Source: an uncultured Saprospiraceae bacterium
GTDB taxonomy: Bacteria; Bacteroidota; Bacteroidia; Chitinophagales; Saprospiraceae
Direction of reading: 5' to 3'
DNA: 45,937 bases
Assembly (NCBI GenBank): GCA_905480605.1
Contig: CAJQRD010000019.1
Location: 1 to 45,937, forward strand
Part shown: positions 1 to 45,937 of the stretch, one piece after another
How positions within the stretch are numbered: the stretch's first letter is position 1
How the letters are laid out: every line of letters starts with the position of its first letter
Program-made: the position numbers and the translations under genes
The notes under the pieces: model-generated
The model's database searches: none
What the model was told of the DNA's origin: nothing
What the model saw: only the letters and a program-made list of their open reading frames with translations

Positions 1-40
<40 letters not shown>

Positions 41-158
41 ATATGTCTTAGTTTGTCTTGATCCTAACTTAAATTTATTCTTAAAAAGTATTCGTAAATT
101 ATCTTCCTATTTACCCAACATGTCAATTAACTTTTTCCCCTTATTTCTAAAGGGATTG

Positions 159-190
159 CAAATATAGGCTAAAAGAAATATACAAGTCAA
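159..190 (-). promoter_or_regulatory. rRNA operon promoter (Bacteroidota type)
   Basis: On the minus strand TATATTTG (159-166) matches the Bacteroidota -7 consensus TAnnTTTG exactly. A TTG (188-190) lies 21 nt upstream as the -33 element. Transcription would start near 152-155, leaving a leader of about 110 nt before the 16S 5' end. The remaining stretch up to serC (191-423) is very AT-rich. I see no gene there and no convincing serC promoter; the nearest candidate, TAATTTG at 376-382, is one base short of the consensus. Confidence 0.7.
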
Positions 191-423
191 CTGTTTGGAC
201 AATTATTTTCAATAAAAAAGAAAATTAAAAACATATCGGTATTGATTAAAGATTACTTACATATTACTACCTTTTTATAAATGAAATTTTAAATATTTGT
301 ATGCAATTGGTTTACAGTTTTTTACTTTCGTTTACAGCAAAAAAAAATAAGCCAAAATTTGAATAACTTAAGCTAATTTGCTTGTCAAATTTTTATAAAA
401 AAATTCTATAAAAACATATTTAA

Positions 424-1494
424 ATGAATAAACACAATTTTTCAGCCGGTCCAGCGATACTTCCAGATGATGTTAAGCGAAGAGCTTCAATTGCTGCATA
501 TGATTATGATAGTACTGGGTTGTCATTAATGGAGATGTCACACAGAGGAAAAGAGTTTACCCAAGTGCTCGAACGTGCCGAATTAAATGTTAGAAACTTA
601 TTCAAGGTTGATGATTCTTACGCCGTTTTGTTTTTAACAGGAGGGGCGAGTTCTCAATTTTATATGTCTGCTATGAACTTGGCCGGAAAAAATGATAAAA
701 TTGCCTACCTCGATACAGGTACCTGGGCAAAAAAAGCCATCAAAGAAGCTAAGCTATTTACCAATGTGGATGTAGTTGCTTCTTCAGCTGATAACAACTA
801 TAGTTATATTCCAAAAGATTACAAATTGAGTGATGATACTAAGTACCTTCATTTGACATCTAACAATACAATTTTTGGAACTCAAATTAAAACCTGGCCT
901 TCTCTAGATTGTCCAATGGTGTGCGATATGAGTTCAGATATCTTTAGCCGAAATATCCCTGTTGAGAAATTTGACTTAATATATGCAGGTGCCCAAAAGA
1001 ATGTTGGACCAGCTGGTGTTACTTTGGTTATTGTGAAAAAAGAAATTTTGGGGAAAGTTGAGAGAGACATTCCAACTATGCTTAAGTACCAAACACATAT
1101 TGATAAAGGTTCTTCTTTCAATACACCACCTGTCTTTCCTATTTATGTTACCATGTTAACTTTAGATTGGATTATCCAAAATGGCGGTGTTTCTGCAATG
1201 GAGGTAAGGAATTCCAAAAAAGCCAATGCTTTGTATAATGAAATAGACAACAATCCTTTATTTACAGGATGTGCAAGCATTGAGGACAGGTCAGACATGA
1301 ATGCTACCTTTCTTCTAAATAACGAAGACTTGAATTCTGCATTTTCAGCACAATGCGAAGACGTTGGTATTGTAGGTCTTACAGGACATAGGTCAGTTGG
1401 TGGGTATAGGGCCTCTATGTACAACGCAATGGGTCAGGAAAGTGTTGAGGTCTTGATAAATGTTATGAAGGAATTTGCTCAAAAAAATGGTTAG
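424..1494 (+). CDS. serC: phosphoserine aminotransferase
   Basis: SerC is a PLP enzyme that converts 3-phosphohydroxypyruvate plus glutamate to phosphoserine, the second step of serine synthesis, in the cytoplasm. The 356-aa length is normal for the family. The N-terminus NFSAGPAILP, the phosphate/PLP loop GGASSQF (residues 73-79) and the PLP-binding lysine in GAQKNVGPAG (Lys192) are all present. ATG at 424 is the natural start because it begins directly before the conserved N-terminal motif. Its last eight bases overlap the next gene. In many relatives serC is followed by serA, but that is not the case here. It is transcribed divergently from the rRNA operon. Confidence 0.96.
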   Translation: MNKHNFSAGPAILPDDVKRRASIAAYDYDSTGLSLMEMSHRGKEFTQVLERAELNVRNLFKVDDSYAVLFLTGGASSQFYMSAMNLAGKNDKIAYLDTGTWAKKAIKEAKLFTNVDVVASSADNNYSYIPKDYKLSDDTKYLHLTSNNTIFGTQIKTWPSLDCPMVCDMSSDIFSRNIPVEKFDLIYAGAQKNVGPAGVTLVIVKKEILGKVERDIPTMLKYQTHIDKGSSFNTPPVFPIYVTMLTLDWIIQNGGVSAMEVRNSKKANALYNEIDNNPLFTGCASIEDRSDMNATFLLNNEDLNSAFSAQCEDVGIVGLTGHRSVGGYRASMYNAMGQESVEVLINVMKEFAQKNG

Positions 1495-2221
1495 ATCTTC
1501 TCACTTAGTTTTTTATGGTATTAAAGTACCTGTTAAAATAAAGCTTGAATGGCGGAAGACTGTTAGGTACTCAATTGCTAAGAAGAGTGTTAATATTTTA
1601 TTGCCTAAATTTTATACGAAAGTTCAAATAATTAGTGAATTTGAAAAATTGAAATTGTGGTGCAACAAACAATTTATAAGTGATCCTAGTTTGTTAGAGC
1701 GGTTCAGAGCCATTACTTATGAAAATAACTCCATATTTAACATCTACGATCAGGACTTCAGATTAAAAATTTCTAATGAAGAAAGAAAGACTTGTTCAGC
1801 ACATATTGGAAAACATAAAGATGTCATTATCAAATGTCCCAACAACATAGACAATCATACACAAAACCGCTTGGTTGGAATGGTGATATCAAGAGTGTTT
1901 TCAAATTACTTTCAAAAAGATATTGAAACAAGAGTAAATTATTATAATCAAAAGTATTTTCAAGAAGAAATTGAGGCTATAAGACTTAAAAACAATCAAA
2001 GCAATTGGGGCAGTTGTTCAACCAAACGAAACATTAATTTATCTAGTCGTTTGCTTTTTGCTCCACGGGATGTTTTGGACTATGTTATTATTCATGAATT
2101 ATCACATTTAAAAGAAATGAATCATTCTCCAAGGTTTTGGAAAATTGTATCTGATGTGATGCCTGAGTATGAAGAGAAGGAGGTTTGGTTAACAAATTAT
2201 GGGAATACACTAAGATTTTGA
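1487..2221 (+). CDS. YgjP/SprT-like zinc metalloprotease (DUF45 family)
   Basis: The C-terminal half holds the zinc-protease signature HELSHLKEMNHSPRFW. Counting from the ATG at 1487, the motif is His203-Glu204-xx-His207, with His213 as likely third ligand. It is preceded by the family hallmark NQSNWGSCSTKRNINLS (residues ~170-186). This is the YgjP-like metallopeptidase family (M48-like), whose substrate is generally unknown. The frame stays open back to a TTG at 1475, but the ATG at 1487 is preferred. It overlaps the serC stop by 8 nt, so translational coupling is likely. Length from this start is 244 aa, close to the usual ~240. No signal peptide is visible, so it is probably cytoplasmic. 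Confidence 0.85.
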   Translation: MVRSSHLVFYGIKVPVKIKLEWRKTVRYSIAKKSVNILLPKFYTKVQIISEFEKLKLWCNKQFISDPSLLERFRAITYENNSIFNIYDQDFRLKISNEERKTCSAHIGKHKDVIIKCPNNIDNHTQNRLVGMVISRVFSNYFQKDIETRVNYYNQKYFQEEIEAIRLKNNQSNWGSCSTKRNINLSSRLLFAPRDVLDYVIIHELSHLKEMNHSPRFWKIVSDVMPEYEEKEVWLTNYGNTLRF

Positions 2222-2450
2222 TCCCCCAAAACCATGATTCTTGGTTTCATCACTTGACAAATACTTAATTATATGTTAACTTAAGCAAGAGATTGAGACA
2301 AAAATGAATCTAGTTTCGTTTAGTCATTACCCAGATGTAAGAAATTACATTATTTAATAACTGCAAATACCTTAGCCCATGATCATTTTTAGCATCGCCT
2401 TAGTCATTATTCTCATTCACGGTGAGAAACTTATTCAAAAGGCATAAGAT

Positions 2451-2487
2451 AAAGGTCTTCTAAACTAGAACTTTAGAAGGCCTTTTT
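2451..2487. terminator. bidirectional intrinsic terminator between convergent genes
   Basis: Arms AAAGGTCTTCTAAA (2451-2464) and TTTAGAAGGCCTTT (2472-2485) pair over 14 bp with one G-T, around a 7-nt loop. T runs follow on both strands. It sits between the converging metalloprotease and lipoprotein genes. The rest of 2222-2494 holds no gene that I can see. Confidence 0.8.
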
Positions 2488-2494
2488 AATAATC

Positions 2495-2977
2495 CTACTG
2501 TACTGACTTATACATTGTTTTTGCCTGTTCCAAGGTAAATTGACTCATAAGACCTGCCTGGAAAGTGTATTGGTAATCACCTTGTAGTTTGATATATCTA
2601 AAGTCATATGTTATTCTATCATCCATTTCTGGATATTTCTTCTCGAAAATAAATCCATTGTCATCCTCTTCAATTATTGTAGAGAAGAACTTATTAGAAA
2701 TCGCATCACCTTTTTGTCGCTCTTTCAAGACTTTTAGATCATTGGAATATGCTTGTCCTGAAAGTATTTGAATATAATAGTTGTCTTCTGATTTTACTGT
2801 AATCTCTTTGACCAATCCCATGTCGTCAGATTTAACAACAGAACCTTCAGGTGCTTTTATTTTTATTGGCATACCACTAGACATTAGATCCAAATCTATT
2901 AACCCAGATGTACTGTTTGAGTTGTTACATGCTAGACAAAACAAAAAAAGCAAACAAAATCCGATATATTTAATCAT
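2495..2977 (-). CDS. hypothetical lipoprotein
   Basis: A protein of 160 aa with a hydrophobic N-terminal segment ending in FCLAC (Cys17), which fits a lipoprotein signal, followed by a Ser/Asn-rich linker. The remainder has no domain I recognise and alternates beta-type segments with charged residues, so it is probably a small periplasmic-facing globular domain. It lies downstream of two exported thioredoxin-fold genes on the same strand. A terminator at 2987-3018 separates it from them, so it is probably transcribed on its own. Function unknown. Confidence 0.65.
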   Translation of the reverse strand: MIKYIGFCLLFLFCLACNNSNSTSGLIDLDLMSSGMPIKIKAPEGSVVKSDDMGLVKEITVKSEDNYYIQILSGQAYSNDLKVLKERQKGDAISNKFFSTIIEEDDNGFIFEKKYPEMDDRITYDFRYIKLQGDYQYTFQAGLMSQFTLEQAKTMYKSVQ

Positions 2978-2986
2978 AGTCTTTTA

Positions 2987-3018
2987 ATTAAAAAGGTGCC
3001 ACAAACATTTGCGGCACC
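2987..3018 (-). terminator. intrinsic terminator after the exported redoxin gene
   Basis: GGTGCC (2995-3000) pairs with GGCACC (3013-3018). The inner segments CAAA (3002-3005) and TTTG (3008-3011) extend the stem past one mismatch. Read on the minus strand the hairpin is followed by TTTTTAATT. It lies 39 nt past the stop codon of the gene at 3057. Confidence 0.7.
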
Positions 3019-3056
3019 TAAATTACATTTATTAGTTTATAAGACAGATTAAAGTC

Positions 3057-3647
3057 TTATTTGCTTTTAATAGAACATCCAATTGCCTTAGTTGTGGAGG
3101 GATTTGGGTTCTCTCCTTTTTGAAGAGAGGCAATTGCATTTTCAAGATACTTAACTTCTACAGCATCTGCATCTCTTGGACTGTCATCGATTGCACCAAT
3201 ATATTTTACTGTCATGTCTTTGTCTAGTAAGAACACATGGGGCGTTTTTGTAGCACCATAATTTGGATAAACTTTTTGACCGTCATCAAATAGGTAAACA
3301 AAAGGAAAGTTTTTCTCTTCAGCTCTTACAATCATTTCTTCATAACCATCTGCTGGTTGTACTGAAGGATCATTTGGGTTTATAGCTACGACTGGATAAC
3401 CTAGGGGTGCATATTTATTATGCAATTCAATTAAACGATCTTCATACATTACAGCATAAGGACAATGATTACATGTAAATGTTATTATGTAACCTTTCGC
3501 ACCTTCAAAATCAGATAGCGAAATCATTTTACCGTCAATGTTTTTAAGTTTAAAGTCAGCTGCTTTATCTCCAACTTTATAACCATCTGCTAAAAACGTA
3601 AAAGATAATGTGCCAAGTAATAATGTAAAGAATATTAAATTTTTCAT
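3057..3647 (-). CDS. exported thioredoxin-family (AhpC/TSA-like) protein
   Basis: The 196-aa protein begins with a hydrophobic signal sequence (residues 1-19). The domain that follows starts YKVGDKAADFKLKNIDGK, the typical entry to peroxiredoxin/TlpA-like thioredoxin folds. The redox site is FTCNHCPY with Cys59 and Cys62 (CxxC). The downstream NPNDP and the cis-Pro region TKTPHVFLLDK complete the fold. The family commonly acts as a periplasmic thiol-disulfide oxidoreductase; the partner is unknown. It follows a TlpA-like gene at a 10-bp gap on the same strand, so the two are almost certainly co-transcribed and may act in sequence. Confidence 0.85.
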   Translation of the reverse strand: MKNLIFFTLLLGTLSFTFLADGYKVGDKAADFKLKNIDGKMISLSDFEGAKGYIITFTCNHCPYAVMYEDRLIELHNKYAPLGYPVVAINPNDPSVQPADGYEEMIVRAEEKNFPFVYLFDDGQKVYPNYGATKTPHVFLLDKDMTVKYIGAIDDSPRDADAVEVKYLENAIASLQKGENPNPSTTKAIGCSIKSK

Positions 3648-3657
3648 ATTTCTAATT

Positions 3658-4182
3658 TTATTTTTTCGATTTTAATAATGGATCAATAATACCTTTTAAC
3701 TCATCTGGAGAATGAAAGACTTGTTCGTAAAAATTGCGTTGATCTCCGCTTTTAATAATTGTAATTGGAATAGAACCGGACCATGATGGGTCAACTCTAT
3801 CAATCCATTTAGATTCTTTAGGATCTAAAAGTAGTACTACCTCAGATTTTATATTGTGCTTATTTAGAAAAGGAATGAGTCTTTTGTCAATTTGCTTTTC
3901 AAAATCCAAGCTTACTAAAACTACTTTTACCTTTTCGTCTTTATAAATATTGTGAAGGGATTCAAAATGTGGTAGCTCTTTTACACAAGGACCACACCAC
4001 GTTGCCCAAAAGTTTATAACATAAACAAGGTCATCTTCTGTATTTATAATGGCTTCCTCAAAACTGTCAAAAGATCTATAAATTATCAGGCTGTCACTTG
4101 ACCACTCTTGAGCCTGAGATGGTGTAACATTAAATAAAAGAAAAAAAATACTTGAGAAAAACAAAGTGCGCATAAAATTCAT
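3658..4182 (-). CDS. TlpA/ResA-family thiol-disulfide reductase
   Basis: A 174-aa protein with an N-terminal signal peptide (cleavage likely after SQAQ, about residue 25) and a thioredoxin fold. The classic active site FWATWCGPC has Cys63 and Cys66, and is followed by VKELPHFESLHNIY. TlpA/ResA proteins reduce periplasmic disulfides, for instance in apocytochromes. The specific substrate here cannot be read from the sequence. A second ATG lies at codon 4 (4173); the signal peptide works from either. It is the first gene of a two-gene unit with the CNHC redoxin. Confidence 0.85.
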   Translation of the reverse strand: MNFMRTLFFSSIFFLLFNVTPSQAQEWSSDSLIIYRSFDSFEEAIINTEDDLVYVINFWATWCGPCVKELPHFESLHNIYKDEKVKVVLVSLDFEKQIDKRLIPFLNKHNIKSEVVLLLDPKESKWIDRVDPSWSGSIPITIIKSGDQRNFYEQVFHSPDELKGIIDPLLKSKK

Positions 4183-4283
4183 AACATAAAATTCGTTTAA
4201 TTATTGTTTATATTAAAGTCAAAATGTGTTATATAAAACATAATTTTCAAGTTAAAACCCATTAATTATAAGATATTACGAAG

Positions 4284-7200
4284 CTAGTTGAGTTTATAAC
4301 TTATACCTAGTGCTCTAATCCTTTCAATAAACCTTGAACTTATATCTACTTTATAAGCACTTACACTAAAGTCCATAGAAACTTTATCATCAATTATCTT
4401 GATGTTGAAAGCATGGTCACCTTCATTTTCAACACATATAGACTTAAGTTCCTTTACAAGAAAATCATCAATATTTTCTAAAGGTAACCGAATAGTTAAT
4501 GACCTTGTTAAATCTTCACTTACTGATGCCATCAGACGCAATTCATACAATTTGAAAAACGTCTTATCAGATTTATAGTACTTTTTATACTCGCCGGTTA
4601 CATACAAAACTTGACCTACCGTTATCAATTCTTTGAATTTTTCATAGGTCTCATTGTATAGGCCTAGTTCAAATGATCCCGTATAATCCTGCAAGGTAAA
4701 ACGTGCGTAACCCAAACCGTTTTTCTGAGATACCCCATGCATGGCTGTAGAGATAATCCCAGCCATTTTACATTCGATCCCAAGAGAAGACTGTGCTTGT
4801 ATCAGATTACAGTTTGTATAATTCTCAAGTTCCATTTTATATTCATCCAGTGGGTGACCTGAAACATAAATTCCTGTTACTTCTTTTTCTTTTTCTAAAA
4901 GGTAAGTCTTAATCCATTTTTCTGCTTGTGGTATCTTTGGCTCCGTTAAAAGCTCATCACTCATTGCACCAAACAAGGAAACTTGAGAAGATTCTTTTTG
5001 TGCTTGATAAGCATTGCCGAACTTAATGGCATGTTCTAAATAAGTATCAAACTTTTCAGATTTTTCAAAATACTGAGACCTAGAATTTCCAAAAGAATCT
5101 AATCCTCCACCATAAGCCAAACTTTCTACAGTTTTTTTATTGACAGCACGCAAATTTACCCGTTTTGTGAAATCAATGATATCTTTAAAAGGTCCATTAA
5201 CCCGTTCCGAAATGATGCCTTCAGCTGGGCCTTCACCCAAGCCTTTAAGTGCCGACAATCCAAAACGAATTTCACCTTTTTTATTTACTGTGAAATTAAT
5301 TCCACTCAAATTGATATCCGGTCCAAACACATTTAATTTCATCCGTTTGCACTCCCGCAAGAAAAAATTTAATTTGGTCGTATCAGATTTGTTATGATTT
5401 AATACTGCCGTCATAAACTCTGCAGGATAGTGCGTCTTTAAATAGGCTGTTTGAAATGCAATAAAGGCATAGCACGTAGAGTGAGATTTGTTAAATGCAT
5501 ATGATGCAAAAGCTTCCCAATCCGTCCATATTTTTTTGATTTGCTCCTCAGGGTGACCATTTTTAATACAACCCTCCTGAAATTTCGGAAACATTTTATC
5601 AATGATCTTTTTCTTCTTCTTACCCATTGCTTTTCTCAACTGATCGGCTTCACCTTTTGAGAAGTTTGCGAGTTTTTGAGAAAGAAGCATTACTTGCTCT
5701 TGATAAACAGTAATTCCATATGTTTCACCAAGATACTCTTCCATATCAGGTAAATCATATTGAATTTCCTCTTTACCATGTGCCCTAGCGATAAAGTTAG
5801 GTATGTACTGCAATGGACCTGGGCGATACAAAGCGTTCATCGCAATTAAATCCTCAAATTTTGTGGGTTTCAGATCCTTAAGATGTTTTTGCATCCCTGG
5901 TGATTCATATTGAAAAATACCGATGGTACTTCCTTCATGAAACAGTTTGTAAGACTCTTGATCTTCAAGAGGAACTTCATCAGGATCAATTTCTACACCA
6001 TGATTTTCTTTTATAAATTTTACAGCATCTTTTATAATACTCAAGGTCCTAAGACCTAAGAAATCCATTTTTAGTAGCCCAGCATCTTCAGCAACGCTGT
6101 TGTCAAATTGACTTACCAAAAGATCTGAATCCTTAGCAACTGAAACAGGTACATAGTTTGTAATATCATCGGGTGTTATAATTACACCACATGCATGAAT
6201 TCCTGTGTTACGTACTGAACCTTCAAGTTTTTTAGCTGAGCGAATCATTCGGCCAATCTGATCATCTTGTTGTGACAAATCCCTAAAGATTGCCGCCCTA
6301 TCGAGATCTTCTTTGTTAAATGAATCTTTGAATTTATCGATCATACCACCATCGTGCAAAACACCATTTAGGGTGGCACCTAATTGTTGGGGAAATGACT
6401 TGGCAACTTTATCTACTTCACCCAATGGCACATTCATTACACGACCAACATCTCTAAGTGAAGATTTTGCGGCCATAGTACCGTAAGTGATAATTTGTGC
6501 TACTTGATTTTTACCATATTTTTCAATGACGTAGTCCATAACTTTTGAACGACCTATATCATCAAAGTCAATATCAATATCGGGCATTGATACTCTTTCA
6601 GGATTCAAAAAACGCTCAAATAGCAGGTCGTACTTAATCGGATCGATATTGGTAATACCCAAACAATAAGCCACTGCAGATCCAGCGGCTGATCCCCTAC
6701 CTGGTCCAACTGCAACACCCATTTCTCTGGCAACAGTTGTAAAATCCTGAACAATCAAAAAGTATCCAGGATAACCCGATTTGTTAATTACACCCAACTC
6801 AAAGTCCAACCGTTCTTGAATTTTAGGTGTTATAACTGGGTATCTTTTTTTAGCGCCTACATAAGTGATGTGTCTCAGGTAATCTTCTTGCGTTTTAAAA
6901 CCTTCGGGCAAAGGAAAGTTCGGTAAAAGTACATCTCTTGCCAATTCGATTGGTTCAATTTTACTATAGATATCCATAGTATAATCAATGGCTTCAGGAA
7001 CATCACTAAACAATTGAGACATTTCTTGTTGTGACTTAAAGTAAAAGTCAGAACTTGGAAATTTAAACCTCTCCTTTTCTTCTATAAGTGAATTGGTATT
7101 TATACATAATAATATGTCATGAGAATCAAAGTCTTCTTCTTCTACGTAATGAGAATCATTCGTGGCAATAGTTCTGACATCATACTTTTTTGCAAAACCT

Positions 7201-7832
7201 ATTAAAATTTGATTGATATCCTCTTGGCTATATTTTGACCATACCTTTCTTCCTTGTTTGTCATAAATGTCGATTTTTTCCAAACCTCTATGACGTTGTA
7301 ATTCTATGTAATAATCTTCACCAAATAAATCAATCCACCACTTAAGCTCTTCTTCGGCTTCTTCTAATCTATCTTGTGCTATAAGTTGTGGAACTATAGC
7401 TCCTAAGCAACAACTTGTTGCTATTATACCTTTATGGTATCTCAACAAAACTTCCTTATCTATTCTTGGAAATTTTTGATAAAGACCCTCAGTAAAACCC
7501 AATGAACACATTTTCATTAAATTTTGATAGCCTTCAACATTTTTGGCAAGCATTAGTTGATGGTATCTTCTGTCTTTTTGGCCCTTACTTCTGCTAAATG
7601 ATCTGACATGTCTGTCTTCAACCATATAAAATTCACATCCTATGATTGGTTTTATATTACGCTTATTGGCTTCAGCTACAAATTTAAAAGCCCCAAACAT
7701 ATTACCATGATCTGTAAGCGCTACCCCTTTTTGACCATCACGAACTGCTTTATCCATCATTTTACTAATATCCGATGCTCCATCAAGCAGTGAATATTGA
7801 GTATGACAATGAAGGTGAGTAAATTCAGGCAT
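4284..7832 (-). CDS. dnaE: DNA polymerase III subunit alpha
   Basis: The replicative polymerase catalytic subunit, 1182 aa, close to the ~1160 of the E. coli protein. Domains in order: PHP domain opening with FTHLHCHTQYSLLDG (residues 4-18) and ALTDHGNMFGAF; the palm with the catalytic acidic motif PDIDIDFDD (Asp418 and Asp420); the conserved GPGRGSAAGS block shortly before it; the fingers with YRPGPL; and KSHSTCYAFIAFQTAYLKTHYP. A C-terminal OB-fold region follows (around FTLQDYTGSFELGLY). The reading frame is intact. The gene stands alone, with more than 260 bp upstream and ~100 bp downstream. Confidence 0.97.
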   Translation of the reverse strand: MPEFTHLHCHTQYSLLDGASDISKMMDKAVRDGQKGVALTDHGNMFGAFKFVAEANKRNIKPIIGCEFYMVEDRHVRSFSRSKGQKDRRYHQLMLAKNVEGYQNLMKMCSLGFTEGLYQKFPRIDKEVLLRYHKGIIATSCCLGAIVPQLIAQDRLEEAEEELKWWIDLFGEDYYIELQRHRGLEKIDIYDKQGRKVWSKYSQEDINQILIGFAKKYDVRTIATNDSHYVEEEDFDSHDILLCINTNSLIEEKERFKFPSSDFYFKSQQEMSQLFSDVPEAIDYTMDIYSKIEPIELARDVLLPNFPLPEGFKTQEDYLRHITYVGAKKRYPVITPKIQERLDFELGVINKSGYPGYFLIVQDFTTVAREMGVAVGPGRGSAAGSAVAYCLGITNIDPIKYDLLFERFLNPERVSMPDIDIDFDDIGRSKVMDYVIEKYGKNQVAQIITYGTMAAKSSLRDVGRVMNVPLGEVDKVAKSFPQQLGATLNGVLHDGGMIDKFKDSFNKEDLDRAAIFRDLSQQDDQIGRMIRSAKKLEGSVRNTGIHACGVIITPDDITNYVPVSVAKDSDLLVSQFDNSVAEDAGLLKMDFLGLRTLSIIKDAVKFIKENHGVEIDPDEVPLEDQESYKLFHEGSTIGIFQYESPGMQKHLKDLKPTKFEDLIAMNALYRPGPLQYIPNFIARAHGKEEIQYDLPDMEEYLGETYGITVYQEQVMLLSQKLANFSKGEADQLRKAMGKKKKKIIDKMFPKFQEGCIKNGHPEEQIKKIWTDWEAFASYAFNKSHSTCYAFIAFQTAYLKTHYPAEFMTAVLNHNKSDTTKLNFFLRECKRMKLNVFGPDINLSGINFTVNKKGEIRFGLSALKGLGEGPAEGIISERVNGPFKDIIDFTKRVNLRAVNKKTVESLAYGGGLDSFGNSRSQYFEKSEKFDTYLEHAIKFGNAYQAQKESSQVSLFGAMSDELLTEPKIPQAEKWIKTYLLEKEKEVTGIYVSGHPLDEYKMELENYTNCNLIQAQSSLGIECKMAGIISTAMHGVSQKNGLGYARFTLQDYTGSFELGLYNETYEKFKELITVGQVLYVTGEYKKYYKSDKTFFKLYELRLMASVSEDLTRSLTIRLPLENIDDFLVKELKSICVENEGDHAFNIKIIDDKVSMDFSVSAYKVDISSRFIERIRALGISYKLN

Positions 7833-8101
7833 AAGTAGTGTGTTTTTATAAATCTATGCTAAGGTATATAATGAAGATTAAGTTTAAGTCAAAGTTTAAG
7901 TTAAAATATGATTGTGTTTCTTATTAACCTAAGGGTTTTGTTGGTGTTTTGCTTTATTTTGGTCTCCGTTTTGGGAAAATAATTTTGTGAATATCAATCT
8001 GAATTTATAAAAAACATCACATCAACAAATACTACTTATATTTTAAATGTATACACAACGATTCACTAACCAATTTTAAACATATATCTCATTCTTAAAC
8101 T

Positions 8102-8854
8102 TTAAAGAAGTTTTTCATGTAAATCGCTAATTTTAGAATGCATATCCCCAAGTTTAACTTCTATTGTTTCACTGATTGTTTTTTCTGAATCGTCAAAAGT
8201 TAGATGGGCATAATACTGCCAAATTTCATCAACCTCAGAAAATTCTAATTCATACGGAACAAATAAATCATTGTCTGACTTAAGGACCAGTTTATTTGCT
8301 TCACTATTTAATAAGACACGCTTGTAAACCAGACCATCACGTTTACTTATTACTATATATGTTTTGTTGTTTTTTATATCCTGAAGTTGCTCAATGTATG
8401 AAGCTATAATAATGCTACCAGATTGAACTGGCAACATTGAATCTCCCTGAATTTCAAAAGCCCTATATGTACCAGAAGGAATATTCGGTACAGCAAATTT
8501 TGGAAGTTCCTTTATATACTCAGGATTTTGATATGAATCCAAATATCCCGCCTCTGCTTTTGTATCAACAAGCTCTATATTTCCTTCATTGTTATTGTCA
8601 ACAGAAATTGCTAAAACCTTAAGGTCTGGGCTTTCAGCAATTTTATAGTTCTCCAATTGAAGATTTTCAATAAGTAGATTGTCTACATTTATTGTAAAGT
8701 ATGCAGCCATTTTTAATAACATAGGAATATTAGGTTCCGTTTTTTCACGTTCATAATCACCAAGAGTAGTACGTGGTATATCCAATATTTCAGCAAATGC
8801 CTGTTGCGAGAGGTTATGCTTTTTTCTAAGATACTTAAGATTAGATCCTATCAT
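8102..8854 (-). CDS. LexA-like XRE-S24 self-cleaving transcriptional regulator
   Basis: From the ATG at 8854 the protein is 250 aa. An XRE helix-turn-helix occupies residues ~3-60 (LRKKHNLSQQAFAEILDIPRTT). A C-terminal S24 peptidase domain has the catalytic serine in EIQGDSMLP (Ser139) and the lysine in GLVYKRVL (Lys178). An Ala102-Gly103 pair in KAEAGYLDS fits the autocleavage site. All parts needed for RecA-stimulated or spontaneous self-cleavage are visible. Bacteroidota often carry such regulators; the regulon is unknown. The frame is open for 42 more codons upstream (to 8980), but that extension is hydrophobic and unlike the family, and MIGSNLKYLRKK is the natural start. Confidence 0.85.
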   Translation of the reverse strand: MIGSNLKYLRKKHNLSQQAFAEILDIPRTTLGDYEREKTEPNIPMLLKMAAYFTINVDNLLIENLQLENYKIAESPDLKVLAISVDNNNEGNIELVDTKAEAGYLDSYQNPEYIKELPKFAVPNIPSGTYRAFEIQGDSMLPVQSGSIIIASYIEQLQDIKNNKTYIVISKRDGLVYKRVLLNSEANKLVLKSDNDLFVPYELEFSEVDEIWQYYAHLTFDDSEKTISETIEVKLGDMHSKISDLHEKLL

Positions 8855-9005
8855 TGTATATAAAATTAACCATAAAACTACAAAAAAGACGATAAAGTCG
8901 GAACTTAATGCTGAATTTGTCGACTTATTTGTTGGGTTTAAGAATTTGAATGTATAATGTGATAACTCTAAGGCAATCACAAAGACTATTAGAATACCTG
9001 TATAT

Positions 9006-10010
9006 CTATATATTTGATGGTCTTAGAGCAAAAGGCATCAGTAATTTTAAATCACTTTCATTAATATTTACAAAACCAAACTTACCATCTAGGTATTCTG
9101 CAAGATATTCTTGTTCAGATTGACCAGGAGTTGGAATTAAAATTGCAGATTTTTCAAGCAGGAAATAGTCCATAATAGATGTATACCCAGAACGCGTAAT
9201 TATTTTTTCTGAAGACAAAACAACATTGTTGATTTCTTTCGCATCTAGACGATTTTTGACACACCAGCTTTTGGGATATTCAACCCTACTCAGCTTATTT
9301 GTCCCACGAACCAAAATAACGCTTTGCTTATAGTGTATTAAATGATCAACCAGTTTTTCCTCCAGTTTAGTTCTTGCAGGTTCTGGCCCTGACAAGATAA
9401 TACCTAAAGAATATTTAATAGAAGCTTTGGCTTTTTTTAGACGTGAAACAGGGCCAATAAATCGTATGTTTTTTAGGTTAACGTTTTGACTTAGTTTGCC
9501 AGAAAGAAGATGGTCATTGTTATCGAGTACCCAAATTTCTTGAAAGCGATTTAGGAAAAATCTATTAACAATATTTAAAAGAAAGGCAAAGAATTCATTT
9601 TTACTATGAAGACTTAATTGATGAGTAATAAAAGTGGTGTGAGTTTTATTGGACCAAAATCCAAATCGACTATCAGAAATAATATAATCCGGGTTGTGCT
9701 CTTTGACTATAGTTTTTAATGCAAAATGTTCTTTCACTATTGCATTTAGAATATTAAAACTATTACTGAAAACAATACTGAAAAGTGATTTGCCTTTGTA
9801 CTTAACTTTGTAGGCAGGTAATTTGATTTTCTCTAAATCCGGAAATTCATCAGACAACAATTCGAGTGCCTCTCCGTCAGAAGCAATAATAACATTTTTG
9901 CCTTGACTAATGCAATGCCTTATTAAAGGAATACATCTTGTGGCGTGACCCAAACCCCAGTTAAGCGGTGCGATTATTATTTTTTGTGCTTTATTTGGAA
10001 GCGGAAACAT
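9006..10010 (-). CDS. MurG-like (GT28-type) glycosyltransferase
   Basis: The 334-aa protein opens with a nucleotide-sugar glycosyltransferase B fold: KIIIAPLNWGLGHATRCIPL (residues ~10-29), comparable to the GHxxR glycine loop of MurG-like enzymes. The C-terminal half contains the donor-side block LGIILSGPEPARTKLEEKL, the SEKIITRSGYTSIMDY segment and the family's IPTPGQSEQEYLAEYL motif. No signal peptide or membrane helix is evident, so it probably acts at the inner face of the membrane. Donor and acceptor cannot be read from sequence. The gene starts 6 bp after the RNase E/G stop on the same strand, so they share a transcript. Confidence 0.75.
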   Translation of the reverse strand: MFPLPNKAQKIIIAPLNWGLGHATRCIPLIRHCISQGKNVIIASDGEALELLSDEFPDLEKIKLPAYKVKYKGKSLFSIVFSNSFNILNAIVKEHFALKTIVKEHNPDYIISDSRFGFWSNKTHTTFITHQLSLHSKNEFFAFLLNIVNRFFLNRFQEIWVLDNNDHLLSGKLSQNVNLKNIRFIGPVSRLKKAKASIKYSLGIILSGPEPARTKLEEKLVDHLIHYKQSVILVRGTNKLSRVEYPKSWCVKNRLDAKEINNVVLSSEKIITRSGYTSIMDYFLLEKSAILIPTPGQSEQEYLAEYLDGKFGFVNINESDLKLLMPFALRPSNI

Positions 10011-10016
10011 GCAATG

Positions 10017-11567
10017 TTATCCTAGTCTTATCTCGTCATCAAATTTGTTGAAGAATCGATATTCATTAATATGATAATCTTGATCGATTTCTAATTTGAT
10101 CCACTTTTTAAATTTCAAGTACCACTCAATTTGCTTTGTCTTTATACCTTTTTTGAGGTACGCATATATAAATGGATGCACTCGTAATTTGACATCCATA
10201 TTTGGATAAGCCTCGATGATAAACTTCACTTGTCGTTCGATCTCATCAGGTACTAATTGCGCTGGTTCAATCTTTCCTGTTCCTTTACAAGAAGGGCATA
10301 CTTCAAGGGTGTTTATTTTGATTGCAGGTTTAACACGCTGTCTTGTGATTTGCATTAAACCGAATTTACTTAATGGTAAAATCGTGTGTTGAGCACGATC
10401 ATCCTTCATAAATTCTTTCATTTTACTGTAGAGAATGTTTTTATTCTCCTTATTTCGCATATCGATATAATCGATAATAATCAATCCTCCTATATCTCTT
10501 AGTCTTAATTGTCGTGCGATCTCTTTTCCGGCTTCCAGATTCACTGATAAAGCAGAAGATTCCTGGTCATTGGATTGTCCTTTTGGACCACTGTTAACAT
10601 CAACAACATGCATAGCTTCTGTGCTCTCAATTACGAGATATGCACCGCTAGACATTGTAGGCGTTTTACTGAAAGAGGACTTAATTTGGCGGTTTATGCC
10701 GTAATGCTCAAACAGTGGTTTTTTACCTTTATAGTAATTGACCATTTTTGAAGATTCAGGAGCAACATTTTGTAAATATGATTTTGCTCCATTAAACAAT
10801 TCTTCATCATTGATGACAATCTTATTGAAAGAATCATTTATTAAATCTCTAAGAATTGTTTTTGTTTTATCAACTTCACTAAGCAGTCTGCCAGGTTTTG
10901 CACCATTTTTCAGTTGCTCAATAACCTCTTTCCATTTATTGGTAAGATTGGTTATTTCTTCGTGAAGGTCTGCCACTTTTTTACCTTCTGCGGCAGTTCT
11001 AACTATGAAACCAAAGTTTTTAGGCTTAATGCTTTCAATTAAAACTTTAAGTCTTTTGCGCTCTTCTGGATTAACAATTTTCTTTGAGACAGCAACGGTA
11101 TTTCGAAAAGGAGTAATCACCATAAACCTGCCTGCAAGAGTCAGTTCACATGTTAGCCTTGGTCCTTTTGTAGAAATAGGTTCTTTAAGAATTTGAACCA
11201 AAACATTTTGCTTCTTCTCAAATACACGATCAATCTTACCGTTTTTGTCATTTTCTGATTCTAAAATGAAATCATCGAGTAATCTGCCATGGAGTTGTTT
11301 GTCCAAGGCATGCCTAGTAAGTTTTTGGACAGATTTTATTTGAGGTCCTAGATCAGTATAATGCAAAAATGCATCCTTTCTAACACCGACATCTACAAAT
11401 GCGGCATTAAGACCAGGACGTAACATCTTGATACTACCTAAAAATATATCTCCCACGCTGAATTGAACATCGTTTGATTGTGTATGAAGCTCAACGAGCT
11501 TACGATCTTCAAGTAAGGCTATTTCGACGTTATTGGGAGTTGAATTTACTATTAACTCCTTTTCCAA
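10017..11567 (-). CDS. rng: ribonuclease E/G family endoribonuclease
   Basis: A 516-aa RNase G-size enzyme for single-strand mRNA and rRNA cleavage in the cytoplasm. An S1-like domain lies at residues ~35-130 (VGDIFLGSIKMLRPGLNAAFVDVG). The catalytic metal-binding aspartates are Asp323 (HVVDVNSG) and Asp366 (IIIDYIDM). The zinc-link CPSCKGTG (Cys424, Cys427) bridges dimers. The only sensible start is TTG at 11565-11567: the N-terminus MEKELIVNSTPNNVEIALLED aligns with family N-termini, and no in-frame ATG lies just upstream. The long C-terminal scaffold of E. coli RNase E is absent. The next gene starts 6 bp on. About 230 bp separate it from the ribosomal protein ORF upstream. Confidence 0.93.
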   Translation of the reverse strand: MEKELIVNSTPNNVEIALLEDRKLVELHTQSNDVQFSVGDIFLGSIKMLRPGLNAAFVDVGVRKDAFLHYTDLGPQIKSVQKLTRHALDKQLHGRLLDDFILESENDKNGKIDRVFEKKQNVLVQILKEPISTKGPRLTCELTLAGRFMVITPFRNTVAVSKKIVNPEERKRLKVLIESIKPKNFGFIVRTAAEGKKVADLHEEITNLTNKWKEVIEQLKNGAKPGRLLSEVDKTKTILRDLINDSFNKIVINDEELFNGAKSYLQNVAPESSKMVNYYKGKKPLFEHYGINRQIKSSFSKTPTMSSGAYLVIESTEAMHVVDVNSGPKGQSNDQESSALSVNLEAGKEIARQLRLRDIGGLIIIDYIDMRNKENKNILYSKMKEFMKDDRAQHTILPLSKFGLMQITRQRVKPAIKINTLEVCPSCKGTGKIEPAQLVPDEIERQVKFIIEAYPNMDVKLRVHPFIYAYLKKGIKTKQIEWYLKFKKWIKLEIDQDYHINEYRFFNKFDDEIRLG

Positions 11568-11795
11568 GCCAATATTTTTTATAGCAATGTAGTTTTTTGG
11601 TCCCTATTACATACACTTGTATATCAATAGAGCCCTTAAACCTGAATCGTTAAAGTGGAAATCCTTTTGACAGAGAATTTAGACAAATTAGAAGCTTATT
11701 TAATTGCTTACAAAAAGACAATTTAATGCTAAGAACTCAAATAAACAATTCAGGTCAATGGATACAGACCATAAAAAACTACAAATACAAATTAA

Positions 11796-11891
11796 TTATT
11801 TGTTCTTTTTCTTGTGTCTGTTCTTTCTAAGTCTCTTTTTTCTTTTGTGAGTAGAGATCTTATGACGTTTTCTTTTTTTACCGCAAGGCAT
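11796..11891 (-). CDS. AURKAIP1/COX24-domain small ribosomal protein (bS22/mS38-like), 31 aa
   Basis: A 32-codon ORF, shorter than usual annotation cut-offs. It begins MPCGKKRKRHKISTHKRKKR and ends in further Lys/Arg/Asn/His residues, with more than half of all residues basic. This is the pattern of the AURKAIP1/COX24 family, which includes mitochondrial mS38 and mycobacterial bS22, small-subunit proteins near the decoding region. The gene starts 13 bp after the TPR lipoprotein stop, which itself starts 3 bp after the HU stop. HU, TPR protein and this protein therefore probably form one operon. The assignment rests on composition and remembered family sequence, not on a search. Confidence 0.8.
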   Translation of the reverse strand: MPCGKKRKRHKISTHKRKKRLRKNRHKKKNK

Positions 11892-11904
11892 ATTTATAAT
11901 TTTT

Positions 11905-12693
11905 TTATTTTAAATCACATTTCTTTTGTTCCTCTTGAGCTTTAACCGAATCACCTTTTTTTCTGTAGACTTCTGCCAACAGACAATGTGCTTCTTTATT
12001 GCTAGGGTCGAGAGAAACGACTTTGGATAATCGTTCAACACTTTTATCTAGTTGATTAGTTCCAAGTCCTAATCTTCCCAATTGCAATAGTACTGGTATA
12101 TTCTCTGGATACTTTTTATTTAATTCCAGTAACATCAGTATTCCTTTCATTGGATTGTTCTCCTCAGGAAGATCGACATAGCTTAATGCTAAGTTGATCT
12201 TGCTGTCTATATTCTCAGAATTGATCGACAGTACATTTTCAAAAGCATTTCTACTTTTAATTATAGCATGTTTTTTCTCTATTTCATCCGAAACACGCTG
12301 TGATGCAATCCCGAAGGTTGTTCCCGCAATACTCCATGCTTGTTCAGTGTTTTCTAAAAGTGCTATTTTTTCAGCGTACGAACCCGAAATTATGGGCTGT
12401 TTCTCAGAATACCATAATGATGCCAAAGACTTATAAATATCAAGCTTTGTACTGTCTGAAGAGCTTTTCTGTAACTTGCCTTCTAACAATATAAGGTCAC
12501 TTCTACCATTTGTAGACATTTGTGGTCTTGCTTCTCGAATAAGTCGATCAACACTAATCAATTCAATATTGTTGGCTCTTGACTTTTCAACAGCTATTTG
12601 GTCTTTGTTTTTTGTCTCACACCCAAAATAGAGAACAGCAAACAGACCTAAAAAACAAAGAATCGCAATAGATTGTATATTGGGTCTGTTCAT
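11905..12693 (-). CDS. TPR-containing membrane-anchored protein or lipoprotein
   Basis: A 262-aa protein whose N-terminal hydrophobic stretch (residues ~9-24) ends in YFGCETK. This is either a lipoprotein signal with a weak lipobox or a simple anchor. The C-terminal half shows tetratricopeptide repeats: NALSYVDLPEENNPMKGIL, a block around LLQLGRLGLGTNQLDKSVERL, and NKEAHCLLAEVYRKKGDS. TPRs bind other proteins; the partner is unknown. The gene lies between HU and the 31-aa ribosomal protein with gaps of 3 and 13 bp, a layout that I believe recurs in Bacteroidota. Confidence 0.75.
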   Translation of the reverse strand: MNRPNIQSIAILCFLGLFAVLYFGCETKNKDQIAVEKSRANNIELISVDRLIREARPQMSTNGRSDLILLEGKLQKSSSDSTKLDIYKSLASLWYSEKQPIISGSYAEKIALLENTEQAWSIAGTTFGIASQRVSDEIEKKHAIIKSRNAFENVLSINSENIDSKINLALSYVDLPEENNPMKGILMLLELNKKYPENIPVLLQLGRLGLGTNQLDKSVERLSKVVSLDPSNKEAHCLLAEVYRKKGDSVKAQEEQKKCDLK

Positions 12694-12696
12694 AAT

Positions 12697-13011
12697 TTAA
12701 GACGTTGTATTGTTGTCTTCTGGTAATGAGTTTACATTTTCTTTTACATGATCAACAAATATTTTTGCTGGCTTGAAAGATGGGATATAATGCTCAGGAA
12801 TTTCAATAGCAACATTCTTTTTAATGTGCCTACCTATCTTCTTTGCTCTTTTCTTAATAACGAAAGAACCGAAGCCTCTGATATAAACATTTTCGCCTGA
12901 AGCCAAAGCATCTTTTACTTCCTTAAAGAATTCCTCCAACGACACCAATACGTCTACTTTTGGAACTCCAGTCTTCTCTGCAATCGTATTTACTAAATCG
13001 GCTTTTCTCAT
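12697..13011 (-). CDS. HU/IHF-family nucleoid DNA-binding protein
   Basis: A 104-aa member of the bacterial histone-like family that bends and compacts DNA. The hallmark beta-arm entry GENVYIRGFGSFVIKKRAKKIGR (residues ~39-61) is followed by the FKPAKIFVDHV segment. The N-terminal helices (KADLVNTIAEKTGVPKVDV) are canonical. The arm lacks the usual RNP sequence and the C-terminal tail is slightly long, as in other Bacteroidota paralogues, so HU versus IHF cannot be decided. It is first in a tight unit with the TPR protein. The upstream gap of 323 bp is shared with divergent yicC. Confidence 0.92.
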   Translation of the reverse strand: MRKADLVNTIAEKTGVPKVDVLVSLEEFFKEVKDALASGENVYIRGFGSFVIKKRAKKIGRHIKKNVAIEIPEHYIPSFKPAKIFVDHVKENVNSLPEDNNTTS

Positions 13012-13251
13012 ACCAGTGTAATTTGTTGATTAATAAGTATTTATGTTCATGTTTTTTGAACCGGACGCCAAATTTCGGAAAAATTATCATACAAGGAAAC
13101 TATTCACCCTATTTTTTAACAATTAAAACGAATATTTATTTTCTTAATCTAAGTTACTCTGTTTCAATAATATAGATTATGGCACAGTCTTTTCAGTAAT
13201 TATTAAGTTATAAGCCCTAAATATTGGTCTTTATCAATATTTTAACTAACA

Positions 13252-13280
13252 TTTGTCCATATTTAGAAAAAATAATTTTG
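13252..13280 (+). promoter_or_regulatory. predicted promoter of yicC-gmk-apaG
   Basis: TAATTTTG (13273-13280) matches the -7 consensus TAnnTTTG. TTTG (13252-13255) is a -33-like element with a 17-nt spacer. The start codon at 13335 would leave a ~48-nt leader. The rest of the 13012-13334 interval shows no other gene, and I found no clear promoter for HU on the other strand. Confidence 0.5.
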
Positions 13281-13334
13281 TTACCTGACTTTTTATTCGA
13301 TTTTGACAGAATAAAAGCCAACAATTAGAACTTT

Positions 13335-14210
13335 ATGATATTATCTATGACCGGCTATGGTCAGGCTTCGGGCCAGATTGGCAACAAATCTTATAGAATT
13401 GAGATCAAATCCCTCAACGGTAAGACAACAGACATAAGACTTAAAACGAATGCCAATCTTAGAGACAAAGAGTTGGAGCTGCGAAAAATGATCCTCGAAA
13501 CGGGTTGTAGGGGTAAATTTGAAGTAAGCGTAATTATGGAATCATCATTAGGGGAAAATGATTTTAAGTTTAATAAAAACCTCATGCAAAGTTACTTCAA
13601 TGAGTTGACGAGCTTTGCCAATGAAAACAAAATTGAAAAAGGAGATATTCTACAATCAATCATCAGATTGCCAAACATTGTGCAACAAACAGACTCTGAA
13701 ATGAGTGATGAAGAGTGGAAAGGCTTAAAAGCTCTAGCCATTGAAGCTTTAGGAAATCATACTTCATTTAGAGTAGCAGAAGGAAAGTCCCTGGAAGTAG
13801 ACATTGTCGCAAGGGTCAAAAACATTGCACAACTCTTAAAAGATATTGAACAGTATGAAGATGAACGTATCACAGCACTAAGAGAGCGCATCAAGAAAAA
13901 TCTAACCCAGTATCTTTCTAAAGAAAATGTGGACGAAAATCGTTTTGAGCAAGAAATAATTTTCTATTTAGAAAAATTAGATGTCAACGAAGAAAAAGTA
14001 AGGTTGGCTCAGCATTGCAAATACTATCAAGAGCAAGTTGATCTTCAACAAATTGAAAAAGGAAAAAAGCTGTCATTTATTACACAAGAAATGGGTCGCG
14101 AAATTAATACCTTGGGTGCGAAAGCTCAGCAATCTGACATTCAACAGATTGTTGTAAATATGAAAGATGAATTGGAAAAGATAAAAGAACAGGTTTTAAA
14201 TATTTTATAG
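13335..14210 (+). CDS. yicC: YicC/YloC-family endoribonuclease
   Basis: A 291-aa protein with the conserved N-terminus MILSMTGYGQASGQ and the C-terminal family block KGKKLSFITQEMGREINTLGAKAQ (residues ~246-269). YicC-like proteins are endoribonucleases acting on RNA in the cytoplasm; that is family knowledge and not visible as a classic nuclease motif. The length matches the usual ~290 aa. It leads a plus-strand operon with gmk (3-bp gap) and apaG (2-bp gap). The yicC-gmk pairing is common in bacteria. Confidence 0.93.
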   Translation: MILSMTGYGQASGQIGNKSYRIEIKSLNGKTTDIRLKTNANLRDKELELRKMILETGCRGKFEVSVIMESSLGENDFKFNKNLMQSYFNELTSFANENKIEKGDILQSIIRLPNIVQQTDSEMSDEEWKGLKALAIEALGNHTSFRVAEGKSLEVDIVARVKNIAQLLKDIEQYEDERITALRERIKKNLTQYLSKENVDENRFEQEIIFYLEKLDVNEEKVRLAQHCKYYQEQVDLQQIEKGKKLSFITQEMGREINTLGAKAQQSDIQQIVVNMKDELEKIKEQVLNIL

Positions 14211-14213
14211 ATA

Positions 14214-14798
14214 ATGGATAGCGATAATTCTAAATATGATATGGTTGTTTTTACTGCACCTTCTGGAGCTGGTAAAACCACGATAGTTAGGCACTTACTA
14301 AATAAATATAAAGAAAAGTTAGGGTTTTCTATTTCTGCTACTACAAGAGATAAAAGAAGCACTGAGGTTGATGGCAAGGACTATTATTTTCTAAACAATG
14401 AGGAGTTCAAAGAAAAAATAAAAGAAGGTAAGTTTATTGAATGGGAAGAAGTATATCCAGATAAGTATTATGGCACTCTAAAATCTGAAGTTGACAGATT
14501 GCTAGACGCCGGAAAAAAATTGCTATTTGATATTGAAGTTAAAGGTGCTGAGAATTTAAAAGCCAAATACAAAGAACGTTGTTTGGTGGTCTTTGTAAAA
14601 CCTCCTTCGTTTAGAGCATTGGTACAAAGATTGCTAGATCGTAAAACAGAAACTGCACAAAGTTTTGAAAAACGCATCAAACGCATCAAAAAGGAATTGC
14701 TATTTGAACATTCCTTTGATAAGGTATTGTTAAATGATGTGCTCGAAGAAACTTTAAGCAACGCAGAGCAATTAATAGAAGAACATATATTTTCTTAA
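14214..14798 (+). CDS. gmk: guanylate kinase
   Basis: Gmk phosphorylates GMP to GDP with ATP. The P-loop APSGAGKTT includes Lys21. The GMP-binding region is SISATTRDKRSTEVDGKDYYFLN, and the downstream EGKFIEWEEVYPDKYYGT and DIEVKGAENLK blocks are standard. At 194 aa it is within the normal 190-210 range. It sits 3 bp after yicC and 2 bp before apaG, so it is the middle gene of an operon. Confidence 0.96.
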   Translation: MDSDNSKYDMVVFTAPSGAGKTTIVRHLLNKYKEKLGFSISATTRDKRSTEVDGKDYYFLNNEEFKEKIKEGKFIEWEEVYPDKYYGTLKSEVDRLLDAGKKLLFDIEVKGAENLKAKYKERCLVVFVKPPSFRALVQRLLDRKTETAQSFEKRIKRIKKELLFEHSFDKVLLNDVLEETLSNAEQLIEEHIFS

Positions 14799-14800
14799 AA

Positions 14801-15193
14801 ATGGTTTTAGAAACAAAAACAACAGATGGTATAACAATTAGAATTGGTTCTTTTTATGAAGAGAACTCATCTAGGCCACTGCACCATTATTTTGCCTTTT
14901 CCTACGTTGTTGAAATTGAAAACAACACTGCATTTGACGTACAACTATTAAGGCGTTATTGGTTGATCAAAGACTCTAATGCTGATGTCAAAGAAGTAGA
15001 AGGCGAAGGAGTCATAGGTCAGCAACCCATTATTAAGCCAGGAGAAATGCACAATTATTCTTCTTGGTCACCCTTGGCTACTCCTATCGGAAAAATGACC
15101 GGATATTACACCATGAAGCGCATGCTTGATGGCAGTATGTTTAAAGCTTATATTCCAGAATTTCCGTTAGTAGCGGGGTTTGTTAATAATTAA
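14801..15193 (+). CDS. apaG: ApaG protein (DUF525)
   Basis: A 130-aa single-domain ApaG fold, an immunoglobulin-like beta sandwich of ~125 aa. Recognisable blocks are YFAFSYVVEIENNTAFDVQLLRRYWLIKD, VEGEGVIGQQPIIKPGE and PIGKMTGYYTM. The glycine-rich GEGVIGQQP loop, proposed elsewhere to bind pyrophosphate, is intact. The biochemical role is not settled; E. coli apaG has been tied to Co2+/Mg2+ phenotypes. The downstream 75 bp to the convergent receptor gene are AT-rich with only a weak hairpin. Confidence 0.93.
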   Translation: MVLETKTTDGITIRIGSFYEENSSRPLHHYFAFSYVVEIENNTAFDVQLLRRYWLIKDSNADVKEVEGEGVIGQQPIIKPGEMHNYSSWSPLATPIGKMTGYYTMKRMLDGSMFKAYIPEFPLVAGFVNN

Positions 15194-15268
15194 CTTTTTA
15201 ATTAAAATTAATGCGTAAGAATTAAGAATTCGAAATAGTTTGCGCTTAGCTGGAAATTATCCTTACTC

Positions 15269-17725
15269 TCACATATCGAATCTAACAGCCAATACAACAT
15301 GACGACCTGGTGCACTTAATCCAGAAGCAAATGGTCTATAGTGAACATCCAGAATGTTATCTACCCCACCACTTAGAGTTATAGAATCGCTGAGTCTATA
15401 TTGTGCATTTACACCAATATTGTGCCACGCAGGTGAACCATCAACTGTGGCTTGATCTGGATTGTCAACGCTGCCCCCAAAGTCTTCAATGTTTTTCCAA
15501 AGATTAAATTGCCAATTAAATTGAACATCAAGTTTCTTGGTATTGTAGCTCAAAGATGAATTCCCAAAAGTCGGTGGAATATGACCTAACGGGGACACCT
15601 CTCCTTCACTGTTTTTAGATTCTCCTTTCTGAAAATTAATATTACTTCTAAACCTAAATTGAGACGTTATATCCGCTTCCAATTGAACAGAGATTCCTCT
15701 TATATTTCCAGAATTTGCATTCACATTACCTGTTACATTTAAAGTATCTCCACGGTTTATATATACACTTGAGCCATCGGGCAATTGAAATTCTTCTCTT
15801 ACAATGGCATCGCTTAATTGCGTCAAATATCCTGTAAGACCTAAGGCTATTTTCTTTTTCCGGTATTCAATTGTCAATTCATTGTTCCAAACTTTTTCTG
15901 AATCTAAATTGGGATTGGGCACAGTTATTTCATCTCCATTCACACGTATTTTCGCCAAATCATCTACATTAGGAGACCTGAAAGAAGTACCCGTAGATGC
16001 CTTAAAAGTGAAGCCCCCCGAGACAACATTAACTCCAGATATTCCAACCAAAGCACTGTTTTTATTGGTTATCCCTTCATAAAAAAATGAAGGCCATTCA
16101 AAAACGTCACTCCTGCTATATTCAATATTTACCGTTTGATTTGTCCATCTTAATCCATTGATCCATATAATTGATGAATCCCTATTTTGCCAATTGTGCT
16201 GAGCATAAATTCCAAAGTTCTTCAATTGACTACCTCCGCTTGGGTATCTTGCTAAAATATCACTTGCTATTGTCGTGATAGATGAATATGGATTGGTTCG
16301 TGAAAATGCTGTAGACTTTACATCGTTGTAATGATAATCTATACCATATACCAATTTATGATTTTGATGCAATCTTTTGTTAAAGTCTAAAGTCATACCA
16401 AACACCTGAACGTCTTCATTCTGATTTTCCTCTACTGTGTCATTCAAGTTTCTACTGATACGATCTTCCGCTATTTTTTGGAATGATCCGATAAACTTAA
16501 CCTTATCAAATAGTGCTGTCTTATTGGAATAGGTCAACTTAGGTGAGATTAGAAGTCTTTTTTGCGGGCCATAATACCATTCTGCATATCTTAGATTACC
16601 ATTGCGATATTCTGCAAGATTATCATAACGTGGAATATCACTGCTGTTGGAATATTGAAGATTCAATTCCGTTTTTATATCATCTGATACCAAGAATGCC
16701 CACTTTTGCAATATGTCATATTGGTTATAGCCAGTACCAACTTGAACGTTTGGGTTTGCATTCATTTGAACAACATCTTCCCCATTTATTATTTCAACAA
16801 AATTAGGTCGCAATCCAAATTCAGGATAATCCTTTGAACGATTAGAGCCCGTTCTTAAATCGCCAAATTCTGAGAATGTTATACTTGTAAGAACCCCCAA
16901 TTTTTTCTTAGAAAAATTATGATCAATATGAAATCGTTTTTCATTATTTGATGAATTGAACCTGGCGTATGCAGAAATTCTATGTTTGGAATTAATTGAT
17001 TCATCAAAGTTTAGCAAGGGTGACTTTGTTCTGAAGTGAATAACACCTCCTAGTGCCTCGCTTCCATAAAGCAAAGAGCCAGCACCAAATATCACTTCAG
17101 CTTGGTCAAGGATTGATGGATCAATTGTAATAGCATTTTGAAGGTGCCCATTTCTATAAATAGCATTGTTCATTCTAACACCATCAACAACAAGCAGTAT
17201 TTTGTTGGCCTCAAACCCTCTTAATGTTGGACTACCACCGCCAAGTTGGCTTTTCTGAATATACGCACCCCCGTTCAATCCAATGGCATCTGCACTGTTT
17301 TGGGCACTTGATTTGTATATCTCTTCTGATGTAATGCGTTGTATTTGATAAGGCAGGTCCATAGGCCTCGCATTAGTCCGGCCTACAATCACTACTTCTT
17401 CTAATATCTGATTATCAGTGATTAACTGTATAACATTGTTGTTCCTTTCGACCTCTGACCAACGGACTTTCAAGTCTTTAAATCCTACATATTCTAAATA
17501 AAAAAAGGTATTTTCTGTTGGAATCTTTTTCAATTCGAATTGGCCATTGAGATCAGTAGTGGTTTGATTTGTTGCATATGAAACATAGACACCAACCAAT
17601 GGATCATTATTATTGTCGTCTATAACGGTTACTGTTAATTGACAATATCCGCTGTTTAAAAACAATGAAACAAAAGCAATAATACTAAGCCATTGGCAAT
17701 AAAATAGCGAACGTCGTTCCTTCAT
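15269..17725 (-). CDS. TonB-dependent outer-membrane receptor (haemin-receptor-like)
   Basis: An 818-aa receptor. A signal peptide (residues 1-29, ending YCQ) precedes a carboxypeptidase-regulatory-like beta domain (~30-105). The plug (~115-225) contains GGGSPTLRGFEANKILLVVDGVRMNNAIYRNGHLQNAITID and GSLLYGSEALGGVIHFRTKSP. A 22-strand-type barrel ends in an aromatic-terminated strand (VVLAVRFDM). The plug wording resembles haemin/haemoglobin receptors, but the ligand is an inference. The ATG lies inside the 3' end of the histidine kinase gene (41-bp overlap), so the two genes are translationally linked. No TonB or ABC transporter gene is adjacent. Confidence 0.9.
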   Translation of the reverse strand: MKERRSLFYCQWLSIIAFVSLFLNSGYCQLTVTVIDDNNNDPLVGVYVSYATNQTTTDLNGQFELKKIPTENTFFYLEYVGFKDLKVRWSEVERNNNVIQLITDNQILEEVVIVGRTNARPMDLPYQIQRITSEEIYKSSAQNSADAIGLNGGAYIQKSQLGGGSPTLRGFEANKILLVVDGVRMNNAIYRNGHLQNAITIDPSILDQAEVIFGAGSLLYGSEALGGVIHFRTKSPLLNFDESINSKHRISAYARFNSSNNEKRFHIDHNFSKKKLGVLTSITFSEFGDLRTGSNRSKDYPEFGLRPNFVEIINGEDVVQMNANPNVQVGTGYNQYDILQKWAFLVSDDIKTELNLQYSNSSDIPRYDNLAEYRNGNLRYAEWYYGPQKRLLISPKLTYSNKTALFDKVKFIGSFQKIAEDRISRNLNDTVEENQNEDVQVFGMTLDFNKRLHQNHKLVYGIDYHYNDVKSTAFSRTNPYSSITTIASDILARYPSGGSQLKNFGIYAQHNWQNRDSSIIWINGLRWTNQTVNIEYSRSDVFEWPSFFYEGITNKNSALVGISGVNVVSGGFTFKASTGTSFRSPNVDDLAKIRVNGDEITVPNPNLDSEKVWNNELTIEYRKKKIALGLTGYLTQLSDAIVREEFQLPDGSSVYINRGDTLNVTGNVNANSGNIRGISVQLEADITSQFRFRSNINFQKGESKNSEGEVSPLGHIPPTFGNSSLSYNTKKLDVQFNWQFNLWKNIEDFGGSVDNPDQATVDGSPAWHNIGVNAQYRLSDSITLSGGVDNILDVHYRPFASGLSAPGRHVVLAVRFDM

Positions 17726-18860
17726 CTGATTTTGAGTTTTTTACAAAAATTTTACCGTTATGATAGTTTTCAACGATTCTTTTAGCCAATGAAAGACCTA
17801 ATCCCCATCCTCTTTTTTTGGTTGTAAACCCTGGCTTAAATATAGTTTTGAATTGATTAGCAGGAATGCCCTTTCCTGTATCCGACAATTCTATATGCAC
17901 CATGTTATTCTCCCTAAATACATTGGCAGAAATTTTACCTTTTCCATTCATAGCATCTAGTGAATTTCTAAGCAAATTTTCGATAACCCAATTGAATAAA
18001 TGAACATTTATATTACAGTATAATTTTAATTCTTTACCAGAAGGAAAATCAAAGACAACTTTTTTAGCCGCTCTTCTTTGCATATAGTGCATTGAACCTT
18101 CGAGTTCTTCAACAATATTAATTTTCTTCAAATCTGGAGTAGATCCGATTTTTGAAAATCTATCTGCAATCAATTCCAGCCTATCAACGTCTTTTTGTAA
18201 CTCAACTACAACTTCATTATGTTCTGGCTGACCGTTTGAAATCAACTTCAAATGCTCGATCCAACCTATAATTGCTGAAATTGGAGTTCCTAACTGATGG
18301 GCTGTCTCTTTGGCCATACCTGCCCAAATTCGATTTTCTTCTGACCTTCTTGTAGAAAGTAAAAAGTAATAACCAAACAATATAAAAGTTCCTAAAAGAA
18401 GAACCTGTGCAAGAGGGAAGTATTTAATAAGTTTATACAAGCGTGAAGGTTCATAAAATATTCGTTTTGAAGAACCATAGCCATTAATGGGCACAAAACC
18501 AGAGTTAATAAGTTTAGCTTTCCGTTGCGAAAGAAACTCTTGATTGCTATTGTTTTCCTCATCTGGATAATTATAACCCGTTAAATCACCCAATTCATCT
18601 TCCAGGATTATTGGCATAATACCGTTGAAGGTACTTAGAATGGCCAGTTCCATTTCTCTGCCCTTATCATTTTCAGCCTTGCTTTGAGTATCTTCTAATA
18701 CAAGAGTAACAGCTTGTACAAATAATGTGACTGTTGACTTCTCTCTTTCTTCAAGCTGTTTGGCAATGTAATTAGAGTAAAACATAGAGATAGTTACTAT
18801 GAGAATCCCCATAGCAGCCAAAAGCATTTTTAAAGTAGAATTGTTTTTATAAAAACTCAT
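17685..18860 (-). CDS. sensor histidine kinase (orphan)
   Basis: From ATG at 18860 the protein is 391 aa. Transmembrane helices lie at residues ~8-31 and ~146-168, enclosing a ~110-aa sensor region of unknown fold. The phospho-acceptor site is ETAHQLGTP (His188), a variant common in Bacteroidota. The ATPase has an N box (NLLRNSLDAMNG), G1 (SDTGKGIP), F box (FKPGFTTKK) and G2 (GWGLGLSLAK). An alternative ATG six codons upstream (18878) cannot be excluded. No response regulator is encoded nearby, so the partner must lie elsewhere. The gene overlaps a TonB-dependent receptor, suggesting control over or sensing of the same substrate. Confidence 0.92.
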   Translation of the reverse strand: MSFYKNNSTLKMLLAAMGILIVTISMFYSNYIAKQLEEREKSTVTLFVQAVTLVLEDTQSKAENDKGREMELAILSTFNGIMPIILEDELGDLTGYNYPDEENNSNQEFLSQRKAKLINSGFVPINGYGSSKRIFYEPSRLYKLIKYFPLAQVLLLGTFILFGYYFLLSTRRSEENRIWAGMAKETAHQLGTPISAIIGWIEHLKLISNGQPEHNEVVVELQKDVDRLELIADRFSKIGSTPDLKKINIVEELEGSMHYMQRRAAKKVVFDFPSGKELKLYCNINVHLFNWVIENLLRNSLDAMNGKGKISANVFRENNMVHIELSDTGKGIPANQFKTIFKPGFTTKKRGWGLGLSLAKRIVENYHNGKIFVKNSKSDEGTTFAILLPMA

Positions 18861-18990
18861 AATGGATATAGTCAACAAAAATCAAAAAAAAATAGCCATA
18901 ATGATAGTTTTTAAGCTATAAACATCATTATTTTGAATCTTAATAAGAGTTCAAACGACAGTTTCTTACAAACTATTGGCTTTTACTCCT

Positions 18991-19437
18991 ATGATAATCC
19001 ATTTATGCATTTATAAATACAACAAGATTAAAACATATATTATTCCTTCCGAAGTAGATTTGCCTAAAGTCATAGAACAAATCACCAATGATTTGGAGTA
19101 TAGGCTAATACTATTCATTGGGGACTTAGGCGCGGGTAAGACCACATCAATTAAGTACTTTTTAAAGCACTTGAAATGTGAAGATGCTGGATCAAGTCCA
19201 AGTTATTCAATTATAAATGAATACAAGGCCGGTGATGATAAGATTTATCATATCGACCTTTATAGACTTGAAGATGCTCAAGAGGCCTTCAATTTAGGTA
19301 TAGAAGATTATTTGTATTCCGGTTATTATTGTTTTGTAGAATGGCCTCAGATCATTTTCGATTACCTCGAAGAGCCTTATCACATTTTTAAAATCGAAAT
19401 TCAAGAAGATAATTCTCGTCTTGTTACATTGGCATAG
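18991..19437 (+). CDS. tsaE: tRNA threonylcarbamoyladenosine biosynthesis ATPase TsaE
   Basis: TsaE is the ATPase partner in t6A37 tRNA modification. The P-loop GDLGAGKTT (Lys50 from the ATG at 18991) is followed by the family blocks SSPSYSIINEY and HIDLYRLEDAQEAFNLGIEDYL, then CFVEWP. Length is 148 aa, as usual. The open frame extends to a TTG at 18976, but the ATG at 18991 is preferred. It is divergent from the histidine kinase (130 bp apart). The helicase gene follows after ~90 bp with its own promoter. Confidence 0.92.
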   Translation: MIIHLCIYKYNKIKTYIIPSEVDLPKVIEQITNDLEYRLILFIGDLGAGKTTSIKYFLKHLKCEDAGSSPSYSIINEYKAGDDKIYHIDLYRLEDAQEAFNLGIEDYLYSGYYCFVEWPQIIFDYLEEPYHIFKIEIQEDNSRLVTLA

Positions 19438-19478
19438 AAATCTATTTGAGATGTGTCTTGAAGTACTTGGGAAATTTA

Positions 19479-19512
19479 TTGAAAAAAAGTGTTTACAATC
19501 TGTCTATCTTTG
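19479..19512 (+). promoter_or_regulatory. predicted promoter of the PIF1-like helicase gene
   Basis: TATCTTTG (19505-19512) matches TAnnTTTG exactly. TTG (19479-19481) lies 23 nt upstream, slightly long. Transcription would start near 19517-19519, only a few bases before the ATG at 19525. This argues against an upstream start codon at 19489 and implies a nearly leaderless mRNA. Confidence 0.5.
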
Positions 19513-19524
19513 TCATTTATAAGT

Positions 19525-21666
19525 ATGGAGAATAAGGAGTTATATTTTGCAGAGCAATTTGTATTGCATACCAACAGAAATATTTTTTTAACGGGTAAAG
19601 CTGGAACGGGTAAAACAACCTTTCTTAAAGAAGTACTCAAAAAATCGAAAAAAAACACTGTCGTCGTAGCACCAACTGGAGTTGCCGCTATTAACGCAGG
19701 CGGTGTAACTATTCATTCCATGTTTCAATTGCCAACAACTTCTTTTATTCCTACTTCTGATTATATCAATCCAGATTTTTTTACCAATGTTACGGATTTA
19801 GCAAAAATTCAAAAGCTTCGTAAGGAAAAGCGTAAGGTTCTACAAGAATTAGAACTGCTGGTTATTGATGAAATCAGTATGGTCAGAGCTGATTTGTTAG
19901 ATGCTGTTGATTTGACATTAAGGCGTGTGCGAAAGTCAGGTTTGGCTTTTGGTGGTGTGCAGGTATTGGCCATTGGAGATCTTTTTCAATTGGCGCCAGT
20001 AGTTAGAGAACATACATGGAATACACTTTCAAATTTTTACAAGAGTCCGTTTTTCTTCCACGCTTTGGCATGGCAAAGATCAGATGCTTTATCTATTGAA
20101 CTCTTACAAGTTTATAGGCAGTCGGATCAAAATTTTATCGACATTCTAAATCGTATACGCAATGGCGTTAAGTCAGATGATGACTTAGATGTTTTAAATA
20201 AACAATGGGACAGTATTATTGACAATGAGATGATAACATTGACAACACATAATAAAACTGCCAATAAGATAAACGAGGACCAGCTATCTAAATTAGATAC
20301 GCCTGAAATAACATTAGAAGCTAAAGTAACTGGTCGATTCTTTGAGTCCTCTTTTCCAACTCAAGAAAAAATTGTTCTAAAAGTTGGTGCACAAGTCATG
20401 TTTATTCGCAACCATCCTGAAGGGCTTTATTTTAATGGTAAGTTGGGAAAACTGGTTGGTAAGACAGATGACCTGTTAAAGGTAAAGCTAGCAGACGAAG
20501 ACAAAACCATTATGGTTGATAAGGAAGAGTGGAAAAACACCAGCTTTGAACTTAACGACACGACCAAGGAAATTGAAACAAAAGAGCTAGGTACCTTTAC
20601 ACAGTATCCATTGAGATTAGCTTGGGCGGTAACCGTTCATAAAAGCCAAGGTTTAACATTTGACAGTTTGCAATTAGATTTGGAAAACTCCTTTGCTGCA
20701 GGGCAGTTATATGTTGCTCTGAGTAGATGCCGCAGTTTAGAAGGTCTTAAGTTATTGACGAAATTAAAAAGTGCCAATGTAATTGTTGATAATCGCATCC
20801 TAGAGTTTTACAATGCCATCAGTGTAGATGATACTTTTAATGATCAATTAGAGATGGCAAAAATTAACTATGCCAACCATCAGTTGAGAGATACGTTTAT
20901 ATTTAATAAGTACTTAGATAATATCATAGAGTGGCAAAAATATATTGTTGAAAAAGTAGATGGTGAAAAAGGGATGGATTTCTTGGTTTTTGTAAAAGGT
21001 TTGAAAACATCGTTTTCAACTATTATCAATACGGCAGCAAAATTTCAATCCCAATTGACAACTATGTTTATTGAGAACGATACCGTTCAGGTTTCTGATA
21101 GAGCAGAAAGTGCTATAAGGTATTTTACAGATGAAATAAACGCAAAAGTTATTCTACCAATTGAAAGTCATATTGACAGATACAAATCAGAAAGTGATTT
21201 AAGAAAACATCTCAAACAGTTGATTTATTTGTTAGATGATATTTGGTATCTTATGAATAGTCTGTATAATATTAAGTATCTAGGTAATGATGTTTATAAA
21301 GATGAAATCAAACATAAACCAAGTGCAACTGTTGAGTTTTCCAAAAATAAAAATTTTATAAAAGGAGATACGTTTGCTCACACGTTAGAGTTGTTTAGGA
21401 GTGGTAAAACAATAGCACAAATTGCTGAGATAAGAATGTTTTCAAAAGGAACTATCGAAACACACATGCTCAGACATGTTAAAAACAAAGAAGTTGCCGT
21501 CAAGGAGTTGATGAAAAAACAGCGTTACGAAAAAGTCTTAAGATACATTCTTAACAATAAAGATAAACCACTATCTGAATTAGTCAACGGCAGTGATCTT
21601 GATATTCAATACATTGAAGTTAGATGGATAAAAGCTGAGTTGGAATTGTTGAATCTGGAAGGTTAA
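19525..21666 (+). CDS. PIF1-like superfamily 1 DNA helicase with C-terminal HTH domain
   Basis: A 713-aa protein. Walker A is FLTGKAGTGKTT (Lys30), Walker B LLVIDEISMVRADLL, then the SF1B blocks GDLFQLAPV and LLQVYRQ. The C-terminal helicase part includes AWAVTVHKSQGLTFDSLQLDL and QLYVALSRCRSLEGL, as in PIF1/RecD2 enzymes. The last ~110 residues (FKSGKTIAQIAEIR-type sequence GKTIAQIAEIRMFSKGTIETH) form a helix-turn-helix domain often fused to helicases. Likely roles are DNA unwinding in replication or repair. The ATG at 19525 fits the start of the helicase domain; the frame extends upstream to 19489 across a predicted promoter. Confidence 0.88.
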   Translation: MENKELYFAEQFVLHTNRNIFLTGKAGTGKTTFLKEVLKKSKKNTVVVAPTGVAAINAGGVTIHSMFQLPTTSFIPTSDYINPDFFTNVTDLAKIQKLRKEKRKVLQELELLVIDEISMVRADLLDAVDLTLRRVRKSGLAFGGVQVLAIGDLFQLAPVVREHTWNTLSNFYKSPFFFHALAWQRSDALSIELLQVYRQSDQNFIDILNRIRNGVKSDDDLDVLNKQWDSIIDNEMITLTTHNKTANKINEDQLSKLDTPEITLEAKVTGRFFESSFPTQEKIVLKVGAQVMFIRNHPEGLYFNGKLGKLVGKTDDLLKVKLADEDKTIMVDKEEWKNTSFELNDTTKEIETKELGTFTQYPLRLAWAVTVHKSQGLTFDSLQLDLENSFAAGQLYVALSRCRSLEGLKLLTKLKSANVIVDNRILEFYNAISVDDTFNDQLEMAKINYANHQLRDTFIFNKYLDNIIEWQKYIVEKVDGEKGMDFLVFVKGLKTSFSTIINTAAKFQSQLTTMFIENDTVQVSDRAESAIRYFTDEINAKVILPIESHIDRYKSESDLRKHLKQLIYLLDDIWYLMNSLYNIKYLGNDVYKDEIKHKPSATVEFSKNKNFIKGDTFAHTLELFRSGKTIAQIAEIRMFSKGTIETHMLRHVKNKEVAVKELMKKQRYEKVLRYILNNKDKPLSELVNGSDLDIQYIEVRWIKAELELLNLEG

Positions 21667-22143
21667 GATTAAAGAGTCTTGTTTTGGAGGGTTTCACAAA
21701 GGAATGTTTCTCCTCTCTTTTCCGAAAATTTTCCTATACCAAATAATCCTTCACACACTTAATTAAGAAACGGAATTTCAATACCTAAAAACCATATCTA
21801 AGCGAAGTGATATTAGTAGAACAACCCACTATTTTCTATTTATTACCTTATCAAAAACAATATTCAATCGAATAAAAAAAAATTGCATTAAAAAAATTAA
21901 CAATTTTAAGGCTAAAATATAAGTACAAATGTCTAAAAATTGATCAATTTGCGCACCTCAGCACAAAAAATATGTCGTTTATAATCACAAACTTCCTGAT
22001 TCAAGTCACATATTACTAATTTTAACTATTCAATATTTAAAGACTTAATCTTAAGTTAAATACACTATTTAATTAAATCATTATTCTACATTTGCGGTAT
22101 TAATAGTAAACTACAAACATTTATAATTACGAAAATAGAAAAG
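21667..22143. other. 477-bp intergenic stretch, no gene seen
   Basis: It is AT-rich with stops in all frames and no tRNA-like or strong hairpin structure. The only element I can support is the -7 box at 22087-22094 for the downstream gene. Confidence 0.6.
22087..22094 (+). promoter_or_regulatory. predicted -7 promoter element of the Skp/OmpH gene
   Basis: TACATTTG followed by C matches TAnnTTTG(C). No clear TTG is found 19-23 nt upstream, so the -33 element is weak. The start codon lies 50 nt downstream. Confidence 0.5.
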
Positions 22144-22659
22144 ATGAAAATAAATAATCTAAGAACTATGATGGCAATGGCTGCTATTGTATTGTTAACA
22201 GTATCTGTAAACGCACAAAAATTTGGATATGTAAACTCTACATTATTGCTTTCAGAATTACCAACGATGAAAGCTGCTGATTCAGAATTGGAAACTTACC
22301 AAAAGCAATTGATGACATCCGGTGAAGCTATGGTAAAAGCTTTTGAAGCTAAATATCAAACAATCGCTAAAGAAGTTGGTGAAGGTTTATTGTCTAAGGT
22401 ACAACAACAAGCCAAGGAACAAGAGTTGGCAGGAGAGCAGCAAAAAATTCAAGCTTATGAAGTTGAAGTACAACAAAAAATTGTTAAGAAAAGAGAAGAG
22501 TTGATTCAACCTATCTTAGACAAAGTAAAAACTGCAATCGAAGCAGTAGGAAAAGAAAATGGCTATACAATGATTTTTGATTCAAGTGCAGGTACTATTT
22601 TGCACGCCAATGAATCTGATGATGTATTGGCTTTGGTGAAAGGTAAATTAGGATTATAA
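22144..22659 (+). CDS. OmpH/Skp-family periplasmic chaperone
   Basis: A 171-aa protein with a signal peptide ending NAQ (residue ~24). The domain starts KFGYVNSTLLLSELPTMKAADSELETY, the usual OmpH/Skp entry. A long charged, Gln/Lys/Glu-rich coiled-coil hairpin (residues ~40-130) follows, and IQPILDKVKTAIEAVGKENGYTMIFD closes the fold. Skp trimers hold unfolded outer-membrane proteins in the periplasm. Many Bacteroidota carry two tandem copies after bamA, but here a single copy stands alone with its own promoter and a strong terminator. Confidence 0.9.
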   Translation: MKINNLRTMMAMAAIVLLTVSVNAQKFGYVNSTLLLSELPTMKAADSELETYQKQLMTSGEAMVKAFEAKYQTIAKEVGEGLLSKVQQQAKEQELAGEQQKIQAYEVEVQQKIVKKREELIQPILDKVKTAIEAVGKENGYTMIFDSSAGTILHANESDDVLALVKGKLGL

Positions 22660-22682
22660 GAGTTATAACCTTAGAAAATAAT

Positions 22683-22718
22683 AAAAAGCCGCTTCAAATT
22701 TGAAGCGGCTTTTTTTAT
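22683..22718. terminator. intrinsic terminator, perfect palindrome
   Basis: AAAGCCGCTTCAAA (22685-22698) pairs with TTTGAAGCGGCTTT (22699-22712), flanked by A and T runs. It ends the Skp-like gene. Its A-run on the other side also makes it usable by the convergent DEAD-box gene. Confidence 0.9.
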
Positions 22719-22777
22719 TTCTATTGGTCTTGACCAAATATTTTATTACAAATCAGTTGAGGGTATTATACAATATA

Positions 22778-24010
22778 TTAACGGCGCCGATTATTGTTAG
22801 GTCGTCCTTTTCCTCCACCTCTTTGCGCTGGTTTCCGGGAGCCAAAATTTCTTCTTTTTCGTGTATTGTATTCTGGAGATTCACCCAATTCTTCTGGCAC
22901 ACTCATTTTGTAAATTTCCTTTTCGATTAACTTCTCTATGTTACCAAAATAATTCATATCATCTTCATTAATCAAAGTGATTGCAACTCCTGATGCAGCA
23001 GCTCTAGCTGTACGGCCAATTCTGTGCACATAGTCTTCTGCATCTCTTGGCACGTCATAGTTAATTACAAGGTCAATGTCTTTGACATCAATCCCTCTAC
23101 TTATAACATCAGTAGCCACAAGAACTCTTATATTTTTAGCTCGAAACTCCAACATTATTTTTTCCCTTTCTTTTTGATCTAGATTAGAGGAAATACCTGA
23201 GGCTTTGATTCCCTGACGCTTCAACTCACCTATAATAATCGAGATGTTTTTCTTAGTCGATGAAAAAATTATTATACTCTTATATTTTGGCTTGTCTTTT
23301 ATCAATTTCGTCAACAAAGCCACTTTCTGAGAATCATAAACCAAATATGCAGCTTGCAATATCTTTGCATTGGGCTTAGACATTGCAATTCTTATTTGCT
23401 TTGGGTTGTTAAGAATTTCAGAACTTAACTTTACAATTTTATTTGGCATTGTTGCACTGAATAAAAGTGTTTGTCTATCCTTTGGCAATTTTTTAATGAT
23501 GGCTATGATATCATCGTAAAATCCAATATCTAACATTCTATCCGCTTCATCTAAAATCAGATATTTTATACCATCACAATCCAAATATTTGTTGTTAATA
23601 AAAGACGTCAACTTACCTGGTGTTGCAACTACGATATCCACACCACTTTTAAGGGCTTTCTTTTGAGTTTCCCAATCTTGCCCGTCTCCTCCTCCATAAA
23701 GTGGTATTGACGAAATATTTGTAGTGTATGAAAATGCTTGAATTTGCTGATCAATTTGTAAAGCCAATTCTCTGGTAGGAACTATAATCAAAGCCGTTGT
23801 CTTATCCCTTTTCATTTGCGAAAGCTTATCCAATATCGGCAACATAAAGGCAGCTGTTTTTCCTGTGCCCGTTTGTGCAGATGCTAAAAGATCATGCCCA
23901 GCAAATATTTCAGGAACTGCTTGTTCTTGGATGGGCGTAGCTTTTTCAAATCCCATATAAAATAGCGACTCCAAAATAAGCTCGCTAAATCCTAACTCTT
24001 TAAATGTCAT
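22778..24010 (-). CDS. DEAD-box ATP-dependent RNA helicase (RhlE-like)
   Basis: From ATG at 24010 the protein is 410 aa. Motifs in order: Q motif (FEKATPIQEQAVP), Walker A SAQTGTGKT (Lys51), PTRELA, TPGK, DEAD in LILDEADRMLDIGF, SAT in LLFSATMP, ISRGIDV and HRIGRTARA. The C-terminal tail is short, basic and Gly/Arg/Asn-rich (SRKPAQRGGGKGRPNNNRRR), a typical RNA-binding extension. It probably acts in ribosome assembly or mRNA turnover. The frame continues 12 codons upstream to 24046, but MTFKELGFSE is the canonical N-terminus. A -7 box lies at 24100-24107. Confidence 0.93.
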   Translation of the reverse strand: MTFKELGFSELILESLFYMGFEKATPIQEQAVPEIFAGHDLLASAQTGTGKTAAFMLPILDKLSQMKRDKTTALIIVPTRELALQIDQQIQAFSYTTNISSIPLYGGGDGQDWETQKKALKSGVDIVVATPGKLTSFINNKYLDCDGIKYLILDEADRMLDIGFYDDIIAIIKKLPKDRQTLLFSATMPNKIVKLSSEILNNPKQIRIAMSKPNAKILQAAYLVYDSQKVALLTKLIKDKPKYKSIIIFSSTKKNISIIIGELKRQGIKASGISSNLDQKEREKIMLEFRAKNIRVLVATDVISRGIDVKDIDLVINYDVPRDAEDYVHRIGRTARAAASGVAITLINEDDMNYFGNIEKLIEKEIYKMSVPEELGESPEYNTRKRRNFGSRKPAQRGGGKGRPNNNRRR

Positions 24011-24099
24011 AAACTTTGTTTGATACTTGGTTTCAGAGTACTTCAATGAAAATCTGCTCCAAATATTTTAATTCTTGCTGTTCTAAACTAGAATGCAGG

Positions 24100-24107
24100 C
24101 AAATTTA
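24100..24107 (-). promoter_or_regulatory. predicted -7 promoter element of the DEAD-box helicase gene
   Basis: On the minus strand TAAATTTG followed by C matches TAnnTTTG(C), 90 nt upstream of the start codon. No TTG is seen at the right distance for -33. Confidence 0.35.
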
Positions 24108-24191
24108 ACTATTTGAGATTGATTTTCACACTAAAAGACTTAAATAGTTAATTATCAATGTATTAAACTTATAGAAAATCTCAAATAAGTA

Positions 24192-26294
24192 TTATGCTAT
24201 TGCTTCTAAAAACTCCTGTTCTGTTAATATTTGCACCGTTCCTAATGCTTGGGCTTTTTTAAGTTTAGATCCAGCTTTTTCACCCACTACTAAAACGTTC
24301 AATTTTGAGCTGATAGCAGAAATATTTCTTGCTCCATGTTCCTCCGCCAATGCTTGTGCTTGTTTCCGACCCATTGTTTGCAATGATCCTGTAAATAAAA
24401 TGGTCATTCCTGAAAACACAGCACCTTCTTTAGCTTGTTTGGGTTTATCCTCCTCTGTTTGATTCATATTGACACCATATGATTCTAGGCGTCTCAACAT
24501 TTCGACATTGGCTGGTTGATCAAAATAGTACATTACATTTTCTGCAACGACTGGGCCAATATCCTTTATTTCAACAAAGTTTTCTTCTGTCCAATCAACT
24601 AGATCAAATGCAGAATTAATCTGTTGGGCAATCAGCTTGCTCGCCTTTTTACCTAAATGATGAATACTTAAACTGTTAAGAAGCTTGTGCAAGGGATTTT
24701 TTTTCGCTGCCTCAATTGATGCTCTCAAATTTTCCACTGACTTTTCCCCAAAACCTTCAAGAACAGCAATTTTATCATAATCGAGATTATAAATATCACT
24801 TATATCTTTGAGCCATCCGTACTCAAAAAACTTCTCAACATAAGATTTTCCAAAACCGTCAATATTCATCGCTTCTTTAGAAACGTGGTAGATCATTCTT
24901 TGCAAGTTTTGTGCATCACACACTACGTTTTCACAACGCCAAGCGGCTTGATCTTCAGCCTTGCTTAATGTTGTATCACAAAAAGGACAGTTTGTCGGAA
25001 AAACAATTTTCTTTTCTGTGCCTGATCTCAACTCTTGCAATGACTTTACAATGTATGGAATAACATCACCTGCACGTTCAATTAAGACCTTGTCACCAAG
25101 TCGCAAGTCTTTTTGTGTTATAAACTCTTCATTGTGCAATGAGATTGACGAGACGGTGACTCCTGCCAAATGCACAGGATCAACTTTTGCTACAGGAGTA
25201 ATTGCACCTGTTTTACCAATTTGATATTCTACATCAAGCAAGGTGCTTGTAGCTTGCTTGGCTTTAAATTTAAATGCAATTGCCCATCGGGGATGGTGTT
25301 GTGTAGATCCACATTTATTCTGCAATGCTATATCATCAACTTTTACAACCGCGCCATCAATTTCATAATTGTATTCTTCTCTTTTATTTTCCCATGTCGT
25401 GCAAACCTCGAAAGCTTCTTCAATAGTTGCACAAATTTGCTTCTCTTTTCTAGGAATTTTGAAACCTAACCCTTCAAGAATATCTAACGAACTACTGTGT
25501 TGCATTAATGTAGGCAGCACATCATTGCCACCTTTATCTACAGCATATGCCAATTGAAAAATAAATAAAACCAAACCTCTATCTTTGGTGTCCAGTGGAT
25601 TTTTCATTCTGAGACCGCCTGTTGCCGCATTTCTAGGATTGGCAAATACCTCAAGACCATTTTCCTGTCTGACTTTGTTGTTCTTGGCAAAAACACCTTT
25701 TTCAATAACAGCCTCCCCTCTTAGTTCTGCTCTAAATATGCCATGCTTAGAAAATTTTGCTTTTAACGGGACAGAATATATTGCCTTTGCGTTAGCTGTG
25801 ATGTTTTCACCAGCGATTCCATTTCCCCGAGTTGCTGATCTCACCAATTCATCTCCTTCATACACCAACGACACACTACCTCCATCTAGCTTTGGCTCAA
25901 CAAAATAAGTTATTGATTCCTCTTCTATTTGTGTAAGCTTTCGTATTTGTTTATCAAAATCTGATAAGTCTTCAAGATTGTAAGAGTTTGCTAGAGATAG
26001 CATAGGGTTCCAATGTGGCACAGTTTCAAATTGCTGTGACAAATCAGAAGAAACACGTTGACTTGGTGAATCTGTTCTAATGATATTTGGATCCACTTTT
26101 TCTAGAGTTACTAATTTTTGATATAACTGGTCATATTCAAAATCTGATAACAAGGGACTATTATCGACATAATATTTCCATTCATGAAAGACCAACATTT
26201 CAACCAAATCATCATAATTTTCAATTGACAAATCAATATTTAGAAAAGATTTTGATCGGTCAAATAATTGATTTTGCAGTGTATTATCGTACAT
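24192..26294 (-). CDS. ligA: NAD-dependent DNA ligase
   Basis: A 700-aa ligase sealing nicks with NAD+. Domain Ia (YYVDNSPLLSDFEYDQL, residues ~41-57) binds NMN. The adenylated lysine is Lys135 in EPKLDGGS. The OB fold follows (GDKVLIERAGDVIPYIV). A four-cysteine zinc finger uses CPFC...C...C (NCPFCDTTLSKAEDQAAWRCENVVCDA). Helix-hairpin-helix repeats and a C-terminal BRCT domain (AVFSGMTILFTGSLQTMGRKQ to the end) complete it. The length is slightly above the E. coli 671 aa. The gene is complete and stands alone. Confidence 0.97.
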   Translation of the reverse strand: MYDNTLQNQLFDRSKSFLNIDLSIENYDDLVEMLVFHEWKYYVDNSPLLSDFEYDQLYQKLVTLEKVDPNIIRTDSPSQRVSSDLSQQFETVPHWNPMLSLANSYNLEDLSDFDKQIRKLTQIEEESITYFVEPKLDGGSVSLVYEGDELVRSATRGNGIAGENITANAKAIYSVPLKAKFSKHGIFRAELRGEAVIEKGVFAKNNKVRQENGLEVFANPRNAATGGLRMKNPLDTKDRGLVLFIFQLAYAVDKGGNDVLPTLMQHSSSLDILEGLGFKIPRKEKQICATIEEAFEVCTTWENKREEYNYEIDGAVVKVDDIALQNKCGSTQHHPRWAIAFKFKAKQATSTLLDVEYQIGKTGAITPVAKVDPVHLAGVTVSSISLHNEEFITQKDLRLGDKVLIERAGDVIPYIVKSLQELRSGTEKKIVFPTNCPFCDTTLSKAEDQAAWRCENVVCDAQNLQRMIYHVSKEAMNIDGFGKSYVEKFFEYGWLKDISDIYNLDYDKIAVLEGFGEKSVENLRASIEAAKKNPLHKLLNSLSIHHLGKKASKLIAQQINSAFDLVDWTEENFVEIKDIGPVVAENVMYYFDQPANVEMLRRLESYGVNMNQTEEDKPKQAKEGAVFSGMTILFTGSLQTMGRKQAQALAEEHGARNISAISSKLNVLVVGEKAGSKLKKAQALGTVQILTEQEFLEAIA

Positions 26295-26701
26295 AATAGT
26301 TCCATAATTTAAGAATGTAAATTAACCAACTCTAGAAGACAATTTCTAAATAAGTTACGATAAAAGCTGCTTATAGGTGATAATAAATGTACCTAAGGAC
26401 GGTCTACAAAAGGTTCATGAAACATATTTACTTTGAAAATTAGATCCTTAGGTAAATGTGGAGTTTTTGAAAAACTCCACATTTAGGTCAGAGCATCCAG
26501 GCTTAGCCTTGATCGACTTACTTTCAGGTACAGCACAAAGACAACGAAAAGTACCAAATAACTATTTTTACATATAAATTATTGAGATATGGGTTTTATT
26601 TCATACTTATATTTTCATTGAGGGTGTTTTTAGGCCCTAAGTCTGCTGATTTTTTCCTTCAAAGACGTATTAACTAATTTATTATATAAAACTTATTTAA
26701 A
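26295..26701. other. 407-bp divergent intergenic region with nested palindromes
   Basis: It lies between divergently transcribed ligA and mscL. No coding potential is visible and no exact -7 box was found for either gene. It contains the inverted repeat and perfect palindrome listed separately at 26390-26485. Confidence 0.6.
26390..26485. repeat. nested inverted repeats: 10-bp repeat abutting a 33-bp perfect palindrome
   Basis: TACCTAAGGA (26390-26399) is repeated inverted as TCCTTAGGTA (26445-26454). It abuts a perfect palindrome with 16-bp arms TAAATGTGGAGTTTTT (26453-26468) and its complement (26470-26485) around one central G. There is no T tract after the arm, and neither flanking gene ends here, so it is not a conventional terminator. 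Confidence 0.7.
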
Positions 26702-27103
26702 ATGTGGAAAGAATTTAAAAGCTTCATAATGACTGGCAATGTTATCGATTTTGCTGTTGCTGTCATTTTAGCAGGAGCAGTTGGGTTGGTTGTGAATGGG
26801 TTTGTTAACGACATCATTATGCCTGTAGTAGGTCATTTTGCTGGCGGAATTGACTTTGCTGACATGAAAATTACTTTAGATGCTGCTGTTGTTGCAGCAG
26901 ATGGTACAATAACAGCACCTGAAAATGCAATCAAATATGGTGCTTGGATTAACTCAATTATAAATCTATTTATCGTAGGTTTTGTATTGTTTATGATTGT
27001 AAAAACATACAACAAAACAAAAGCACCAGTAGCAGCAGCTGCTCCTGCTGGCCCAACTCAAGAAGAGTTGCTCGCTGAGATTCGAGATGCTTTGAAAAAG
27101 TAA
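26702..27103 (+). CDS. mscL: large-conductance mechanosensitive channel
   Basis: A 133-aa homopentameric channel subunit that opens under membrane tension. The amphipathic N-terminus and TM1 are MWKEFKSFIMTGNVIDFAVAVILAGAVGLVVNGFVNDIIMPVVG. A periplasmic loop (~45-80) precedes TM2 (AWINSIINLFIVGFVLFMIVKTYNK). The C-terminal cytoplasmic helix ends TQEELLAEIRDALKK, as in the family. Ala/Pro-rich residues link TM2 to that helix. The length is typical. Two hairpins follow; the second is a clear terminator. Confidence 0.95.
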   Translation: MWKEFKSFIMTGNVIDFAVAVILAGAVGLVVNGFVNDIIMPVVGHFAGGIDFADMKITLDAAVVAADGTITAPENAIKYGAWINSIINLFIVGFVLFMIVKTYNKTKAPVAAAAPAGPTQEELLAEIRDALKK

Positions 27104-27104
27104 A

Positions 27105-27133
27105 ACCATAGTCAACAAAATATTGACAATGGT
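27105..27133 (+). other. hairpin directly after mscL
   Basis: ACCATAGTCAA (27105-27115) and TTGACAATGGT (27123-27133) pair over 11 positions with one A-A mismatch and a 7-nt loop. No T tract follows. It may stabilise the mscL mRNA end upstream of the true terminator. Confidence 0.4.
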
Positions 27134-27148
27134 CTTAAACCAAAATGA

Positions 27149-27185
27149 AATAGGTTTCCTTGTTATAAGGAAACCTATTGTTTTT
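27149..27185. terminator. intrinsic terminator between mscL and the convergent haem-like lipoprotein gene
   Basis: A perfect 13-bp stem AATAGGTTTCCTT (27149-27161) with AAGGAAACCTATT (27167-27179), loop of 5, followed by GTTTTT. Confidence 0.85.
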
Positions 27186-27207
27186 CAGATCTATTTTAGT
27201 AGCCCTA

Positions 27208-27564
27208 TTATTCAGGAGCTCCATCATTAATCCAACTTGTCAATTTATCAATTGTACAATCATCTAATTTTGTCCCGCCTTTTGGCATTTGCGAAAATCC
27301 TGACTCATGATTAATTGCACCTATAATTCTTCCTTCTCCAACAGCTGCAAATGCTTCAGTATAATCTCCCATAGGAAAAGTTGTATTTGTATTTGAAGCG
27401 TGGCAACTAGACGTGGCACAACTTGTATTCAAAATATCGGCAACAACACTATTATACGTTAATCCGTCTGTTTCACATGTCATAGTTACTAGGTCTTCAT
27501 CATCACCACAAGCGACAAAACCAATAAGCACCAGCATGGCAAAAAGTAATTTCATTCTATTCAT
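27208..27564 (-). CDS. small lipoprotein with cytochrome c-like signature (CX4CH)
   Basis: A 118-aa protein with a lipoprotein-type signal (LIGFVAC, Cys19) followed by an acidic GDDED stretch. The rest resembles a mono-haem cytochrome c domain. VADILNTSCATSSCHAS has Cys49, Cys54 and His55, and GFSQMPKGGTKLDDCTIDKLTSWINDGAP has a candidate axial Met93 and the typical final helix. The haem motif is CX4CH, not the usual CXXCH, so covalent haem attachment is uncertain. Cys103 in LDDC could instead form a disulfide. It converges on mscL and is divergent from the tyrA operon. Confidence 0.7.
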   Translation of the reverse strand: MNRMKLLFAMLVLIGFVACGDDEDLVTMTCETDGLTYNSVVADILNTSCATSSCHASNTNTTFPMGDYTEAFAAVGEGRIIGAINHESGFSQMPKGGTKLDDCTIDKLTSWINDGAPE

Positions 27565-27667
27565 ATTTAAAATTTTTGCCTAAGTTAAAAAAATCATTTC
27601 AGACATTTGTCCTAAAACAAGCATAGCAGCAATAACTTCATCTTATAATAGTTTTTTCATGATTAAC

Positions 27668-27698
27668 TTGTGTTTTATTAATATTCCGTTTATGTTTG
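27668..27698 (+). promoter_or_regulatory. promoter of the tyrA-aroF operon and its leader
   Basis: TATGTTTG (27691-27698) matches TAnnTTTG exactly. TTG (27668-27670) lies 20 nt upstream, the expected -33 spacing. Transcription should start around 27702-27705, a few bases before the leader-peptide ATG at 27707. Confidence 0.75.
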
Positions 27699-27706
27699 AA
27701 TTAATA

Positions 27707-27775
27707 ATGAATAAAACTTATACTATATATCATACTTGGAGTTACAGCTATTTCTGGAAACAGAACGGACTCTAA
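27707..27775 (+). CDS. aromatic amino acid leader peptide (attenuator), 22 aa
   Basis: The ORF from ATG at 27707 to TAA at 27773-27775 encodes 22 residues, starting MNKTYTIYHTWSYSYFW. Seven are aromatic: Tyr5, Tyr8, Trp11, Tyr13, Tyr15, Phe16 and Trp17. It lies between a consensus promoter and a terminator that precedes tyrA. Its 3' end (27766-27772) is complementary to the terminator's 5' arm. This is the arrangement of ribosome-mediated attenuation known from trp and phe leaders. The function is inferred from sequence only, but composition, position and pairing agree. Because the ATG is only 2-5 nt from the predicted start site, translation would be nearly leaderless. Confidence 0.8.
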   Translation: MNKTYTIYHTWSYSYFWKQNGL

Positions 27776-27838
27776 TTGTTATATGTAGTTATTTAGATAT
27801 AGATGAGTCCGGAGTTATTAACTCTGGACTTTTTTTTT
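27736..27838 (+). promoter_or_regulatory. transcription attenuator: protector, antiterminator and terminator stems
   Basis: Segment 1 (27736-27743, TTGGAGTT) can pair with segment 2 (27768-27775, GACTCTAA region) over 8 bp with two G-T. Segment 2 (27766-27772, CGGACTC) is perfectly complementary to segment 3 (27805-27811, GAGTCCG). Segment 3 (27806-27817) pairs with segment 4 (27819-27830) over up to 12 positions with one G-T, followed by T27830-27838. A ribosome held at Tyr13, Tyr15 or Phe16 would cover segment 1 and free segment 2 to form the antiterminator. A ribosome reaching the stop codon covers segment 2 and lets the terminator form. Confidence 0.8.
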
Positions 27839-27857
27839 GATTATAAATAAGTTAACT

Positions 27858-28727
27858 ATGAAAATTGGTGTAGTAGGACTAGGTCTGATTGGAGGCTCGA
27901 TAGCAAAGGAATTAAAATTAAGGTCATTTGGTTCTATTGAAGTGTTTGGTGTTGATAACAATCCAGAACATTCCCAAAAAGCAAGTGATTTGGATTTGGT
28001 GAACGGTATTATAGATCTTGATTCTGCTTGCCAGCAATGTGATGTAATTATAGTTGCAGTTCCTGTAAATATTATAGAAAGAATACTTCTCCAAATCCTT
28101 GATAAAATAGATGACAACGTTACAGTTTTTGATGTTGGATCAACAAAAAAAGAAATCTGCAACGCCGTTAAATCACACAAAATGAGACGACGATTTGTTG
28201 CTTCACATCCACTAGCTGGAACAGAGCGTTCAGGCCCAGAAGCTGCACTAATAAACCTTTTTAATGGTAAGAAAAACATCATTTGTGAAGAAAAATTCAG
28301 TGATAAAGATGCAATTGATAACACAATGAAGATATTTGATTTCTTGGGGATGAAAAGTTATTTCTTAAGCGCTGATGAACACGATAAACATATGGCGTAT
28401 GTATCGCATTTATCACATGTTACCTCATTTGCATTAAGCCAAACAGTTTTAGATATAGAAAAGGATGAAAAACAAATATTTAATTTAGCCAGTACTGGTT
28501 TTGCCACAACAGCCAGACTTGCCAAGTGTAACCCTGTGACATGGGCTGCCATATTTGAAAAAAATTCAACTTATCTGTCCGAAGCTTTGGGTGTGTACAT
28601 TCAAAAAATGACAGAATTTAAAAAGCTGGTTGATAGCGTTGATGTAAAAGGAATACACAGCTCTATTGTGGAAGCAAACGAAATTACTCGCGTATTAAAA
28701 GGTATAGAATTGAACAAGACTTCATAA
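27858..28727 (+). CDS. tyrA: prephenate dehydrogenase
   Basis: TyrA oxidatively decarboxylates prephenate to 4-hydroxyphenylpyruvate, the tyrosine branch. From ATG at 27858 the protein is 289 aa. A Rossmann NAD(P) loop opens it (MKIGVVGLGLIGGSIAKEL). The prephenate site lies in FVASHPLAGTERSGPEAA, and the helical dimer domain follows (HMAYVSHLSHVTSFALSQ). A longer frame from 27837 starts inside the terminator T run and is not credible. No chorismate mutase is fused here; that activity is on the next gene. The gene follows the attenuator terminator by 19 nt. Confidence 0.93.
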   Translation: MKIGVVGLGLIGGSIAKELKLRSFGSIEVFGVDNNPEHSQKASDLDLVNGIIDLDSACQQCDVIIVAVPVNIIERILLQILDKIDDNVTVFDVGSTKKEICNAVKSHKMRRRFVASHPLAGTERSGPEAALINLFNGKKNIICEEKFSDKDAIDNTMKIFDFLGMKSYFLSADEHDKHMAYVSHLSHVTSFALSQTVLDIEKDEKQIFNLASTGFATTARLAKCNPVTWAAIFEKNSTYLSEALGVYIQKMTEFKKLVDSVDVKGIHSSIVEANEITRVLKGIELNKTS

Positions 28728-28736
28728 CGAAAAATT

Positions 28737-29837
28737 ATGTCAGAAAATAAGAAAAGAGAATCATGGTTGACTAAAAACAAAAGACCAATTGTAATAGCAG
28801 GACCTTGTAGTGCTGAAACAGAAGAGCAAGTTATTGAAACTGCGAAGGGGTTAAAAAAGACAGGAAAATCTGATATTTTTCGTGCTGGAATTTGGAAGCC
28901 AAGAACAAGTCCTGGATCTTTTGAAGGCGTAGGATCAAAAGGATTACCATGGTTACAAAAAGTAAAAGAAATAACTGGTTTTCCTACAACCGTAGAGGTT
29001 GCAAAAGCTTCACACGTTGAGCTTTGTCTTGAATTTGGAATAGATATTTTATGGCTCGGAGCGAGAACAACCGTAAACCCATTTGCTGTACAGGAAATTG
29101 CCGATGCATTGCGAGGTGTAGACATCCCTGTCTTAGTTAAAAACCCTATCAATCCAGACTTAGCTTTATGGAATGGCAGTGTTCAAAGAATAAAAAAAGC
29201 TGGCATAAAAGAAGTTGGCGCTATTCACCGTGGGTTTTCAAACCTTGGAGAAAAGTATTACAGAAATAGACCTCAATGGCAAATCGCTATTGAGTTTATG
29301 AGGCAAAATCCTGATATGCCAATGATTTGTGATCCAAGTCATATATGTGGAAGGAGAGATATCCTTCAAGATGTTGGTCAAAAAGCAATGGATCTTGATT
29401 TTGATGGATTGATGATAGAAAGTCATATAGATCCAGATAATGCATGGAGTGATGCCAAACAACAAATAACTCCTAAAGTTTTTGGTACCATGATTACAGA
29501 AATGAAACTACGTCATGATTATGAGGATAACCCAAGATTACAGAGCAAATTGGACCAAATGCGTGAAGTAATTGATCATATAGACGAAGAAATTATAAAT
29601 TCCTTATCCAATAGAATGGCTATTGCAAGAGATATTGGGACGTATAAAAAAGAAAACAATATAACCATCTACCAGGATAAACGGTGGAACGAAATTATTG
29701 ATAAAACAAAAGAGCAAGCAAAAAAATCTGGATTAAGTGTCGAATTTATATTAAAATATATAAATGCTGTACATGATGAAAGTATAAACCAGCAAGACTT
29801 TATTATGAAAAAAAAAGAAAAAGGAGAAAGCAAATAA
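28737..29837 (+). CDS. aroF: bifunctional 3-deoxy-7-phosphoheptulonate synthase / chorismate mutase
   Basis: A 366-aa fusion. Residues ~15-250 are a type I-beta DAHP synthase, condensing PEP and erythrose 4-phosphate: VIAGPCSAE, FRAGIWKPRTSPGSFEGVG, VLVKNPINPD, IHRGF and DPSHICGRRD. Residues ~265-355 form an AroQ chorismate mutase helix bundle (LDQMREVIDHIDEEIINSLSNRM). The mutase is C-terminal, the order described for Porphyromonas gingivalis and the reverse of Bacillus. In such enzymes prephenate binding to the mutase can inhibit the synthase. It is 9 bp after tyrA. Together they cover the first step of the shikimate pathway and the steps from chorismate towards tyrosine. Confidence 0.93.
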   Translation: MSENKKRESWLTKNKRPIVIAGPCSAETEEQVIETAKGLKKTGKSDIFRAGIWKPRTSPGSFEGVGSKGLPWLQKVKEITGFPTTVEVAKASHVELCLEFGIDILWLGARTTVNPFAVQEIADALRGVDIPVLVKNPINPDLALWNGSVQRIKKAGIKEVGAIHRGFSNLGEKYYRNRPQWQIAIEFMRQNPDMPMICDPSHICGRRDILQDVGQKAMDLDFDGLMIESHIDPDNAWSDAKQQITPKVFGTMITEMKLRHDYEDNPRLQSKLDQMREVIDHIDEEIINSLSNRMAIARDIGTYKKENNITIYQDKRWNEIIDKTKEQAKKSGLSVEFILKYINAVHDESINQQDFIMKKKEKGESK

Positions 29838-30005
29838 CCATATTAAAAGGAGAATTAGATTGTTACTTCTTTTACCAATCTCTTGATTTAAAAACACAAT
29901 GTCAATTCCTTTGCTTTACAACTAAGTTTTTAAATCATTTCAATTCTAAACGTACTTTGATTTGTAAAAAGGAATGTTTTAATTTGCAGTCAATTAAAGA
30001 AGATT

Positions 30006-30404
30006 ATGAATTTAGAACCTTTTATATCAGTTAGTGGAGAGCAGGGATTATTTAGCATGGTAGCAAGTCGAAGCAATGGCCTGGTCCTTGAACACATTGA
30101 ATCTGGAAAATCTAAATTCTATTCAATGCGTAAGCACCAGTTTACTCCTCTTGGCACTGTTGCTATTTATACTTTGTCTGACACAAAGCCGCTAAAAGAT
30201 GTTTTTGAAACAATGTTGGCTCAATTTGAAAATACGCCCCCTGTAAGTATAAAGGCTGAAAATCATGTTATTGAAGAGTATTTTGAAGGTGTTTTACCTG
30301 ATTATGATGAAGATCGAGTGTCTTTAAAAGACATGAAAAAAGTTATCAAATGGTTCAATCTTTTGAAAGACAAAGATCTTTTAAATACTGAAGAAGAAGA
30401 GTAA
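30006..30404 (+). CDS. DUF5606 domain protein
   Basis: A 132-aa cytoplasmic protein, starting MNLEPFISVSGEQGLFSMVASR, which I recognise as the Bacteroidota DUF5606 family. No catalytic motif is visible. It has a beta-rich N-terminal half (ISVSGEQGLFSMV, GLVLEHIESGKSKFYSM) and an acidic, helical C-terminus ending in five glutamates. It lies 168 bp after the aromatic operon, with a degenerate promoter (TTTG, 20 nt, TAATTTG) just upstream, so it is probably its own unit. Function unknown. Confidence 0.75.
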   Translation: MNLEPFISVSGEQGLFSMVASRSNGLVLEHIESGKSKFYSMRKHQFTPLGTVAIYTLSDTKPLKDVFETMLAQFENTPPVSIKAENHVIEEYFEGVLPDYDEDRVSLKDMKKVIKWFNLLKDKDLLNTEEEE

Positions 30405-30562
30405 CCAAACTTACTGCCATAACTTGCGACTCTCCTCAATGACGACAGTTTGTTTTAATTTAACATTAGTTAGGTGGTAAATAATTAAGATTTAGTTTAA
30501 TCTTTAATCTAAACACTCTTAGTTTAACCCGTTGAACCGCAAAGCGCCCTCAATATTAAAAC

Positions 30563-30665
30563 TAGGACTTTAAAGCATAAGGCTATGCTCTATTTGAACT
30601 GTCAGGTGTTTTAAAGTGCTGATTAATTTCGAGACCAGTTATTTGATGTCTCGTTTTTTCTTTTT
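30563..30665 (+). other. structured intergenic element ending in an intrinsic terminator (possible small RNA)
   Basis: AGGACTTTAAAG can pair with TTTTAAAGTGCT (about 30610-30620), enclosing the hairpin AGCATA-AGGC-TATGCT. It is followed by a terminator: CGAGAC (30630-30635), 12-nt loop, GTCTCG (30648-30653), then T6-C-T5. The terminator lies ~225 nt past the DUF5606 stop, which is far for a normal 3' end. It also contains the 12-mer CTGTCAGGTGTT (30599-30610), found again at 42400-42411. Confidence 0.45.
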
Positions 30666-30684
30666 AAACTTAAAAGGTTAAAAC

Positions 30685-31227
30685 TTAAAAACTATCTGTT
30701 TTACGATATCCCTTCACTCCTCTAAACAAAGCTTCGAATTGAGGGATTTCTTTTCCAGCATTATCGTTAGTATAAACAAGATCTAAAAACCTAAATTCTT
30801 TCTTACCAAAATCCAAAACCATAGGTAAAATTGGGATTTTCGCGCCATCTGCTATATAATAAAAGCCCGTTTTAAACTTTTCAATACGTTTTCTCTGTCC
30901 TTCTGGAGCTATTAGAATTGTTAACTCATCCATATCGTCATACATATCAACCACGTTCTGAACAAAACTTTGACCTTTTTTTTGCATAACAGGTATTCCT
31001 CCCAAAGGATACATGATCCAAGACATAGGTGGTTTAAAAAGTGATGGCTTTCCTATATACTTAACTGGTGCTTGAATTGCAGCTCTCACCAAAATACCCA
31101 ATGGAAAATCCCAATTTGAAGTGTGTGGAGCTCCAATAAGCAATTTCTTTTTAACATCATTTCTGTAATCTCCTACTACTTTCCACCCCAGTAATTTAAG
31201 GATAACTTTTGCTAAAGCCTGAGTCAT
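30685..31227 (-). CDS. lysophospholipid (1-acylglycerol-3-phosphate-like) acyltransferase
   Basis: A 180-aa member of the PlsC-like family. The catalytic HX4D motif is His35-TSNW-Asp40 (APHTSNWDFPLG). The substrate-binding PEG motif is IAPEGQRKR (Glu109). A GKPSLFKPP block resembles motif II, and GAKIPILPM motif IV. At 180 aa it is short for PlsC and lacks the N-terminal transmembrane helix of classical enzymes, as do many Bacteroidota 'acyltransferase' paralogues. The acceptor could be a lysophospholipid or another lipid. It stands alone and is divergent from the sigma-factor operon. Confidence 0.85.
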   Translation of the reverse strand: MTQALAKVILKLLGWKVVGDYRNDVKKKLLIGAPHTSNWDFPLGILVRAAIQAPVKYIGKPSLFKPPMSWIMYPLGGIPVMQKKGQSFVQNVVDMYDDMDELTILIAPEGQRKRIEKFKTGFYYIADGAKIPILPMVLDFGKKEFRFLDLVYTNDNAGKEIPQFEALFRGVKGYRKTDSF

Positions 31228-31343
31228 ATTTCTATTTTCTTAAAACAATACAAACAAATTACTTTACAGAATTGTAAAAAATAATTTTAGATATATTAAA
31301 CTTTGCTTACAAATGATGGTCTTAATATTAAATCGATACAAAA

Positions 31344-31904
31344 TTGCAAGAAGTTAAAGATGCTAAAATACTCGAAATGTTATCAAATGATAGCCAATTC
31401 GATAAAGGATTTGAACTCTTGGTTCAAAAATACCAAGAGCGTCTTTATTGGCATATTAGAAACTATGTTCACTTTCATCAAGATGCAGATGATATTATAC
31501 AAAACACATTCATTAAGGTCTTTAAAAACATTAAGGGCTTTGAGTCTAAATCTAAGCTATACACTTGGATGTACAGAATTGCAACAAATGAATCGATAAA
31601 TTATATAAATAAGAATAAAAGACATGTACATTCTAATGTTGATGAACATCTAATTGAGTTCGAAGAAAAGTTAAAAGCCGATACCTATTTTGATGGAGAT
31701 GCAGCCCAACTCAATTTAATTAAAGCAATAAGTAAGTTACCCCTAAAGCAAAAGACTGTTTTCAATATGAGGTATTTTGATGAGTTGAGTTATGCAGATA
31801 TTTCAGAAATTCTAGATACTTCTATAGGATCATTAAAAGCATCATATCATCATGCCATGAAAAAGGTAGAAACACATTTAAAAGAAAGTCAAAGTTATGT
31901 CTAA
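31344..31904 (+). CDS. ECF-type sigma-70 family RNA polymerase sigma factor
   Basis: A 186-aa sigma factor. Region 2 runs from ~GFELLVQKYQERLYWHIRNYVHFHQDADDIIQNTFIKVFKNI. Region 4 is LPLKQKTVFNMRYFDELSYADISEILDTSIGSLKASYHHAMKKVE, with the helix-turn-helix. The start is a TTG at 31344: an in-frame stop lies at 31314 and the first ATG is codon 12 (31377), too late, because family members have ~20 residues before GF..L..KYQERL. Eight bases overlap the next gene, which encodes a membrane-anchored candidate anti-sigma factor. A CpxP-like exported gene completes the unit. Confidence 0.9.
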   Translation: MQEVKDAKILEMLSNDSQFDKGFELLVQKYQERLYWHIRNYVHFHQDADDIIQNTFIKVFKNIKGFESKSKLYTWMYRIATNESINYINKNKRHVHSNVDEHLIEFEEKLKADTYFDGDAAQLNLIKAISKLPLKQKTVFNMRYFDELSYADISEILDTSIGSLKASYHHAMKKVETHLKESQSYV

Positions 31905-32406
31905 GAAGAATTTACCAAAAGATTATTTCACAAGGTTACAAAACCAAATTATAAAAGATGTCAATGACATAGATGATAACTTGGAGGCAAGTGCGCCCTT
32001 TTTATCTTGCATAAATAAAGTCAATATATATAATGTACCTGATAGGTATTTCGTCACAAATGAAAGAAATATACTAAATAATCAAATCACAAAAATTATG
32101 TTCTTACCTAAAAAAATTATGGGCATTGCAGCTTCGCTTTTAATCATGATTTCTATTTCATGGGTTGTATTTAACAATACAGATCAAATAGAGCTAACTG
32201 CTGAATTGGACGAAACAGTATTTATTGATTATCTATTAGAAAATACAGATGATCTTGACAATGCGACCTTGATCACTCTTAATGAAAACAATACAATCAG
32301 TGAAGAAATTGATTTTGAAGAAATTTCAAATGAAGAGCTAAGCAATTACATTGAAACCATCGTTGATGATATTTCAATTGAAGACCTGGCAATTATAAAC
32401 ATTTAA
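31897..32406 (+). CDS. single-pass membrane protein, candidate anti-sigma factor
   Basis: A 169-aa protein with a ~75-residue soluble N-terminus, one transmembrane helix (MGIAASLLIMISISWVVF, residues ~76-93) and a very acidic C-terminal tail. I see no zinc-binding HxxxCxxC anti-sigma motif and recognise no named family. Its role is inferred from position: it overlaps the ECF sigma stop by 8 nt and sits before a CpxP-like gene. That is the usual Bacteroidota order of sigma, membrane inhibitor and sensor. Confidence 0.65.
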   Translation: MSKKNLPKDYFTRLQNQIIKDVNDIDDNLEASAPFLSCINKVNIYNVPDRYFVTNERNILNNQITKIMFLPKKIMGIAASLLIMISISWVVFNNTDQIELTAELDETVFIDYLLENTDDLDNATLITLNENNTISEEIDFEEISNEELSNYIETIVDDISIEDLAIINI

Positions 32407-32417
32407 AAAAGTATAAA

Positions 32418-32888
32418 ATGAATAAAGTAATATTTGTAATTCTATTAATGGGTTTTGCTGCGATGTCGCAAGCCCAAGGACGAAGAGGCAACATTGAGAA
32501 AAAAGTTGAAGCAAAGAAAGTTGGTTATCTGACAAATAAACTTGATCTGTCTCCAGGTGAGGCTCAGGTATTTTGGCCTGTATATAATATGTATACAGAC
32601 AAATTAAAATCTTTTAACAATTACGATGACGAAGCTTCACTTTCTAATGATGAAGATATAGATGCTGACAATGAAATTAGGAATCTAATTGAAACAGAAA
32701 AGCAAAAGTTATCCGTCAAAGAAGAGTACATCGCTAAGTTTAAGCAAGTCATTGGTGCAGAAAAAACTTTAATACTCCTTCGGTCTGAAAGAGGCTTTAA
32801 AAGGGAAATGTTGAAGAGTATTAGAAAAAGAAAAGAGAAGGGAATTAAGCCATTTAAAAAAGAAAAAAAGTCTAAAGAAGATAAATAA
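32418..32888 (+). CDS. exported CpxP/Spy-like protein, ECF-sigma-associated
   Basis: A 156-aa protein with a signal peptide ending SQAQ (residue ~20). The mature part is helical and charged: YLTNKLDLSPGEAQVFWPVYNMYTDKL resembles the LTxxQ-type helical hairpin of CpxP/Spy chaperones. The C-terminus is strongly basic (KRKEKGIKPFKKEKKSKEDK). Proteins of this type next to ECF sigma genes in Bacteroidota are often labelled as their periplasmic sensors, by inference. It starts 11 bp after the membrane protein, and a terminator follows at 32935-32966. Confidence 0.7.
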   Translation: MNKVIFVILLMGFAAMSQAQGRRGNIEKKVEAKKVGYLTNKLDLSPGEAQVFWPVYNMYTDKLKSFNNYDDEASLSNDEDIDADNEIRNLIETEKQKLSVKEEYIAKFKQVIGAEKTLILLRSERGFKREMLKSIRKRKEKGIKPFKKEKKSKEDK

Positions 32889-33232
32889 TTGCTTCAAAAA
32901 AATTGATTTCAAATTTATCAATTTGGCTTATTTTAAAAAAGTTACCCTTCATATGGTAACTTTTTTTTATGCAACAACTAAATAAAAGGTATAATCTTTT
33001 TAAAAATATTCTTAAATAATAAAAACTAGATGATACATTGAGTGGTGACTATTAAGAATCTAAGCTTTACAAAAATAGATTATATGTACACAATCATCTG
33101 ACTTACAAGTAGTTAAATGCAACCATTGATTTGGGATAGTGTGGAAAAAAAGTTTGTACAAGTAAGATGATAAGATATGAATTTGGTTATATTTACAACG
33201 AATTATAACCTAAGAATAGAATAAGAGCTTTA
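32889..33232. other. 344-bp intergenic stretch with a terminator, otherwise featureless
   Basis: It contains the terminator at 32935-32966. Beyond that it is AT-rich without coding potential or an exact -7 box for the TPR gene. Confidence 0.6.
32935..32967. terminator. intrinsic terminator of the sigma-factor operon
   Basis: AAAAAAGTTACC (32935-32946) pairs with GGTAACTTTTTT (32955-32966) over an 8-nt loop, with a T run. Confidence 0.8.
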
Positions 33233-34645
33233 ATGGAAAATAAAACCAAACGCGACGTTACGTTTTTGAACCTCGTGTCTGATTTCGAAACCAACTTTGA
33301 AAAAGGTCAAAGCGTCAATCTTGACGACAAGACTTTCTTGGAAATTATCAGATTTTACGAAGAGGAACTACAATACGATAAAGCTATCGAGGTCGCAGAC
33401 CTAGCACTTTCCCAACACAGTTACAAGCCCGATTTTTACATAATAAAAGCCAGGCTTCTTTTTCAAACAAGTTTGCAAGATGAAGCACTAGAACTATTAA
33501 CCAAGGCCGAAGCAATATCACCTTTTGAACATGATATCTTATTGTTAAAAATAAGAATTCTAGCATTTAAAGGTGAAATTACTGAAGCAAAAAACATTCT
33601 TAAGGATATGAAAAGATATGTCTCCTCAGGAGACTTATCCGATGTATATCTTAGCGAATCATTTATCAATGAGGTTACTCAGGATTATGAGGGAATGTAT
33701 GAAAATTTGACCAAGTCTATCATTTGCGATATGCAAAATGAAGAAGCTTTTGAAAGAATTGGGTTTGCTGTACAGTTGTCAAAAAACTACGAGGCTAGTG
33801 CTGAGTTTCACAACATGGTCTTGAATGAACAAGCATTCAATTATTTAGCTTGGTATAATCTTGGGCACGCACAGTCTTGTCTTGGGGAATATTCAAAAGC
33901 AATGGATTCACTTGAGTATTCTTTTATAACAGAAGCAAATTTCGAAAACGGTTATTTGGATTGTGCTGACATTTGCATACAAGAAACCAAATATCAACGT
34001 GCCTTAAAAATTTACCAAAGCTATTTAGAAATATTTGGCATCAATGAAGAAGTACTCATCAATATGGCTGAGTGCGAATACCAATTAGGCAACTTAAGTA
34101 AAGCAAGAATCCTACTCAATAAGTTATTGAAGCTTGACCCCTATAATGATGAAGTTTATTACAAACTAGGTTTGTGCTATGCTCAATCAGAAAACTGGAA
34201 CAAAGCGATAAACGCATACCACAAAGCAATTGCTCTTGAGGACAATTGTGAGGACTATTATTTTTCTCTAGCCAAAGCTAACGCAGCAGTAGGTGCTTAT
34301 GACAAAGCAGAGCACTTTTATGGTGAAGCTATCCAGATGGGACCAGAACAAAGTATGTACTGGAGAGATTATATCTCATTTTTGATTAAGCTTGGCAAGA
34401 AAGACAAAGCACTAGAAGTTTTTAATGATTCCGATGATTATACTTTCGGCGCAGATCTTATATTTTGCAGAGGCGTCGCACAGTATTTGAATGGTGATAT
34501 AAAAGAGGCTTACAGTTCATTCGAAGAAGGACTAAAAGAAGGCTTTGATCAACATACAATAATATATGATATTGAACCAGAATTGGCTTTAAATAAAGAA
34601 TTACAATCGATGATAACTTATTTCAGAGGCGAAAGATCTGAATAA
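33233..34645 (+). CDS. tetratricopeptide repeat protein
   Basis: A 470-aa protein without signal peptide or membrane helix, so probably cytoplasmic. It is made almost wholly of TPR helical hairpins from residue ~35 to ~440. Clear units are YDKAIEVADLALSQHSYKPD, AWYNLGHAQSCLGEYSKAMDSLEYS, DEVYYKLGLCYAQSENWNKAINAYHKAIALE and YFSLAKANAAVGAYDKAEHFYGEAIQMG. TPR arrays act as protein-binding scaffolds. The partner is unknown and no enzymatic domain is present. It is a single-gene unit with a terminator at 34676-34707. Confidence 0.9.
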   Translation: MENKTKRDVTFLNLVSDFETNFEKGQSVNLDDKTFLEIIRFYEEELQYDKAIEVADLALSQHSYKPDFYIIKARLLFQTSLQDEALELLTKAEAISPFEHDILLLKIRILAFKGEITEAKNILKDMKRYVSSGDLSDVYLSESFINEVTQDYEGMYENLTKSIICDMQNEEAFERIGFAVQLSKNYEASAEFHNMVLNEQAFNYLAWYNLGHAQSCLGEYSKAMDSLEYSFITEANFENGYLDCADICIQETKYQRALKIYQSYLEIFGINEEVLINMAECEYQLGNLSKARILLNKLLKLDPYNDEVYYKLGLCYAQSENWNKAINAYHKAIALEDNCEDYYFSLAKANAAVGAYDKAEHFYGEAIQMGPEQSMYWRDYISFLIKLGKKDKALEVFNDSDDYTFGADLIFCRGVAQYLNGDIKEAYSSFEEGLKEGFDQHTIIYDIEPELALNKELQSMITYFRGERSE

Positions 34646-34675
34646 TTATCACAAAATGCATTACTCAATCTTATT

Positions 34676-34707
34676 AGAAGCTTCACTTGTGGAGCTTCTT
34701 TTTTTTT
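34676..34707 (+). terminator. intrinsic terminator of the TPR gene
   Basis: AGAAGCTTC (34676-34684) pairs with GGAGCTTCT (34691-34699), one G-T, 6-nt loop, then a run of T's. Confidence 0.85.
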
Positions 34708-34731
34708 GTCTTAAGCGTACCTTTCTCTGAG

Positions 34732-35655
34732 TTAAACTTTGGAATCCATCAAATGTGTTAATGCCTTGTCAAGCTCAACATAATCAAATTTAAAACCTTG
34801 AGCATTCAACCTGTTTGGAATGACTCTGGTGCTATTAAACAACATATCCGCCATCTCACCCATTGCAATCTTCAACCCAAACTTAGGGACAGGCATTAAT
34901 ACACCGAATGAATTTTTAACCGCCTTTACTGTTTTAACCAAATTATAAATTGTAACTGGATCAGGGGCCGTGCCATTATAAATACCATTAAAAGCATCAT
35001 TATTTATACTTTCAGCAATGATTTTACAAATATCATCAATATGGATCCAAGAGTAATATGCACTACCGTTTCCAAAATAACCATACACTCCAGCATTCGC
35101 TGGTTTTAATATTTCCTTCAAAGCCCCACCTTTGGTTGATAATACAATACCAATCCTCAAAATTACATGCCTTTTAAAGTGCACTTCAAGTTTTTTATTT
35201 GCCACCTCCCAGGCTTCGGTAACATCTGCTAAAAACCCACTGCCCCGTTTGCTGTCAGTCGTCATTATATCATCACCTCGGTGACCATACATCCCAATTC
35301 CAGATGCGCCAAAATACAATTTAGGTTTTTTCGATAATTTTGAGACATACGACTCTAGAGTTCTGGAGGAATTGACTCTGCTTGTCACCAACAATTCCTT
35401 TCTCTCATTCGTCCATTTCTTATCTGCAATGCCGGCTCCTGCCAAATTAACTATAGCATCGACTTCATTTAATATAGAATCATCCATCTCCATTTTGTCA
35501 GGATCCCATTTAGAGTAAGTGACATTATCATGCGAGTTATGTTCTCTTCTAGACAGTATACAAATTTCAAACTTGTCACGAGGTAAGTAATCAACCAATC
35601 TTGATCCTATTAACCCCGAACCTCCTGCAATAATAATTTTAATTTTTTCGTTCAT
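34732..35655 (-). CDS. TIGR01777-family SDR epimerase
   Basis: A 307-aa extended short-chain dehydrogenase. The NAD(P) loop is AGGSGLIGSRL (residues 10-20). VDAIVNLAGAGIADKKWTNERKELL and SGIGMYGHRGDD (the Tyr of the active site) are typical of the TIGR01777/YfcH group. A C-terminal DUF1731 segment (LPxP-like VLMPVPKFGLKIAMGEMADML, residues ~247-267) closes it. The substrate is not known for this family. It is divergent from the DUF1295 gene with only 39 bp between, and both are metabolic membrane-side proteins of unclear role. Confidence 0.9.
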   Translation of the reverse strand: MNEKIKIIIAGGSGLIGSRLVDYLPRDKFEICILSRREHNSHDNVTYSKWDPDKMEMDDSILNEVDAIVNLAGAGIADKKWTNERKELLVTSRVNSSRTLESYVSKLSKKPKLYFGASGIGMYGHRGDDIMTTDSKRGSGFLADVTEAWEVANKKLEVHFKRHVILRIGIVLSTKGGALKEILKPANAGVYGYFGNGSAYYSWIHIDDICKIIAESINNDAFNGIYNGTAPDPVTIYNLVKTVKAVKNSFGVLMPVPKFGLKIAMGEMADMLFNSTRVIPNRLNAQGFKFDYVELDKALTHLMDSKV

Positions 35656-35694
35656 ACATGTTCAACAATAAATAGTAAAAACTGTTTAAATACT

Positions 35695-36456
35695 ATGTGG
35701 CAAGACTTTTTTCTTTTTTTAGGTATTTCAATTGGCTTCAACCTTGCCATGTTTTTGGTTGCATACAAATTGCAAACAGACAAAATTACAGATATTAGTT
35801 ATTCTGCCACTTTTATTACATCAGTTCTTGGAATGTTTTTACTTAGAAGCTCAAATGATGTAGTAGACTTTTCCATTCTTATACTGATTTTATTTTGGGC
35901 AATAAGACTAGGGACCTACCTTTTGATACGTATTCATACGATGGGACAAGATAACAGATTTGATCATATTAGAAATTCTTTTAAGTCCTTTTTATTATTT
36001 TGGATAGTGCAAGGAGTCAGTGTAACTATAATATGTATACCCATAATTCTATCATTCAATATTGCAGACAAAGAGCTTTCAATAATTGGGTGTATTGGAA
36101 TAGTAATAGCAATTTTAGGTTTTTTGATTGAGAGTGTTGCAGACAAACAGAAGTATAGTTTCAAAAAAGAAAACCCTGATGCTTTTATTCAAACCGGGCT
36201 ATGGACAAATATTAGACACCCCAACTATTTAGGTGAAATTCTTTTTTGGATTGGCATTTTTCTACTAAGTATCTCTGGTTTTGAAAACAGTATAGTATTC
36301 GTTGGGATTATAAGTCCATCATGGATAATCTTTTTGCTTCTAAAGTTCAGTGGTATTCCACCGTTAGAAAAGAAATGGGCGGAAAAATATAAAGAAAACA
36401 ATCAATTCCAAGTATATTATCAAAAAAGCTACAAGCTGATTCCTGGAATTTATTAG
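35695..36456 (+). CDS. DUF1295 (steroid 5-alpha-reductase-like) membrane protein
   Basis: A 253-aa polytopic membrane protein with six or so hydrophobic helices (for example residues 2-22, 37-51, 58-82, 97-121, 130-147, 183-215). The C-terminal signature NIRHPNYLGEILFWIGIFLLS and PPLEKKWAEKY are those of the DUF1295/ICMT-like superfamily. Members reduce or methylate lipophilic substrates; the reaction is not determined for this group. It is divergent from the SDR gene, a pairing that fits lipid or isoprenoid metabolism but does not prove it. Confidence 0.85.
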   Translation: MWQDFFLFLGISIGFNLAMFLVAYKLQTDKITDISYSATFITSVLGMFLLRSSNDVVDFSILILILFWAIRLGTYLLIRIHTMGQDNRFDHIRNSFKSFLLFWIVQGVSVTIICIPIILSFNIADKELSIIGCIGIVIAILGFLIESVADKQKYSFKKENPDAFIQTGLWTNIRHPNYLGEILFWIGIFLLSISGFENSIVFVGIISPSWIIFLLLKFSGIPPLEKKWAEKYKENNQFQVYYQKSYKLIPGIY

Positions 36457-36472
36457 CAGTCTGAAAACATCT

Positions 36473-36509
36473 CTAACATTAACCAATAATTTATATATCT
36501 TAATGTTAG
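36473..36509. promoter_or_regulatory. 10-bp inverted repeat upstream of the porP/sprF-like gene
   Basis: CTAACATTAA (36473-36482) and TTAATGTTAG (36500-36509) are perfect inverted repeats separated by 17 nt, ending 20 nt before the start codon. It could be an operator, or the weak end of the DUF1295 transcript; there is no clean T tract. Confidence 0.4.
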
Positions 36510-36528
36510 GTTTAACACAATCAGTGCT

Positions 36529-37518
36529 ATGAAAAACAACTTTACATTTTTTTTTGTTATCAATTTTGTTTTTTTAACTCAACTTGCTCTTGCTCAAGAC
36601 TTTCATTTTTCTCAGTTTGAGAACTCTCTCATTAACTTGAATCCAGCGCTGTCAGGAATCTATAACGGACAACACAGATTGTTATTAAACTATAAAAACC
36701 AATCTTTCAATTTGTTAAAAAGCGATGGCTATAGAACTGTTTCGGTTTCATACGATACTAGGTTTAAAGTTTCAAAAAAGACTTTTTTAGGTGTAGGAGC
36801 TAACTTTATAAATGACAGAGCAGGTGCATTAGACTTTGGATCAGATCAATATAAATTGACGACTTCATATGTTCATAACTTTTCAAAAGACCCCAAAGCG
36901 CCACAATTTATTTCATTTGGTTTGGACTTTGGCGTTTCACAACGGTCCGTTGATTTAACAAATGCTCAATGGCCATCTCAACATGATGGCAATGGAGGGT
37001 TTGACCCAAACCTATCAGGAGGTACTTTAAAAAACAATAATTTTGTTCATCCTGATTTAGGTATTGGTGTAGTATGGGAGAAGAGTATGGGAAATAACAA
37101 CGCCATTCGTATTGGATTTGCAATGCATCATATCAACAGAGCAAAAGTATCTTTCATAGGGAGCGATGCCAGATTAAATACAAAGTATACCGCTCATGCA
37201 AGTGGTGAAATCAAAATAAAACAGAGATTAGCATTATTGCCATCCGTATTGTTTTTAAGTCAAGGAAGTTTAAAACAATTAATGGCTGGTAGTTCGGCTA
37301 GACTGTATTTTAATCCCAAAAGTACTCTTAAGTATTTGCAAGTTGGTGCATGGCGTAAAGCTGTATCATCATCAATTAATTCTGCTCCCAATACATATAC
37401 CTTTCTACTAGAAACACAAATTCAAAAGTTGAGATTTGCATTTTCATATGATTCAAGTAAAGGTGAGCAATTCGTTAATAATAGTTTAGAATTTAGTTTA
37501 GGCTATTTTTTTAAATAG
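36529..37518 (+). CDS. PorP/SprF-family type IX secretion membrane protein
   Basis: A 329-aa outer-membrane beta-barrel protein. The signal peptide ends LALAQ (residue ~23), and the mature protein opens QDFHFSQFENSLINLNPALSGIYNG, the family hallmark. Alternating beta strands with aromatic ends run to the final SLEFSLGYFFK. PorP/SprF proteins associate with the type IX secretion machinery or its adhesin cargo. Bacteroidota carry many copies, commonly beside a gene for a large gliding-type surface protein. None is adjacent here, so this is a solitary copy. Confidence 0.93.
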   Translation: MKNNFTFFFVINFVFLTQLALAQDFHFSQFENSLINLNPALSGIYNGQHRLLLNYKNQSFNLLKSDGYRTVSVSYDTRFKVSKKTFLGVGANFINDRAGALDFGSDQYKLTTSYVHNFSKDPKAPQFISFGLDFGVSQRSVDLTNAQWPSQHDGNGGFDPNLSGGTLKNNNFVHPDLGIGVVWEKSMGNNNAIRIGFAMHHINRAKVSFIGSDARLNTKYTAHASGEIKIKQRLALLPSVLFLSQGSLKQLMAGSSARLYFNPKSTLKYLQVGAWRKAVSSSINSAPNTYTFLLETQIQKLRFAFSYDSSKGEQFVNNSLEFSLGYFFK

Positions 37519-37541
37519 AGTGATTTAAGTGTGAATTTTAC

Positions 37542-37730
37542 CTAGGCAAAACACCACTTAAGGAACTTAATTAAAACAAAAATTGAAATTAACAAAATTA
37601 ATATCAAGACAACTAAGCCTATTGGATTGTAGAGAAACCCTATTATTGCCCCAATAGATGACGCAATTTTTATTATTAGAAGAACCAGTACTAAAACAGT
37701 AGCTATCCCTATTTTCTCTTTTGCATTCAT
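37542..37730 (-). CDS. small two-helix membrane protein, unknown function
   Basis: A 62-aa ORF, MNAKEKIGIATVLVLVLLII at the start, predicted to span the membrane twice (residues ~8-32 and ~37-57). I recognise no family. It starts 15 bp after the alkylation-repair gene on the same strand, so it could be a downstream operon partner. Length and spacing support a real gene, but there is no motif proof. Confidence 0.5.
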   Translation of the reverse strand: MNAKEKIGIATVLVLVLLIIKIASSIGAIIGFLYNPIGLVVLILILLISIFVLIKFLKWCFA

Positions 37731-37745
37731 TTGTGATTAATAAAA

Positions 37746-38525
37746 TTACAATTTCATTCTTTCGGTCAAATCAATGGCTTCATTATCTTCTTTTTTTCTC
37801 AAATTTCTAACCGCATGTCTGATAATCCATTTTGTATTGTCTTTTGCATTTTTAGACCATTCATTCAGTTCTCTCATCGTGTATTCACGATTCAATTTGA
37901 GCATATCCCCCATATGGTTTGCAACTGAGTTTTGAACGTATCGTGAGGTGTCATTATTAAGTGATTTTAAAACACCAACAACTTGATCGGGGTTATCCAA
38001 GTATACCTCTAGCTTTTTTGCCCAAGGCAATCTCGGTCTCCAACCTTCAGAAGACAATCTTCTCACATGGAAGTTTTTATCCATAGACCAACGTTTCATC
38101 ACTTTTAACATTGCCTTGGGGTCCGCTTCAATAAATTGTCTTATTGCAAATTCTCCAGTTCCTCTTTTCGTGATATTATAAATCAACTCCAAGGAGTCTT
38201 TTTTTTGTTCTAAACCAAATTGTTCAACAACTGATGATATAGGCCATATCCAAAAAAAGTCATTAAAGGTGCCAAAGTCTCCTTCGTTTTCCGGTCCAAG
38301 AATACTGGTTAAAATTTCTGTTTTATTGGTATATGTTCCAGGAATAAATTCATGCAGTTTTTGTCCTACAATTTTTACACGATCTTTTAATTCTAAAGGT
38401 AGAATTAGTCTGTTGGTGATTCGTACAAATGCTTTCTTATCAAAATCATTAATTTGTTCAGAGAGTTTATCCGATAAAAACACCAACATTTCTTTATCAA
38501 AAAACTCCTTTAACTTTTTTGCCAT
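37746..38525 (-). CDS. DNA alkylation repair protein (AlkC/AlkD-like HEAT-repeat family)
   Basis: A 259-aa all-helical protein. The blocks FHVRRLSSEGWRPRLPWAKKLEVYLDNP (residues ~143-170), DTSRYVQNSVANHMGDMLKLN and WIIRHAVRNLRKK are typical of the HEAT-like DNA glycosylases of the AlkC/AlkD group. These remove alkylated bases by embracing the DNA without base flipping. The SEGWRPRLPW stretch suggests the AlkC side (COG4335). It is 36 bp downstream of comM on the same strand and may share its transcript. Confidence 0.85.
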   Translation of the reverse strand: MAKKLKEFFDKEMLVFLSDKLSEQINDFDKKAFVRITNRLILPLELKDRVKIVGQKLHEFIPGTYTNKTEILTSILGPENEGDFGTFNDFFWIWPISSVVEQFGLEQKKDSLELIYNITKRGTGEFAIRQFIEADPKAMLKVMKRWSMDKNFHVRRLSSEGWRPRLPWAKKLEVYLDNPDQVVGVLKSLNNDTSRYVQNSVANHMGDMLKLNREYTMRELNEWSKNAKDNTKWIIRHAVRNLRKKEDNEAIDLTERMKL

Positions 38526-38561
38526 GATCTATTTAATCAACAATAAAATTAAGAAAAAAAA

Positions 38562-40118
38562 CTAGCCAGCCCAACCCTCTCTATCCAGACTTCGATATTG
38601 AATTGCTTCAGCCAAATGCGTAACTTTTATATTTTCGCAGCTGTCTAAATCTGCTATCGTCCTTGCTACTTTAAGTATACGATCGTAAGCTCTTGCAGAT
38701 AATTGAAGTTTATTCATTGCCGTTTTTAAAAGTGTTTTTCCAGTTTCATCAATTTGACACAAATCTCTCACCATCCGACTTGGCATCTGTGCGTTAGAGT
38801 GCACATCACAATAGTCTGAGTATCTTTTAGTTTGAATTTCTCTAGCCTGAACAACACGATTTGAAATATCTGAACTGGTGATACTTGCTGGTTGATATTT
38901 TGCCAGTTCATCATAAGAGACAGGTGTAACTTCAACATGCAAATCAATACGATCTAATAGAGGCCCTGAAATTTTGTTCAAGTACTTTTTAACCACTCCT
39001 GGTCCACACATGCATTCTTTTTCAGGATGATTGTAATAACCACAAGGGCAAGGATTCATGGAAGCAATTAGCATAAAGTTGGCAGGATAATCTACAGTAA
39101 CTCTTGCACGTGAAATTGTCACTTTTCGCTGCTCCATTGGCTGTCTCATTACTTCCAAAACCGATCTCTTAAACTCTGGTAGTTCGTCTAGAAATAAAAC
39201 ACCATTGTGAGACAATGAGATTTCGCCTGGGTTTGGGTTTGAACCTCCTCCAACCAGAGCCACATCGCTGATTGTATGGTGAGGAGATCTAAATGGTCGT
39301 GTCGTGACCAATGATCCTCCTGAATCCAAAAGACCGGCCACAGAATGAATTTTCGTCGTCTCCAAAGCCTCGTTCAAGTCCAAAGGAGGTAATATTGTGG
39401 GTAATCGCCTTGCCAACATTGTTTTTCCTGCACCAGGAGGACCAATCAAAATAGCATTATGACTTCCAGCTGCAGAAATTTCCAATGCCCGTTTGATATT
39501 CTCTTGTCCTTTCACATCTGAAAAATCAACCTTGTATTTACCTTCCTTCTTTTTAAATGCGTCTTCGGCGCTGTATTGATAAGGTGACATTTTGCCATCA
39601 TTATGCAAAACAGATACAGCGTCCACTAAGTTTTTCACACCAAAAACATCAATACCATCAACAATAGCTGCCTCTTTTACATTTTGAAAAGGAAGAATCA
39701 ATCCTTTTACTTTCCTATCTCTGGCCTCAATGGCAATGGGCAATGCACCCTTTATGGGCCTCAAGTTGCCGTCCAGAGCCAATTCTCCAATAATCATATA
39801 GTTTTCAATTGAATCTTTTTCGATTTGTCCTGTCGCTGCTAGAATAGCAAGAGCAATGGGCAAGTCATAAGCAGACCCTTCCTTTCTAAGATTGGCTGGT
39901 GCTAAATTTATAATCGTACGGAGACGTAATATTCTATACCCAACATTTTTAACAGCTGCTTCAATGCGTTGGAAACCTTCAGAAACAGCTTTGTCTGGAA
40001 GTCCCACTGCAAAAAACATTTGTTTTCCAGCAGCAACAGTCCCTCCTGTGTTGACTTCAACAGCAATTGTTTGTGCCTCAACTCCTTGAACTGCAGCAGC
40101 ATTTGTCTTTACTAACAT
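38562..40118 (-). CDS. comM: ComM/YifB-family Mg-chelatase-like AAA+ ATPase
   Basis: A 518-aa protein with an N-terminal Lon-like domain (residues 1-~170: IAVEVNTGGT, VGLPDKAVSE, INLAPANLRKEGSAYDLPIAL), then a Mg-chelatase AAA+ core. Walker A is IGPPGAGKT (Lys232), Walker B GVLFLDELPEF, sensor MLIASMNPCPCG. A cysteine cluster CPCGYYNHPEKECMCG lies inside the core. ComM is a hexameric branch-migration helicase that aids integration of transforming DNA. It may be involved in natural transformation or general recombination here. The 442-bp upstream interval contains two large palindromes. Confidence 0.95.
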   Translation of the reverse strand: MLVKTNAAAVQGVEAQTIAVEVNTGGTVAAGKQMFFAVGLPDKAVSEGFQRIEAAVKNVGYRILRLRTIINLAPANLRKEGSAYDLPIALAILAATGQIEKDSIENYMIIGELALDGNLRPIKGALPIAIEARDRKVKGLILPFQNVKEAAIVDGIDVFGVKNLVDAVSVLHNDGKMSPYQYSAEDAFKKKEGKYKVDFSDVKGQENIKRALEISAAGSHNAILIGPPGAGKTMLARRLPTILPPLDLNEALETTKIHSVAGLLDSGGSLVTTRPFRSPHHTISDVALVGGGSNPNPGEISLSHNGVLFLDELPEFKRSVLEVMRQPMEQRKVTISRARVTVDYPANFMLIASMNPCPCGYYNHPEKECMCGPGVVKKYLNKISGPLLDRIDLHVEVTPVSYDELAKYQPASITSSDISNRVVQAREIQTKRYSDYCDVHSNAQMPSRMVRDLCQIDETGKTLLKTAMNKLQLSARAYDRILKVARTIADLDSCENIKVTHLAEAIQYRSLDREGWAG

Positions 40119-40226
40119 AATTTGTTCTTGTACTTACAAATGGAAAAAATGCTCAGAAGTAAACAGTTTTGTGAAAGTATTTTTTGATTACCTGGTTTTT
40201 TAAAATTGAATTATGAGGAAATTAAC

Positions 40227-40263
40227 TGAGGGAGCGGAGCTCTGACAGAGCTCCGCTCCCTCA
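40227..40263. repeat. 37-bp perfect palindrome (REP-like)
   Basis: Arms TGAGGGAGCGGAGCTCTG (40227-40244) and its exact complement (40246-40263) flank a single central A. It is GC-rich in a low-GC region. The core GAGCTCTG-N-CAGAGCTC is shared with the palindrome at 40370. Confidence 0.9.
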
Positions 40264-40369
40264 ATCAAAAAACAAGTAAATAGCCTATTTATAATAAGTT
40301 TTAACTTAATCTGAAAGGATTAATACTTTTTTATGTAGTTTTTGCTAGTGCTTCATTACCGAAAATTGA

Positions 40370-40402
40370 ACTTAGCCGAGCTCTGTCAGAGCTCGGCTAA
40401 GT
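40370..40402. repeat. 33-bp perfect palindrome (REP-like)
   Basis: Arms ACTTAGCCGAGCTCTG (40370-40385) and its complement (40387-40402) flank a single central T. The inner 8 bp of each arm equal those of the 40227 palindrome, while the outer parts differ but still pair. Confidence 0.9.
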
Positions 40403-40490
40403 ATTGAAAAATAAACCTACAACGACTCCAGTTGTTATTTGATCAGCAAGAGTTGTGATAGAAATCATAACTTTATAACATAGAAAGAAA

Positions 40491-40498
40491 TACTTTTG
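40491..40498 (+). promoter_or_regulatory. predicted -7 promoter element of the ferredoxin reductase gene
   Basis: TACTTTTG followed by C matches TAnnTTTG(C), 63 nt before the start codon. No well-placed TTG lies upstream. Confidence 0.4.
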
Positions 40499-40560
40499 CA
40501 AAACTTATATGTAAAGTATATTTCAGGCAAATTAGAATTGCTGTTAAAAGAAGATATTAA

Positions 40561-41568
40561 ATGATAAAAACTGATATACTAATTGTTGGCGCTGGACCTG
40601 TTGGACTTTTCACGGTATTTGAAGCTGGTTTGTTAAAACTAAAATGTCACTTGGTTGATTCTTTACCTCAGGTCGGCGGTCAATTAAGTGAGATTTATCC
40701 TAAGAAACCTATCTACGATATTCCTGGTTACCCATCTATTTTAGCAGGAGACTTGGTTAACAATTTAATGGAGCAAATCAAACCATTTAATCCAACTTTT
40801 ACTTTAGGGGAAAGAGCTGAAGTAATTGAAAAAACAGGCGATAAAGAGTACACATTAACAACCAATAAAGGAACAAAAATTCAAGCACCCGTAATTGCGA
40901 TTGCAGGTGGATTAGGATGTTTTGAACCACGCAAACCACCTATAGAGGGCCTAGCCGAATTTGAAGACAAAGGTGTTGACTACATGGTCAAAGATCCAGA
41001 AAAGTTTAGAGATAAAAAGTTATTGATTGCAGGTGGAGGTGACTCAGCATTAGATTGGACAATTGAGTTGGCAAATATCGCAAAAGAGATTACGCTTATT
41101 CATAGGAGAACATCATTCAGGGGTGCGTTAGATAGTGTTGACAAAGTAATGGAATTAGCAGCCTCAAAAAAAGTAAACCTCATTACTGAAGCACAAGCTA
41201 TTGGTGTAAGAGGAAACGGAAAGCTTAGAGAAGTTATCATTAAATCAAAAGCCAATGGCGAATTTGCCAAGGAGGTGGATAACTTTATCCCATTGTTTGG
41301 CTTGTCTCCCAAATTAGGCCCAATATCTGAATGGGGATTGACTATTAATAGAAGTGCAATAGAAGTAAATACCGAGGACTACAGTACCAATATAGAAGGC
41401 ATCTATGCTATTGGGGATATTAACACTTATCCAGGGAAACTAAAACTCATTCTATGTGGTTTTCATGAGGGAACATTAATGGTTCAATCAGCATTCAAGT
41501 ATATTTATCCAGATCAGAAACTAAGCTTTAAGTATACTACAGTTACTGGTATTGATGGTCTAGAATAA
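40561..41568 (+). CDS. ferredoxin--NADP+ reductase (thioredoxin reductase-like type)
   Basis: A 335-aa flavoprotein. FAD binding is DILIVGAGPVGLF (residues 5-17). NAD(P) binding is KKLLIAGGGDSALDWTIELA (~157-176) with HRR at EITLIHRRTSFRG. The C-terminal FAD motif is IEGIYAIGDINTYPGKLKLILCGFHEG. There is no CxxC redox pair, which separates it from thioredoxin reductase and fits the bacterial/Bacillus YumC-type ferredoxin reductase. The next gene is a [2Fe-2S] ferredoxin 11 bp away, its likely electron partner. Confidence 0.9.
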   Translation: MIKTDILIVGAGPVGLFTVFEAGLLKLKCHLVDSLPQVGGQLSEIYPKKPIYDIPGYPSILAGDLVNNLMEQIKPFNPTFTLGERAEVIEKTGDKEYTLTTNKGTKIQAPVIAIAGGLGCFEPRKPPIEGLAEFEDKGVDYMVKDPEKFRDKKLLIAGGGDSALDWTIELANIAKEITLIHRRTSFRGALDSVDKVMELAASKKVNLITEAQAIGVRGNGKLREVIIKSKANGEFAKEVDNFIPLFGLSPKLGPISEWGLTINRSAIEVNTEDYSTNIEGIYAIGDINTYPGKLKLILCGFHEGTLMVQSAFKYIYPDQKLSFKYTTVTGIDGLE

Positions 41569-41579
41569 TTGAAAAACAA

Positions 41580-41906
41580 GTGAAAGACATAATAGAAATT
41601 AAAGTTACAGACAGAGAAGATGTAGTCCATGAGTTAGAAGCTCCAACTGACATGAGTTTCAATTTAATGGAAATATTAAAGGCTCATGAACTGCCCGTAG
41701 AAGGCACATGTGGCGGAATGGCATTATGTGCTTCTTGTCATTGCTATATCAATTCAGATCATGAACTTCCTGAACCTTCAGAAGCAGAGGAAGACATGTT
41801 AGACCAAGCGTTTTTTGTAGAAGAAAATAGCCGATTGGCATGCCAAATAAAAATTAAAGAAGAGCTAGAGGGAATGGAAGTAAAGTTGGCTCCAGTTAAT
41901 GAGTGA
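41580..41906 (+). CDS. [2Fe-2S] ferredoxin, adrenodoxin type
   Basis: A 108-aa protein. The cluster ligands are Cys44, Cys50 and Cys53 (GTCGGMALCASC) and Cys88 (RLACQI), which gives the adrenodoxin/Isc-ferredoxin spacing CX5CX2C...C. The start is GTG at 41580; the first in-frame ATG would remove part of the fold. An acidic face (EPSEAEEDMLD) is typical for partner docking. It directly follows the reductase, so the pair forms a small electron-transfer chain from NADPH. The terminal acceptor is not encoded in the window. Confidence 0.93.
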   Translation: MKDIIEIKVTDREDVVHELEAPTDMSFNLMEILKAHELPVEGTCGGMALCASCHCYINSDHELPEPSEAEEDMLDQAFFVEENSRLACQIKIKEELEGMEVKLAPVNE

Positions 41907-41912
41907 TAAGTA

Positions 41913-41941
41913 AAAAAAGGCTACTTAAAAAGTAGCCTTTA
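41913..41941. terminator. bidirectional intrinsic terminator
   Basis: AAAGGCTACTT (41916-41926) pairs with AAGTAGCCTTT (41930-41940), loop AAA. A long T run follows when read on the minus strand and a shorter one on the plus strand. It ends the ferredoxin gene and the convergent small membrane protein gene. Confidence 0.85.
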
Positions 41942-41949
41942 AATAGTTT

Positions 41950-42246
41950 TTATTTAGCCATTGCTTTTTTAATGAATCCAATAATGACCATTAAGACTCC
42001 CCCGCCAACGCCTCCGCTGGCTACGCTACTTAGAATTGTCCCGATATCCAAACCACCGCCAGCTGCTCCTGCGACCATTAGTCCAGGGACTAGTTTGCCT
42101 AAGATTGTGCCACCTAAGCCACCACCAGCTATGCCGGCAATTGAGTTCCATAATGTACCCATTGATGACTTTTTCATCAAAGATCCAGCCAGGTTACCAC
42201 CAAGGGCACCACTTACTAAATTAATTATTAAAGGAATAATTTCCAT
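41950..42246 (-). CDS. glycine-rich small membrane protein, unknown function
   Basis: A 98-aa protein rich in Gly/Ala/Ile with three hydrophobic, glycine-zipper-like segments. SGALGGNLAGSLMKK and NSIAGIAGGGLGGTILGKL are followed by LDIGTILSSVASGGVGGGVLMVIIGFIKKAM. This pattern is common in an uncharacterised family of small bacterial membrane proteins. It ends near a strong terminator. No function can be assigned. Confidence 0.7.
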   Translation of the reverse strand: MEIIPLIINLVSGALGGNLAGSLMKKSSMGTLWNSIAGIAGGGLGGTILGKLVPGLMVAGAAGGGLDIGTILSSVASGGVGGGVLMVIIGFIKKAMAK

Positions 42247-42377
42247 TTTGTTTGTTTTGTTAGTTAGTAAATATACGATCGCAACAAATATAATATTTAA
42301 TTATAACACACTATATATTTTGAAAACTTAACACAATGCAGAATATTGTTTTGTAGCGACTTCGTGGTTGACTAAGT

Positions 42378-42408
42378 ACCTGACTGGTCTTAATAAGACC
42401 TGTCAGGT
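42378..42408. repeat. 31-bp near-perfect palindrome (CTGTCAGGT type)
   Basis: Arms ACCTGACTGGTCTTA (42378-42392) and TAAGACCTGTCAGGT (42394-42408) pair at 14 of 15 positions (one T-T) around a single central A. Confidence 0.8.
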
Positions 42409-42471
42409 GTTCTTGACATTAAACCAATAAACACTTACGAACTCAACACAATGTGCCATTTATCAAAAATA

Positions 42472-42482
42472 ACCTGACAGGT
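42472..42482. repeat. 11-bp palindrome, inverted copy of the 42395-42408 motif
   Basis: ACCTGACAGGT is a palindrome with a central A. With flanks, AACCTGACAGGTCT is the reverse complement (13 of 14 bases) of AGACCTGTCAGGTG at 42396-42409, 64 bp away. Confidence 0.65.
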
Positions 42483-42612
42483 CTCTCATCTCAAGGTATT
42501 CAGTATGCCCATGTTAATAAAGCACATCAATAATTTAAAATACTTATTTTTAAGGTATATTTTATCAAGCCTAAAATCTTAGACTTAATAAGCAGTCTAT
42601 CAATTGATCTCT

Positions 42613-45600
42613 ATGAAAAACAGTATTAAAGCAATTACACTTACCTTACTATTCCTTCTCAATTCAGGATCTATTTTCTCGCAAAATGACTCGAAACTGT
42701 GTTTAATCGATAATATTGCTGGATTAGAGAGTAATAAAGACCCAAAATGTTATGCGACAGCCAATAGATTGGAGGACTTTATGTATGGAACACCATTGGC
42801 AAGCGAGACCAGAGAAGAAAAGGTAGTTCTTCAAAAAAAACTTATTCTTTATATCTGGAATAAAGCCACTGATAACTGTAAAGCCATTCAAAAAGATACT
42901 ATAGAATCCAGTGATTTAAAAGCTATCATAAATGAACTGAGTCGTTTTGGAAGACTTAAATCTGGTGATTACTATTTTACCTTAGGAAAAAATCTATTAA
43001 CAATTGATCCAAATGACTTAAGACAATATAGCTCTGTCGCTTATTCCTTACGCGCAATGTTGTCTGTAGAGCAAGACTTTCTATTTAACCCTTCTTGGGA
43101 GTTATACCCGATTACTTATGAGGCTATCAATAATATTAAGTTTTTTGTAGACTTGGCAACATTAGCAAGTTTAAAACTGGCAGATCAAGAAGCTAGGTTG
43201 GAGAACAGTAGGTCATTAACTTCAGAACACTTTAACAATGCGTGGAATAAGTTATTTGAAGAAAGCCCACAAAGACTTTTTCTCGACAACAATTACCCTA
43301 AATTAAATTTAGAAGTTCCAAAAGATTACAATTACGCAACAATAAAAAAAATAATCGCTCAGAAAGTAAACTCATATGAAAACTATAATCAAATTAGTCT
43401 TCCTGTTTTACTTAGAAATATTCAAGTCTATTTTGCACGTCACAAATGGCCAACAGAAATTGAAAAATCAGATTCACTTAAAAACTATTTGATTGAATCT
43501 CTTGTCTATTTGTCTTCAGATATTATCAAAGCTTCTGATGTTTATGCCGACGCTGAAAATGAAATATTTATTCGAAACAACCATGTTGACAAAGCTGCAA
43601 ACGCTTACTTGCCAATAAGCATCAATCAATTCGAAGATGTTACATACTTCCCTGGCCTCGAGGAAGCTATTACAATCGAGTCCTATGACTTAGATGCATT
43701 TCGTGACAGCGGATTGCATTGGAAAATTCTAGAATATTCATTATCATATTTAGACTCTAATAACATTTCAGAATTAGATCCTTTTGCTGCTGAAATTTTA
43801 GTTGAGACAATTGCACAATGGGCACTTTTGGTTTTAAGAGTGACCGGAGATATCTCTCGCAACAATCAAAATGAAAAAATTACTGTAAAGGATATGGAAG
43901 ATGCTTTTGTTCTTGTGCAAAATCTTATTTACAAATCACAAAAGACAAGCTCTAAAGAAACGAAAGAAGAAGAAGCCGGTAAAATAAAGTCATTAAAAAA
44001 CAACACAACGATTAGTAGCCAGGTGTTTTTTGACGCAACCGATGAAACTGGTTTGGATTTCTATCACAAATCTTCAGATTGGTTGAGTAGAAAGATTAGA
44101 AGTTACGTCATAAAAAAAGACGAAAACTTAGTACGGCTGGCAATACCTCCAGCTTTCGGTGGTTCTGGATTAGCATCAGAAGACATTAACAATGATGGTT
44201 ATCATGATCTGTTTTTTGCTGGCGGAATGGGGAACAAATTATATTTAAACAATCAAGATGGCACCTTCAAAGACATTACAGAAAAGTGCGGCATCAATAC
44301 ATGGAATGATTCATTACAATCGTATGCAGAGATACGTCAGGTTATAGTAAATGACTTTGACAATGATGGGTTGCAAGATATATTTTTAACTCTCGTAAAT
44401 GAGAATCATAGGTTGTACAAAAATCTAAATGGTGAGGAGTTCGAATTTGTTTCTACCTCAAATCAATTTGGCGGAGTGGGACAAGTAGGTGGACCTGCAA
44501 CTGCATTTGACTATAACAATGATGGCTTGCTAGATGTTTATATTGGCTACTTTGGAAATTACATGAACGGCCAACTTCCTAGTCTTGATAGGAACAACCA
44601 GAACGGATCGCCTAATGCTTTATTTAAAAACATCGGAAATCTAGAGTTTGAAAAAGTTAAACACATTGCAGATAAAAACGAAGATCTAGGTTGGACGCAA
44701 GCACTTGTGCATGTTGATATTAACCAGGATGGTCATCAAGATATAATAATAGGTAATGATTTTGGTATTAATGCTTATTATATAAATGATGGAAAAGGTC
44801 AGTTTACGAACAAAAACAAAGACCTGGCTACCTCTAAGCCATCATATACTATGAGTATTGGGTCTGCTGATTTAAACAATGACCTGTATCCTGATTTATA
44901 CATTTCAAACATTGTTGTTATGGAAAAAGATGAAAAATATGTAAACCCAACAGGAGAAACAACAATGAATTTTGATCCTGAAAAAATGAAAAACATCAGA
45001 ACCGTAGAAGCCAACGATTTATTTATTTCAGAGACTGAAAACAACACTCTTAAACAATACAATTTATCTACTAATATTGGAAGAGGCTACTCCTCTACAG
45101 GATGGTCATGGGATGCAGATTTCTTTGACTTTGACAATGATGGTGATGAGGATCTCTATTGTTTAAACGGCATGAATGACTTTATGGTTTATGGAACTGA
45201 AAACCCCACCTATAACGTCTCTGGTGATAGCTCTAAGGATGTGACATATGCTCAAAGTCATAGAGAAAAGAATGTTTTCTTCACCAATGAAAACGGGTTC
45301 CTAAAAGAACAATCATCAATTATTGGTGGAGATTTGGCTTCCAATTCTAGAAGTGCTGTTTACATGGATTTAGAAAATGATGGTGACTTGGATATCGTTA
45401 TAAATAACTATCATGACAAAGCAGTATTCTTAAAAAATCAACTATCTACAAATCAAAATTGGTTTAAGATAAAGCTTGAAGGAGATGCCAGTCAAAATGT
45501 TAATCGTGATGCAATTGGGTCTGTAATAGTCGTTCGCAATAAACCTAACGCATTGCAAATATGGCGTGAAATTCATAGCACTACAGGTTACCTATCTGTA

Positions 45601-45759
45601 CATCCTAAACAACAACATTTTGGAATTGGTCAATCAAAATCGGTAGACATTGAAGTCAAGTGGAGTAATGGCACTATAGCACGCTTTGAAAATCTAGACT
45701 CAAATTCTGCCTATAACTTCAAACTAGGAGGGCAGCCAGTAAAGATCTCTAATAAGTAA
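42613..45759 (+). CDS. exported FG-GAP/VCBS beta-propeller protein with ASPIC/UnbV domain
   Basis: From ATG at 42613 the protein is 1048 aa; an open frame from TTG 42604 adds three codons. A signal peptide ends IFSQ (residue ~23). Residues ~25-480 are mainly helical and match no family I recognise. From ~515 there are seven Ca-binding propeller repeats with DxDxDG-like loops: DINNDG, DFDNDG, DYNNDG, DINQDG, DLNNDL, DFDNDG, DLENDG (about residues 524-925). The C-terminus (~960-1040) is an ASPIC/UnbV domain, with AIGSVIVVR, STTGYLSVHPKQQHFGIG and VKWSNG. Such proteins are surface or periplasmic and usually bind proteins or polysaccharides. The gene is complete. Confidence 0.88.
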   Translation: MKNSIKAITLTLLFLLNSGSIFSQNDSKLCLIDNIAGLESNKDPKCYATANRLEDFMYGTPLASETREEKVVLQKKLILYIWNKATDNCKAIQKDTIESSDLKAIINELSRFGRLKSGDYYFTLGKNLLTIDPNDLRQYSSVAYSLRAMLSVEQDFLFNPSWELYPITYEAINNIKFFVDLATLASLKLADQEARLENSRSLTSEHFNNAWNKLFEESPQRLFLDNNYPKLNLEVPKDYNYATIKKIIAQKVNSYENYNQISLPVLLRNIQVYFARHKWPTEIEKSDSLKNYLIESLVYLSSDIIKASDVYADAENEIFIRNNHVDKAANAYLPISINQFEDVTYFPGLEEAITIESYDLDAFRDSGLHWKILEYSLSYLDSNNISELDPFAAEILVETIAQWALLVLRVTGDISRNNQNEKITVKDMEDAFVLVQNLIYKSQKTSSKETKEEEAGKIKSLKNNTTISSQVFFDATDETGLDFYHKSSDWLSRKIRSYVIKKDENLVRLAIPPAFGGSGLASEDINNDGYHDLFFAGGMGNKLYLNNQDGTFKDITEKCGINTWNDSLQSYAEIRQVIVNDFDNDGLQDIFLTLVNENHRLYKNLNGEEFEFVSTSNQFGGVGQVGGPATAFDYNNDGLLDVYIGYFGNYMNGQLPSLDRNNQNGSPNALFKNIGNLEFEKVKHIADKNEDLGWTQALVHVDINQDGHQDIIIGNDFGINAYYINDGKGQFTNKNKDLATSKPSYTMSIGSADLNNDLYPDLYISNIVVMEKDEKYVNPTGETTMNFDPEKMKNIRTVEANDLFISETENNTLKQYNLSTNIGRGYSSTGWSWDADFFDFDNDGDEDLYCLNGMNDFMVYGTENPTYNVSGDSSKDVTYAQSHREKNVFFTNENGFLKEQSSIIGGDLASNSRSAVYMDLENDGDLDIVINNYHDKAVFLKNQLSTNQNWFKIKLEGDASQNVNRDAIGSVIVVRNKPNALQIWREIHSTTGYLSVHPKQQHFGIGQSKSVDIEVKWSNGTIARFENLDSNSAYNFKLGGQPVKISNK

Positions 45760-45797
45760 TCAGTGATTGTAATATCCTTAATTGTTTGAAGTTTTAA

Positions 45798-45937
45798 ATC
45801 GAGTAGGCGGCTCCGCCCCTAAATAGGAGCGAAGTACACCTCTCACACCACCGTACGTACGGACCTCGTATACGGCGGTTCATGAAACAGAGTTCATTTC
45901 TTCTTACGATTTTCTTTACGCAGTTTGTGATAATATT
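45798..45937 (-). mobile_element. group II intron, 3' end (partial)
   Basis: Read on the minus strand, the sequence after the RT stop contains a domain V hairpin (45847-45879). Outer 9 bp are ACCGCCGTA/TACGGTGGT, inner stem TACG/CGTA, a 2-nt CG bulge, and a CGC-type catalytic triad. Domain VI follows (45801-45844), with GAG-AGG pairing CCT-CTC around a bulged A (complement of 45804). This branch-point A is the 7th base from the 3' end GAT at 45798. These features define a group II intron 3' splice site. The rest, including the 5' exon, lies off the right edge. Confidence 0.85.
45894..45937 (-). CDS. ltrA: group II intron reverse transcriptase/maturase, C-terminal end (partial)
   Basis: In the frame starting at 45935 the minus strand reads YYHKLRKENRKKK and then TGA at 45894-45896, directly before domain V. 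A basic C-terminus just upstream of domain V is the normal place for the intron-encoded protein to end. Only 13 codons are in the window, so the call relies mainly on the intron structure around it. Confidence 0.6.
   Translation of the reverse strand, partial: YYHKLRKENRKKK

Follow-up and report, generated by a model that had tools for sequence, protein, structure and literature searches.

What controls the aromatic biosynthesis genes tyrA and aroF in an uncultured Saprospiraceae bacterium is the question raised by a 45,937-nucleotide stretch of its DNA (contig CAJQRD010000019.1, analysed at its full length and termed the window here), in which a short open reading frame (ORF) rich in aromatic codons and a strong terminator lie upstream of tyrA. 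The original prediction, made from the letters alone, was that this region is a ribosome-mediated attenuator, and our analysis makes it highly probable that the tyrA-aroF leader is a transcription attenuator of the trp/pheL type, a mechanism that is itself classical and known. The predicted promoter, leader ORF, T9 terminator and pairing coordinates all hold on direct reading of the sequence, and Pfam places both downstream genes in aromatic synthesis, as had been proposed. The features are as follows, in window coordinates.

27668–27698, + strand: promoter, with TTG at 27668–27670, a 20-nt spacer and TATGTTTG at 27691–27698 (read from the sequence)
27707–27775, + strand: leader ORF, MNKTYTIYHTWSYSYFWKQNGL plus TAA; 22 codons, ATG at 27707, stop codon TAA at 27773–27775
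27736–27743, + strand: segment 1 (TTGGAGTT), lying in codons Trp11 and Ser12; forms the core of a longer predicted protector stem, 1:2 (minimum free energy fold)
27766–27772, + strand: segment 2 (CGGACTC), 5′ strand of the antiterminator (read from the sequence)
27805–27816, + strand: segment 3, 5′ arm of the terminator; GAGTCCG at 27805–27811 doubles as the 3′ strand of the antiterminator
27820–27831, + strand: segment 4, 3′ arm of the terminator (terminator scan)
27830–27838, + strand: T9 tract (read from the sequence)
27858–28727, + strand: tyrA, prephenate dehydrogenase, 289 aa (Pfam PF02153, 1.3e-31; PF20463, 9.3e-21)
28737–29837, + strand: aroF, DAHP synthase-chorismate mutase type II fusion, 366 aa (Pfam PF00793, 6.8e-37; PF01817, 3.8e-21)

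The TATGTTTG box fits the −7 consensus TAnnTTTG of Bacteroidota, as given in the accessible portions of PMC7366714 and PMC9723704, and the leader ATG lies 8 nt past it, which suggests a 5′ UTR some 5 nt long. Within Bacteroidota, short 5′ UTRs are uncommon according to the same portions, B. thetaiotaomicron having 3.7% under 10 nt (PMC7366714) and F. psychrophilum 5.5% leaderless transcripts (PMC9723704), and a leaderless leader-peptide mRNA is described for S. meliloti trpL in the available part of PMC7298713. A sigma70-type promoter scan returned one site where 2.3 were expected by chance. Seven of the 22 leader codons are aromatic, comprising the predicted four Tyr (5, 8, 13 and 15), two Trp (11 and 17) and one Phe (16). 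Between this ORF and tyrA, the terminator (27805–27831) consists of a 12-bp stem followed by the T9 tract; on its own it folds with −16.5 kcal/mol, it is the one site found by the terminator scan (0.0, sd 0.2, in shuffles), and the tyrA ATG at 27858 follows 19 nt past the T run.

Segment 2 is perfectly complementary over 7 bp to GAGTCCG in the terminator 5′ arm (2:3), so that antiterminator and terminator (3:4) are mutually exclusive. Segment 1 can pair with 27768–27775 (1:2; eight pairs, two of them G-U) and could thus sequester segment 2, as had been suggested. Judged as a single sequence against shuffles, the 2:3 duplex of the window is borderline (p 0.055) and its 1:2 duplex reaches p 0.02; the pairings can be taken as more than chance because they are conserved in relatives. 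The leader as a whole (27700–27838) folds with −37.4 kcal/mol, compared with −21.05 (sd 3.03) for 200 shuffles (z −5.4), and the predicted fold of the free RNA combines 1:2 with 3:4.

To model a ribosome on the leader, an A-site codon was chosen, the RNA was hidden as far as 12 nt past its first base, a value assumed for the model, and only the RNA preceding segment 4 was folded. The 2:3 stem was predicted to form when the A site held Tyr5, Tyr8, Trp11, Tyr13, Tyr15 or Phe16 (−15.8 to −20.4 kcal/mol); a clipped 2:3 remained for Trp17 (−9.3 kcal/mol), and there was none for the stop codon. The model thus agrees with the earlier proposal that stalling at Tyr13, Tyr15 or Phe16 frees segment 2 and would add Trp11 and, in part, Trp17; a ribosome halted early, at Tyr5 or Tyr8, would likewise allow 2:3 to form ahead of the synthesis of segment 4. 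Once segment 4 was present, free folding of the full leader favoured the terminator in every stalled state. It follows that the outcome has to be decided kinetically, as in trp attenuation.

From this anatomy we infer a course of events in which transcription would begin just upstream of the leader ORF, with a ribosome trailing RNA polymerase. When charged tRNA-Tyr (perhaps also tRNA-Trp or tRNA-Phe) is ample, the ribosome would reach the stop codon and cover segment 2, and 3:4 would terminate transcription before tyrA. When Tyr is short, the ribosome would stall within codons 11–16, covering segment 1, with its leading edge just short of segment 2; segment 2 would then pair with segment 3, the terminator would not form, and tyrA-aroF would be transcribed. 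Without translation, 1:2 would form and transcription would again terminate.

Within the genus, a leader lies directly before tyrA in five genomes, that of the window included; the other four leaders are MNKTFTTYYTWSYFYLKNGL (G006), MNNTKTYFTWSYFYYERNGL (G007), MKTNTTVYTYWSSYWACSGF (G004, with a GTG start) and MRNNYCNTYYGYWTTEVVL (G002). The −7 box is retained in G006, G007 and G002 and takes the variant form TATGCTTA in G004, the distance from box to start being 7–9 nt across all five. TTGGAG, a part of segment 1 that lies within a Trp codon, is shared by the window, G006, G007 and G004, and G002 differs there. The genus also includes G005 and G011, in which a leader precedes aspC-tyrA-aroF. 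Pair counts from a MAFFT alignment of the five leaders were dropped, as the terminator 3′ arm was misaligned, and a permutation test was used instead (see below).

Beyond the genus, 95 loci were scanned as a first set, from which five with too little upstream sequence and two duplicates were removed. An aromatic-rich ORF and a terminator precede the first gene (pheA, aspC, tyrA or aroF) in 67 of the resulting 88 loci with visible upstream sequence, 66 of these leaders coming from the main scans and one (L044) being found later. Judging by record names, their hosts include Saprospiraceae, Cyclobacteriaceae, Chitinophaga, Flavobacteriaceae, Prolixibacteraceae, Alistipes and other Bacteroidales. 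As a measure of chance, the first scan gave about 15 scattered matches, counted by eye, elsewhere in the same loci. The arrangement is thus kept among relatives, as an attenuator would lead one to expect, though the detectors found no leader in 21 of the 88 loci: four had a weak ORF or no terminator (L031, L052, L066 and L067) and 17 showed nothing, these 17 including loci from gut or rumen Bacteroidales, aspC-tyrA of Pedobacter and pheA of G007. Two loci titled Lentisphaerae (L058) and Chlorobi (L055) were retained in this set, and some loci share a genome (L113 and L139 in G006; L114 and L140 in G007).

A second set came from a PF00800 search of 119 genomes of the class, in which 33 matched and 30 loci were taken; 29 could be validly scanned, L218 ending at a contig end. 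A leader was present in 19 of the 29 (18 of them new, one duplicating the first set), and the detector found none in the other ten. The same stricter detector returned no leader in 29 loci labelled as the same phylum but not the same class, whose pheA is 34–50% identical to the nearest three in the first set. The detectors differed between scans, the pairing scan using a looser terminator rule than the first family scan and the second-set scan a stricter ORF rule.

Pairing and spacing were analysed in 66 leaders, leaving out L031, L052 and L067 (no terminator), L066 (a weak TTG ORF 273 nt away, with a terminator following), L119 and L120 (on the same contigs as L048 and L053), and L044 and L084, which were found later. 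In 65 of the 66 leaders the 2:3 duplex is stronger than the median of its 200 shuffles (p < 0.05 in 24), and the 1:2 duplex exceeds the median shuffle in 50 (p < 0.05 in 17); in the second set, 2:3 does so in all 18 new leaders (p < 0.05 in 12). When arms were swapped between species, both stems paired better within than between species: the mean for 2:3 was −12.82 kcal/mol for own arms and −8.43 (sd 0.31) for permuted ones, and that for 1:2 −12.09 and −9.19 kcal/mol, with none of 5000 permutations as good in either case. Helix sequences vary between groups while complementarity is kept. Owing to kinship among loci, all these statistics are descriptive rather than strict probabilities. The original prediction passed both of the sequence-based tests proposed with it, retention of an aromatic-rich ORF by relatives and covariation of the stems.

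The position of the antiterminator follows the aromatic codons closely. The spacing, counted from the first nucleotide of the cluster's final aromatic codon to the point at which segment 2 begins to pair, has a median of 14 nt (SD 3.0) and falls between 10 and 18 nt in 59 of 66 leaders, compared with 21% (maximum 32%) in 100 shuffles; for the window it amounts to 11 nt if Trp17 is the reference and to 14 nt if Phe16 is. The distance of segment 2 from the stop codon is far looser (median −7, SD 10.7, range −31 to +8). Since this pattern was first noticed in the very 66 leaders on which it was tested, new data carry particular weight: all 18 new leaders of the second set fall within 10–18 nt (shuffles 19%, maximum 44%; SD of the stop-codon distance 12.3), some of them being kin of each other (L201 and L204, L209 and L212) or of first-set members, and seven of seven further leaders follow the rule, three being near-identical Pedobacter sequences. 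The spacing is about that at which RNA would emerge free of a ribosome whose A site holds the last aromatic codon, pointing to the geometry of a stalled ribosome. The attenuator of the window would belong to a family spread across many Bacteroidota groups, in which the distance from last aromatic codon to segment 2 is fixed. A near-leaderless start was rejected as a family-wide rule: an exact TAnnTTTG stands 4–11 nt before the start in 20 of 67 leaders, 16–25 nt before it in 17, and in neither position in 30.

These comparisons bear on other readings of the region. The terminator could be constitutive and merely insulate tyrA, the ORF being incidental, a role for which its strength and T9 tract would suit it; yet the closest gene-like ORF 5′ of the promoter (27208–27564) is on the minus strand, the leader ORF begins a short way downstream of the promoter, and relatives conserve the aromatic codons as well as 2:3 pairing and spacing, making this reading very improbable. 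Slightly less credible still is a leader that binds a metabolite or tRNA (a riboswitch or T-box) or a protein, with translation of the ORF irrelevant. The strong structure of the leader RNA speaks for such an element, but the position of the pairing tracks the aromatic codons, and no Rfam family matched at gathering score in the window, nor in the loci of 11 relatives, where relaxed thresholds likewise gave nothing usable; a permissive scan of 27650–27900 gave five matches far below gathering (best L20_leader, E 0.035, 21.6 of 58.7 bits) and no T-box. The leader product might instead be a small protein acting in trans, for which peTrpL of Sinorhizobium meliloti offers a precedent in the accessible part of PMC7298713; here, though, relatives share the aromatic cluster only, while lengths and C-termini vary widely, and we give this idea as little credence as the preceding one.

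Across the family, the codons of a leader tend to match the genes behind it: leaders of operons with pheA are richer in Phe, and in two lineages, though not in a third, those of operons lacking pheA are shifted towards Tyr. The mean F/(F+Y) is 0.57 over 46 operons that contain pheA and 0.36 over 19 that lack it (p 5e-5 by Mann-Whitney test, uncorrected for kinship). Flectobacillus and Pseudarcicella have Tyr-only leaders before aspC-tyrA (L071 and L079), and their pheA genes (L149 and L156), with no leader found upstream, are longer frames of 366 and 358 aa, the start of that in L149 resembling what we take to be a chorismate mutase domain. G006 carries pheA elsewhere in its genome, behind two tandem Phe-rich leaders, MKLNIRNTSFCFFYFFSRNGA and MSTYFSFCFFFTKG, and the pheA leader of Puteibacter reads MNYFFFSFFKD. 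Exceptions are nine tyrA-aroF loci (Prolixibacteraceae-like in our own grouping), G005 (F4 Y4) and L046, which have Phe-containing leaders and no pheA in the operon, as well as the mixed leader of Pedobacter pheA, which runs against the rule.

The genome of the window itself appears to have undergone a split of the operon. Its only PF00800 match consists of two overlapping pieces with in-frame stops, a decayed pheA on the minus strand (G000:C64:11003–11516, L111) that is the only pheA trace found there, with several in-frame stops, in an assembly of 125 contigs that may hold errors. The ORF before it is 59% identical to the ORF before the intact pheA of G007 and 46% identical to that preceding leader-pheA-aspC-tyrA-aroF in G032, and from these matches the decayed pheA appears to occupy the original position of the operon, tyrA-aroF having moved apart from it. 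Phe synthesis by PheA has probably been lost in this genome, and the leader would now serve the Tyr branch; in this lineage the leader is dominated by Tyr codons and not by a Phe/Tyr mixture, which accords with tyrA-aroF having parted from pheA. The absence of a PF00800 match from 11 of 14 genomes of the genus, several of them 90–98% complete, suggests repeated loss of Phe synthesis.

A broader specificity deserves consideration alongside this Tyr-centred one, namely that shortage of Tyr, Trp or Phe would each stall the ribosome, with the excess of Tyr codons secondary. DAHP synthase-chorismate mutase serves all three amino acids, two Trp codons and one Phe codon remain, with Trp17 and Phe16 nearest segment 2, and F, Y and W are interleaved in many relatives' leaders. 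Against this, Trp11 lies within segment 1, so RNA pairing rather than sensing may hold it, pheA is decayed in the genome, and in each of four sister genomes a distinct Trp-Trp-Trp leader lies 5.7–5.9 kb upstream of trpA. We regard a general aromatic sensor as possible, with rather less than even probability. The broader reading that we moderately favour is that of a widespread, uncatalogued aromatic attenuator family of Bacteroidota (probably class Bacteroidia), in which selection would hold the distance from last aromatic codon to antiterminator at roughly the length of a ribosome's leading edge and leave the stop codon to drift over about 40 nt, many members would be near-leaderless, and, after pheA-aspC-tyrA-aroF operons split, leaders would be retuned codon by codon (Tyr-rich before tyrA; Phe-rich, sometimes tandem, before pheA).

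The enterobacterial pheL/pheA and trpL systems have a leader ORF with codons for the product amino acid, the alternative stems 1:2, 2:3 and 3:4, and a terminator before the first gene. The tyrA-aroF leader shares the product-codon ORF, the three alternative stems and the position of the terminator; it differs in the genes controlled, in its Bacteroidota-type promoter and in an ORF placed almost at the inferred transcript start. RF01859 (Phe_leader) did not match in the window, and its best score in the loci of 11 relatives was 32.7 bits (L116; gathering 55). The Bacteroid-trp element RF01692 (Weinberg 2010, PMC2864571), described before trp in F. psychrophilum (PMC6414381; both papers as far as accessible), likewise comes from Bacteroidota and precedes an aromatic amino-acid operon, but has no match in the window or elsewhere in its genome (G000); the sole match in the genus, in G005, scored 47.1 of 49 bits, below the cut-off.

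It had also been remarked that no experimentally described aromatic attenuator of this kind was known from Bacteroidota. This stands for tyrA-aroF, for which no leader is described in the literature searched, a search that did not cover the 2010 survey by Lopatovskaya et al.; for pheA there is an earlier report. The accessible part of PMC9723704 reports RNA-seq clues to leader-peptide attenuation before amino-acid operons of F. psychrophilum and, upstream of pheA, a structured 5′ element that occurs in other Flavobacteriaceae too and has no Rfam hit. This element probably belongs to the same family as the tyrA-aroF leader; the accessible part gives no detail of mechanism and mentions no tyrA-aroF leader. 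Leader-like sORFs are mentioned as unexplored in the available text of PMC7366714. The family-wide geometry and the retuning of codons had no prior description among our search results. The papers found say little about amino-acid attenuation in Bacteroidota, despite the unusual promoters and translation starts of the phylum. The family points to an RNA model absent from Rfam and supplies many natural variants for comparing stall-to-antiterminator distance, regulatory codons and operon content, with operon splits serving as natural experiments on sensor specificity and gene content.

Four loci contain two tandem aromatic leader-terminator units before one operon or gene, as if attenuators had been stacked: L124 (G006:C131, minus strand), L038 (~3655–3926), L061 (~2654–2893) and L101 (~3641–3924). 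No Trp-Trp-Trp leader was seen in the trp region of the window's genome, which begins just 3.7 kb before trpA on its contig. Those of the four sister genomes (L142, L143, L144 and L145) follow the spacing rule in one case of four and have weak duplexes, and in L142 a stretch of the leader looks complementary to the loop and 3′ side of the terminator, not to its 5′ arm; their switch logic may differ from that of the aromatic family.
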